Source of the DNA: Helicostylum pulchrum | Taxonomy: Eukaryota > Mucoromycota > Mucoromycetes > Mucorales > Mucoraceae | Assembly (NCBI GenBank): GCA_025677825.1 | Contig: JAIXMO010000071.1 | Coordinates: 58,793 to 122,792 of the forward strand | Length of the DNA: 64,000 nt | Reading direction: 5' to 3' | In this document: piece after piece, positions 1-64,000 of the stretch | How positions within the stretch are numbered: position 1 is the first letter of the stretch | Layout: each line of letters starts with the position of its first letter | Notes under the pieces: model-generated | Database searches by the model: none | Told to the model about the DNA's origin: nothing | Seen by the model: the letters and a program-made list of their open reading frames with translations, nothing else | Made by a program: the position numbers and the translations under genes

Positions 1-1494
1 ATCCCGGTAAGTTTCTCGAAAATATCGGTTTTACATTTATGCATGTATGTTTAAATTATTTGATATAGGTGTTAGGGATTTAATTTGTGGTGTTGATTGC
101 CAAGATTTGGCGCTTACAAACAAATATACTACCCGTCAACATTCTTTCAGTTACAGTAACGCCACATATAAGTAAGCATATAATAAGCCTAAAATTTATG
201 TAATTGAAATCGGACATTAATTTTTTTCTTCTGACAGGCTCCGTTCTGGAATGGACTGGATTAAACAAAAAGAGCTGGTCAGTAGAGCTGTGGAAGGTAT
301 AAAATTGGTTTATGACAGATTGAAAACACGAAAAGTATGTAGCAACGGAGGTATTATGAACTTCTTAAATTCAGCCGCCGCGGAACAGAAAAGGTACAAG
401 TGAAAGATCTTCTTTTTACACAGCATTTATCCTAATATTCATTGTTTTTCTTTATACTTATAGTATTCATGAGTTTATGAAGTCGTACCGACATCGAGAG
501 AATAAGGGGTACGCGTTTTCCAATCGACAAGCGTCACAAGATCATGCTGCTAGAGTAGTAATTGGGACAACACATACAGATGAACCATTCAAACTTTGTC
601 ATACCTCCACTTCCAAACGTCGATACAGAAAAAGACGTTTATATCGCGAAACCATTAAGCAAATTTATTCGCAGCGCCCTTATCCTGCTCGTCCCCTTCC
701 AATCCGTGATTTGGTTCAAGACTCAAGAAGAACGGTAGTGGCGTATGGGGACGCATCTCTCAAAGGAACGTATAAAGGGAACACCCCTGTTCCCGTAAAG
801 ATAAAGAAAAACACGTTATAAAGCGTAGTATATATTTAGTAATTTTGGTTGTATATATAGAGTATACAAAGAGCAATCGCTAACAAAGCTATTGTTATAT
901 CAGTAGACGAATTTCGTACGTCCGTCACCTGCTCACATTGCCTCAGAAGATTAGAGAACGTGTATAACGATACGTTCTTAGAATGTAATCACCGGTAATA
1001 TTTTCTGGCACATTATGAATGTTGAATATCGCACTCAACCCTGTTTAACTTATAGAAAAAAAAACATCGTTATTATGATCAAGACAGCGAGAGTAACGAC
1101 TGCCGAGCGTTTTTAAAATGTCTGGACGAAGATGGTAACATCCTACATAGATCAAGTGCTTGTCCAGAAGGTAAAGTATGCATTCTTGATTATTATAGAA
1201 AATCAATCTTATACTTTTTTAAGCTCAAGAAAAACGTCGCTTGATTTATCCACTGAAGCAATGCAAGGAATGTCCTATGAGTGCAAATACAGACATACAG
1301 GTATTTAACATACATATGTATATAACGTATATTTTTTTAATATGTACCCTTTTTAGTATTGGAACAGGGATGTGAATGCGGCAACCAACATCCGTGAAAT
1401 TCTTTTTCGGTATATCACGCATGGATTCGATTTGAATTCGAGGCAGCCTCAATTGTCTCGTATAAGAGAAATAAACGATGATGACGAAAACTAA
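1..1494 (+). CDS. Fanzor (TnpB-like) RNA-guided nuclease family protein, 5' end outside the window
   Basis: Exons read by hand: 1-6, 69-171, 238-393, 464-794, 861-994, 1056-1170, 1224-1300 and 1357-1494. The product carries the C-terminal half of a TnpB/Fanzor protein. A PGVRDL segment follows what is probably the RuvC-I Asp, whose codon (?AT) is cut by the window edge. Next come YGDASLKGTYKGN, the VDEFRTS segment with the likely catalytic Glu at 909-911, a zinc ribbon of two CxxC pairs (930-941 and 1262-1273), and the RuvC-III motif WNRDVNAATNI with Asp at 1369-1371. Fanzors are eukaryotic relatives of IS605 TnpB that cut DNA with an omega-RNA guide. One flaw: exons 861-994 and 1056-1170 join out of frame by one base at an A9 run at 1056-1064, unless a weaker donor near 960 is used. 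Family assignment is firm; activity is unknown. Confidence 0.88.
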
Positions 1495-1567
1495 GCGTTT
1501 TTAAGTCTGGTTAAAAAAATAATCACATTTTTACTTTAATAAATATCAAATATTTTTATTTTAAACA

Positions 1568-3711
1568 ATGTCAAGTAATAACGCTACATCTATTCATATC
1601 AGTTGTTATACGCCCATTTCAGAGAGACTTACCGTACCTTTGACCAATTGGAAGAAATCCGTAGTAGACTATATTCCCCTACACGGTGTCAGATTTGTGA
1701 AAGGCACAACTAGAACCGCAGAGGGGCAAGAGAGGGCAAAAGCTCAGCGATTAAATACCACCGAAGGTCCCAAGCCCAGAACCCGGTATATTGATTATGT
1801 TTTCAAAACGTATTACTCTTGTCATCGTTCTGGTGAAAAGAGACAAACTAAACCGAGCAAAATAATAGCAGCGAAGGATCTAGAAAATTACAAAAAAAAG
1901 TAAAAAAAATTGAATGTACTGCTAATTTGGTAGCTACCTGTTATAAAAGCGATCCTAATAATGTTGTCTTGCATCACACCGGTAACCATAATCATCAGAT
2001 TGGTGGTCTTGAAGACTTGAAGTTTCTGCCATTGTCGCAAGTAGCTAAACAGTTGATTGAGCAAAGATTACGCGAAGGATTTAGAAAGAGAGACACCAGA
2101 ATTTCAATTCAAAACAATTTTCTTCGTTATAGTCAAGCCAACTTGAATACCGATGTAGAGCAATCTCTTGGTAACGAAGCTCAAGTTATCGTTCACCGTG
2201 ATCAGATGGTTCACTCCACAGAGATTTATAACATCTATAAAAAAATCCAAGAAGCTTTCTACAAAAAAGCAGATGATCAGAAAGAATCTGTTAAACTTTG
2301 GTTGACCAAGTTAAAAGAAAATGAAGGATACAATACTTTTTTGGCAGATAATTTTGATAGCACCTTCTCGTTTGGATTTGTCTCATCATGGCAAAAGGCA
2401 CTCTTGATTGAAAGTGCAAGTGTATGTCCGGATGCCACTCATTGTACCTCTAACATTGATAAAGGGATACTTTACACCATCGTGACCCGTCATCCATGGA
2501 CTGGTACAGGATGTTCTGTAGCATTCTTTTTTACGACTGATCATTCGATGTTACCAGTAAAGCATTTTCTTTACTTCTTGAGATATACCGTTCACTTTTC
2601 GGGCTGGAAAAAGATCACCATCGATATCAGTACCGCCGAAAGAAATGCAATCAATTCTGTCTACCCAGAAGTTGTGATTCAGTGGTGCCTTTTCCACGTC
2701 GCAAGAGCCTGGATGGGTAAGATTCGCGAGTATATCAAGCTTGGAAGTTCAGCAGCTAACGCCTGGGTACATAGAGCAATTATTACCGATTTTAAAAGAA
2801 TGATGTGGGAGAAGGACACCTCTGTTTTTCTGCCAATGCTTAGTTAATTTGTGATTACTTATGCAGCATATCCTGATTTCATCCAGTACTTTAATCGACA
2901 ATACTTGGAGAACGATGCTTTTATGCGCTGGTCTGTCGCCTTTCAGCCTCAAGTTTTTACCAGTATGGAGACCAACAACTATGTTGAGAGCTGGCACAAT
3001 CAGCTTAAAACGACATATTTAAACAGAAAAAGAAATAGACGCGTTGATAGATTGATTTTCATCCTTGTCAGAGATGTACTTCCTGATTACGTTCAAAACG
3101 TAAACAGAATGGTGTTGAATATCGGCAAAATGAGTCCAGAAGAAAGAAGAAGAAGGGCTCGCGAGATGAGTGCAGAAGATGTGAACGTGGCTACTCTTGT
3201 AACAATGATTGAAGAGCTGGAAGAGCAAACTGGATACAAGGTTCGCTCTTTTTCAGATGAGGAAGTGTACTACATCATTCAAGTGGAGCAGGATAGCATA
3301 AAACCTTGTGGTTGTAAGGATTTCCGTTGGAACCGTATCTCTTGCAAGCACATGTACCTTCTCAAACGTTTGCACAGGGATTTAGCTACTTTTGAGCGTG
3401 AGTATAAAAAAAAATATCAGCATTTTTTTTTATTAAAATCTAACCATTATGTATTTTAAGCCGTCGTGTACGATGGAATTAGAATGGCAAGAGCTGAAGA
3501 AACAGCAAACGAGGAACCTGTACTTGAACCTTCTACCGTATTCGATTTTTCTGACTTGATTGCAACATTATCTATGTATCAACACAATCCTCGCAATCTA
3601 AATGAGCAACAGTTAGAAAGTATCAAATCACATGTAGATGAAATTAGTTTGTTACTTCAAAACGATGACAGATTACCTTCAAACATAAATTTACAAACGC
3701 AACATCGATAA
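1568..3711 (+). pseudogene. Mutator-like element (MULE) transposase, with frameshift and stop codon
   Basis: The reading frame shows the MULE layout in order. The N-terminal part has a FAR1/WRKY-GCM1-type zinc finger (a Cys pair, then HNH near 1990-2000). The DDE core has PDATHCTS near 2430, TIDISTAERNAI followed by CLFHVARAW near 2620-2710, and NNYVESWHNQLK near 2975-3010. A SWIM finger (CGCKDF..SCKH) lies near 3310-3350. An intron at 3398-3460 with a GTGAGT donor leads to the last exon. Two lesions are visible: a one-base frame change at the A8 run 1892-1899, and an in-frame TAA at 2845-2847 with the same frame resuming immediately. Cut-and-paste transposition of DNA is the family role. It starts 73 bp after the Fanzor stop, on the same strand. 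It is probably a decayed copy, although the homopolymer shift could be a sequencing error. Confidence 0.85.
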
Positions 3712-3908
3712 AATAATAAAAAAAAAATAGTAATAAAAAAAAGAGGCCATGATTGATATTTAAAAGCCGCTTATCTGTTAGGTAAATAAGGGCGTTCTGC
3801 ATGAAAAAATACGTCACACTTTTTTTTGTCAATAGAACGTGTACCAAAGTTTTTGAATAATTTTTTTTCTTCAATAGATTTTATTTTTATAAAACAGTAT
3901 AATATAAA

Positions 3909-5109
3909 ATGGCAGAAGAAATGTGGTGTACGATTGAAAGCGATCCTGGTAAATCACTATACGGAAAGAGACAAGCCAAAAGTAAAATTGACCTTTTTTT
4001 TATGCAGGTGTTTTCACCGAGTTGATGGCAGGTATGGGTGTTCAAGGTGTTCAAATGGAAGAAATTTATAGTTTAGACGAAGCAACCATGGAAGAATTAA
4101 AGTAATTATTAACTACATCGATTACTTTTTTTAAAAAAGAAAACCAACTAAAAAACAATTTCATGTGTAGACCTATTTATGGTTTAATCTTTTTATTCAA
4201 ATGGCAAAATAAGAAGAATGGACAACCTGCTCCTGAAGTTGATGAAAATTCGAACGTATTCTTTGCTAACCAAGTCATTAACAATGCTTGTGCCACACAA
4301 GCTATTTTGCAAATCTTGTTAAATAGAGACGATATAGAAATTGGACAAGAATTAAGAAACTTTAAAGAATTTACAGCGGATTTTCCTCCTGACGTACGAA
4401 AAAAATATTATATGTTGTATCCATATAGGAAAGACTTAACCATTCTTACTATTTAGATGAAAGGATTAGCTATCTCTAATAGTGAATTGGTCCGCACAGT
4501 GCATAATAGTTTTGCTAGATCAGACCCTTTTGTTAATGAAATTGTTGATCCTAATGCAGGAAAAGACCAAGACGTATACCATTTTATTGCTTATACACCT
4601 ATTCATGGTGCACTTTATGAATTGGATGGATTGAGCCGAGGACCAGTGAATTTAGGTGCATGTGATGATAACAATTGGACTAACCAAGCCAATGAAGCTA
4701 TTCAACGTCGTATGCAGGGATATGGAGATTCTGAATTGCATTTTAGTTTAATGGCTTTAACCAAGGATAAAGTTGAATGCTATCAAGAACAAATTGAGGA
4801 ATTGGATGGCTTACTTTTATCTCTTGGTGAAGATGCTGTAAATGAAAGAAATCAATTAAATAATCAACGTAGTTCGTTACAACACAAGTTACATTTGGAA
4901 CAAGAAAAGAGAGCTAGATGGCATGTAAGTTATACAAATAAAGATGCACTTTTTTTTTTAATACGTGGAATTTAATTGTTTTCATATAGAGAGAAAATGT
5001 ATTGAGAAAGCATAATTTTATACCAATGATTTACAATCTTTTAAAGAAACTCGCTGAAAAGGATCAATTAGTACCACTTGTCGCAAAGGCCAAAGAAAAA
5101 AAGCAATAA
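3909..5109 (+). CDS. uch2: Ubiquitin C-terminal hydrolase of the UCH37/UCHL5 type
   Basis: Five exons (3909-3948, 4008-4101, 4171-4393, 4457-4924, 4990-5109) give 314 residues, the normal length of UCH37. The peptidase C12 core shows the active-site Cys in [10 protein letters not shown], the catalytic His in YHFIAY and the Asp in YELDGL. The C-terminal ULD-type tail ([18 protein letters not shown]) is the segment that in UCH37 binds Rpn13 on the 19S proteasome, where the enzyme trims ubiquitin chains from substrates. The start at 3909 gives [14 protein letters not shown], matching the family N terminus. All splice joins keep frame. Its promoter lies within the 200 bp after the MULE transposase and may overlap the end of that element. 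Confidence 0.95.
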
Positions 5110-5375
5110 TGCACTAAATAAGGAAACTTTTTAAATAAATTAGTCATCGATTTTTGAAGCAACTCATCATCATCTACTTATCTCGTTTTCGAGAAGTGGC
5201 AATTGTTACCATAAACACATTATTAGTCATTGATACCATAGATTCGGTAAAATACGCTAAAAAAAATTTTTGGCTGTGGTTTTTGAAGGGATAGGGTTAA
5301 TGAAAACCCGCTTTGTCTGTTTTAAAATAAAATAAAATAAAAAATGTGTCGTTTTGTTTCTCTTTATTTTATACA

Positions 5376-7389
5376 ATGTCGCAAAAGATAACGAAGCCTT
5401 TTCCTTCGAGACAACTAGCAGTTGTCTGCGTTTGTCGGTTCGCTGTAAGTTTTTTTATTTTTACTTGTAGTCTTTCACCATTACCATACTCATTCGTTTA
5501 CTCTTTATAGGAGCCAATTTGCTTTACTGTTATTTTTCCTTTTATTGTTCAGGTAAAAAAAAATATATAAATATATATATATAAATAAAATAGGATTCTT
5601 AACATTCTATATATTTTTACTTAGATGATACGTGACTTTAAAATTGCACCAGAACAAAGTATTGGATATTATGTTGGATTGATCACTTCATGTTTTGCAT
5701 TGGCTCAAGTGTTAACAGGTATACATATATATGACATAACTCTTGATCTATTATATGTTGCTTACAGATCATACACAAAAAAAAAAAAAAAAAGGTATGC
5801 ATTGGGGTATGCTTTCTGATCGTATTGGTAGAAGACCTGTGATCTTACAAGGACTCGTGGGAACTATTGTTAGTATATTACTGTTTGGTTTATCCAAATC
5901 ATTTGCCTGGGCACTCTTTTCACGTAGTTTATGTGGGCTTCTGGTAGGTTAGCTATACAACAAAGTTTTTTTATTACAGATATTTACCTTTTTTATATAG
6001 AATGGTAATATCAGCGTCTTAAAGAGTATGGTATCCGAATTAACAAATGATCTTTTACCTCATCAAAGAGCTCAAGCATTTTCATTACTACCTTTGATGT
6101 ATGGTCTCGGTTCCATTATTGGACCCATGTTGGGAGGGTTTTTATCTCATCCAGTTTCAAACTATCCCAATATCTTTGGCCATTTGGGTGCTGTAACCGA
6201 TTTTCTAGTAGAGTACCCTTATTTCTTACCGTGCTGTATTTCAGCTTTTATTTGTTTAATGGGTCTTATATTTGGCATGATCTTTTTAGAGGAAACACAT
6301 AAAGCTGTAAAGTACGAACGAGTTCATCAAGACGAAGAAGTACTTCCTATATCAGACGGTCAAGTGGATACTGAAAACTATTCGACGTTTACTACTAATT
6401 CAACAACAGGTGCCGTAAAGATTCAACATTCTCCTACTCCTACACTTCATGATAGGAATGCTCCACCTACCTTAAAAGATGCTCTTACTCCGACCGTCGT
6501 AGCTATTTGTATCACCTACGGTTTCTTTGCTCTTCAAGCTGTGTATATGGATGGTTTGTAAACAACTTGTCACACTTTAAAAAAACGCGCTAACCTATTT
6601 TTGTACATAAAAAAATAGAATTGTTCCCGATTTATACAGCTAGTAGTAGAGACAACGGTGGCCTAGGATTTTCACCAAACGAAATTGGGTCAGCACTTGC
6701 CTTTTCAGGAGTCATTACCCTTTGCTCTCAAATATTTATTTTACCTGTACTCACCAGAAAATATGGATTATTAAGGTTGTTTCAGATCGTATTGTCTATA
6801 CTTGTATTCGTTTATTTGGTACAAGGCGTAATTCCTACTTTATACTATGTACCTGATTTAAATGGTGATACGGATACAAAGTTTTGGGTTTGGGTGGGTT
6901 TATTGATCGTGTTGGCTATGAAGACAGTTTGCCATACCATTGCGTTTACGGGCTGCACTATATTGGTAAACAATGCTTGTCCACGAGATGAATCATTAGG
7001 TGCTGTTAATGGATTTTCTTCATGTAAGTTTAAAAATGCTGGAAAAAAAAAGTGCCACATATTTATTGTACATGTATATATATAGGTTGTGCAAGTGGTA
7101 TGCGTGCTATCGGCCCCGCTGTTTGCGGTGCAATTTGGTCAGCGTAAGTCTTGATTAAAAAACAAACAAAAAACAACAACTTTATTCTGAGCTATTTATA
7201 TATAGTTCTTTATCATCTACATGGATCCCTTATTCAATTCGAGTAAATATCGCATTTGTTGTGTTGGCTGGAATTGGTTCATTTACCTATCACTTGAGTA
7301 CCAAATTAAATGCTGATGATTACGAAACTGCTCATTCTAGAGAAGAAGTTGTAAGTACGCAAGATCCATCCTCCTCCACTTCTTCTTAG
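5376..7389 (+). CDS. Major facilitator superfamily transporter, fungal YCR023C-like
   Basis: Eight exons (5376-5444, 5511-5552, 5625-5718, 5795-5943, 6001-6553, 6619-7023, 7086-7143, 7206-7389) sum to 517 residues. About twelve hydrophobic segments surround a charged central loop. The MFS signature after helix 2 is clear (WGMLSDRIGRRPV), as are RSLCGLLNGN and the ETHK segment after helix 6. It is a predicted secondary transporter of the vacuolar or plasma membrane; the substrate cannot be read from sequence. Resemblance is to the uncharacterised YCR023C group and to ZIF1-like carriers. The third intron ends in an A-rich acceptor after 19 A residues, at 5776-5794, which is unusual; using the pyrimidine-rich CAG at 5765-5767 instead would break the frame. 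Confidence 0.9.
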
Positions 7390-7595
7390 ATTTGTATATA
7401 TATATACCACTCATATTTATAATAATAATATTAATAATAATAAATTATATGTTTTTTTATTTAAAGAATAATTAATACGTGTAATCTATATTTATGTATA
7501 TGGGGTGGCGCGCGTTTTTTTTTTTCTCTCTTTCTTTTTTGTTGATGAATGTGGCAAAGTAAATGTTTTGTTTGTATCAAACTTTAACAAGTTTG

Positions 7596-8079
7596 TCATT
7601 TTCTTGCTATTCTGGGATTGCAAAAATTCGGTTTGCAGACATATACCTTCTTTGCTTCCGCGATCTTCTCACAGGTTTTGCATTTCTTCTTATCATTACA
7701 GTTGACGCAAACGTGTTGTGTTTTTTCTTCTTCTTTTTCGGGAGCCGGTTGTAAGAAAGCATAGTGTGGATGTACATTTTGCACAAAGGTTGGCATGCCG
7801 TAGTAATTTTGAGGGTAAAAATTATTATAGCAGTGGTAAGCTGGCATCATATAAGGCTGCATAACGAAAATAGGTGTTGGCGCGGGCGCTTCTGGTTTCG
7901 CTTCCGGGGCCTTCTTTGGTTTATTCCACTAATTGAAATGGTATTAGTTTTCTTTAAAAAAAATCCCGCCCTTGAAATATTTATCCTCTTTAATAATAAT
8001 TACAAAAAAAAAAAAAAAAAAGAGAGTAACTTACGGTCATTAAGTTTAAGCCCATTGGGTCGCGTGCAAAGTCAGTCAT
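7596..8079 (-). CDS. Small Pro/Tyr/Cys-rich protein of unknown function
   Basis: Two exons (8035-8079 and 7596-7928) encode 125 residues. Exon 1 gives MTDFARDPMGLNLMT, followed by a consensus GTAAGT donor and a TTAG acceptor in phase 0. The middle is Met/Tyr/Asn-rich (FVMQPYMMPAYHCYNN). The C-terminal part has a cysteine cluster CVNCNDKKKCKTC, then VCKPNFC, which could bind metal or form disulfides. No signal peptide or membrane segment is seen. It converges with the upstream MFS gene, with about 200 bp between stops. I do not recognise the family; the clean splice and biased composition support a real gene. Confidence 0.6.
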
Positions 8080-8478
8080 TGTTAAATAGATAGATATGTG
8101 TGAAAAAAAGAAAGAAAAAAAAAAGGTACCATTTTCATTTCTTATATACCTTTTGAAATCCATTGTACCACTTTATGTAAATAGAGGGGGGCTCAAGCGC
8201 GAAAAAAAATGACGTTATTCACACAGGCGTTTTCACTACATTTTTGTGTTGTCAACGTTTTTGGGTCTGTATCACATGATTATATATCACCTGTGTACAA
8301 GCCGGAAATTTACAATGGTTCTATTTAAAATTATATTACGGAGCCGCAAGGACCAGGTGGTCCGACCATTTGCAAATAAATAACAATTGTATTCTAATTT
8401 GTTGTGCAGATCAAAACAAAAATCTGAAATGTTTTTCTTTATTATTATTATGAAATTAATGTAGTAAACGTTTTGTCT
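8080..8478. other. Intergenic, small palindrome
   Basis: No gene is visible. The segment holds the 5' flank of the Cys-rich gene and the 3' flank of the repeat/CaaX gene. A GC-rich patch contains the near-perfect inverted repeat GGACCAGGTGGTCC at 8350-8363, with an E-box-like CAGGTG at its centre. Confidence 0.5.
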
Positions 8479-10026
8479 TTATAAAATAATACAATTATCA
8501 TTTTTCTTTTTACGTTCAAGAGTAGGCTTTCGTGTTTCCAAAGGTTTATCTTTTTTAGGTGTTACATCATCTGGCTTCTTTGGTAGTACACTCTTGGGTT
8601 TCTTTGGGGAAACAGCTCGTACGGGCGGAACAATATCTGCCTTTTTAGCAGAAGATGGCATTGTTTCTCCTACTGCAGCTTCAGGTCGCTTCAGGTTAGC
8701 TTTAGGGTGAATAATTGCGTACACGTCAATGGAACGTGCTCTGACAGCGGATTGAATACAATGCTCTACATTTTCGCTCAGCTTTGTAGTCTTTTCCGTA
8801 GTAGCTGAAAGCTTATCCGAAATAACTGCAGCAGTACCGGCTACAGCCGACGAAACGGCTGCAATCGCTGACCCTGCAACTATCTCAGGTAATGTCTTCT
8901 CAGGACGTTGCGAATCTTTTTTAGGAAGTGGTTTGTATTCGCCTGCATGTACATTTTTAGCAACCTTGTCAACGATAGCGTGCAAATGAACAGATGGAGA
9001 TGCAATTGCCGATTTGATACCGTGTTTTATAGGTTCTGTTAATTTAATTGGATGACCATCTGATGTAGTTGAGTGGCTTTGTTTTTGCTCCTTGGCAACC
9101 AATGTGTTGTATTCTCCGGCTCGTACTTTTTTGGAAATCGTGTCGATGATAGCGTACAAGTCAATAGAACCAAATGCAATTACGGACTTGAAACATTCCT
9201 TTATAGGCTCGGTTAATTGAAATGACGCATTGGTGGTGGTGGTGGTTGGTACTTGGCTTGGAGTTTGCTTAGCACTAGACGTATTGTATTCGCCTGCTTT
9301 TACATTATTGGCAATTTTATCCACAATAGCATATAAACCAATTGATTGTGATGCGACTACAGAATCGATACTATATTTAACTAAATCTGATAAACGCAAT
9401 TGTTCAGACTCATCGGCTGATGCTTTATTGGGTTTGTTCGAAACAGCTGGTACGGATGATGTGTTGTATTCACCTGCTTTTACCTTTTTAGCTATCTTGT
9501 CGATAATTTTATCAATGTGAATGGAACGGGAAGCAATGACAGATTGGATAGTATACTCTACAATCTCTGATACTGGCTCCGAAGGTGTGTTGGCCGGTGA
9601 TTCAGATGGAGCGGATGCCGCAATTTCTGCAAAGGATGGAGCTCCCGTAGCAGGAATTGTATCTGTGTTTACTGCAATCAATGTTTCGTTGGTGCTGGAG
9701 GCGGCTGAAGGCTTTTCGACAGCTGATGAACCCTTTGTACGACTAGTATCAGGAATATCAGATGCTGCTGTATTGGTTGCTTTTACGTCACTCGTTGCAT
9801 CAGAAGCGGATCTTTCATTGGGAGGTGAACTGTCGTTGCTATCTACTGTTTCTTCTTCTTCCTCTTCAGCAGGTAAAGCAGCTACTTCAGCATAACTTAT
9901 GCCTTCAACTGGTGGGCTCGGAACTACATTATCTTGCTTTTTGTTCTTCTTTTTATTGTTCTTCTTTTTTTTATTCTTTGAATTGTTATTAATTGCCGAA
10001 GTTACTGGGGGAGGAAAATCAGACAT
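8479..10026 (-). CDS. Repeat protein with C-terminal CaaX box
   Basis: An intronless 515-residue frame starts at MSDFPPP (10026); the longer upstream ATG at 10131 adds only low-complexity sequence. A Lys/Asn-rich stretch (residues 15-30) and an acidic run precede two short SYAEVAA / SFAEIAA motifs (44, 131). Five degenerate units of about 60 residues then begin near 153, 213, 271, 330 and 417. Each is built around SVIASxSIxLYAIVDKIAxxVKAGEYNT, with the last one degraded. A basic tail ends in NCIIL, a textbook CaaX motif whose final Leu favours geranylgeranylation, so the protein may be membrane-tethered. I do not recognise the repeat family. DNA of the repeat block lies at about 8690-9580. 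Confidence 0.75.
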   Translation of the reverse strand: MSDFPPPVTSAINNNSKNKKKKNNKKKNKKQDNVVPSPPVEGISYAEVAALPAEEEEEETVDSNDSSPPNERSASDATSDVKATNTAASDIPDTSRTKGSSAVEKPSAASSTNETLIAVNTDTIPATGAPSFAEIAASAPSESPANTPSEPVSEIVEYTIQSVIASRSIHIDKIIDKIAKKVKAGEYNTSSVPAVSNKPNKASADESEQLRLSDLVKYSIDSVVASQSIGLYAIVDKIANNVKAGEYNTSSAKQTPSQVPTTTTTNASFQLTEPIKECFKSVIAFGSIDLYAIIDTISKKVRAGEYNTLVAKEQKQSHSTTSDGHPIKLTEPIKHGIKSAIASPSVHLHAIVDKVAKNVHAGEYKPLPKKDSQRPEKTLPEIVAGSAIAAVSSAVAGTAAVISDKLSATTEKTTKLSENVEHCIQSAVRARSIDVYAIIHPKANLKRPEAAVGETMPSSAKKADIVPPVRAVSPKKPKSVLPKKPDDVTPKKDKPLETRKPTLERKKKNDNCIIL

Positions 10027-10207
10027 TTTTTTATAATATAAATAAGAAAGAAAAAGAATTCCCACTAAAATGAAAGTTGAAGGGTTTTTCTTTTTTTTTT
10101 TTCCTAAATTTTGTTTTATATATAGTAACATTCCTCATTGGATTGGTTTTATGACGAATTTATTTTTTCAACATATACTATTTGCTAATAAAATGAATCC
10201 CAGTTTT

Positions 10208-11272
10208 TTAAAGCTTTTTCTTTCGCTTTATAAAACTAGAGGATAACATATTGACAGCAGGCCTCTTGTCGGTGTTTGTATTATTTGTTTCTAATAATGC
10301 ACCTACTGTAGTCATTTGAACTGGCTCTAAAGTTGGAAATATATTTTTTATGTCATTTTTAGCGATATTTGTTGATTGGATCATTGACTCATCATTAGAA
10401 AAATCAAGTGACATGAATTTGTTCCAGAATCGAGTGAAATCCTTGCTATTCAATTGGCATTCGTCAATTTGTGTACTACAGGCCGATGCTTCTTGTAGTC
10501 TTAATTCAAAAAACCCTGCAATCTTACCTGATCCACATTCTTCTCCAAATGCTATCAGGTTCCAAAAATCTGTCACAGTCAAGTCTTCTTCTGACATACT
10601 TTTTAATAGACGTGATTTAGCATCGTCATCAAATCGAGGGATCACTAAGTTTGCTTTGGCGCTTGGTTCGTACGATGTACCATAACTCCATTTTATATTA
10701 TCGGAACTCTTCCATTCTCTCCTTCTAGCTCCTACTTCAATCAATGCGCTGGATTCATCGTCTATGCCTGGAACTGACCACCAGCCAGAACATTTTACTG
10801 GTATCTTATTTAATATGTATAACCACCATGATACCAATTCACGATCACTCATTACTTTCTTATCTTTATTTTCGGCTGATTTAGCAAACAAATATTGAGG
10901 TTGAGCTCTAGCAAATACAAATACTGAAGTCTGTGATGGCAAACTAGAGATATAGGATTGAACAACGCGAGCTGTCAAACCACTATAAGCCTTGAGTGTT
11001 GTCGTAGTATCTACCTTTGAAATATACACAATGTGTTGATCCTCTTCATCTTGTTTCGATAAAACATATTCATAAGTTTCTAAACCACAAAGAAACCCTG
11101 TTTTCTCTGTTGAGACCAAGATCAAACGATGTCGGTACGATGTTTCTCCTTCATGTTGTTTGATGAGCGGTTTAGAACATGTTTTTAATTCTGTCTTGAT
11201 ATCCCAAATTTCAAATGTTGCGCCTTGTTGAAGTTCTTTAAGAGAATTTTCTAAATATGAATCGAACGGCAT
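10208..11272 (-). CDS. RTT109: Histone H3 Lys56 acetyltransferase Rtt109
   Basis: A single exon of 354 residues reads from MPFDSYLENSL, chosen over an upstream ATG at 11332 because Rtt109 begins there. The fold is recognisable from RAQPQYLFAKSAENKDKK, the DRELVSWWLYIL helix and TVTDFWNLIAFGEECGSGKIAGFF, with a basic KRKKKL tail. In fungi Rtt109, with the chaperones Vps75 and Asf1, acetylates H3 K56 (and K9/K27) on newly made histones during S phase, supporting replication-coupled nucleosome assembly and DNA-damage tolerance. The size is slightly shorter than budding-yeast Rtt109 (436 residues). Head-to-tail with the CaaX gene, about 180 bp apart. Confidence 0.88.
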   Translation of the reverse strand: MPFDSYLENSLKELQQGATFEIWDIKTELKTCSKPLIKQHEGETSYRHRLILVSTEKTGFLCGLETYEYVLSKQDEEDQHIVYISKVDTTTTLKAYSGLTARVVQSYISSLPSQTSVFVFARAQPQYLFAKSAENKDKKVMSDRELVSWWLYILNKIPVKCSGWWSVPGIDDESSALIEVGARRREWKSSDNIKWSYGTSYEPSAKANLVIPRFDDDAKSRLLKSMSEEDLTVTDFWNLIAFGEECGSGKIAGFFELRLQEASACSTQIDECQLNSKDFTRFWNKFMSLDFSNDESMIQSTNIAKNDIKNIFPTLEPVQMTTVGALLETNNTNTDKRPAVNMLSSSFIKRKKKL

Positions 11273-14200
11273 TACCCCTACTAAAGTGAATGGGGATGGG
11301 GAATATATTTGTTTCTTTTTTTTTCCTATCACGTCGCGTGTGACTCCAAAATAAAGTACGCGAGATTTTTTTTAATATTCTTTGTGTGATTATCACCAAA
11401 CTTATTCTAAACCCAGAAAGAAAGAAAAAAGTAACGTGTCTTCACGTAAACATTACGAAAAGTGGCATATTGTCAAACAAATATTGTAAGTTCTCTTGAT
11501 ATATAAACTATTTTACTCTGTAAGCTATTTTCTTGTAACTCTGTAAACGTATTTTACGACTTAATTGATCCGTTTTAACAATGTCGGAAATTAGCCTTCC
11601 GGACCTGATACAATAAAATAGAAGGAAATGACTCTTCTTATTTTCCCCTATTTTTTAGAGTTTTTTTTTTTGTACCCTAACTACAAACAAATAGAACCCT
11701 AATCAAATCTTTTTTTTTTTCACTTGAATAAACTTTTAATTGGTAGAAGCTCATGTGGACAGATACAAACATTGGTGTTCCTTTTTGGTTTTTATGGAAA
11801 GATGTTCGTTCTATTTCTATTTGCAAAGTACTTCACTTTTTTTCTTAAAAAATAACTTTATTTGTATAAATGAGTCAACAATAACGAATCCTTATGCAAA
11901 AGTAACAATAAAAAAAGGGGTCACTTATTTGATACGGTGAAACTCTATAGTTTCTATTTCTTTTAACTAAGCCGTTTCTTCAAAAAATTTGATATAATTA
12001 AACCATATTAGGTATTTCAGTAATTACTTTATCGAAGCTCGCCCTTTTTTGTCTTACTATTATTGGGAATTATGTACATTTTACTCGGGTTTGTAAATAC
12101 CCCTAATCGTCAGAAGGCAAGTATGAATTGTGGCACTCAATCTCATGATCGATATATACATATATATACGGTATAGTTTGTTTGTTGTATTCAACTGGTT
12201 TCTGGGAGTTCCACTGTCTTATTGTTGATATGGTTCTCGATATATATGCTCGTGCTTGAGCTAAAGCATATTCGATAGAAGGCCGACTTTTTTATTAGAT
12301 TTTTGAGTGGCGTCTTAAGTCATTTGTAACCCCCTCCCATTTTTTCCGTCGACAAGTTTGGTCCAAGAATGACCTTCCGATTGAAAAATTGACTCGTTTA
12401 GCATGTGCTATGATGGTAGTTCCATATAGTAAGATCTGGTGTGTAGCAATCGTTTTGATAAGACGGTTTAAGCCCGGATTGCGTTTCAAATGGAGAACTT
12501 GAATCGTCCAGTTTGCAGTGACTTTTGTAAATTTAGATATGAATTAGCACAAAATTATGTATAATGTCTGCCTGCCCTCATTTTTATTTTACTCTCTTTT
12601 ACTGGTGTCTATTATATAAAAAAGGCAAGGGAATAAAAGGTAAGCAATATCTAACATAAACATGTAAAAAAAAAATTATACAAAGAATGGTTCTAATTGA
12701 TAACAGGTTTTATATAAAAATAAAAAGACTAAATAAAAATAAAATTTCGGTTCCCATACAAAAAAAAACAATAACAGGTGCATCTCTATTTTGGCTACTG
12801 GAGATATTAGGAGGAGGACAAGAAAAGATGGAAGGACAAGGGGTAGAGCTAGGATTATCGGAAGTATTTGTCCGATTGTTTTTGGCTTTTTATCAAGTAT
12901 GTTATTTAATTTATTTGCATAATTAATGCTTATACGTTACCTTCAGGAGTGAAGATGTCTTGTCATTTATGTACTATTTATGTTCTTGGTTACAAATTCC
13001 TGGGAGTGGGAGCAGCAAGCGAAGGTTCATATTCTTTAGTGTTGCTTCATTCTTCGGCAGAAGACTACTTTAAGTGCCCAGGTTGCTCTGCTTTTAGTTT
13101 TCTATTAACCGAGAAATTTTGTATAGTTGATTCTTTGGCCACTTATATTTTCCAATTAATATATCAAATTTATAAACTCAAAAGGTTTCGTATCAAAAGT
13201 GCTCAGCCAGACATGTAATGAATTGACCATAGATAAAGCGACTTTCATCCATAAGGAAGCGGTTCTAAATCAGTAGAATGGGCTATACCATCAATCTCAA
13301 GTGAATTCAGAGTAATACTAAAGGGTCTAAAGCACTCCCTTTCATGCGTAAACCCTCAATATATGTGATACCTGTCTGATAAACTGATCAGTCAAGCTTC
13401 ATATGTACATTTAAGTTTGCCAAAAAAAAAACACATGTATAAAGGAGTCGCTTATACAAAAAATACATATAGTGGAGCTGCTTGTACCAAAAGAATCTTA
13501 ATAAGGGACTTACTTATACCAAAAGACGCATACTCGTATAGCAGAGTTATTTACCAAAAGACACATATAGAGGGGTGGTTTATAAAATAAAAGAGGAATA
13601 GAAGTAATAAAAATAAAATATTTTTGTAGGTTTACATAGGTTGCAACTAACTGACTAATTTTAGCAGAGTTTTTGTTTTTAAAGCGGCTCAAGTTAAATA
13701 AATTGGTTTGAAAAAGGAGGAGAAAACTGGTATTATATCTGTAGTTAAACTAATATAGAACCGGATACTATATACCTTGTATACTTGATTGAGAAGTTCT
13801 GATTGAGCTATCAATAGTCGCATATAATTAGCTATTTAATCTAACCCCAAACATGTATTTTTTGGTAATTTAATCTCGTAATAGTTTATAGTTAGTAAAG
13901 GAAGGTCAGGCTAAAAGTACTAAAGCCTTTAATCGAGAAGGAAACGGGGCAGAACAAGAATTAAGATGGAGACGAGCGGGTAGGATAACTAATCAAAGAT
14001 TATTGTCGTTTATCTGCCGTATTTTAAGCTATGATGTGATAAAAGGTATATGATAGTAAAATTTTACTGATTTTGCATAAGCGAACATATTTTTATTCGA
14101 AACTATTACCGTTACCAATAATAAATGCCAGCGTATTGTAAAGATACGTTTGCATCCCCAACCCCAAATTCTCCGCAAAGTGATCTTTTTTTTTAAGAGC

Positions 14201-14602
14201 AGAGAATATTCTTGTACCACTCCTATAGAAGGTAATAGATGTTTTCGGGACCTGAGAGAGAAGATAAACCCGATGCTGAAAAAGCAATAGCGCAATTCAT
14301 TAATACCCCATGTAGGTGAATCAAAACTGGATCAAGAGAGATTGTGTGTATATATTTCTGTGTATTTTGTTTATTATTATTGAAAAAATAAATATATTTA
14401 ACAATACGAGAATGGTATTTCTGCCAAACAGAACCAAAAAAAAAAAAAGCAAGATAAAAACGATTAAATGGAGAAAATTACAAGGAAAATAAAAGGAAAA
14501 GGGGGAGAGAGGGATATCGCCTAAATATCATGGTCGAATTTAAAGAATAAGGAAAGATTATCATAACCGCAAGACTAAAGACTAACCAAAAAGGTAGACA
14601 CA
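11273..14602. other. Gene-poor 3.3-kb gap
   Basis: No supported gene. The first few hundred bases form the Rtt109 promoter side. Short open frames at 12687-12926 and 12949-13218 have no consistent splicing or recognisable family, although a CHLC..CPGC spacing occurs in the second. A degenerate minisatellite sits at 13431-13592. Faint frame-broken coding-like sequence appears around 13900-14040. Confidence 0.5.
13431..13592. repeat. Degenerate minisatellite, about 5 copies of a 31-36 bp unit
   Basis: Five consecutive imperfect units share the pattern acayat-atag-ggag-tgcttataccaaaag. Each ends in an ACCAAAAGA-like block, at about 13441-13461, 13476-13494, 13508-13526, 13540-13561 and 13561-13592. 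The copies are roughly 70 percent alike by eye, so the array is old. Confidence 0.6.
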
Positions 14603-15076
14603 CTATAATACAACAAGGGCTTGAGGAGCACCAATTTCGGATCCTTCGTCATCGACAATGATAATTTCTTCGTCCTCGTCTTCTTCTTCATCCTCTTGGG
14701 CCATGGCAAAAGCAATAGAATCACCATCGTCACTATCGCATATACTTTCTAAATCTTCCAAGTTTAATTCACCGTCGGCTTCACAACGAGCAAGTAAGTC
14801 ATCGAACCAAGTTTCTAAGCAAAGTTCACTTTCTTGCTTCATTTGCTTTGCCTCTATGTTAGATTCATCAGCAGACAATTGATCAATCTCTAGTAAAAGG
14901 ATCTTGAAAGTTTCCATAACTTCAGCAGAGATTTCACCGGAAGAAGGTGTCGACTTGATCGTATTTAAAACTTGAGACAATTCAGATAACAAGCTACTAT
15001 TATCTTCAACACAAACACGCTTTGGAGTTGAATCTTCTTGCTCACAATTAGAGGATCGGCTACGTTTGTTTAACAT
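14603..15076 (-). CDS. Acidic small protein of unknown function
   Basis: An uninterrupted frame encodes 157 residues from MLNKRSRSSNCEQ. A short basic, NLS-like start (KRSRSS ... PKRVCV) precedes a helical middle (LLSELSQVLNTIKS, EVMETFKILLLEIDQL). A strongly acidic C-terminal third follows (EDEEEDEDEEIIIVDDEGSE). The composition suggests a nuclear or chromatin-associated protein, but no family is recognised. The promoter side has a T/GA-rich tract. The gene is isolated between two gene-poor stretches, and codon use resembles neighbouring genes. Confidence 0.65.
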   Translation of the reverse strand: MLNKRSRSSNCEQEDSTPKRVCVEDNSSLLSELSQVLNTIKSTPSSGEISAEVMETFKILLLEIDQLSADESNIEAKQMKQESELCLETWFDDLLARCEADGELNLEDLESICDSDDGDSIAFAMAQEDEEEDEDEEIIIVDDEGSEIGAPQALVVL

Positions 15077-16967
15077 TAGATCTGAAATATATTTATATGC
15101 TTCTTTTATTGTCGCCCTTTTTTTTAAAGAGAGGAGAGTGAAGAAGAAGAGAAGAAGAGAGTTTTAAAAAAAATCTGCCGTTATGTTGGAAGAAAAAAAT
15201 TCCAAATTAGGAATTATTTTTATTAATAAAAGTGTACGTATGTGTACATTTATAAATTAGATGAATAACATACTCTATTCTATTTGTAATTCAATGTTGG
15301 GATATACTCGCTGTAAACTAGTAGTTCCTACCATAGTGTGTGAATAAAATCGTTCCTTTGACTGGCATTTAAAACTTGTGGTGTACAAAAAAGCACGGTT
15401 TGTGATTATCATCTCACCAATTATGTAATTAGATTAGGTTTTATTCTCTCGTAACAATACACTCAGTTGAGTTTCCTCTTATCTAATGCTAATTATAAAA
15501 TGAAATGATGTTATACGACCAGAAAGAATATAATTTAACTATGGCTACCATTTTGATATCTGGAATTAAAGATAGTTTCCTGACAAGGTTATTAAGGACT
15601 ACTATCGTACCTGCTTAAATTTTCTGAGAAGGTAAGATATAGCTGTACGTACAAGACGCTGTCCAAGTAAAAGTATATAATGTGCTTGTAATAGTCTCAA
15701 GAAAAAATAGCTAGTTAGCTACAGATTTAAGAGAAAGTGTATTTAAATAGAAATTGGATCACACCCCTAAATAAACACTTACTGGTCTAAATACACGGTA
15801 AAAGTAAAAAAAAAATTGGTTCCTTTTATTCATGCGATCTATTTAATCACTCCAAAAAGAATGAGGCAAAACTTTAAATTCAAGCGGTTCATTTTTTACG
15901 GTGTAACCAATGATATCGACATCATTTCTTAAACTAGTGTATTTATCAACAATATTCCAGAGTATATATTTCATGACAATAGACAGTATATAATATCCGT
16001 TTGATAGATCTTTAGTATAATTGTTCTTCTTACTTTCAATTTCTAAAGCACCTAATTCTAATTCTGCACCAAGATATACCGGATCCATTTTTCTTCCAAC
16101 CGCTTTACATGCAATTTCTTCTATGGATGATAACTTTCTTTTCAGGACCTCATTTCTACAATTGGGACATTTGAGGCGATCCTATAATTTCTGAGGAAAC
16201 CAAAGTTCTCGATGCATGGTTTATTTACATAGCAGATTAAAAAAGAGAGACCTTTTATTCATAGTATCCGTTTTTGCACTGACACCACTATACCCGAGGA
16301 AAAAGATTCTTTTGAAGGATGCACACATAATTATATAAGAGATACTTGCTCAAGTATGAATTCACAGCTAAAAAAAAGAAAAAAAAGGTAGAATAAATAG
16401 TAAATTTAATCATGATATAAAAAGGGGAATCTATTCTAACTATCATACTTTTTTTTTCGCGCACGTATCCGTATTTATACATCAACGAAAGACTAGTTTT
16501 TATTATATTAATTGAGCTTGATTAATTCACGCGACAAATCCGTTTTACGAAATTAATGCCAAAAATCAGTGCGAGTCAGAAAAAAATCGCTGCTCTTCAA
16601 GAAGTTCAATCCAAGCAACTTAATACGACAGAGAGAATTAACAGAGCCTCTTCCGATAAAGAATTGGATTCTATCATATAGTATTATTTTCGAAGTAATT
16701 ATAAACACTTATTTTGATGTTCAGTTTTTTCAAAAAATGTTTGCACTCTCATTGGACCCATTTTCGCACTAAAATCAAAAACTTGCAACCGAAACGTCCC
16801 AATGTCTGTTTAGCCAAATTGGGTTACAGAAATTTGAGCTCTATGATTCGCCTGTTACAGAAAAGTTAAAGGATTTCATTGGGACCGAATTTTCTAATCC
16901 AAAAACACCAGTCATTTTTTCGTAAAAGAAAAAAAGTATCCTTTTTTTTTTCTTTACAACAAATACA
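15077..16967. other. Intergenic with decayed coding relic
   Basis: Apart from the relic listed separately (15843-16190), I see only AT-rich sequence. A 42-codon frame begins MPKISASQKKIAAL at about 16558 and ends in TAG; it reads like the start of a lost gene but continues nowhere. The last 50 bases form the T-rich 5' flank of the PPIL4-like gene. Confidence 0.45.
15843..16190 (-). pseudogene. Coding relic of unknown (probably repeated) gene
   Basis: The minus strand keeps one open frame from about 16190 to the stop at 15843. It reads DRLKCPNCRNEVLKRK, then GRKMDPVYLGAELELGALE, then GYTVKNEPLEFKVLPHS. The CPNC pair suggests half of a zinc-binding site. Upstream the frame is closed by stops and no start or splice site is convincing. 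Composition differs from the surrounding AT-rich DNA, so this is probably a fragment of a dead gene or mobile element. I cannot name the family. Confidence 0.4.
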
Positions 16968-18525
16968 ATGGTAAAGCAATTAAAAATACTCGAAAAACAT
17001 TACAGATGTATAAATATATTTAAAAAATTAAACAAGGTGTACTAAACAGGTTTATTAGTCCGTTTTAATCGAGACTTCACTAGGAGATCTTGTCATTGAT
17101 CTTTATACAGATGAATGTCCTAGAACTTCACTCAATTTTTTAAAACTTTGTAAAATCAAGTATTACAACTTTTCACCTTTTTTCAATGTTCAAAAAGATT
17201 TTATGGCACAGACTGGTGATCCCACAGGTAAGGGAGACCAAGGTGAATCGATATATGGTATCTTGAATGGACCTTCACAGCGTTATTTTCCTGCTGAAAT
17301 TAACCCAAAGTTAAAACATAAAAGAAAGGGTATGGTGTCTATGGCAGTAGCGGCTGACGCGTCTATTGAGAGTGGAGGTGTAAGTGGAAGTCAATTTTTC
17401 ATTACTTTGGGCGACGACTTGGATTACCTTGATGGTAAATATACCTTATTCGGAGAAGTTGCAGAAGGGTTAGAAGTATTGGATAAAATGAACGAAGCCT
17501 TTTGTGACGAAAAGGGAAGACCATTTCGTGATATTCGTATAAAACATACAGTTGTATTGGATGATCCATTCCCTGACCCAGAGGGACTTCAAATACCTGA
17601 TGAATCACCATTACCTACAAAAGAACAAATGGAATCCATGCGTATCGCTGACGACGAAGATATTGAGGAAATTGGTGATCCTGAGGAGATTGAAAAGAGA
17701 GCTAGAGAAAGAGAAGCTAAAGCACACGCACTTACGTTGGAAATGATTGGTGATTTACCTTTTGCAGAAGTTAAACCGCCAGAGAATGTACTTTTTGTAT
17801 GCAAGTTAAATCCTGTGACTAGAGACGAAGATTTAGAAATGATCTTTTCGAGATTTGGTGCTATTCATAGCTGTGAGATTATTCGTGATAGACAAACTGG
17901 TGAATCACTCAGTTACGCTTTTGTAGAATTTGAAAATAAGGAAGATGCTGAAGAGGTATTTTTTAATATTTTTATTAGGGAGTTATATTAAGTATTGATT
18001 GTTTCTTCTTTTTTTTTTGATTTTGTACAGGCTTACTTTAAAATGCAATCTGTACTTATTGATGATCGTCGTATTCATGTAGATTTCTCTCAGTCAGTTT
18101 CGAAGCTTCACAAAGATTGGATTTCGAAGCGTACCGGAGGTAAAGAATCTATGGGCGGCTTCGATAATTTACAAAAGAGAACGAGGTATAGAGATGGCGA
18201 AGGCCATGGCAAGCGTGGCGAGAATTACGATTTAGTATTTGACACAAATAAGAAAGATAGTAAAAGACTCAAGACAGATGACGATAAATCTCATCACAGT
18301 AGCTCTTGGAGAGTTGACGGTCGCGGTAGTAGCAGAAAAGACAGTTATCATGGTAGTAGCAGACGGGATGCTGGTAGAAGAGATGATAGAAGAGACGATA
18401 GAAGAGATGACAGAAAAGATGACAGAAAAGAATACGACCGTAAAAGAGACGATAGAAGGGATTATGATAGACACAGAGACCGTAAAGATGATAGTAGAAG
18501 AGAAGATCGTGACCGAAGGAGATAG
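16968..18525 (+). CDS. PPIL4: Cyclophilin-RRM protein, PPIL4 type peptidyl-prolyl isomerase
   Basis: Three coding exons (16968-16970, 17059-17955, 18031-18525) give 464 residues. The first coding exon is the ATG alone, followed by GTAAAG. Residues 1-160 are a cyclophilin domain ([28 protein letters not shown]). Residues about 242-320 form an RRM with RNP2 LFVCKL and RNP1 SYAFVEF. The tail is made of Arg-Asp repeats ([12 protein letters not shown]) like those of splicing factors. PPIL4-type proteins are nuclear and act with the spliceosome and RNA polymerase II CTD regulation. The domain order and DPFPDP linker match the family well. The tail DNA at 18360-18520 is a degenerate gatgatagaag-type repeat. 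Confidence 0.93.
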
Positions 18526-18601
18526 AAGATAAAATAAGGAATTTGTATAAAAAAATATTTAAAAATAAACCCGACTTTTGCTTTTTTATACATGTTTTTA
18601 T

Positions 18602-19433
18602 TTATTGTGTAATAGGGTAATGATAGCTATTTTCCATGACGTGCATAGCGGTATCTGAAGTAGTTCTTCTTTTTAAGACTTGAACTAGATGCAAAATATA
18701 AAAGTAACTAATGGAAACATACGCTCCCTATATAGAACATAGTATACACGTTAAAAAATGTCTATTTTCTATTACTATCTTTACTTACACAAATAAGAAG
18801 ATCTCGGAACAAAACAAATAGTGTAGTTATGTGGTTTAGATGGTTTTGTATATCGCATATCTCCATGACCAAAATCTTGGACTCTTGTGATCCTGCCAAT
18901 CGCTGTTGACAGCTCTGCAAAAACGATTCGTTACTAAACAGGAGCTCCATTACCGCTATTATTTCATTCCCGCATGTAAAAGTAAAGAAAAATACCCCTG
19001 GACGCCAGTACCAATCTGCTACGGCTAACTTTGACTATACCAAAATATTATTAGAATACACTTTTCATTCCACTCCCCCCCCCCCCCTTTTTTTAAAAAA
19101 AATATTATATACTTACAGTCGTTAGTATGACAAGATCTACTATCAGACAGAACAGCATTAAGCAGCCAATTAATATCTGAAAACCATATTGAAGCGGTAC
19201 AGCATATTTTTCTGATGTTTGCTGGTGAGATACTGGTTAACGTAGTAAATTTAAATATTAGCTTATTTTTATTTTATTTTTACTTATTAGTTACTACGAA
19301 TTCATCTTACTAATATTTGATCCTGCGTCATAAGTGTCTTCAAATGTTTGAATCTGATAATAGAGAAACCGTATTTTTTTTTAGAGAATAGTATACTTTT
19401 TTAATGATTCAACTTATGTACCATGTACATCAT
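18602..19433 (-). CDS. Small multi-pass membrane protein (hand-built model)
   Basis: No single long frame exists, but spliced exons agree in phase: 19422-19433 (least certain, ATG ATG TAC ATG), 19321-19363, 19117-19232, 18789-19034 and 18602-18727, totalling 180 residues. Donors are GTAAG-type except the first (GTACAT). Hydrophobic segments include FQILIGCLMLFCLIVDLVIL, WRPGVFFFTFTCGNEIIAVM and ITTLFVLFRDLLICGAYVS. The loop before the third segment contains SCQQRLAGSQESK. Three to four membrane spans are likely. It resembles small tetraspan proteins in general layout only; I do not recognise the family. It converges on the PPIL4-like gene. Confidence 0.5.
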
Positions 19434-19865
19434 ATTTAGACTTATAGAAACTATTTTGCACCAAAGGTACAAGTCTAAAATTTTATTTTTCCAAGAAAGC
19501 GGTGAATTTCCTGTTTCATTTGATAATGGCATGATATATGTATTTTTTTTTAAAAAAAAACCAGTGAAAAGAGGAAGAAAAGAAATTTTTAAAAAGATTG
19601 GTAATAACTACATTAAAAATTTTAAAAATTCTCATTCTGCCCAGAGAAATGATCCAAAGGAATTTCTCAATGAAGAAAAAAAAAACATAATCATCATAAT
19701 AGCCAACGCTAAAATTTTAGTACAGTGAACAAGGTTATTTTTTTAATTTTTATTGTTATTGTTACATTGTTTTTGTGTTTATATTACATTATAGGGTAGG
19801 TGATTACAATTATATGAAAATGATGAATGAAGAAAAAAAAAAAATATAGATATTACAATGACGAT
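19434..19865. other. Intergenic, AT-rich
   Basis: No gene is supported. A 101-codon frame on the plus strand (19423-19728) is Lys/Ile-rich and arises from A/T runs. A T8A9 self-complementary tract lies near 19541-19557. The 3' flank of the ABC transporter occupies the right end. Confidence 0.5.
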
Positions 19866-22800
19866 TTATCGCTTTTGTTTTCTGAACAAATAAGTGAGTA
19901 TGATAAACAAAGCTACGTTAAATAAGGTAAAGAGCCAGAGAATACCAAAGTTGCGCCATCTGTTATCAAAAGACCAACCTAATCGAGATTCGTAATAGTC
20001 GTTACCAGTTGTGTATTGACAGTAATCACATAAGTCCGTACTATTAGGATTTCCAATATATCCAAGACCACCATCCGCAAAGAATTCAGCCATATAATCG
20101 CCACAGTTTCGTCCTAATGGCGCTTTAATCTTGATGAAATCACTTTCACCACAAATAACTTTGACACCATCCAAAGCATTGGTAATCAAACCTTCGACAA
20201 TATAATGGTATGGATTCAAGCTATACATCCAAGAGCTCCAAAAACTAGGCATTGCTGCAGGAGGCTGGAAAATACCAGCGAACAAGATAAGAATAGTAAT
20301 GAAGAAAGGGTTAAGTACACCGGCCATTGTAGCGGAATCACAAATAGCAGCAATAGCAAGACCAAGACTAATGGAATGGAACAAGTAAACAACGAACAGA
20401 ACAAAAAAGTATCCAACGCGAGCAGACTCATTTTGTAAACCAGTGGCCCAGTAGTAAAAGAACATGAATAAAGCAGAGTTGGCAATAAGATATGGAATTT
20501 CTACCAGCATACAAGAGAGCGCAAATGAAGACCAACCATAGTATTTACTAGCATACTCACGACGGAACCAAAGTCTTTCTTGCAAGTAACGAGGTTGAAT
20601 CAAGATAATCATTGTGTTTCCCATGAATAGCGTTGTTAAAAGACCAAACATACGATTTTGCATATCGGTGGGTGTATTTCCAACCTTCCAGAAAGTGAAA
20701 CCAGTAATCAAACCAATAAAGCAAACGTTGAATGCACGACCCATATTGTAAGAAGGAGTACGCCACCAAGAGATATTCATACGCTTGTAAACAAGAACTA
20801 ATTGTTGCCAGAAAGGTTGTGAATACATTTTAACCTCACGCTTGACTTCATGATCCATATAAAGATCGATATCTTCTAATTCACGTTCTAATGCAGCGGC
20901 TTGAGTAGATTTGGCCCAAACTTCAGCCCAGTCTTTAGTAGATTTACTCGTAGTACCAGCTCCTACACATTCCAAGATATATTCAGCAGGGTTTACCTCA
21001 GGAGCACATTTAGGACCGCCGTGTGATTCAAAGTAGTCAAGCATAATACGAGAGTCTTCTCCAATTTCGCCAAAATAAGCAGTTTTTCCACCACGCATAA
21101 GTAAAAGAAGATGGTCAAAATGCTCAAAGAGTGTAGCAGAAGGTTGATGAATAGTACAAAGAACAGGCCAACCGGCATCAGCAAGTTTGCGAATAAATCG
21201 AACAATGTTAAACGAACTTTGAGCATCAAGACCAGAGGTAGGTTCGTCCAAGAAAAGCAATTTTGGTTTACCAACGAGTTCAGTAGCAATAGTAAGACGC
21301 TTACGTTCTTCAACAGATATACCGACACCTTCTTCAAGATCGCCAATAAGTGCACCACCGATTTTTTCCATTTCCATAAGTTCAAGAATATGTTCAACAT
21401 AAGCATCTTTTTCTTCTTTGGGAACATCAGCAGGTTGACGAAGGTAAGCAGAGAATTGAAGAGCTTCACGGACAGTTGCATTAGGGTTGTGTACATCCAT
21501 TTGTTCGCAGTATCCAGTAGTACGCTCAAAATCATCAGCCAAGTATTCACCGTTCATGTAGATATTACCACCAATGGTTCCGATGGTTTTTCTTCTAGCC
21601 AAGACATCAAGTAATGTAGTTTTACCAGCACCAGAAGATCCCATTAGTGCAGTGAGATTACCTGGTTTGACTATACCTGAAACATTATTCAAAAGTTGAC
21701 GACTGCCACCTTTAACAGGAACGGTATAATCAGTATGATGCCACGAGAAAGTAGTACCGTCAGTTACAGATTCCATCTCTTGAACTTGAACAGCCTCAGT
21801 TTGCTCCAAAAGTTTTTCATCCGAGACAATATCAGGCGAGAAACCCTTTTCATAAACTTTTGTAATCGTTCCTTCTTTTCTAAGAGAGACGTATTCCATA
21901 GCAAGAGCAGTAAGAGCTGTAAATAAAACAAACAAGAGTACAACAGCAAGAAAATTAATCCAGCGCATTGACGTATGGAAACCATAGTAGTAGCTCAAGT
22001 AGTCATCGCCAAGAACGTAACTATCACCGGGTGCGGCACCAGGAAGAATACAAGAACGATACGCCTGTTCGGTATAGCTAGGACCATAAGGAACACCATT
22101 TATACCCTCACAACTGAATTTTAGACCGGCCATTTCGGAAGACATGACTGCGTTGTAACTATAGGCCAAAGGATTGATCCAAAAAATCCAAACAAACCAA
22201 GGATGCATATTGGGATAAGGTATTTGATAACCAATGTAAATCAAAAAAGCGACAAAGAAAATACTCGAGATTTGAGAGGCGGTATAAAAGTTGGGACTGA
22301 CGGAACCCCAGAAACGGAAGAAACTGTTCATACACAAAATAATCATTACAAATACAATAAAGAAGAAGAAAAACTATTAAAAAGAAAGAATTAGTAAAAA
22401 GAAAAAATAAAAAAAATATAATAATTTACCTTTCCAGCATCATTTTCAAGACCAACGATAAAATAAACAGATATTTCAAATATAATTGCTTGGAAAATAG
22501 CAAGTGGGATATCAATAATCACTTGAGAGATATAAAAGGCAGAAGGATAGTACATGGCGAAATGCTTATGTTTCTCTAGGACACGACGACCTTCCATAAA
22601 TGCGGGGAGTTCAGACTGAGCAACAAAGGAATTAAAGAACAAGAACAAGATAAATACACCAGCACGAGAAAAGGCACCAATGCCATCAAGAGGCATCATA
22701 AAGAACACAGAAGCAGCAACAAGACCTTTAACAACAACATCGCCATAACGAATAGCAAGAGAAGTCTTATCGCCCCAAATAAGTTGAAACTGACGAGCAG

Positions 22801-24256
22801 TTAATGCCTTGACCTGATCAAAGTAATTGAGAACAAAAGGAGTATTATGAGCTTGTACGAAGGCTTCTTTAAATGATAATGATGGCTTATCAATATTAAT
22901 TTGCTTTTCGTATTCATCTCTTTCGCTAATCATTTTAGAGTACATTGCGGACTCTTCGTAGACCTTTTCGAATTGAGCAGAGTTAACTGGGACTTGGCCT
23001 TTGAAATCACTATTGACTTCGCGTTCATTCAAGTTACAGAGACCGGTAAGGAAATCAGGAGTTGACTTGCGAGAAGAACAGTGGAAACCCATATCAGTAA
23101 AATAATTTTTAGCTTCAGTGGTAGGACCAAAGTATATGCAGCGACCTTCATCAAGAACCATAACCTTATCGAACAGATCAAAAATACTATCGGAGGCTTG
23201 ATACAATGTAGAGATGGTTGTTTTCTTCATAATATCCGTCATAATACGGAGGGAACGGACGTAATCCAAAGCAGAAGAAGCATCCAGGCCTCGAGTAGCA
23301 CAATCCCAACAGTTAATTGAACTATGTGTTGTCATCTGTTCAGCAATTGATAAACGCTTGCGTTCACCACCAGAGAGACCGCGAACAAATGCGTTTCCGA
23401 CCATAGTATTCATTTGCTTTGTCAAACCGAGCATATTACCGAGCATGTAAATAATTTTATCCATAAATTCTATTTTGGATTCGCCAGGAATACGAGTGGA
23501 AGGAGTTTTGTTCTTGAGAGCAAAACGAAGTGTTTGTTGGGTAGTTAAAGTTGGGTAATGAAGATCTTCTTCTTCATTATAGCATACTTCGCCCTTGAAG
23601 TATTTTCCAAATTCTTTTGCGTCTATGCCACCATAACTAACTTCGCCATCGATTTGAGTATAAGAAGCACGCATATTTGCAAGCACACGAAGCAAAGTAG
23701 AACAACCGGCACCAGGGCGGCCAAGAACTAACAACATTTCACCTGATTTACAGAAACCATTATTGTCTCTAAGAATCGTAAAATCGGTTCCCTTGTGTCC
23801 TCTCCATTTCCAAAATTGTAACAAACCGGTGATGATAGACCAATTAGTAGAGATAGATCTTGCATCAGCACCTAAGCCTTGAACTTTGAGATCCTTCCAG
23901 ATGACACCCATGTTTTTTGGCTTTAAACCAGCAGAAGTAAGTTGTGAATCTTCATTCGAAAGGAAATCAGTCAAATCAAATTCTTGGTTACTAGTACCCT
24001 TTTCCAAATCATTGTGAGTAGATTCTTTTCGCGATTGTCGAGTTAGTTCACGTTCAATTGATCTGTATTCTTCAAGAGCGCTTTCGATATCTACAGCGTT
24101 ACCATTTTCTTCGCCGAATGCGCCAACGGTAGGTCTATGGGATTGAGTAGTATAAGTGCCATCGCCGATTATAGTATCAGCTCCATCAACACTCGAACGA
24201 GCATAATTTTCTTTAGCATCGATTTGGTTTGGATAGTATACAGGCTTCGAATCCAT
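19866..24256 (-). CDS. Full-length PDR-type ABC transporter (pleiotropic drug resistance)
   Basis: Two exons (22430-24256 and 19866-22373) join in phase 0 to give 1,444 residues. The intron has a TACTAAT branch point and an AATAG end. The order is NBD1-TMD1-NBD2-TMD2, typical of the fungal PDR/CDR subfamily. NBD1 has the atypical Walker A GRPGAGCSTLL, the signature VRGLSGGERKR and a Walker B WDCATRGLD where Glu is replaced, as usual in PDR pumps (Cys sits where Asn is common). NBD2 has canonical GSSGAGKTTLLD and LLFLDEPTSGLD but a degenerate signature, VGISVEERKRL. Such pumps sit in the plasma membrane and export hydrophobic drugs, sterols or lipids. Start chosen at MDSKPVYYP; an ATG 18 bases upstream is possible. 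Confidence 0.95.
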
Positions 24257-25963
24257 TATTCTTTTTTTTATCAAGTTTATTTACAAAAAAAAACAATGGG
24301 AATTAAAGTTTAGGTATACAAATAATTAAGATATAAATAATTAAAACTGTTCCTTTTTTTTTATAACGGTTCTTTTTATATGTTTTTTTTTGTTTGGATC
24401 CAGAAGCTTGATTTTGATGTAACATAAGGAAAAAGTGACAGTTAAAAGTCGCTTTCATTAATAATAGGGCCGATCAGCGTCTGTTTTTTAAGGTTAATTT
24501 TTTTTAATGGTCGGAATTTACACACCCGAAAGTTTAATTGTTATCGCATCATTTTTCTTACATTCGTGTACGTTCAGCTTATCCTTGTATAAGAATTAAT
24601 TTTTCCGTTATTTCTTTTATCATTGATACAATATTTATGGTAGTGTTAATTATGTACCCAAATAAGGTAAAATTTACGTGCATCTATGCAGTCGCAATCT
24701 GTGAATAACTTGAAACGCTCAAGATTCTGTGAATCCAGAAAAGGAGTGACTTGTTTTATTAGTAATGGTAAACGGAATTTACCACCCAACGTCATTATCG
24801 TTTTAGGGAATTCTATTTTCAGTTTCTTATCTACAAAAACTTTCGTATTATTAATTATTTTACATCTCGTTTGGATTTATAACTGAAAAGAGGGGAACGT
24901 GATAGAATGATTCAATCAAAAATAAACATTTCAGGGACGATTTTATTACTGAGTGCTTTCTTTTCATACACATAAAAAGAGTAAAAATGACGGCATGTAT
25001 GTGATAAAAGTATATGAAAAAGTGTCAGTTTTGTAGCCCTCAAGCTTGACTAAAGTACATTTGATTTGTCTTATAAGGGGCTATAAAAAAACATAGCTAG
25101 CAAAGACAAGAAAACGGCAATACCATTCGATTAATAATTATTCTGAACTGTACACTTAACAGTTTGACTTTTAAAAATTAAAATCACAGCCGCATAAGAA
25201 CAAAAACAAAAACGTACCATAGTGTCGTAACCATGATTTTCAATTTATTTGTGTCGGACGAGACCGACGAAATAATAGGGAATCATGTCCCGTCTTGCAA
25301 AACAAACATCTCCTTTTTATTTCAAGTCTTAACAATGTTTGATTGATCTACTTCTTTCGATTTTTTTTTTCTACTGTATTAAAAAAACCCTGCTTTTCAT
25401 TCAATTCTTAAAAATGATTAATTCGAGTGTTTTTTTTTTCTCCATACAAATGTATAAAAAAGATCAAATAATGTGACACAAAGTGTGACACAAAGTGTGA
25501 GAAATGGTCTCATAAATTACTAGGTAACTATATAAATTTTGAAGGGCTTAGAGTGGAAACCAAGGTAATCTGAAGAAACTCTAGATTTTTAAAGTACTTG
25601 AATGATTGATTACTCATAACATTTGACATTATGTATGAAAACTTTAACCTCCAAATTTTAATAAGGTAACGAAAGAAAGTTCGCCCTATAATGATCAGCC
25701 TCAAAATTGTTTCGGATAAACGAGTGGTGCTGGTACAAAATATACTCTTACCAAATAAAGCACATTTGGTTTAATTTTAAGGTTTATGCATCATTAACAT
25801 TTTCTAACTTGTCCGTAAAGACTATTTTTTTTTGACATAACGGGAGCATAGAAAATATTTTGCGTTCCATGCACGTTTAGAAAATAAAGTTACAAGTATA
25901 AATAAATAAAAAGAGATGTATTTATTTAAGAATAAAAAGTGTTCTGTCTATTTTTGATACTAT
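24257..25963. other. 1.7-kb gap, ABC transporter promoter side
   Basis: No gene is seen. The right end of the ABC gene's promoter region contains a T-rich/A-rich tract (24340-24400) and a BamHI/HindIII-like ggatccagaagctt patch. A short direct repeat of cacaaagtgtga occurs twice in tandem at about 25477-25501. Open frames here are short and low-complexity. Confidence 0.45.
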
Positions 25964-27548
25964 TTAATCCCAACCACCAACATCTAAGCCAGTACCTGAG
26001 TTGCTTGCTTCTTGCTTCTTACTCTCACTTTCTAATGCTGCAACAACATCAGTTGTCTTCTTGATACCGGCCTTGGCCAATTTCTTTGATTTGTCTACAA
26101 CGCCTACAACACCGGTCTCAGCCTTAGTTTGAGGCTTTGTAAGCAAAGCGGGAATAGCAGCAGCGGATGCTGCAGGTTCCTTCTTGACTATAGATTCCTT
26201 AGGAATAGTAGTAGTCTTGGTAGCCTTGGTTTTCTTTGTCTCAACAGGCTTATCCTCGGACTTAACAAAGAAAAGATCCTTCTCATCAGAAGCTGTCTTC
26301 TTCTTCTTCTTCAAAGCAGGTTCATCGCTAGATTCAGCAGCGCCAGATTTCTTAGCTTTAACCTTGAGAATTTCTGTAACTTTAGCTTTACGCTTCTTGC
26401 CTTCAGTAACAGGCGCATCAGCTTCTTTCATATGAACATCTCCATCTTCATCTACTTCTCCTTTTTCCTTCTTTTCCTTCTTTTCCTTTTGTACCTTCAT
26501 TCTCTTCATACGCTGTTTCTTTTCAACAATGTTGACATTTTCTCTTTGCTTCTTTTTACGTTCCAAAAACTTGGGATCGAATCTCTCACCATCTAAAATA
26601 CGAAGAGAAGGTACGAGATCAAGAATCTAAAATAATGAAATAAAAAAGTTAGCTTCCCACTTTTGCATAATTTGGTTTTCACGCGTTACCTTTTCAAGGT
26701 AATCCTTCTTCTTGGCGATAGGGTTTCCTTTTAAGTTCAAGTTATGAAGTTTCGTTAAGGAGCCAAGAGCGGCAATATCAGTCCAATTAGCAAGACCATT
26801 GTTTCCGAAATCCATAATTTCAATTGCATTACACTTTCTTAAAGTTTCGGGTATCTGTGTGATTTTGTTATCGTTTAATCGAATTTCTTTGAGTAACACG
26901 TTGTGTGTTAAATCAGGTACTTCGGTCAATTGGTTGTGAGCAGCTGAAAGCTTTGTAAGTTGTAAAAGACTGGATAATCTAGGCACTCTATCGACTTTAT
27001 TGTGAGATATCACTATAAATTATAGTTAGTAGCGTTTTTTTTTTTTTTTCACTTTTCACTTTTCTTACCTAAAGTGTTTAACTCAAGCAAAGGTTCAATA
27101 TTTTCGATTTCCAAAAGATTGTTATGGTTTAAAATAAGAGCTTTCAAGTGCTTAAGTCTAGTAATATGAGGACTCATATGAACCAGTTCGTTATGACTGA
27201 CGTTGAGTACTACATAATAATATTAAAAAAAAAGTCAATATTGGTATATTCATGTAGCTTTAAAATAAATGTATTACCGCATAATGTTTGAAAATGTTGG
27301 AACCCGGTAAAGTCTTTGAACTTGTTACCAGAGAGATTCAAAAGGGTAATCTGTTCAAGATCTTTCAAACCAGTAATAGACTTTTCGTCAACAAGTTCGT
27401 TATTAGCAAGGTTAAGTTTACGAAGTTCTTTACAAGCAGAGATATCGTCTACTGAATCAATTTCTCTCTTCGAGACATTGATATCTTTAAGACTTTCGAT
27501 AGGTTTGTCTTTATATATTTCAGCTATCACTTGAGTAGTTAACTTCAT
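25964..27548 (-). CDS. Leucine-rich-repeat protein with long basic tail
   Basis: Four exons (27278-27548, 27069-27209, 26690-27012, 25964-26626) sum to 465 residues. Residues 1-240 hold about eight SDS22-like LRRs (LRKLNLANNEL, LTKLSAAHNQLTEVP, LHNLNLKGNPIA). An LRR-cap follows (LVPSLRILDGERFDPKFLERKKK). The C-terminal half is Lys/Ala/Glu-rich with several nuclear-localisation-like blocks (KKRKAKVTE, KKKKKTAS) and ends in DVGGWD. It may be a nuclear or nucleolar scaffold or a phosphatase-regulator-like protein; the specific orthologue is not recognised. Splice joins all fit LRR periodicity, which supports the model. Confidence 0.85.
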
Positions 27549-27690
27549 GATTTTATTTTATTAGGAATATAAAAATAATGAGAAGCTTTTTTTTTTTTTG
27601 TTAGAGTAAAAGAAAAAAAAGGTCACGGTAAAGCAGTCGTATTGACCGAGAATTTTAAAAGTACGACCCTTATCGGCAAACTACAGCTAG

Positions 27691-28268
27691 TATGGCGATA
27701 TCATATTGGTAGAAGGTATACCTGTTGGTAGTATATTCTCTTTCTTTTGGAATTTATTAGGTATGTGCGTGTATATTATTATAACATATTTTTACTTACT
27801 TTATGAGTAGTATCCGCAAATTTTCAATTTTTGGATTTATGTTGACCTATTTATTACGTACATCGCATGCATCAAAGGTATATCAATTGAAACCATTTTA
27901 TCATTAAATATTAATATTTCATTTCAGAATGGTTCACGGACTGGTTTAGATGTATCTCTAGTTCAAATGGGCTTTTATATACGTAGTCGTAAGTGGTATA
28001 TATTATCAGATTGTAACACCAAAATAATTAATCTCTACTCTCTTTCTCAGGTGGTACATTAGAAGATGACGGATATTTCTATAGTGGCCAAGAGACTGAT
28101 TCTAAGGCTTCCACTAAAAAAGAAGACGGAAAAGACGCTTATATAATTGATTACCTCTTAATGATGTTGGGTTGGTTTATCATTATTTGCGCGTTAGCTG
28201 ATTATTTTAGAGCGAAACAAATGGAGAAAATTATTTGTTCTGAGCCCACTGTTGATTCCATAGTATAA
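27691..28268 (+). pseudogene. NDFIP/Bsd2-like membrane adaptor, 5'-truncated with a frameshift
   Basis: Exon pieces at 27691-27760, 27811-27877, 27928-27988 and 28051-28268 match the DUF2370 (Ndfip/Bsd2/Tre1) family. VEGIPVGSIFSFFWNLL leads into VSANFQF, then GFMLTYLLRTSHASKNGSR, LVQMGFYIRSR and a last hydrophobic helix LLMMLGWFIIICALADYFR. Such proteins are endosomal adaptors that bring Rsp5/Nedd4 ligases to membrane cargo. Two faults are visible. The frame breaks by one base at the T5 run 27828-27832 (six T would restore it). The N-terminal half carrying PPxY motifs is missing, with only about 140 bp to the divergent leucine-rich gene. Either a dead fragment, or a live gene with a sequencing error and an unseen small 5' exon. 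Confidence 0.65.
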
Positions 28269-29894
28269 GATAAAGAAGACTTGCACCTGTTTTTTAAGAT
28301 AAATAAAATCAAACTCTTGGTTCAACTAGAAAGTAAACATGTAACTAGAAAGTAAACGCGTATATACGTATTTTCATTCTAGTATCCGTCCCTCTGCGAA
28401 AAGGACGCTAAATGGGAGGCAGGTTTTGGGACAGTAAATACTCCTTTTTTATATGATAAAGAGCGGTATCTTGTTCCTACGATCGCTAACTTGGTACCTT
28501 GCCACTGGCAGGTTATCACCTCTAAAAGAGCCACTTTTCTGTGACGAGCACAGGATATCCATCTCCTAAGAATCGCTTAAGAATAAAACCAGCTCGTTGA
28601 TTTGGAACGTCCTCAAATTAGTTAGCGATACGGCAATACTAGCAATTAGTCCGAATTATTGGGATTATATGCATTCAATCTTTTGTAATGTTTGAGATAC
28701 GATCAGCTCTTTTGGCGACGAATTCTTTAACGAAATGCATTATCAAAGACAGGATCATAAACATGTGCTCGGAGCCGAGATTCATTATGCTCTTCAAATA
28801 GACTATCAATAGACCGCAGCTCTACTATGGTAGAGATATAGCGGCACATTGGCGGCATGTTGATATCGGCATAAAATGAATGTTTATATTTTCTGGTACA
28901 TGGAAATTTTTTAGATTTTCAAAGCCTCTAGTCTATTATACCTGTTGAGGGCTAACCCGTCATTATACTTGCTGTTACGACTTTTTAAGATGTGATGATA
29001 AAGTAGGGAGAGAGTTCACTGATCATGGCGTAATTACACTATCATTGGCTTCATAATACTTGTATTTACTTATACGTTATTAGGTAATCGTTTTTATTAT
29101 AGTTACGTATGTGTAATTGGGAAGAAGTGCAAATTTTTTCAACGCTTTTCTGTGTCTTTTGTTAAATTTAATGTGGTGTTTATAAAGTAGTTACAAATGA
29201 TAAAAGAGTCTCCTTATTCCAACTAATTTTGTTAACTCAGCTTATTCCAAGGCGAATCAAGTAAAACGAGGAATTGAAGTGTCCTTTATTTATCCAATAG
29301 TATAAGGTACCGCACTTTACCCATATTTTGTACATATTAGCAGCCAAATTCCCAATCAGTTGATAAACGCTTTTTCATTATATGTAAGTCTACTATATTT
29401 AGGAATAAATATTGTATATATGAGTTTACGGCAGCGGGAGACAGATCCATAGAAGTAAATATTAAAGAGAGTGATTTTCACTTTGCAAGTGGTTAAAGCG
29501 ACCAGACGTCTAATGCAAAAACCAATAAGAATAATGACTTGCGCAGTGGGCGATTCAAGGATTCTTGTACTCGGATTGTCATCTGCAGTCGGATAATACC
29601 CCCTTGAATAATTCAATGCGGTGATGCAGCGTATACGTTTTTTATAGCTTCCCCAGTGACTCGATGAATGGGACCAATTATGGGATATTGTGATACACTT
29701 TTTGTTTGAAGGAATTTACTAATTTATTAGCAAAGTTCTGAAGAAGAAAGAGTAAAACCATTCTCCGCAGAGAGTCAACTATGTTTTAAATATTTTTAGG
29801 AGTTTCAATGGCAGCACGGACCAATATAAGAGAATATTTCTTTTTTTCCTCCTCTTCTTCTTCTTCTTCTTTTATTATTATTCATGAAGAACTT
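28269..29894. other. 1.6-kb gap with a dispersed repeat copy
   Basis: No gene is supported. A repeat shared with 39.7 kb lies at 28681-28760. The right end is the 5' flank of the LEA_2-like gene and holds a TCTTCT microsatellite (29848-29870). Remaining frames are short and stop-rich. Confidence 0.45.
28681..28760. repeat. Dispersed repeat, copy 1 (partner at 39665-39750)
   Basis: The segment agctcttttgg-acgaattcttta-cgaaa-gcattatcaaa-acag is shared at about 85 percent identity with 39665-39750, in the same orientation. On the minus strand both copies show the coding-like string EFV-KRA, suggesting a decayed gene or mobile element. Confidence 0.65.
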
Positions 29895-31027
29895 ATGAGT
29901 TATACACCGCCCGATCCATTTCAACATAACCATCACAGGCAAACTTCACTTGCTACTGTGTACGAAGAAAATGATCCTTATAGAATAATAAAGAAGAGTC
30001 CTCGAATAGGTAAAGAACGAAAAAAGAAAAAAAAGTTGCCTATTATCCTCATTCGTCTTTTTTTTTTTTTCTCTCATTAGGGTCCATGTCAGATAATAGT
30101 TCCGAGTTCGATGCAGCACATTCAAGAACAGCTTCAGACAGTAGTACTAGTCGACTTTATACAGGTGCAACAAACGATTGCTATGAAGACCCATACGCCA
30201 ATAAAAAAAAGAATAGAATAATAGAAGACAGAGCCAACTCATATTTACCTTACTCACATCATGAACGAGACCCGCACCAAAAATCCGAACCTATTTATAT
30301 TGAAGAATATACAGCACCTGCATCTACAACGTTAGGAATGGGATCAATGTTACATGATACGATGACTGACCAAATAAATGGATCTTTACCTACAAAGCAA
30401 CAGTTACCACAAGATCATATCACTGATAAATTCGCTAATTTATCTAATGAACGTAGAAAAAAAAAAAAAAGAATATTTGGATTAACGTATCCGAGTGTGA
30501 TTTTTATTGCATTCTTGGTAGCTGCAATGATTGCAGTTATTTGGTACTTTGTTTGGCCCCGTATTCCAAATTTAGCACTAGACGACATTGATAATGTGGG
30601 TACAATACAAGTGATTACAAACACGACAACTAAATCCATGTCAACCGAATGGTCTTTAAATATGACAGTGGATAATACAGCTAATTGGGTGCCGACTCGT
30701 ATAAAAAATATTGATTTATCTATCGTAGACGACAGAACAAATCAAATGTTTGGTAATGGTACTACAGGTTGGATAACTTTACCGCCTCGAAAGAAATCTA
30801 TTGTTCCCATGTACTTGAATGTATATTATGAATCCAATGATGCTAACGATACAACCTTTCAAGACTTGTATAATGCTTGTGGTGTTCAAGTCAATTCTAA
30901 TATGCCTTTTGAGTCATTACAAGGTGTACTCAATGTGACTTTATCAGTTACTTTTCATATTGCTGGCATTGTTTGGCCAACGACAAAACTCATGCGTATG
31001 ACTAGTCTTATATGTCCTACCAGTTAG
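29895..31027 (+). CDS. LEA_2-like type II membrane protein
   Basis: Two exons (29895-30009, 30081-31027) give 353 residues. The first 125 residues are polar, Ser/Tyr/His-rich and presumably cytosolic. A basic stretch (ERRKKKKR) precedes a single membrane helix (YPSVIFIAFLVAAMIAVIWYFVWP). The C-terminal 180 residues have an LEA_2-like beta-sandwich pattern with several N-glycosylation sequons (NTT, NMT, NGT, NDT, NVT). The arrangement matches fungal type II membrane proteins of vacuole or plasma membrane with a lumenal LEA-type domain, whose function is poorly defined. Start at 29895 (MSYTPPDPF) is preferred; an upstream ATG at 29808 would add a Phe/Ser-rich microsatellite translation. Confidence 0.8.
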
Positions 31028-34000
31028 TTAATTTTTTACGTTTATACCCTGTAAATAAATAAAACGCCAAGCTTTGACATTTTTATTACTCGTTTTCTTT
31101 TCGGGCTTTTTTGTATAACCGCCACGAGACGGTTGGGTGTGTTTCCGGGTTCTGTCATACGAGCCTTTTAGTTACTGTCCTACATGGAATCATTTTCTGT
31201 TCAACTTGCACTAAACCCGAGAACTACTTTTTTTTGACATGATCACTATACACATAAACAAACAACCTCTTTTCAGAAATAATAAGAAATTTGCTAGCGT
31301 ACTTTTTTTTTTTACTCCTTTTTTGCTGTTTAAAATTAACTCTTAAAGGGACTTTATTCTGCTATCGTAATGATGTAATCCGACTACTTTTCCCGAGACA
31401 AAAAAAGAACGTCGCTAATCCAAAAATAAATATTTTTTCTTTTCTCGCTAAGCCAAAATATAATTGGGTTTCAAGAACACTGTTAGATTTGTCAGTTTTT
31501 TCTTCGCCCAGTACAACCATCATGGCTTGTTCTTGAATCACAAAAAGAGTAGTTACGCGTCATTTATATCTAAAGCTCCGAAAAAAAAAGGTACGGCCAC
31601 AACATAAATAGAAGCACATGACATTACAGCACGAGAAACAGCACAATGCTTTCACAGAAGAAATGGCAAAAAGGTAGAAATTGAGTCTAAATTGAGCACA
31701 TTTGATCCAATCGTACAAAAGTGTGTTAATAGGCAGAATATTATGTTTTATTTCAATGCATAATTTTTTACTTCAATTCTAGCTTCTTTTTTTTCTGGGG
31801 AGCACAGCATAAAACGACACTTTTTGCAATCCGTCGAATTGCAAGTATTTTGGAAGCGTATTGTCGAAAGTTGACTTCAAGTAACAATAGTATTTCGGAA
31901 ACCCCAGTAACAACTCCTCTTGAAACCAAAAAACAACTTTTTTTTTTTTTTTTTTTTTTTACGCATAAATACCTGACCCTAATTTTGGTTTTAGATTTAT
32001 TACTCACAAAAAAGCCAACTGTCGCATTATTTTGCTCACAGGAACAGAAAAGGACCTCACATGTTTGTAACACAAATACGCGGATATTTCTGCTTTTAAT
32101 TACATATTAAAATCTGTACAGATAAAACGGGTGCGACAGACAAAAAGGTGATGAGATCAAGTTTACTTTTTCTGGTCTAGATCTTTTCCTTTTCAGGAGA
32201 TAGTTTATGTGTAACAGTTTTGTAGTATGTAACCGGATGTAAACTTTTTTTTTTTAAAAAATGTTTAAGAACTCGCGAGTAATTTTAACTTTGGTATCAT
32301 GTAATAGTATTAGCCAAGAGAGAGACAAAAAAAGGGCAATTACAATTAAATCTTGGGCGAAGCGATGGCTTCTTTTTTTTTTGAGTTTAGAGAGTTCAAT
32401 CGCGAAAATACCTCTATTTTATTAGTCCGCCCCTCAGGTAAAAAAATATATTAAAACGAACAGGGAACCTCTGATGCAATACCTGATCATTATATAATAA
32501 TAACTTTATCTCAAGAAAGCGACTTGGTTTTCTTGGAATTGTGGTAAACTAGATAAAATCGTGCAATATTGTATCTGTCGTGTCACACGGTCGATACTGC
32601 AAAAGAGAGCGATACTACATAGTTATTTTCTTATGCACCTGAAGGAGCATGTGTTAAATAATAAAATATTAGTTTCTGGATACAGTACCTAGCAGAGAGT
32701 CTTGAATATTTATAATTATGAGTTCGTACTTCTCTTCCGTAGGTTAATGTGAAAGCTACACAAAAAAAAAATCCTGTGGAACTTCTGCTGAAGTTCCGGG
32801 AAACATGGTAGACGGATACTACAGTCAGACTTATACGTTTTGTCGGCTTATCAATTAGCGAAAACTTATTCTCTGTTACTATCAAATAATTGTCGATTTA
32901 CACTAAAGCGATTGTCGGTTTGAGTTTTTAGCAAGAGTAATTCATCGCATTAGACTAGCCCGAATTGTCAGGACAAGTTCCTCAAGGTTTACAAAATGGC
33001 TAACTAACAGTTTTTTTTTTTTTTGGTGTTAATCAAGTAATTAAAAAAAAGACTGGTCCTCATCAACACAACATAACTCTTCTGCCAGGGTTATATACTA
33101 CGTTATCGTCCTTTCAGCTGCGGTTGGGGTACGAGATCACTCATATAACGGAACTGCTCCATTACTGGGACTAACCGAGCAAAGAATAACTATGTCATTT
33201 CTCTCCTGAAAGTTTATAAGTATCTGAAAGAAGTACCACACTTTGATAATAAATAATTACATCAAATAAGAATTGAAAATCAGAGACAACCTTCATAAGC
33301 TTATTACTCTGGCTGTTCAATAGTTTCCGTAGCAGATCGCTGTAAATGAGAATTGGTCTCAGATTCATTGCCGACTTGATTCACACAAGATCGGGTTTAC
33401 CTCTTTTAATATAATTCTGCGAGTAGAATTTGCTCAAGTCTGCTGTGCAATTTTCAACGCAAAATAGTGACATGACGTTTATACTAACGTATTAAAAGAA
33501 CTGGCTTAAATAGTGAAAAAAAAAAAAAATGTTACCCGATTCCATGAGAAACTAAACAATTATCGCTAGTAAGTATAAAAAGTTTGTCCTTGTCCTAGAA
33601 AAATTGAATATTCACGGCTGACCATCCCTAATATATAATAATAGTTTAAACATTATCTCCCTTTCCTTTATCATGGTTGACAGGCAATATGCATAATGTT
33701 AACTGAATTGCATATTATTCTCGAATACACAAATACGATATGAAGCTTAGCTGCATACTATTGGACTAAATGTATATTTTACTAAATTCTTATAAAATCA
33801 CTTCATTTGGAAGAGAATAATTCATGTCCGGCTCTTTATTAACCCCCACCCCTTTTTTTAATAACTTCTTGATTGCCTCTATTAAAAAAACCTTAAAAAA
33901 TATATTTGGTATTTTTCTGCAATTTCTAGAATAAAAAAAGATATTTAATTATAGGATATTAAATACAGGAATGACGCTATTTCGATCTGAAAAGCATATT

Positions 34001-35200
34001 TCTTCTAGCATTTAACAATAAATAATCATTCTCTTTCCCTTCTCGAGAATGCAGCAGAAAAAGAATAAACCGCAGTCTGTGGGTGATTCTGGACATTTTT
34101 TAATTTAGACTTACGTCAAAATAGTCTATAACGATACGTTTCAATTCGTCCTATACCACTTTCTGTACACTGGTAAAATCAGGAACATCGGAAATGGCAC
34201 ACATACACAATAAGCACAAACGATGTCTAAGCCATTTGAAGAATTATTATTATCAGCAACGAAATCGTAAGGTGGTGTTTATGGCCCAAGTCTTTCTTTT
34301 AATTCGGCATGATCGACTGGAAGAAAAACATCGGCCTATTTAAACTGCCGCAAACAAATGTTACTCTAGTAATCGTCAAGAGTATGTAGTTTATACGTAT
34401 GTAACGTAGAGAATAACTAGTTGTGCGTTAGAAAGTGTCTTTTTTTTTAAAAAAAAAACGTTTCACGGTGATAGTAGTCCCAGGCCCCTTTCCTTTATAA
34501 AAAATACTGGATTTAAAGCTGAATTAATAAATGCCAGCTTTTGACCTGATTTTGACAAATTGATTTTAAGCCAATAACAGTACAATGGAAGTTTATGAAA
34601 TGGAACTGCTAGGTTTTTTTTTTTTAGACCGAGAGAGCGGTCTTAAGTTTCATAAAAAAATTTATAAAAGAGACTAAACGTCTATTACGTGATTTAAGCT
34701 ATATGAAATAGCACTCAGGTCCCCTTATTTATTTAGAATATTGATAAAAAGGAGACTCTAGATTTTCTATTTTGTGAAAGCAACAAAAGGCTAGAGTTTA
34801 TTTTTTGTCACAACAACAAAATGATTTTTTTGTTTATGCTGGGTGCGAAAATTTAAACCATCATCCCCCATTTCAAGAGAACGAAATTAAACTTGTCACA
34901 TTAGTTTTTGTGTGTCAAAATAATCTTAATAAAGAAGTATTGCGATACTTTGTGAGAGATAGCGTGAGAAAAATGCTTTTTTATTGATAAACAAACTTGT
35001 TTTAAAATAGAAATTCTGATGAATAATACAACTACGAAAAAAAAGTTTTAAGAAACCTACAAGAAACTTAGTCACGGAACCATTAGGCTTTTATCTATAT
35101 TAAATCCCGCTGTCTCCCGCTCTCTTTTTTTTTAATTTTTTTTTCTTTTTTTCTTTCGCATTTATCCTTTTCCTCTCCTGCCTAAATAATCTCTATTTCC
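31028..35200. other. 4.2-kb gene desert
   Basis: I find no supported gene. The stretch is AT-rich with many T and A runs, including T22 at about 31939-31960. It holds a perfect hairpin at 32778-32797 and another near 34626-34643. Frames such as 31291-31536, 31768-32073 and 32631-32885 are low-complexity and lack splice support. The last 100 bases form a pyrimidine-rich promoter of the threonine aldolase gene. Confidence 0.5.
32778..32797. repeat. Perfect 8-bp-arm hairpin
   Basis: GGAACTTC, four bases (TGCT), then GAAGTTCC: a perfect inverted repeat in otherwise featureless DNA. The arms look like heat-shock-element half sites (GAA/TTC), but the spacing does not fit the nGAAnnTTCn rule. Confidence 0.6.
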
Positions 35201-36495
35201 ATGTCACCTATTAGCACAAGTGTAAACGCTGAAAGGCCTTTCATCTTTGACTTAACTAGTGATACTGCTACCATCCCTACCGATGAGATGTTTGACATCA
35301 TGAAGTCTGCTACTCGTGGCGATGACGTTTATCAGGTATTGCTTTTTTTTTTTGACATTTTATTGCTCTAAAAAAAGATTTCCATATAACTAAAATATAA
35401 TTAAAATTAAGACCGATGATGATTGTAAAGCCCTTGAAGACTATGTTGCTCAATTGATGGGTCATGAAGCTGCTTTGTTCTGTACTAGCGGTACCCTCTC
35501 TAACCAACTTGGTCTTCGCTGTCTTTTGTTCCAACCTCCTCACTCAGTTTTGTGTGATTCTCGTTCTCACGTATTCAATTATGAATGCGGAGGTATCGCT
35601 TATCATTCTCAAGCTAATGTAGTTCCTGTTGTAGCCAAGGGTACCTACATGACAGCAGAGGAGGTTGAAAGTAAAGTCAATAGAGACACCTTGTGTGGTG
35701 CTATCACCAAAGGTAAGCTTGCTATTTTAAAAAGGAAAATAAAAAACTCCTATTTATATATTTTTATTAGTCGTATCTCTTGAGAATACTATGAATGGTA
35801 CTATCATGCCTATTGAAGAAATTCGCAAGATTCACAATGTCGCTCGTGCCAACGGTTTGAAAATGCATCTTGATGGGGCTAGACTTTGGAATGCTAGTGA
35901 AGAAAGTCGTACTCCTTTAAGTGAATACGGTAAATGCTTTGATACTATTTCCATTTGTTTATCTAAAGGAGCCGGTGCACCTATTGGATCCATGTTAACT
36001 GGTACCAAAGAATTAATTACCCGTGCTCGTCATATTCGTAAATTAATGGGTGGAGGATGGAGACAAGCTGGTATGTTGGCAGTTGCCGCACGTCACTGTA
36101 TCAACACAGTCGTTCCCACTATGCGCGATACACATGCTCTTGTCCGTAAGCTTGGTAAACACCTTGAATCGTTGGGAATGAAGCTCCTTTTGCCAGTAGA
36201 AACCAACATGTTGTTCATTGATACTAAGCCCACTGGTCTCATTATTGCGGAATTAGCAGATGCGCTCAAGGCCAAGAACATCAAAATCTTTAGTAACAAT
36301 GGTACCACAACTCGCCTCGTGTTCCATTATCAAATCACTTCAGAAGCTGTTGACGACTTTATTCAAGTAGCAACTCAATTAGTTCAAATGAAGAAGAAGT
36401 CCGGCTTTGTTCCTCCTGCTCCATCTAACTCTGCAGTTGAAACAATTGAACAAACAGCAGAATCCACTTATCCTAGTGTCACTGTTAAAAACTAA
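35201..36495 (+). CDS. GLY1: L-threonine / L-allo-threonine aldolase
   Basis: Three exons (35201-35335, 35412-35712, 35771-36495) give 386 residues. It is a fold-type I PLP enzyme cleaving threonine to glycine and acetaldehyde, a main glycine source in fungi. Family landmarks are FDLTSDTATIPTDEMFDIM at the start, GDDVYQTDDDCKALED, HEAALFCTSGTLSNQ, HLDGARLWNA with the cofactor-contacting Asp, and the Schiff-base lysine in ICLSKGAGAPIGS. MGGGWRQAGMLA follows. Length equals the yeast enzyme, and all splice joins hold frame. It is probably cytosolic because no targeting peptide is evident. Confidence 0.96.
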
Positions 36496-36770
36496 GGTCC
36501 ATGATTTTTAAAGTTTTTTTCCCACACGCATTGCCAAACATAATTACTCAAAAGGAAATAATAATCTTATTGGAAATAGAGATTCGAAGATGATGTATAT
36601 ATATCCATTCTCTTATCAAATTATATAAATCCCACGCTCATCATTCTTTTTCTTGAAAAAAATATATAATTCATGATAAACTAAAAAAAAATAGTCAAAT
36701 AAAGTCATATAATGCCATCTATTATAAGTACAAAGTTTATTTAAGTTTAAATCAAAAAAAAAAGGACGCA

Positions 36771-38849
36771 TTAATTTTCTTTACTACCCATTTGGGCAAC
36801 ATCGATAGATAAACCCGTACTTGGTAAAGACTTTGATCTCATTCTTGAAGGTTGGTCTACTAGTAATAACATCTTTTTGCTTAGTCTAACAGAACGTAAA
36901 GCATCTGCTCCAGGTGTCGCATTCAAGTCTGGTGTACCCTCGGTATTTGGCGGGTGACAGGGTGTGGGAGAACTAGGTTGCACCGTGGGAGTTTCGACCG
37001 AAGGTAGCGTGGGTTTTGTATTTAATAAAAGCGACTGAATCGAGTGATCGACATTTGTAGCAAGAAATTGTGCCCTGTTATTGGTATTTGTGGATTTTTT
37101 ACGCTTGATTTTTTTTTCTGTTTTACTGTTGTTACGGTCATCGTCTTTTGGTGTAATTACTAATTTTAATGTTTGTTGCGATGGTGTATCAACCACAGGT
37201 GTTGTATGAACATCATCAAATTCATGTTCACTAGTTGATTTGTTATTTCTTCTAAACCAGCTCTTTTTTGTAGGTGCTGCAGCTGTGGATGAAACGCTAG
37301 TACTAAGTAAAGGAATTGGATCGGCGGTGACAACTAATTCAGATGGTGCAGAATACAATTCAGGTAATGACTGGTATGATATATTGGACATATTGGAAGT
37401 AGTCGGGTTGTTGTCAGCAGTTGATGATTTCTTTTTATTGGAATCGAGATCAAATGCGGATGTAGTTGATTTACCATAGTTTGTTTCTTTACCATAAATA
37501 CCACCTACACCTTCGGTTTGAAAGAATACAATATCGTCCATATTAGGCAGCACCATCGTTTCCGAGAAAATTTCTTCAATTTTAGATTGAATTGCTTTAC
37601 TAACCATAGAATAACCCATTCTTTTTTCCCATACTAGAGGTTCCACAATCCATTCCATTTTAGGTTTTTTATAAAATCCCATCCACGCGCGATTTGTAGG
37701 TGGCTCCTTGATTTTAAACATTAACTTTCCTTCGATTGATTTTAAAGTAATAGCTAATACGAGATCAATGCGAATAGGCGGTAAACGTTCCGAGTATTTA
37801 CATCTTAATACAGTTTCTAATTCTACACGAAAATGACCATCATAAAATAAATGACAATCTCCTGTATACTCTCCCTGTGGACTCAAATGTATTAGGCGAG
37901 GTTGAGTAATATAAGGTGGTCCGTGACCGCCATCAACGGAGCGAACAGTAATTTCTTCTAAAAAGGGTGGTCTACGAGCATTTAATTTTGCAATCTTGGA
38001 TAATATTTTGTTGTAAAAGAAAGATTTTGTAGTTTCTGTTTTATAAATACCCAAGAATATTCTCCCTAATAACGCGTTCAACCATTGTAACTCGAACTGA
38101 CCTGGATCGCTATGAATAGTTGATATTAAATGATTCATTGCATCTTGGTCAAAATGTGTAGAATTTTCCATACAACTTTGTAAATCTTTTGATGAAGGTG
38201 GCTCACCGTGATGATGCAATTTACTTGCTCGCTTAAAAGCTATATACCAATCTTCTTTATCAACACACCGACTACAATTTATATAGTAATCTTTTTCAAT
38301 ACGATCTAGCAAAAAACTCTTCTTTTTCTTTAGCTGTATTCGGTTGACTTTTGAAAATAATTCATAATCTTTTAATCCATGTGGGTATATATGTATACTA
38401 TAATCACTAATATTAATAATTGCGGTACAGTCTAGTTGTAACTCGGAGTCGTACAGGTATAATGTATTGAATTTTAAAGCAGCAAAGTAAGTTGTTGTAA
38501 AACTATTGTTGTTGCTGTTATCGCCAGTAGGTACATCATCTTGGTTTGTCTTGACTTCTTTCGTGTTATTATTATTACCGGATAGATATGACTTCACAAT
38601 ACCGCCTATCGAAGTACTTCTACTAATCGGTTGTTGATCACGAGTAATGTGAAGCCAACCTACTTTATAGAAATATTGTTGAGAATTCGTCTCTTCTTTC
38701 TCCTCTTCTAAAGCATCAGAAGAAGTGGCAGTTCGAGATTCTTTCTTTTTATTATTAGAGAAATATAAAAACAAAAGCACTAGGGGTATAAAAGTAAAGC
38801 AGCCAAGCAGGTAAGCAATGGCCAAGGATATATAATAGTTCAAGTTCAT
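36771..38849 (-). CDS. NVJ2: Nvj2/TEX2-like lipid-transfer protein (PH + SMP domains)
   Basis: A single 692-residue exon. The N terminus has a membrane anchor (ISLAIAYLLGCFTFIPLVLLFLYF). A PH-like region follows (YKVGWLHITRD ... KEDWYIAFKRASKL). Next is an SMP domain, recognisable from WLNALLGRIFLGIYKT, LEEITVRSVDGGHGPPYI and DCHLFYDGHFRVELETVLR. The C-terminal 230 residues are disordered and Ser/Thr/Pro-rich. In yeast Nvj2 sits at the nucleus-vacuole junction and at ER-Golgi contacts and moves ceramide; TEX2 is the animal relative. Start at MNLNYYISL gives the expected anchor directly. Confidence 0.9.
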   Translation of the reverse strand: MNLNYYISLAIAYLLGCFTFIPLVLLFLYFSNNKKKESRTATSSDALEEEKEETNSQQYFYKVGWLHITRDQQPISRSTSIGGIVKSYLSGNNNNTKEVKTNQDDVPTGDNSNNNSFTTTYFAALKFNTLYLYDSELQLDCTAIINISDYSIHIYPHGLKDYELFSKVNRIQLKKKKSFLLDRIEKDYYINCSRCVDKEDWYIAFKRASKLHHHGEPPSSKDLQSCMENSTHFDQDAMNHLISTIHSDPGQFELQWLNALLGRIFLGIYKTETTKSFFYNKILSKIAKLNARRPPFLEEITVRSVDGGHGPPYITQPRLIHLSPQGEYTGDCHLFYDGHFRVELETVLRCKYSERLPPIRIDLVLAITLKSIEGKLMFKIKEPPTNRAWMGFYKKPKMEWIVEPLVWEKRMGYSMVSKAIQSKIEEIFSETMVLPNMDDIVFFQTEGVGGIYGKETNYGKSTTSAFDLDSNKKKSSTADNNPTTSNMSNISYQSLPELYSAPSELVVTADPIPLLSTSVSSTAAAPTKKSWFRRNNKSTSEHEFDDVHTTPVVDTPSQQTLKLVITPKDDDRNNSKTEKKIKRKKSTNTNNRAQFLATNVDHSIQSLLLNTKPTLPSVETPTVQPSSPTPCHPPNTEGTPDLNATPGADALRSVRLSKKMLLLVDQPSRMRSKSLPSTGLSIDVAQMGSKEN

Positions 38850-40620
38850 GCTGTTTTTTAAAGCATGGTCAAAACAGGAAAACAGAGAAAGACAAACTGT
38901 ACTTTATTATTATTATCCCAAAACAGGGGTGTTTATCACTTCGTTTCAAAATACACATCTATTTTAGTTTCCTTTTTTGTTTTCTTAAAGGTAAAGTCTG
39001 TATTTTGTATCGCTGTAAAAAAGGGACCAGTTTTATATTTTTTTTTTAAAAAAAACGCTTGGTATCATAACATTACGTTTATTAACTGTTTTTATTACGA
39101 GTTATTTGAGATAGTCAGCCAATCAAACCAGTTCTATTACACTTTTTATAGATTGTCGCGATATCAAACCTTCCGATGTTTCCGGCGTAATGAAGATATC
39201 AAAGTAATTGTAAACGTACGCATTTACTTTGTATTCGTGTACATATATTTTATTTTCTGGCGATAGTAGCTTCTTCGAAAGTGGTATACCTGCTTTATGC
39301 CCCTCATCCCCCGTCAAACACTTAAAGATAGCTTTATTTTATTTTTATTCTCAATATTATCCTTCTTTTATATTAAATAATTACGCCTGTAAGTACGAAA
39401 GGTGGCTTTTAACCCAAATTAACAAAGACATGTTACCGGTGACAGTAATATATTTTTGTCCGAACTGCTAAAGTGGTTTAAACTGGGACAAATGAAAGTG
39501 GCAAGCGATTTTCACGAAAACCGCTTTTTTTTTAATGAACCACCCTAATAAATAAAAACGTTCGTAAAGTACAGACGATGGTAGTTTAAATATGAAAGAT
39601 AAAAAAAGACAGACTTTTATTAATTAAACAATATAAAAAGAAGGTATTCATAGCTCTCGAATTATTTTGTTATATTTGATATATAATTAACTAGCTCTTT
39701 TGGTAACGAATTCTTTATCGAAAGGCATTATCAAAAACAGAACCATACGCTAAGTAGCTAACCAAATCAATAGCTGCATTCCCCTTCGTATCGCTTTTGT
39801 TGTAACTTTATTCGAATAGAATCAAATCTAATAGCAGCTGATTCTTCATTTGAAGTAGACGGTACAGTAGAGGCCAATTCTGAACCTTTTTGTTTTTAAT
39901 TTTCAAAAATCATAATGTGCTTATTTATTTATTTTACCTGTTCCGGTAACACTGTGAACGAAAATGGAACAAACGCTATGGATTTTGAGATTGCAGGCAA
40001 TCCTTGCAATTTAAATAAACTGACAGATTTCGAGGAGTAACAGAAAAAAAAAACATTTAAACGTCGAAATGTCTGAGAACAATAGTATATAAGCTGTTAT
40101 TGGAAATGTCATAGGATATACCGGCTCGGATAAAAGCCAGAAATATCAGAAGTATCTAAGCGACCCTGATAATTATGAGATAGAAAAAAGACCAACTTTT
40201 AAGCTTCAGGAACCGCACAAATGACATTTGGTTGATTTTTTTTTGACGAAAACCCGTATGCTGTTACAGCTGACGCTGTAGAAAGTTTAGCATCAGCTTT
40301 TAAACGGTTTACAAGAATTTGCGAGTTTAAGTTTATTAATAGTTTTTTACGCTCAACTTGTAAGGCGCGCATTTTTATTTTTTTTGATGGAAGCGTTAAA
40401 GCATTTCATATAATAGATTGGCTCAATCATCCTCTTTTATTATTCAATACGCGCGAAACTAGTAAACATATTTAATAGTAGTGATGGAATCAAACGTACG
40501 CATAATTAAGCACACACATGCACAGGACTGGTTTATGGAAAACCCGCTCCTTATAAAAAACCTAAACGGGACGATTTTATTTTTATTTTTACTTACTCAA
40601 AACCTCGTTTACTATAGAGA
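38850..40620. other. 1.8-kb gap with second dispersed-repeat copy
   Basis: No gene is supported. The Phe/Tyr-rich frame at 38865-39266 looks like chance translation of T-rich DNA. A T9A8 self-complementary tract occurs near 39040-39056. The right end is the 5' flank of the ankyrin gene. Confidence 0.45.
39665..39750. repeat. Dispersed repeat, copy 2 (partner at 28681-28760)
   Basis: Same orientation and about 85 percent identical to copy 1 across the core agctcttttgg-aacgaattcttta, with weaker similarity on both sides. Confidence 0.65.
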
Positions 40621-41405
40621 ATGGAACATCAAGGAGCATCCCCCAGTAAGTTTTTTTTTAATAGTTGTTTCTTTTTTTTTTTTTTTTGAAACTAACGTGT
40701 ATGAAAAAGATGAAATTATGTTGGCTTTATGCCGAGGAGATCAAGAAGACGAATTAGAAGCTTTACTTGGTGAAGGAGAATGTGATGTTTCTTTTACAGA
40801 TGGTGCAGGAAACTCTGCCGCTCATATTGCGTGAGTAATAACGAAAACGACAACAGTAACAGAGAACAAACCATTTCTTACCTACCTACCCCCCCTTTTT
40901 TTTTAAAAAAAAAAATAGTGTCAAGGTTGGTTCCATTGGCTGTCTCGAAGTACTCGTTAATCACGACGAAGTTGATATCGATATTTGCAATACCATTCAA
41001 GGCGAAACACCTTTACACTTAGCTGTACAATATGCTAACAACGATCACGAGATGGGTGCTGCTATGGTTGACTTGTTATTGGCTGCTGGTGCTGACCCAA
41101 CGTAAGGTATATTAAATAGGGAAAACAGTGGATACTTTTTTGGTCTAATATAAAGTATTAGCATTGTCGATCGTAAAAAAATGACACCCATCATGATTTG
41201 TAACCCCAAGTTTAAAGATATTTTGGAAATGTTGGAAGGTGCTCGGGTTGCTGCCACTGTTGTAAGTATTTTATAGATGTACCGAGATTTTTTTTTGTTA
41301 CTAATATGATATTAGGATGATTCTGATATTGCTCACGATGATGATGATGACGAGGATGGCGAAGGTTCTGGTTCTGATCCTGAAGATGAAGACGAACAGA
41401 AATAA
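40621..41405 (+). CDS. Small ankyrin-repeat protein, fungal YGL242C-like
   Basis: Five exons (40621-40645, 40710-40830, 40919-41101, 41162-41261, 41316-41405) give 172 residues. Two to three ankyrin repeats are seen: DGAGNSAAHIAVKVGSIGCL, then TIQGETPLHLAVQYAN, then LLLAAGADPTIVDRKKMTP. The tail is very acidic (DDDDDEDGEGSGSDPEDEDE). The layout matches a conserved but poorly characterised fungal family including yeast YGL242C. The first coding exon is only 25 bases, and the second intron ends after a T/A-rich tract (TTTTTTTT followed by A10, then TAG). All phases agree. Confidence 0.85.
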
Positions 41406-41724
41406 GCAAATACCTTTTTTTTATACGCATACACATATACTCATAATGATGAAGAGGAAATAGAAAATAAATAGATTGTCTATTATATGCATCATAATAT
41501 AAAATGGCTTTTTGATATTACTCCAAGTAAAAAAAAAAGAGGCTATGTACTGTCATCCAAACGTAGTCAAAAGGGGGGGGGGGGTTGTCTGGTAGAGGGG
41601 AGTATGATATTTTGGAATAATCGTATTTTATATTTTTATTTCAAGTTTTAGACTGGTTCCCATTTTATGATTAGAAGTAGTGTATGTACGCTTATCCTAT
41701 CGTTTTTTAGCAGCAAGTATAGTA

Positions 41725-41800
41725 GCGGCTCTATTTAAGGGTGTCTTCAGCCCCCCGCTTGAACATCACCATTTGCCACTATTCTGTTTAAGGGCGCGAT
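41725..41800. repeat. Direct repeat A (partner 43558-43660)
   Basis: Shares cggctctatt, tttaagggtg and ccactattctgtttaag with the partner copy in the same order and orientation, about 75-80 percent alike over the aligned part. Confidence 0.5.
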
Positions 41801-41841
41801 CCAATTTTTGGAAATAAGTAACATTATTTTTTTGAAATTTA

Positions 41842-43042
41842 TTAAGGAGGGATTTCGAGTTTAAGAGTGAAAAGCATATTTATTAACGGCCAAATCCGAA
41901 GTCTTCTTATTTTCGTACTTGACACATGGCGATACGACTTCGCTGTAGATACATAATAGATCCTTTTTAATTTTAAAAATCCCTTCTTTGTTTTTACTGA
42001 AAGTTCTGCGTGGTTATCTTTGTGTAATACAATAGATCCAAGATATTCTTCAATCAACCGATGGGATTTTTTTGGCTTCAAAGACTTGTTCGTTTCACTG
42101 ACTAAATGCAGTGCCTTTCTGACATCATCAATGTCAAGATACCAAGGGTGGAGACGTTTGTAGTTATTTTCATTAAACCTTGAGTTATTAAATCACCATA
42201 AAAGACTTGATGTAGCTTTATAATACTGATTTATAATTCGCACATCACTTACACAGCTTTTTTTAGTTTTAGTAATGAATGTTTCTTCAGTGAATAGAAT
42301 TTGAGTACTAGTAGAAATTGTCGAAGGTAACGTTTGTATAGCAGAACCAACGAACGCTATCAAGTATGATGAGTTTGTTGAGCCAGTTAATCCACTATTT
42401 GCTAGAATTTCAGCGTAGCCTATTCTTATTACAAGCTCGAAAGAAGTGGTTCCAAAGCTAGTTTTTCTTTGAATGAATGATACTGGCTTGTTCTGAACAG
42501 TCGTCCCAGAACAAATGGTCGCCGATTTTGCAGTAACTGGTTACTCCTCAGCGTTTGTTTACCGAGTTTTGAATGAATAAAAGTTTTGATAAGTAAAACG
42601 CGATTTATCAGCGCAATCATCCACATGGTGAGGATCGTGGAAAAACACTGAAAAACTAGTGATTAAAAACCAGTATCCTTGTAATATTATCAATGCCTCC
42701 ACAAAAATTGGCCCCACGTCCTATATCGGGGCCTTTGCTTGAGGTAAGTCTAACTTGGTCTCTTTACCCATCGCAGTGCATGTAAATTTGTCCGTTGTGG
42801 CTAACACATAATCCTTGGTATCAAATAGTAGATTACAAAAAGGAGGATAAATCATTCTTGAATCTTACGTCCTCTTTATTCGCGTAAAAATAAAGACGTT
42901 TCATTTCTCGTTCTGTTATTTGTAAATGCCTATTGATGTGTTCCGGTGTATCAACATCAACATCTAACTTTAGGTCTACAGTGACATCTTTTGGGCTACA
43001 TGTGCCTTTATGATAAGACCTGAAAAAAAGTAGCTCACTCAT
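41842..43042 (-). pseudogene. Broken minus-strand coding relic, family unknown
   Basis: Three coding-like blocks follow one another on the minus strand. The first runs from 43042 (MSELLFFRSYHKGTCSPKDV ... ITEREMKRLYFYANKEDV). The second, near 42280-42490, reads SFELVIRIGYAEILANSGL. The third ends at 41842 and includes SNETNKSL-like and LIEEYLGSIVLHKDNHAELS strings, preceded by HPWYLDIDDVRKALHL. Several stops and frame changes separate them. The blocks lie between direct repeats A and B, so they may be the interior of a decayed mobile element. I recognise no domain. Confidence 0.35.
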
Positions 43043-43557
43043 GGCCTTGTGATAGCCTATCCTCGGCGGTAACTTCAGGAAAAGCCGTGTCCTTTTGTAC
43101 GGACAAAAAGAAAAAGGAAATGTTATATATAAATAAAATGTAGAATAATAAATATGAGCTCCTTTAAAAGGTACGCATATAAAAAATAGTACTTACCGAT
43201 GGTATGCATTGTATTAAGAAAAAGGGGAAGAAAAGTGATAAATAAATACGCGTTGGGCTGATAAAATTGATAGCCATTTCCTCATGTGATATATTTCATC
43301 ATTTTTACGTTCACTTGTTAGCACTGGTGCTGTGATATTTTTGCTTAACTTTTATTTTTTAAAAGTTGTTCATCTTTTTTTTTCGGATGATCCAATCCTC
43401 TTTAAACTTGGTATTTTATTAAGAACATTATTAAGCTATTTATGATAATGTGTTAAAGTGAAAACATTCACAAGAAAAGGTGCGAAAACTTTCGAAAAGT
43501 GAACAAAAAATGTCCCCGCTTAAATTTAGGGTTTTGTCTCATTCTAATCCAGACGTA

Positions 43558-43660
43558 CCGGCTCTATTCAGCGATGACCTGATTTAAGGGTGGGATTTCT
43601 TCGGTCGTCTCGTTTTAACACCTCTATCACCACTATTCTATTTAAGACGGGAGTCCAACT
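43558..43660. repeat. Direct repeat B (partner 41725-41800)
   Basis: Contains the same ordered blocks as copy A, plus a 15-20 bp extra insertion after cggctctatt. Confidence 0.5.
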
Positions 43661-43806
43661 TCACAAAACTACCTAACTTATGTAAAAGCGTCTACCTAGT
43701 CTTCAAAGTGTACAATCAAATCGATGTTATTAAAACAAAATAATAATAATCAAACTGATAAAGAAGATAATGAAGTCAAACTTTAATAAATTTTAATATA
43801 ATTTTA

Positions 43807-43920
43807 ATGTTTGAGCTCTTGCAGAAAACGATACACAGCATATTTTTAGTACAATCACTTGGATGAGTTCAAGAACTATTTAAAGCGCTATAATCCATCA
43901 TTGCCTGCCTATTATCCTCT
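43807..43920 (+). pseudogene. Coding relic, copy 1
   Basis: Starts MFELLQK; after a one-base frame change it reads YNHLDEFKNYLKRYNPSLP and stops. It is similar to the relic at 44690-44830 in DNA and protein (FxxxLxExKxYxxxNxPxL). Confidence 0.4.
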
Positions 43921-43946
43921 TTAAAATGCGTGTTTTATGCGAATGT

Positions 43947-44517
43947 TTAGGGGGTCAACCTCTTTTGTGTTTTAGCGGTTATTTTACAATTACTCCAGAT
44001 CCAATTTGGCTTTCTTTGTTAGAGAAACAATGATGATGAAGCTCTCTTTTAAAATAATATTTTCACTAAAAACACTGAACGAGTAATCGCTGTTTTACAG
44101 CGTTTTTTTTCGTTAAAATTTGAGTTAAGTGGGTCTTAGCATGACAATTTCTTTAAAGCGCGTTTTCTCGCCCAGTTTTGGATGTAGCGCTTTCATTTAC
44201 AAACATCCAATATATAGTTTTTAAATATCCACATTCCGTGCTATATCTTAACACGGTAATAAATAGCTATATTTTACGTAATCGCGAAAATCTGGAAATT
44301 GAGGTTACACGAAAATGTATTTTTTTTGTCCAAAAAAAAACGCTTTAAATCGTCATTACTCGTTCAATTCTGAGATAAAAAGTACCATTTAAAATGGATT
44401 AAAAGGGCCTAAAAGAGTACTTTGCTATCCTTATTTTTTCCACAAAGAAAGTCAAAGTGTATAGAGAGTCATTGCAAATAACCACAAAAACACAAAAGGG
44501 GTTGACCCCCAAAATTG
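43947..44517. repeat. Foldback element with long imperfect inverted arms
   Basis: The left arm, 43947-44110, is repeated in inverse orientation at 44330-44517. Matching blocks, in order, are gggggtcaacc-c-ttttgtgttt, ggttattt-caat-actc, ctttctttgt, tgaacgagtaat and agcgtttttttt. Identity is about 70-75 percent by eye. A spacer of about 220 bp separates the arms. No coding capacity is seen. Confidence 0.7.
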
Positions 44518-44689
44518 AAATTGAAAAAAAAACAAAAAAGTACGTTTTTAATTCGAAACAACTATTTTTTATTAAACAACCTGGGTCCAAAACGCGTGTT
44601 TGCTAAAATTAGCAGTGATTTCTGATGTGAGCGATTTGTAGAAGACCGGTATCTCAGTGAGATTTTTTTTCTTAGCTGTGGTTCTAATA

Positions 44690-44893
44690 ATGTTTAAGCT
44701 CTTCTATGTGAAGATACAGAATATATTTTTTAATGATAAACTGAACGAGATTAAGAGCTATTTCGAGAATAACAATCCTCCATTGGTAAGGAAAGACTTC
44801 TCATTTTTATTACTGGGTATGCAATTATCCGAAAAAGGTATACAGCACCATTTTCTGATTCACAAAAAAAAGTATTATATAGAACAGCTTTGA
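44690..44893 (+). pseudogene. Coding relic, copy 2
   Basis: The open stretch MFKLFYVKIQNIFFNDKLNE followed by IKSYFENNNPPLVRKDFSFL matches copy 1 residue by residue in its first half. It runs to a stop at 44893 with no flanking exon. Origin unknown. Confidence 0.4.
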
Positions 44894-45296
44894 ATATAAT
44901 ATACCCAATATGGCTCATGCAAATAACTTTCTGGAAAATAAAAATGACTTGTGTTTATTAAAATGGTAAGTTGTTATGATTTTTAATAATGAATAGTTGC
45001 ACGGTGTACAACTATAGATAGTAGAAGGGGACTAAAGTTATATAATTCTAAAAGGGGAATTTGAGAGGGGGGACTATCCTCAGTGTTAAGTAATCGTCAC
45101 AGCCCAGGTACTTTTTAACTTACGGAGACTGGATCACAGCACAGCGTACATAACATTATTTGACTCCGCAAAATTAAAGTGAAAACAATATTTTTCCCCT
45201 TTTTTCTTTTTTGTATATTTTTGTTTTCGTCCTGTTTTTTCTTCTTTTCCTTTTCAGCAAATAGACAAAACAATAGGAGGAAAAAAAAAGAGTGCA

Positions 45297-48200
45297 ATGA
45301 GGTTGACATTAGCCTATTGTCTATTATATTTAAAAGTAGCAGTTGCATTATTTAGTGTCCCGACAGTTATTGACGATGAAAGCGCAGGACAGTTAGGATT
45401 TGCTGGGAACTATGCGGGTATCTCTAATATTAAGAGTAGCCTACAATTTCAGTCAGCCATGGACCAGTCTGTACTACTCCGAACAGTTGAAGGAATATAT
45501 CAAAAGGTATCCAACTTTCAGGGTAATATCACATCATCTTGTGTGTTTCAAAACTCTATTTATTTTGGTGGTCAATTTGAAACTGTCAATCAAACAATGA
45601 CTGTGAATCATATTGTAAAGTTTGATATCAAGTCAAACAAGTTTGAGCCGCTTCAAAATGGTTTAAATGGTCCTGTTTATACTTTATACTGTGATGAATC
45701 AGATCAATTAATATATATTGGCGGTAACTTTTCTTCTCCCATCGAAAACAATTCTACAATGTCTAATGTGGCTTCTTGGAATACAAACAATCAGACTTGG
45801 TCTTTATTACCTTGGAAAGGATTCAATGGCCCTGTTTATACAATTACTAAAAATAAAAGATATAACACTGTATTATTCGGTGGACGTTTTGATGCTACTG
45901 GTGATGGACAGTTTTTTAATTCGAATACAAGCCAGCTAGTCCCAATGAATGCACCCACCGTAAGTCTTATTTATTCATGTCTCGATTATTTTATTTATTT
46001 ACCGTTTTATTATTTATGTTTGTATATACTTAGTCTATCTCTTCCGGAAACGGCGGATTTTCTAGTAATCCAAACAGCATTGTATGTCCTGCTAAACCTT
46101 CACCTGAATCTATCGGTCAACCTTGGTATCTGCAAGATGGTGTCCCTGGTTATTGGGATGCAAATTTTGCTAATCCAGTTGAACCAACAGTATTTAGATT
46201 ATCAAATACACACACCAATAAAGGAACCATTTCTTTCAAGTAGGTATTATTTTTTTGTATATTAAAAAAAAAAAAAGATATTGAACATTTTAAAAAAGTA
46301 TACTTGCATTAGGCTGGAACAATTATTTCAACTTATCATATGTAGACCCTGTTACACAACAGACGATTGTTTGTTCCAAACATTGTATTTTATCCAATAG
46401 CACGTATCAAGATTTTACTGTAGTAGATCCTATATCGGCTACAGGTATTCGTATCAATATCAATAGTTGGTTCGGATCAGGTGGCGGACTAAGTTTTGTT
46501 CAAATATATCAGTCAGGTAATAATAACAATAATAATTTAATCAATACGTTTTATTACAATATATGCAAACTAAACATATTAGAATAATAGATATATCTGT
46601 AAATCCACATCTAAATACAAATGATTCTCAATGTAACCCAACTGCATCATCTACACAAACTACAGTAACGGGGAATTGGAAAGATGTGTATGTATTCGGT
46701 TACTACCAAACTGTTTTGGTAGCTAATGTTCCTTATGCTGAACTAGCTACATCAAATACAGCTATTGTTTATGAACCGTAAGTATAACAAAATAAAATAA
46801 AAAATTAGTTACTCCTTTAATCAAAATGTTATTTTTAGAAATATCCCTACACAGGGACAATACGATGTCTATGCAACTACACCTGGATGTGTAGGAAGTT
46901 CCAATTGCTTTACAAGAACACAAGTAGAATATCAACTCGAGTTATCTCCTGGATTTCCCGTCACTTCTATTATCTCTGATCAAAACACATTTGATGATCA
47001 TCGTATTTTATTATACAGTGGTTATATCTCTCCTGTCTCCACTAATTTTAGACCCTCAATCACGCTTCGCCCTGCTCTCAGTGCTAAAAGTCCAACAACG
47101 GGTCAAAATGTTCAAATTATGGCTGATACAATTGAATTCGTTAGAAATGTGACAGCTGCTCCACTTGTTAGTATATTAGAATACAGCCCTACCAATGTAA
47201 CAAATGCTACTACCATTTCTTGGAAACCTTTAAATCGCAAGTACCCTGATATTAATTATTTAATAATTTAAATTAACCCCTCTTTTTTTTTGCAGAGCAA
47301 TTACCCATTGGTTCCACAGTGTATTCAATAGATGCTTCCAATGGCGATATCCTTTATATTGGTGGTGATTTTACTAGTCCCAATAATTCGGCGTTTAGAA
47401 ACATTATTTCATATGATAATCAGTTGGGTCAATTAATACCTTTAAATAACTATTCTGCCGCCCTCAACGGTAGAGTATCAAAGTTACTTTTATCAAACTC
47501 AAGTAAGAAAATTATAATTATAATTATATATGTACATGTTACTTATTTCAACTAGTTCTGTATGTCGGCGGTGAATTAAATACGAGTGACACATTACCTC
47601 TCAATCATGTTGCACAATTCGATACACTCAAAAAGATGTGGGCACCACTTGGAAATGTAAAAACCCCCTTCCCCACTATATTAGAGAAAATAACACATAT
47701 ACTAAATATACGTAAAAATAATAGGGCGTTGATGGACCTGTAACACACTTAATAATGTCACCTGATAATAGCACATTAACAGTATCTGGAAACTTCAATC
47801 ATAGACACCATTCTGCAAATATATCCAAAGTATCTATTGGAAATGCACAATGGGATATCCGCACCCAGGAATGGACCGAACGATCTTCACTTATGGTAGG
47901 ACAAATTACAACAGATGATCAAAATTTATTTGCAGGCTCTATAGTTGGTGCACAGACGTACCGTGCTGATCTTGTCGTATCTAGCAACCTTAATTCTTCA
48001 CGCTTTATTTTTAACCATTCAACCATTGTTACAGCAGGTATAACATGGATTAATAACAAGACTTCTGAAGTAGCTACCATTATTGCCGGCCACCATGGTG
48101 GCGAGTCGAATGTAACCTTAACTGGTGTTGCTATTTATTACAACAAAACGGGACAGTTGGTTCCAATTGACCAGTTTAGAGGTTATGTATACTCACTAGC

Positions 48201-49873
48201 TACATTTGAAGACAAACTTTATGTTGGTGGACAGTTTGTGCCAATCAATGGAAGAAACCAATCAGCTAGTTTAGCTATTTATGATTTAAAGAATAATAGT
48301 TCATCTGTTGCTGTTCATGGCGTAACAGGTAAGTTTTTTTTTTTTCATATATTTATATGTATACATATTATAGCCTACTGACAACATAATTAGACGAAAA
48401 TAATAATCCTGGTATGGTTCAAGTCATAAAAATCCATCCTGATGGTAAAAAAGTATTAATTGGTGGTAAATTTGCCAAGGTTGGGTTACTGGAGTGTAAC
48501 GCTGTTTGCGCGGTTGACCCTGTTTCCCGACAGTGGACCCCCATAGCGCTTGGACTAACCGGTACAGTTAACGATATTATTATATCGAGTGAGAACCAAA
48601 AAATTACTGTCGTAGGTGACCTCAACGTTCAAAACGAACCTACTGCCGCAATCGCCACTGCAGCAGACTCACAAAATACATGGTCGTTAGCATGGGATAA
48701 AACTCAACTTTCTGGTATTCCAGTCTCTGCAGTCGATAGTATTGACAACGAGATTATTGTAGCTGGTAAAAGGTAAAAAATCTAAAAGAAAGGAAACGAG
48801 AAAAGAAAAGGGGTTAACATGATTTTTCAAAGTGCTGTAAATCCGAATGAATTCTTTGTAGGAACTTTAAAAGATAAAACGTACAATTCGTTGGTTTCAA
48901 ATTTAGAGCAAGGAACATCTATTAGTCAACTGTTAATTGTACCCGTCACTAGTACTTTGGAAGAAAGATATCCAGCTGGAACACAAAATATGCTACTAGC
49001 AGTAGGTACACTAAACATCCAAGGTTTCGGTAACGCCAGTGCAGCGCTTTATGACGGTAAAATTTGGAGCCCTTACTTGCTTACTACACAAATAAACGGA
49101 CAACCTGGTTCTATACAAAAAGTAATTCACGTTACTGATTTCCGTGGAATAAAAAACGGACGCCGTAAGTATATAAATATATATGTATGTAAAAACCTTC
49201 TTTTATTAACTTTTCTCTACCTTAAGGTTATTTATCTGTCGCCGCAGTTATTCTTATCTCAATTGCAATATCTGTTGGTATTCTGTTTCTAATGACTGCA
49301 GCAGCTTTATTATTTTTATTTAAACAACATAAAAATTCGAAAGGACCAGATACCATGCCTCCTTGGACACCCGCCAATCGATTAGTAGATGCATTAGGAT
49401 TATTTGGAACCGGTAGTTTGGGTGCTGCTACTATCGCTGCTACGGAGGCAGGCGCAGGTGCAGCAACTAGTTCTACTACAGGTAGATCAGCAACAGCTGG
49501 TCCTTCTAACGCAACATCGCGTGCTATATTCCAACACGACGATGGCGACATAGGCGTGTACTCACCTACCACCACCATTGTCAACCCTATTCCTATTACA
49601 GCTGCGGCGGCTGCCGCAGGTATACTGTCGTTTGATAGTATGGTAGCCACAGCGAAATTAAACACTACCGGCATCGTTAATGAAACGCACCCCAAATTAT
49701 TTCATGCAAAGTATCCATTTAAGGCACAAGAGTTTGGTGAACTCAGTTTAGAAGCTGGTGATATATTGGTCGTGACAGATACCACAGATAATATTTGGTG
49801 GCTGGGATATAAGGATGGTGGCATGAATCGTCCATTATCTGGTGTCTTTCCTAGTAATTATGTAAAAGCTTAA
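45297..49873 (+). CDS. RAX2: Rax2-like cell-polarity landmark with C-terminal SH3 domain
   Basis: Eleven exons (45297-45959, 46034-46239, 46299-46516, 46591-46777, 46839-47236, 47296-47502, 47556-47656, 47725-48328, 48394-48772, 48833-49164, 49227-49873) sum exactly to 1,313 residues. A signal peptide (1-18) precedes a long extracellular region with repeated kelch-like blades (IYFGGQFETV, IYIGGNFSSP, VLFGGRFDA, LYVGGQFVP) and many N-glycosylation sites. One membrane helix follows at about 1100-1128. The cytosolic tail is Ala/Gly/Thr-rich and ends in an SH3 domain (1258-1313: AKYPFKA, GELSLEAGDIL, WWLGY, PSNYV). Rax2 marks sites of polarised growth. The fifth intron uses a GC donor (GCAAGT at 47237), the only choice that keeps frame. 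Confidence 0.93.
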
Positions 49874-50380
49874 TAATATACCCTATTTTTTGTAGTTTAC
49901 AAAGCCTCTCCCTTTTTTTTTAATATTCATGTCTTTTTTTAATTACTTTATTATAAATATTATCCCTTATTTTTTTAAAAAAAAAAACTGTCTACATTAA
50001 TGCAACTTTGGCGGTGTGTTCAATGATAAAATGAACAAAAATTAGCTTGTTGCGTTTTACGGTATTGAATCCTGTCGGTTATTCTGTTTTAATATCCAAT
50101 ACGTATTTCACTATTAACTGATCGTATGCATTATGCATGCTAGTACTTATTACCTTTATCGTGACTTGCTACCGGTATTATTTAATAGAAAAGACGGATA
50201 TATTTATAATTGATAACTGTAAAAATAAAATGTACAAAATAATACTTATATCTGATTTCATACTATGACTTTATAGAAACACTAAAAGGGAAATTTATAA
50301 GATATCATAAAGTGGCATCAACGGCTATAAATAAAATCACGTTTTTCTTTCTATTTTTTTTTATCAATTACTAGTTTTTT
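49874..50380. other. Intergenic
   Basis: RAX2 3' flank with a T8A10-type tract at about 49972-49987, then AT-rich DNA with a palindromic atgcattatgcat at about 50126-50138. No gene seen. Confidence 0.5.
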
Positions 50381-51965
50381 ATGATTTCTTTTAGATCAAT
50401 AATTAGTATAAGTGTATTATCAATATCTTATTTTGCGTATAATATGGCTGTCAAGGCTCCATATTCTAGTCTATCTTGCTCTTTTATTGGCATTGACTGT
50501 CCCTCGTATATTCCAATGCATGGATTTGTGGTCGATGAATATAAAGAGGTTTACAATATGTTTTTAAATAACTTTAAGCGAGGAAAAGATATGGGTGCTT
50601 CTATTTCGGCTTATGTTGATGGGATTCAAGTACTAAGTCTCCAAGGAGGTTGGAAAGATCAAAAAAATAAAATAGAGTATACAAACGAGACTTTGCAAAT
50701 GGTTTTTTCGTGCACAAAGACTTTGGTAAGTTTTTTTTTCGTCTAAATAGAATACTTTAAAATTTATCTATACCTAACCTTTTTTTATTTCATCCCAGAG
50801 CTCTATTATTGTGGCGCAACTAGTCGAACAAGGACTATTAGCATATGAAGAGCGTATCGCTACATATTGGCCGGAATTTTCCCAAGGAAACAAAGAAAAT
50901 GTTACATTGGAAGATCTTGTAACTTATTGCTTTTCCTGTAAAAAATAATATACCTACAAATACTTACGATATATGTACTTTAGATGCGACACAGATCAGG
51001 GATGGCATGCTTAGATAGCCCCCTCTCGTACGAAAATGCTTCCAACCCGGACACACTAGCGGATATCCTTGCCAAACAATCTCATAACTTCGACGGAAAA
51101 GCGGTCCACGCCTACCACGCAATTACACAAGGTTGGATTCAAAATGAAATTATTCGTCGTGTGGATCCAGAGAACCGTACCATTGATGATTTTGCTCGTA
51201 CATTTAAGGAAAAATGGGGATCTGAGTGGTACTTGAAGCCGGACGTTACAAAAGAATTGGACTTGAAAAGAATTTCACCTTTTTATTCGAAATCGGTGTA
51301 TCAACAGATTTTACCACTTATTAAGGTCTCGTTGGACCCTCGTCAAGATAATTCCATTGTACTTGATTGGTTTAGAAAAAATAGTTTTGTCACGCGAGCA
51401 CTTCGAAACCCACATATGGACCAATACTTTGGTGTTATGAATACAAACATAACTCATAGGTCAGTAGAAGGTCCATCATATTCGGGACATACTAATGCAG
51501 ATTCAGTAAGTTATGTTTTGAAAATCTAGAACATTTTTAAAAGTAACCCTTTTTTTTAAAAAAAAGATTGCCAAGCTAGCTGCCATATTAGCCAATAGAG
51601 GAAAATCCATAGTTCCAGGAGAGCCAGATTTATTTATGAAAGATACCACGTTTGATACAGTATCACAATATATTGATGATTACGAAACAGATATTATTCT
51701 TCCTCTCGTACCGTTTGTAAACTTGAAAGGGGGATGGATGCTTTTCCCTAATCAACACTTCTTTAAACTTTCTGATCAGGAGAGAAGCGCAGAATTTATG
51801 GGCGGCATGGGTGCAAGTGGATCATTATTCGCCTTTAATGAGAAGTATAAAATTGGTTTTGGATATGTTACCAACGGATACTCTGGTACCTCTGGAATCG
51901 ATGAAAGATCGATAGACATCCTTAGGTTTATTTCCGAGCACGTAAAAAATCAGAAGTTACTTTAA
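50381..51965 (+). CDS. Serine beta-lactamase-like hydrolase, tandem copy 1
   Basis: Four exons (50381-50725, 50799-50918, 50984-51505, 51567-51965) give 461 residues. An N-terminal hydrophobic segment (residues 7-25) is a signal anchor. The class-C-type SxxK motif is SCTK at residues 110-113. DLMRHRSGMA corresponds to the LLTHTSG block, YHAITQGW near residue 199 holds the second-motif Tyr, and GASGSLFAFNEK replaces the KTG region. Eukaryotic relatives include LACTB and nematode lact proteins, serine peptidases or esterases rather than antibiotic-resistance enzymes. Physiological substrate unknown. The next gene is a paralogue with identical intron positions. Confidence 0.9.
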
Positions 51966-52331
51966 ACATGAATTAACAAATAAATATAATTCCCAAGCAT
52001 AGAAAAGTCTCGTACGATGAGAGTATACTTCTAACGACGTAGAAGCCAAGATGAGATCAATTTTTCTACCAATTACAAGTTCCTTGTCATTATTATCGCT
52101 ACAAACTCTTATATACCAAATTATTATGGCAATAATATACAAGATAAAACAGGCCAAGTCTAATACATCATGCATATCTGCTGTCGTGTTGTCGATCATT
52201 AATTAGAAGCATATCGATACGACAGATTTCTGAGACCCAATACAATATTTCTTTTAATTTAAATTGTTGCAGTTCTCTTTTTCGTTTTGTTTTCTTTTTT
52301 TTTTTAAAAACAAAAAAAAAACATTCGTATC
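51966..52331. other. Spacer between tandem paralogues
   Basis: 366 bp of AT-rich DNA ending in a T-run/A-run just before the ATG at 52332. The minus-strand frame at 51957-52199 has no support. Confidence 0.5.
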
Positions 52332-53916
52332 ATGTTCTCTGTTCAAAAAACTTTCAGTATTACTGTACCTTTGATAGCTTATCTTGTATATCATGCAAAT
52401 GTTAGACCTCCTTTTGCTAGTTTTTCTTGTACATTGATTGGAATTGATTGTCCTACTAATATACCTATTCACGGATATGTTGATGATGATTACAAAGAAG
52501 TTTACGATATCTTTTTGAATAATTTTAAACAAGGCCGAGACATTGGTGCTTCTGTATCTGCATATGTAGGTGGGCGTAAGGTTGTGAGTCTTCAAGGTGG
52601 TTGGCAAGATATAGGAGAAAAGGTGGAGTATACAAATGAAAGTTTACAAATGGTGTTTTCAACCAGCAAAATTTTGGTAAAAAAAAAAGTCTTATTATTT
52701 TATTTTTTTGTTAAAAATATATATATATTTAAGGGCGTAGTTGTTATTGCACAATTGGTAGAGCAAGGATTATTGGAATATGATGAAAAAATATCTACGT
52801 ATTGGCCAGAGTTTGCTCAAGGAAATAAAGAGAACGTTACTCTATGTGAACTAGTAAATAATTAATTTAGGGGCTGATCACAAATTAAAAGCAGATTATA
52901 ATTACTTTTTATCGTGTAGATGCGACATACATCCGGTGTGGCAAGCTTGGACAACCCAATTTCTTTCCAAGAAGCATCCGATCCAGATATTTTAGCAGAT
53001 ATATTAGCAAAGCAGCCTCATAACTTTGACGGTAAACCTATTCACGCATATCACGCTATTACACAAGGCTGGTACCAAAACGAAATTATTCGTCGTGTTG
53101 ATCCTCAACGTCGTACAATTGGCAGTATAGTAAATGAGTATAAAGATAAATGGGGGTCAGAATGGTACTTAAAGCCAGAAGCTACTGAAGGTCTTGATTT
53201 AAAGAGAATTGCTCCATTTTACCAGGAACCAAAGTACAGGCAGTTATATCCCGCTTTAAAAATGTTGCTAAATCCGAGTGAAAGCTCGTTTTTTTGGAAT
53301 ATTTTTGATAAAAAGAGTCTCTTTCACCGCTCAGCAGTAAATGCTTTTATGGATCAGGAACAGAATTTGTGCAATACAAATAAAACGCATAGAACAGTAG
53401 AAAACCCTGCTTATTCTGCTTACACAAATTCAGATTCGGTAAGACACGAAGAGAGAAAAAAAAAAGAGAGAAATATTTATAATTGATTTTGATCATATCT
53501 AGATGGCAAAATTAGCAGCCATATTGGCCAATAGAGGTAAATCTATAGTACCGGGTGAACCTGATCTATTATTAAAAGATGCTACTTATGAAGAATTAAC
53601 AAAATTCATCAGTGACGAGCAAGATATCATATACCCTCAATTGATTTTGGTTAACTTGCGAGGTGGGTTCAGGCTACTCCGAAATCATGAAAACTTCAAG
53701 CTTCCTGAAAGCGAAAATATCGATTTTATTGGCGGTGTAGGCGGTGGAGGCTCTGTTCTTGCGTTTAATGAAAAATATAAGATTGGGTTTTCCTACAACA
53801 CTAATAGTTATTCGAATGATATCATGCCAGATCAGAGATCTTCACTTATTCTAGGCGCAATTGTAAAACAAGTGAAAAAAAAAGCAAGAGAGGCCGAACT
53901 AAATAAAATGTCTTGA
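52332..53916 (+). CDS. Serine beta-lactamase-like hydrolase, tandem copy 2
   Basis: Four exons (52332-52676, 52734-52853, 52920-53438, 53503-53916) give 465 residues. The exon lengths of 345 and 120 bases are the same as in copy 1, and all introns are phase 0. Motifs match: STSK at 110-113, MRHTSGVASL, YHAITQGW and GGGGSVLAFNEK. The N terminus is again a signal anchor. The paralogues are about 60 percent identical by eye, with divergence greatest near the C terminus, where copy 2 has a basic extension (VKKKAREAE). Introns differ fully in sequence, so the duplication is not recent. Confidence 0.9.
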
Positions 53917-54063
53917 TTTTAAATATATCAAGCACAGTTGTTATAAATAAATGATATGAACTTTCTTAATATGTCATTTCGTGATACAGCAGTAAAGATC
54001 CGTATACATTGACGCATATATTTATATAATTGAATTTTAATACATTTTATACACCCAAATGGT

Positions 54064-55173
54064 TTATTCTTCAAAAGCTTTAGAAATATCTTTTTCTCTG
54101 TTTACAGCGTTAGCTTTTTGAGAGTGCCGTTGTTCTGGTATATAAAGATTAGTCACAGTAAAAAAAGAAAATAGGGGTATTATTCTATACCTCTCGCTTG
54201 CTTTAATAACTCCTTTTCGACTTGTCTTTGCTCAGCAGTCTTGGAAGATTTGACACCTAATGCACCATGTACTAATCGTCTTGCAACCATATCTGTTGTT
54301 ACTGGGCGACGAGGGACAGGACCGGAAGCTAAGTAATATCGTAGAATATTAGCAAAAAGTGAATTGCGTTAACGTAAAAAAAAAAAAGATGTCTTACGCT
54401 TTTTATCTATATGTCCTTTGTAAGGTCTGATTTTAATGAAGGGGCTATTTAAATTATCTATATAGGCTTTTTTAGCAGTTGCAGGATGTTCAAAAACAAT
54501 TAATGCACGAGTATCGTCCATCCATTTGATAGTATAACCTCCTCTTATAGACTCATATTCCTTAAATATATCCTGTAAATGATGAGTCTTGAAAGCATTT
54601 GGAAAATCGTAACAATCGAGTACAGTTGTTAAGTCATCATCTAAAAAGAATAATTACGTTATAAAAATGCCAAATAATAGACGGTGAAAAAGTTTGTTTT
54701 TTTTTACCTTCAGGCAAAATTGTGTTTACTTTCTTGGGAGGTTCTGGTGTAGCTTTTTTAACGACAACATCAATAGTCTCTTCCCATTCTTCTTCCCAGT
54801 CGTCTGGTTCTTCTTGCTTATTCGGTCCCGTCGCTAATTTTTCGACTTTTTTTATTAAATCAAAAACTGGGTTATCCTACAAAAAAAAAAAAAGACTTTT
54901 ATCTTTAAAAAAAGAGAGTAAGCTTCTTGTTATAGTATTATCATTTACTGTCTTTGGAGTTTTTGGTTCTGTCGAGTTGACTATCACAAGGTCTTCAGTT
55001 AATGGAGCTCTAAATTGTCCTCGACCTCTTCTTTTTAATTCTGGTTCTTCCTTGGGTGATGGACGTGGTGACGGCGTAGATACAATAGGTACCTCTACGG
55101 GTGCTTTATTACGACGGTGAACTGGTATGTAAGGTTGGAAAACGGGTCTTTTTGGCTTAGTCGTGCTTTCCAT
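54064..55173 (-). CDS. R3HCC1L-like RNA-binding-fold protein
   Basis: Five exons (54949-55173, 54708-54876, 54398-54640, 54191-54328, 54064-54134) sum to 281 residues. The N-terminal half is disordered and Pro-rich with an acidic DDWEEEWEE block. A domain like that of animal R3HCC1/R3HCC1L follows (VLDCYDFPNAFKTHHLQDIF ... GGYTIKWMDDTRALIVFEHP), an RRM-like fold. A basic helical tail ends in KAFEE. The last exon rests on a TGACTAAT branch point and CAG acceptor; without it the frame would end a few codons into the intron. Molecular role is unclear; in fungi these are conserved proteins possibly tied to RNA handling. Confidence 0.75.
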
Positions 55174-55315
55174 ATGAGTGAGATAATAAAAAATGATCCA
55201 TGGCGATATAAAAAAAACGAAAAAAAAAAAGATACATGCCAAAATGGTACTGTCTTTTTTTGGGGGTGCATGTACTTCGATTAAATTATAAAAAAATGCA
55301 TAATTGTTTATTTAT

Positions 55316-58300
55316 TTACTCCAAAGGTGCTGCACCTTCACCTTCAACATGTATAATACTGTTTGTACTATATATAAAAAATGATAATTAATAACTGTAC
55401 AATTTGTAGTAAAACTCTGTATTTTCATTACCCATTTTGCTTCGAAATCTTGAAATACTTTTCGAACAAGTCAGAACCTCCCAAATAACTCACAAAATTC
55501 TCATCATGAGTAATAATGACAAACTGAAAGTTGGGTTGATCACGCTTACTCTCAATAATCCTACACACACAAATATATATATAAAAATCGTTTAGCTCAA
55601 CAAAAAGTGATATAAATGCTTTGTAATTTACATTCTCAAGTTCTCAGCCAAACTCTTGACATTTTGTATATCAAGGTTAGTTGTAGGTTCATCCAGAGTG
55701 AAAAATCCACACTTTACACAAAATGTCTCTGCAAGCGCAAGACGAATAATAATGGATGCTAATACTTTTTGTCCTGCACTACATCTTCCACGCATATCCA
55801 GTTCATTTTCATTTTGATACATGACAACCTAAACAATCGAATGTTAGTTTTTTTTTAAAAAAAGAATAAAAAAAAAGAAAAAGAAAGGAAGCACATACTC
55901 TATAATTAAACGATCTATTTTTTGCTAGGCTCTCGGTATCTGCACGGATTGCAATATAATCAATGTCTATATAATAGATGGTTATTACAGAAAACGATTA
56001 ATAATAAACAAATGTATTTACCTCCTCCTTTATACGTCTTAAACCAAAGGTCCTTGATAATCTTATTAAGATCATCCATCTTTAAAGCATGGTATCTCAT
56101 GACTGATTCAGACAATGTTGCATTAAATTTTTTGACATCAGAAATAGCAAGTTCTAATGTTTTGGTCTCGACAAACAATTTTGCATAATCGCTATCGACA
56201 TTACTATAATGCGTTCGAAGCTCATTCTCATATCTTTGAATTTGATCCTTCATTTGAACTAATTCTCCTTTCACGCTTCCACGCTACATAGTTTGTTAGT
56301 AACAAGCTAATCAAAGTTTCCTATAAAAAGAAGGTATTTACCTTATCAATTAATACCGATTCTTCCGATTGAATACGTTCAATATCTTGCTTTAATCTAC
56401 GTATATCCATTTCGCCTTGCTTTTCTTCAAGCGCAGCTAAATCCTCGTCGCATTGCTTAAGTTCAATTTCTGTTTGACGGTATCTGATTTGATCCTGCAA
56501 GTCTCTTTCTGTGCCTCGTCTATCCGCTTCATCTTTTTCAATTACGGAAAGGCGGCCATCTAGCTTGGTGATTTGTTCCGCAGCCGTTTTTGTAAATGAT
56601 TCTAGGTGTTGAATATTTTGTTCCACTTCATCCAATTTACTTGAAACGAAAGAAGCCTTGATTCTAAATATTTAAAATTAGTTTTGATATATATATATAT
56701 ACATATATATGTACACGTATGTATAGAGATATACTTTACCTTGTAATATTATTATTACATTCCTCAATTCGCTCAGCATGACGAGTCATTTCACGCTCTT
56801 CTTTATTATTTGTCTCTTCAGTAGCTTTCCAAGATTGCAATTCTAGTTCATAGGCTCTTGTTGCATCTGTTACTTTTTGATTCAAGGGTGCCACATCCAT
56901 TTCAATCGTCTTGCATTCATCTGTATGCTCTACCAATTGCTCATTCAACTCCTCCAATTGGAGATTTAAACCGACCTTAAAATCAAGTTTATGTTCCAGT
57001 GTAGACAATTGCTTTTCATGTTGTCGAATGGTAGTATCAATTGAACTAGCTTGACGTCTTGTATTTTCAATATCTGCATAAATACGTTTAATATCACGTC
57101 GTACAATCTTACTCTGATCAGAGATCTTTTCTAAATCTTTTTGACAATCTGGAATGGTACGCGTAGATCCAGAAAATTGCAACTCTGATTCAACCATGGA
57201 GATTTCGTCAGCGACAACAGTCATTTCTCTACGGATACGAGAGATATTTCCTGTGATTGTAAATAGATTGTCTGCCTTAATCTTGCATCGATCCACATCT
57301 CGTTGCTCAGTGGAAGTTACTTCGACTTTCTCAGCGGCTACTTTACGTTCTGTCTCCAATTGGTTCAAGGTCTCTTCAATACCAGAAATATCTTTACGTA
57401 ATTGTTCAAGTTTAATCCATTCCCCTTGCACACTTTTTAATTTTGAAAGACGTCTCTTTGTGCTGACTAACGACGCTTCAATTTGTGCCTTGAGAGCTGG
57501 GAACCTCTTCTTTTTTTCATCGAGTTTATCAGCGAATTCAGTGAGCTCTGTATTGTCATTGAAACCACGGCAACACAAAGGACAACATTTGGCTTCAGCT
57601 GTACCTTTCATATACTTACCGTAGATAGAGTCTACTGCACTCAAGTTAGACAGACGATCTGTAAGCTCTTCAATCTTTGTTTCAGTTGCTCTCATTTCAT
57701 CAGGCAAATTCTTATCGCGACATACTTGTTGACACATGGCTTCATACCTACTAGCTTCTCTTTGTCGACCCGCTAAGTTTTGACGTACCATGTTTAATTT
57801 ACCATCAATGCCAGAGAGTTCTCGTTGAGCTTTGTTTCTCTGTTCAATCAATTCTCGTAACTGGTTTTGTTTATCACTATTATAATAAAAAAAAGGAAGA
57901 GTTGAGTTTCTAAACCTGTATAATGCATGCATATATGTATCTTACGTTTTGTACTCGTAGATTACTCGTTCAATACGTTCAACTTCAGGTTTTTCTCCAA
58001 TTAGTTTTTCAACATCATCAATACAACCATGGTATAATCTGTACATGGCAGACTCTTTTGACTCCTTATCTGTACGCTTCAACGATAATTTAGCGCGAAT
58101 ATCACCTGCTTTACTAAGAGTAGAAAGTTCTTCGTTCAAAGCACATACTTTTTCATCAAGTTCTTTTAATTCCTGTTCCTTCTTTATAAGTTCAGGGTTA
58201 TTAGAACGATCTGAATTGACATTGATTTGATCCAATTTTCTCTTGTGTTCTTCAATTTTATGTTGCAAATCGTCAATTTCGTTATGAGAGACCTGGTAGG

Positions 58301-59864
58301 TTTCCACCTTCCTTTCAAGTCCACTAATTTGTGCCTTTTCTTGTTCAATACGACTGACCAAGTGCTTTTTATTTTCTTGAATTGACATCAATCTACTTTT
58401 TAAAACCTGTAATTCGTCTGAAAGTGCGTTTTGTCTAGACACGGCTTCTTGTTTTAATTGTTCTGCTCTTAATGTCTTTGTCTTGATACCCTTTCTTAGT
58501 ACAGCTGCGGATCTTTCCCCTTCTTGTGTAGGTAATTTATAATTGTATTGATCATTGATAGATTGGATAAGTTCTGCTCTAGCATTAATTTGACGTTCAT
58601 GTTCTTCACGTGCAGCCTCTAAACGACCCATAATTGAATGCTTTTGAACTAAATCATCGCGTGCCTTTTTCAACTTGCGTTCTAATTGACTCTTTTCATT
58701 TACAAGTACACTCTTTTCGCGTTGAGAACTATTATCTCTTGCCTGGTACGCTTGTAACATACATTTCAACTCTTCTGTGGATTCAGGACGAGGAGTGATG
58801 TGATCTTGTAACGAGTTCAAAGTACTTTGATAAAAATCTCTCTTATTAACGATTTGTTGAATTTGATCACCTGTTAAATTAATATCTTTAAATGTATCAT
58901 TGAGTTTAGTATACTCTTGTTGCACACGTTCAATATTTTCTTCCAAGGATTGTAAAGTTTCTGATTTGGCTGCTGCTTGTTGAGATACTTGAATGACATT
59001 GGTACGGATACGCTTAGCCTTTTCTGTATCTGACTTTAATCCTTCTAATCGAATATTGTTGTTACTGATGATGATATTCCTCTGCTTGATGAGATTTTTG
59101 ATACTTTCTGAAATCACTTGGTATTGTTTTGCGGAGAAAATATCGTCAAATTTCTTTTTTAGTGCACTGGGTTCAGCAAATGGCCAATTACTTTCTTCTT
59201 GATGACAGAAAACAACATTTTCCAAAATAGCTTTAGGAACACCAAGATGAAGAGGTAATTCTGCATCCATATCTGCGCAACGACTACTGATACTATAAGT
59301 CTAAAAATAAAAATAAAAATTGATAAATACGTGTTTTTCGTTTATCTCTATTTTATATATATTTGCCTGTTGCGTTATAGGATCAACTCTTAATAAAGAA
59401 CTATCAATGGCTCTTTGTGATAGTGCGTTCTTTCTTAAGGTAACTCCCAAAGACCTGGTGCAAACCATGACTTGACCTTGCACGTTAACAAACTTCAATT
59501 TGATTTGTGCCTTGACTTCAGTTTTCCCTGACAACTTTTTTTTTTTTTTACTGCGTTAGTACTACGAAAAATAAAAGCAAGGTATAGTATTTACTCTAGG
59601 ATCGTTGACAAAAGCACCATTTCGACCGTTGGGAGGCAATTCGCCTGTACAAGCATACTTTAATGCCTCAATAATAGTCTGATCACAATACACAAAAAAA
59701 AGGCGTTAACTCTACTGTCAAGAAAAAGAAAAAAAACATACAGTTTTACCACACCCGTTCTCTCCAACAATGAGAGTCAATGGTGAATAGAATTTAATAT
59801 AGTTTACTTCTTCTGGACTAAAAGAACGAATGCCAATAATGGCCATTCCCTCAATACTTGACAT
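55316..59864 (-). CDS. RAD50: DNA double-strand-break repair ATPase Rad50
   Basis: Eleven exons (59742-59864, 59595-59678, 59367-59534, 57946-59300, 56740-57876, 56342-56663, 56022-56283, 55899-55966, 55632-55828, 55432-55560, 55316-55367) total 1,298 residues, the normal Rad50 length. Walker A GENGCGKT is at 34-41. Long coiled coils flank the zinc hook CPLC at about residues 675-678. The C-terminal half has [12 protein letters not shown], the signature [20 protein letters not shown] and Walker [13 protein letters not shown]. Rad50 works with Mre11 and Nbs1/Xrs2 in end tethering, resection and telomere upkeep. The third intron has a GC donor (GCAAAT at 59366-59361); the second ends in A12 followed by G. 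Confidence 0.97.
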
Positions 59865-59945
59865 GTTTTTTTTAAAAAAAATGAAGAAGGAGAAAAAGAG
59901 ATCAATTTTTTTTTTTTTTTTCGTAGTTGGCATAAGCTTTTTTAT

Positions 59946-60523
59946 TTATTTATTGTAACGATTTCGATTATTATTGTTATAATAATGGGGCTGTTGTTGT
60001 TCTTGGTGACTCTGTTCTTGCTGTTGTTGACGAGTAGCTAAAGCCTGTTGGCGATCGGGTTGTTGAACTTGAGCATCGTCTAAAGCATTAGGAGCAACAT
60101 ACAGACTCTTGTCAATCACGGGAGGAATGGGTTGAATCTCTGTACCTAATTCGCGTTCAATTTTGTAAAGATTGTATCTATCTTCATAAGTGATCAAGTT
60201 GATAGCTAAACCCAAGTGGCCGAACCTTCCAGAACGACCAATACGATGCAAATAAGTCTCTGCATTTTTAGGGAAATCAAAGTTGATAACAACATTAACA
60301 GCTTGAATATCAATACCACGAGTTAATAAATCAGAACAGACCAAATTACGACAAACACCGTTACGGAAATCATGAAAGACTCTGTTACGGTGACTTTGTA
60401 ACATTTTAGCGTGAGAATAGAAACAAGAATAACCTAATTCAGTGATTTTCTTGGCCAAGAGCTCTACACGGTTTGTTGAATTACAAAAGATGATAGACTG
60501 ATTGATTTGAAGCTGTTGGCATA

Positions 60524-60559
<36 letters not shown>

Positions 60560-61552
60560 AGTTAATATCCAGTTTTTAAATAACAATCAATATGTAAAGA
60601 TATTTGACTTTTTTTTTTACCTTGGAGAACAAGGTGTTTAAGCAATGTACTTTTTGCTTTTCTTCTACATAAGCATAGTACTGTGTTACACCACGTAATG
60701 TCAATTCGTCCATTAAATTAATTTCATAAGGCTTGACCAGGAATTTATCCTTAAAGGTCTTTACGATTAAAGGAAAAGTAGCACTGAATAACATAATTTG
60801 TCTATCCTTTGGAAAGAAACTTATCAACTGTTCAATAATTGGAGTAAATTCGGGAGACAAGAGTTTATCTGCTTCATCCATAACAAATGTTGTTGCTTCA
60901 CTGAAATCCGCTAAACCCTTTGATGCTAAATCCAATATACGACCTGGTGTACCGACAATTAAATGTACAGGTTCGCTAAGACGCATAATATCGTCCTTTA
61001 ACGTTGTTCCACCTGTAGTCACCATAATTTGTAAACCAAGATGCTTACCTAGATTCTTACATACTTGTGAAGTTTGAAGAGCTAATTCACGTGTGGGTAC
61101 CAGTAAAAGTGCTTGAACCTTTGCCTTCTTGTTATTGATCTTTTCCAGTGTAGGAATAACAAATGCGGCTGTTTTACCTGTACCGTTTTTTGCTCTTGCT
61201 AAAATATCACGACCGGTTAATGCAATAGGAATAGCCTCTTCTTGAATAGGCGAAGGTCTTTCGAAACCAGCTTCAAATATACCCATTAATAACTCTCGCT
61301 TTAAAAAGTAATCTTCAAACTCATTTCCTTTTGTTAAAGTGACATCCTAGTAAATTGAGTAAGTAAAAAAAAAAGTATTGTTATATAGTATTCACGTATT
61401 ACCTCTGTTTGTGGTCTAGCATCTTTTGGTGGGAGCGCAAGGTTCTTTTTCCAGTTATCATTTTCGTGACTAATAAGATTACTTTATAGTTAAATTACTG
61501 CAACAGAAAAAAGAAAAAGAATAATAGTATACCTCATTTGACTTGTTGACAT
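59946..61552 (-). CDS. DHH1: DEAD-box RNA helicase Dhh1/DDX6
   Basis: Four exons (61533-61552, 61403-61469, 60621-61346, 59946-60512) give 459 residues. All helicase motifs are present in order: Q-motif [20 protein letters not shown], Ia PTRELALQ, Ib [31 protein letters not shown] and [30 protein letters not shown] is specific to the Dhh1/DDX6/Ste13 group. The C-terminal tail is Gln/Asn-rich and low-complexity, fitting a P-body component. The protein promotes decapping and translational repression of mRNA. The last intron carries a run of about 38 A on the plus strand (poly-T in the transcript). Confidence 0.97.
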
Positions 61553-61765
61553 TATTCTTATATATATATATTACAGTTGTTGTCCTTTTCTTTTTCTTGT
61601 ATAAAACCTTTTTTTTTTTACAGTAGGGGTTTTTTTTTATAGTTGTATTTTACCTCTGTAAAAATAAGAGAGAGACTTTGAAACAATGTTGAGAAAGAAA
61701 GAGAGAAAAAAAAAAGGAAAAAAAAATAGGAAAAAAGTTTTAGTGTAAAAAAAAACGACGGTGTT

Positions 61766-63562
61766 TTAAAGCAAAACATTGTTGAACAACAAGTGAACAA
61801 TAGATTTACAATGAATATAAACATAACCGTAATGTAAATCATTCTCCCAATACTTTGGTTGTCTATAAGTACCGCGTATAATATGTTGCTCCAACTTGTC
61901 CCAGTCTGTTTCTTTCATTGCATAGTATTTGACTCGTTTTGATTGGTTAGCATTTAATCGCCTTAATTGACGTCTGTTACTACGTCCTTGACATAAATGA
62001 TACCACCTACTTGTGTTTTCTTTTCTTTTTACTACAAGAAAAGCTGCATCAATACTACTCTTTTCTATATACTGATTTAATCCAAGATATATGCCTTCTA
62101 TCACTAGTGCTTGTAGCGACTGTATTGGTAAATAAATATCTATTCTTTGATCTAATTCGTCTCTATCCTTGACACACTTGATTAGTTCCAATACTTTTAA
62201 ATTAGGACTCCAAGTTGACAATACATTGATTGACTTTGTTGTAAAATGCACGTGTTTTAATACAATACATTCAATATCAGATCCTTCTTTTATTATTGCC
62301 TTTTCATTCTTTATGGTCAAACGAGCCCTAGTTAATTTTAATGTCTTGAGTTGTTGACAGCAGTTTAAAATAGTATCAATATCACACCCATAACTCCAAG
62401 TGTACGCGTTCTCACCACAGTTCAATTCCAGTTCCTTCAGCTGCTCAAAATTCGAAAGGGGTTTCATTACTTGGTTTACGTCATGCAAGTTTCTCCACAG
62501 TTGTAATCGTAAAGTATCCATCTTCTTCATATCACAGCATTGTAAAATTGATTTAAATAACAATTCCAAGTTGATAAATGAACTCCTTATCGTACCATCC
62601 ACAGATACAGGTAATCCTTGTATATGCTGGTAAAAGCATATGTACGTATCTCTACTAACAGAATCTAGTGGTACAATGCGAACTCTTTTCAGTGACCGAC
62701 ATTGGCTGGCAATTAGAATTAGACCATTTTTGACTCCTTCAAATTGACGTGGTGTAGAATTGACAGGGTACCAGCTTTGATTTAACTCTAGAGTATGTAA
62801 CTCAGGGTATAGTTGTGCGATCACTTCTAACCATGAGTCATGCGTGAATGTATCTTGTACGATTAATGTACGAATAGAAGGAAACTGATGCTGAAGTGGA
62901 AAGTCTTCATTAGATTGTATAGAAATTACGAAATCCAGTAGCTTTAACTCTTGTAGCATAGGTAAACTATTATGTAGTTTCAAAATATCTTTTAGTGTAA
63001 ACCTACTCTGTTCATAACTAGCAATAGTGTTAGCCGTTGACTTGTCTCTGCCATACAAGCAAAGACTCTGCAAATGAGGCGTCGATGCAAGTAACACGGG
63101 TAATGATTTAAGCATGCGATGCATTGTATCAGCGCACAGTAGTGTCAGGTCTGTCAATGAACTACCATGCGTGTAAATCAAGTCTAGACTATAGCAGTTT
63201 AAAGCAGGTAGTTTTGTGATCCTTTCGTATTTCATTTTACTGTGCGCTAGATACTTCCAGAGCTTTGGGTTAAAGCTCAAGGACTCTAATAAAGGACAAT
63301 GAGCTGCTAACTGCTCGAATTCTTGTTTTGTGAAACCAATATGACACTCAAAATCCACATGTTTAACAAGCTTAGCGAGATTGACATTCAAGTGCATGAT
63401 GGTAGTATGAAATTGCTTCCATTGCTTTCTACTTGTAATGTGTACATGAGAGTATAGGCAAGGTTGAAAAGTCGCAAGCCAGTTGTGAGATACTTTGATA
63501 TATTCATAATAGTTCTCGGCATAACTACCAATTATATTTAAAATTTCATACGGTAAAAACAT
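61766..63562 (-). CDS. F-box/leucine-rich-repeat-like protein
   Basis: A single 598-residue exon. The N terminus (MFLPYEILNIIGSY ... VSHNWLATFQPCLYSHV) matches a degenerate F-box, the Skp1-binding part of SCF ubiquitin ligases. The remainder has many irregular leucine-rich repeats (LTDLTLLCADTMH, LQELKLLDFV, LHTLELNQSWYP, LKTLKLTRARL) expected to bind a substrate. The C terminus has a basic SNRRQLRRLNANQSKRVK stretch. Such proteins are numerous and fast-evolving in Mucorales-like fungi, so no orthologue can be named. Confidence 0.8.
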   Translation of the reverse strand: MFLPYEILNIIGSYAENYYEYIKVSHNWLATFQPCLYSHVHITSRKQWKQFHTTIMHLNVNLAKLVKHVDFECHIGFTKQEFEQLAAHCPLLESLSFNPKLWKYLAHSKMKYERITKLPALNCYSLDLIYTHGSSLTDLTLLCADTMHRMLKSLPVLLASTPHLQSLCLYGRDKSTANTIASYEQSRFTLKDILKLHNSLPMLQELKLLDFVISIQSNEDFPLQHQFPSIRTLIVQDTFTHDSWLEVIAQLYPELHTLELNQSWYPVNSTPRQFEGVKNGLILIASQCRSLKRVRIVPLDSVSRDTYICFYQHIQGLPVSVDGTIRSSFINLELLFKSILQCCDMKKMDTLRLQLWRNLHDVNQVMKPLSNFEQLKELELNCGENAYTWSYGCDIDTILNCCQQLKTLKLTRARLTIKNEKAIIKEGSDIECIVLKHVHFTTKSINVLSTWSPNLKVLELIKCVKDRDELDQRIDIYLPIQSLQALVIEGIYLGLNQYIEKSSIDAAFLVVKRKENTSRWYHLCQGRSNRRQLRRLNANQSKRVKYYAMKETDWDKLEQHIIRGTYRQPKYWENDLHYGYVYIHCKSIVHLLFNNVLL

Positions 63563-64000
63563 ACTTAGAGCAGAAAGTGAAGAAAGATTTGTGTCCTTTT
63601 TTTAAAAGAAAAATAATTCTACCGTTTTACTGTTTTTAATCTAGTTTATTTTAGTTGATGAACACACCTACAATGATAAATTACAGAAAAATAGTTAATT
63701 GAAAACCTAATCGATCTGATCTTGTTACATCGCTTATATATTTTATCCACTCCTTACATGACCTTTTTGTGTTGTTTGCTTAGTTAGTACTTGTCTACTA
63801 AGAAAAAGTACCAAGGACTAGTCTAATTATACCACTTAATGTAAGTAGTATTAAGAATATCACCACACTACACACCCAGAGGTTTTTTCGTGCAGTTTTT
63901 TGTAAATATCGGGGATGCATTTGTCTTCTTTTTGGGAATGGGGGAAGGAAGATGGGGGCCACTGGTGGTGGTCATTGGGGGGACCCTTTTATTTTGAGGG
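63563..64000. other. Intergenic, ends in G-rich patch
   Basis: AT-rich promoter side of the F-box gene up to about 63890, then an abrupt G-rich stretch (63935-64000) with four or more G-tracts of three to six. A 38-codon minus-strand frame starts with MTTTSGPHLPSP inside it and could be the beginning of a gene with an intron, but this is unsupported. Confidence 0.4.

Follow-up and report, generated by a model that had tools for sequence, protein, structure and literature searches.

The closest described systems are the fungal MuDr-type Fanzor1 elements of Bao & Jurka (2013), which, as found in that survey, do not encode a MuDR transposase (PMC3627910). The transposase partners of eukaryotic Fanzors are unsettled, and the 2023 Nature paper reports none within the Spu-1 repeats (PMC10432273). 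The TnpB/Fanzor1 model supposes that a guide RNA stems from an element end and that the nuclease cuts the emptied site (PMC10711439, PMC10432273). Here, we report a Fanzor1 paired with a MULE transposase gene in one transposon, seen in a dead copy. This pairing appears to be new: no report of a Fanzor and a MULE transposase in one element was found among the papers listed in a literature search that was short on subscription papers.

The locus lies at the left edge of a 64,000-nucleotide stretch of Helicostylum pulchrum DNA (hereafter the window), i.e. C138:58793-122792 of the 32.2-Mb assembly G000 (168 contigs). Positions to the left of the window are mostly given in the numbering of L009 (C138:52793-60792), which starts at C138:52793. 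The feature very probably represents the right-hand portion of a MULE transposon of 8 kb, now decayed, whose ancestor had a Fanzor1 and a MULE gene with the same orientation, both enclosed by a single pair of inverted repeats. Like the elements of Bao & Jurka, it associates a Fanzor1 of Mucorales with MuDr-like inverted repeats; theirs have 9-bp target-site duplications and no MuDR transposase, whereas here a MULE gene is present and 8-bp duplications occur in two sister elements, the comparison being by description only (PMC3627910). Similarly, the Spu-1 repeats are reported to flank no transposase, whereas the C138 element encodes a MULE transposase (PMC10432273).

By its active-site motifs and its relatives, the gene at the left edge of the window is a Fanzor1, as the original prediction of a TnpB/Fanzor protein had it, and its product would presumably be RNA-guided. 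That prediction expected the RuvC-I Asp in a codon cut by the window edge and reading GAT; the base at C138:58792, read from the left flank, is G, so the catalytic codon (window 0-2, plus strand) is GAT and the frame across the edge is ENDRIIGID/PG, continuing IIGID/PGVRD (the stroke marks the edge). The other predicted motifs were found as well: VDEFRTS at window ~903-923 holds the likely catalytic Glu (~909-911, plus strand) six residues before the first CxxC, both zinc-ribbon pairs are present (CSHC and CKEC), and the WNRD motif with the RuvC-III Asp lies in the last exon (1357-1494, plus strand), whose reading frame runs from YWNRDVNAATNI, starting at 1357, to the stop. In a spliced reading with X at the lesions, the gene fits the Fanzor pattern of Bao & Jurka, D-X(125,275)-[TS][TS]xx-C4-X(5,50)-RD (PMC3627910). 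It also has both DPG at RuvC-I and a Glu with that spacing from the first CxxC pair, which together form the Fanzor criterion in a further paper (PMC10711439).

Profile searches, by which the original prediction was to be checked, bore it out only in part. The Pfam TNB match (PF07282) reached only E 1e-4 and stayed below the curated cut-off (22.1 and 22.8 bits against 26.3; E 1.7e-4 for the single exon 861-994 and 1.1e-4 for a spliced piece); the domain is interrupted by introns. A PF07282 score over the cut-off is no defining feature of Fanzors in the papers used (PMC3627910, PMC10711439). The window protein alone had no match at E<=1 among solved structures. A profile built from ten Mucorales relatives ranked the solved Fanzor of Spizellomyces punctatus (SpuFz1, PDB 8gkh) first, at E 1.2e-6, with an alignment over the RuvC and zinc-finger segments that takes in DP(G/N), the DEFRTS-like segment and YWNRD; the helical N-terminal stretch of the window Fanzor, unlike these segments, does not align to SpuFz1. 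The other 20 of the 21 profile matches listed were at E 0.065 or worse, all in that helical N-terminal part.

Ten relatives were retrieved at E<=0.001, and a Thamnidium protein is a further one. The Helicostylum models P0001 and P0002 share 98% and 97% identity with the window Fanzor over the aligned parts, and the Mucor circinelloides protein P0003 (985 aa) shares 48% over 99% of the query, with the same active-site layout (DPG, displaced Glu, C4 and RD all kept) and a model that starts later. P0004, P0006 and P0008, as annotated, are without some of these motifs. The description of the gene as unannotated was only partly right, since the annotation of Helicostylum pulchrum lists close relatives under the label hypothetical protein. 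Its intron-rich fungal setting was supported, with at least 13 exons and relatives in Mucorales.

The gene starts at C138:56290 (L009 3498), outside the window, and its 3' part occupies window 1-1494 on the plus strand, with exons at 1-6, 69-171, 238-393, 464-800, 861-994 (VDEFRTS and the first CxxC pair), 1056-1170, 1224-1300 and 1357-1494, delimited by GT..AG ends save where these were lost. Solely through the Helicostylum models was it possible to recognise the exon at L009 ~5091-5213 and, for a further exon, its correct start. Near the N-terminus, between two conserved blocks, a stretch of ~280 residues is predicted to form long helices, within a whole model that is poor: the mean pLDDT was 36.3 for P0003 alone and 49.7 with a 14-row alignment (pTM 0.32), too poor for testing the fold. 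In the 14-row model, 16 of 29 ten-residue blocks of the helical N-terminal ~289 residues reached at least 70, and this is the sole part used. Bao & Jurka describe Fanzor N-terminal regions as highly variable (PMC3627910).

The window copy is a pseudogene. The original prediction spoke of a complete active-site block and of spliced exons giving one protein; the copy is broken at several places by stops, a lost donor and frameshifts, and no single open frame joins the exons in C138, which counts against a working gene and not against Fanzor identity. The intron at window 801-860 (plus strand) has AT at 801-802 where three of three other copies have GT, and the exon at 1056-1170 (plus strand) is out of frame with the preceding one at an A-run, as in three of the four copies; this shared homopolymer frameshift at 1056 is possibly assembly noise. 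Upstream of the window, two in-frame TAG codons (L009 4697 and 5583) and a T-run frameshift near L009 5150 were found, so that the C138 copy lacks the intact open frame of a working Fanzor. The TAG at L009 5583 was also considered as a splice acceptor and rejected, since a very short intron would be required and relatives are in frame there.

It is extremely improbable that the gene works, with stops spliced out or due to assembly errors and the complete nuclease made. GT..AG is retained at most exon ends, the homopolymer frameshifts could be assembly noise, and sense residues stand at both TAG sites in P0002 and at the second in P0001, two near-identical Helicostylum models. Nevertheless, both TAGs, like the loss of the donor, result from substitution and from no homopolymer change, the second TAG sits in an exon conserved among relatives, and the adjoining transposase gene is broken as well. 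Moreover, every one of the four type-B copies compared (C138, C108, C32 and C115) has at least one stop or frameshift within its Fanzor gene, exon sites are no less variable among copies (98/3252) than intron sites (15/705), and in the exon blocks tested 25 synonymous changes stand against 59 nonsynonymous ones, of which 6 produce stops (pN/pS 0.63). RIP-like mutation was rejected as the source of the stops: the 123 copy-private substitutions include 49 C>T/G>A and 42 A>G/T>C, without strong sequence context.

We regard the broken Fanzor as one of two genes of a larger element; the original prediction was silent on both the transposon and its transposase gene. Boundaries were set by comparison of C138 with C108 and C32, which gave an element of 7,990 bp (C138:54600-62589, plus strand) that begins 4,193 bp before the left edge of the window and whose right-hand part is window 1-3797. 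It ends in 28-bp terminal inverted repeats at C138:54600-54627 (GAACCTCCTTATTTACCAAACAGTTAAG) and 62562-62589, equal at 24 of 28 positions; the right one is GAACGCCCTTATTTACCTAACAGATAAG read inward (window 3770-3797, minus strand). The second gene is a MULE/SWIM transposase pseudogene at window 1568-3711, which starts 73 bp past the Fanzor stop on the same (plus) strand and carries the MULE transposase domain PF10551 at 30.8 bits against a cut-off of 27.6. It has 36 relatives at E<=0.001, all named ones being from Mucorales genera; FAR1 and SWIM were below cut-off in the relative P0011. The segments VCPDATH, TIDIST and NNYVESWH are those we take to hold its D, D and E. With a frameshift near window 1852 and an in-frame TAA at 2845-2847 in this gene, neither of the two C138 genes can work as written. 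The element is flanked by ordinary fungal genes, i.e. a Ras-family GTPase gene on its left and a ubiquitin hydrolase gene beginning ~110 bp to its right; a PDR/CDR-type ABC transporter gene, likewise ordinary, lies farther off at window 19866-24280 on the minus strand (Pfam span 19866-22373).

MULE target-site duplications are ~8-11 bp long. Among the six elements with both ends read, a perfect 8-bp duplication was found in C87 (ATTTAGTT) and C139 (CCCATCTT), the C108 ends show a low-complexity 7-base match, and none was found at C138, C32 and C94. The missing duplication at C138 is one of the points that would fit a Fanzor element and an independent MULE lying adjacent by chance; others are that sister elements hold only an N-terminal MULE piece, inverted, and that the Fanzor1 elements of Bao & Jurka are without a transposase gene (PMC3627910). 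We consider such a chance neighbourhood very improbable, given the mere 73 bp between the genes and the single repeat pair that encloses both. Furthermore, the order Fanzor then MULE recurs at five loci (C138, C108, C32, C115 and C94:30.9-34.2k), although both inverted repeats were seen at only C138, C108 and C32 among them. In addition, a 2.7-kb element at C94:129968-132653 matches the left 295 bp of the element and then L009 7411-9797; it seems to have arisen by internal deletion, with the final 84 bp of the Fanzor retained beside the MULE gene, and it spans the Fanzor-MULE joint. In its two longest stretches, the MULE copy at C94:32037-34182 is 99.6% and 100% identical to Helicostylum pulchrum P0011, and in a third stretch 87%.

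The five loci are not all independent at their right ends. Apart from gaps, the last 3.5 kb of C115 equal C138, the contig stopping there, and the tail of C32 enters the ubiquitin-hydrolase flank of C138 through a different short joint. These contig ends (C32:16160-16679 and C115:~202300-206379), which enter the same flank as C138, are probably assembly artefacts, and the right ends of C32 and C115 therefore provide no independent evidence. Taken together with the missing duplication at C138, the shared flank also implies that the left and right flanks of C138 may have been wrongly paired in the assembly.

The two-gene MULE element belongs with a group of sister elements, termed MULE-N (C87, C139, C166, C116 and C83), whose ends and left arm are related to its own; in C166 and C116 the far element end falls beyond the contig. 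The sisters differ in their Fanzor, ~50% identical to that of the window (50-51% over a 160-aa piece in C87, C139, C166 and C116), and in holding only an N-terminal MULE piece of ~250 aa in the opposite direction. The left arm of C138 is 95.9% identical to that of C139 (1306 columns) and 94.1% to that of C87 (1192 columns), whereas C108 and C32 match it at 86.9-87.0% along its full length, the difference from the latter two being concentrated at L009 2000-2400. As the arm is closer to those of C139 and C87 than to those of C108 and C32, left arms have been swapped between elements bearing different Fanzors.

An ACGTCA motif stands in the flank of C138 at window 3811-3816 (plus strand), 13 nt outside the right end. 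Exact ACGTCA/TGACGT (i.e. TGACGTCA-like) occurs within 30 bp outside 10 of 19 right ends, at distances of 11-17 nt, and outside 0 of 13 left ends, the chance rate being 0.0074 per 30-mer (20,000 draws from the window). C166, one of the ten motif-bearing right ends, sits within the left end of another element, and C138 and C115 probably represent a single locus. The 14-base right end has 18 exact copies in the genome, a set that overlaps the 19 above; ACGT lies 12-15 nt outside in nine of them, in all nine at exactly 13. With a related motif pattern 8 matches were obtained, and with its reversed control 1. The two 8-bp duplications (C87 and C139) place the motif outside the element. Among the literature matches listed, nothing relevant on MULE target preference together with a TGACGTCA-like motif was found.

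TGACGTCA occurs also within the element's own left end, and in C166 another element adjoins at 13 nt from this left-end copy. Solo left-end fragments of 77-83 bp, 97-99% identical, were observed at C57:192827, C123:75369, C125:394702, C93:347543, C102:97616 and C166:49965. Those of C125 and C102 stop at the C166 abutment point, those of C123 and C93 one base later and that of C57 six later. C166 is the sole one of these places with a right end found close by that fits the repeat pattern. Tiny elements or excision scars were considered for these 77-bp ends and set aside, being supported by neither duplication nor motif.

Taken jointly, these features allow the tentative reading of a two-gene eukaryotic OMEGA transposon, in which MULE transposase and Fanzor1 would be encoded and moved together. 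Its transposase would place all insertions in the same orientation and exactly 13 bp from a CRE-type TGACGTCA site, its Fanzor would be exchanged between chassis like a cassette and restore the element at emptied sites via a flank-copied guide, and the insertion point cognate to the left-end TGACGTCA would be position 77, as suggested by the C166 abutment and the solo-end stops. By analogy with TnpB and Fanzor1, the MULE transposase of a living element would probably excise it and re-insert it near TGACGTCA-like sites; a guide RNA that starts within an element end and extends into the flanking DNA would direct the Fanzor, which would cut the emptied site, and repair would copy the element back. 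The first 77 bp of the element are very conserved and have a modest predicted folding (-11.5 and -10.1 kcal/mol, values that stand without a shuffled control). We make no claim for a left-end guide RNA there, since elements with different Fanzors share the left arm.

It is possible, if doubtful, that the Fanzor was passenger cargo without a role in transposition, or was not RNA-guided in this lineage, an alternative that concerns the mechanism only and is compatible with the two-gene MULE element. All four compared Fanzor copies are broken, their variation is near-neutral, and no guide RNA was seen with Rfam at gathering thresholds in L009 and L010, which would agree with a passenger. The retention of DPG, displaced Glu, C4 and RD in Mucor P0003 at 48% identity, which suggests long selection, and the presence of two diverged Fanzor genes on related chassis argue for a role. 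The dead state of these copies and the lack of a guide RNA match in the two stretches reduce the significance of the pairing. With both genes encoded by one MULE element, the cut-and-restore idea can be put to the test in a DDE transposon, and the fixed-distance motif and the Fanzor exchange on a common arm are specific features open to checking.

Elsewhere in the genome, PF07282 gave 18 matches, 17 of them over cut-off, which points to several Fanzor loci; the window gene is missing from this set, its domain being divided by introns. One further Fanzor, at C130:58418-61911, is 66% identical to the Mucor protein in its best stretch. A second Fanzor-MULE pair was considered at C90:286-300k, where inverted repeats were sought within each 7-kb half only, and was not accepted: the Fanzor-like frame (C90:289122-294553, with TIDPGR) seems to be broken up by a MULE that belongs to a different group and lies on the opposite strand (C90:290568-291959). 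Finally, rearranged Fanzor pieces on both strands were observed at C154:44644-49075, less than a few kb from a PF10551 match.
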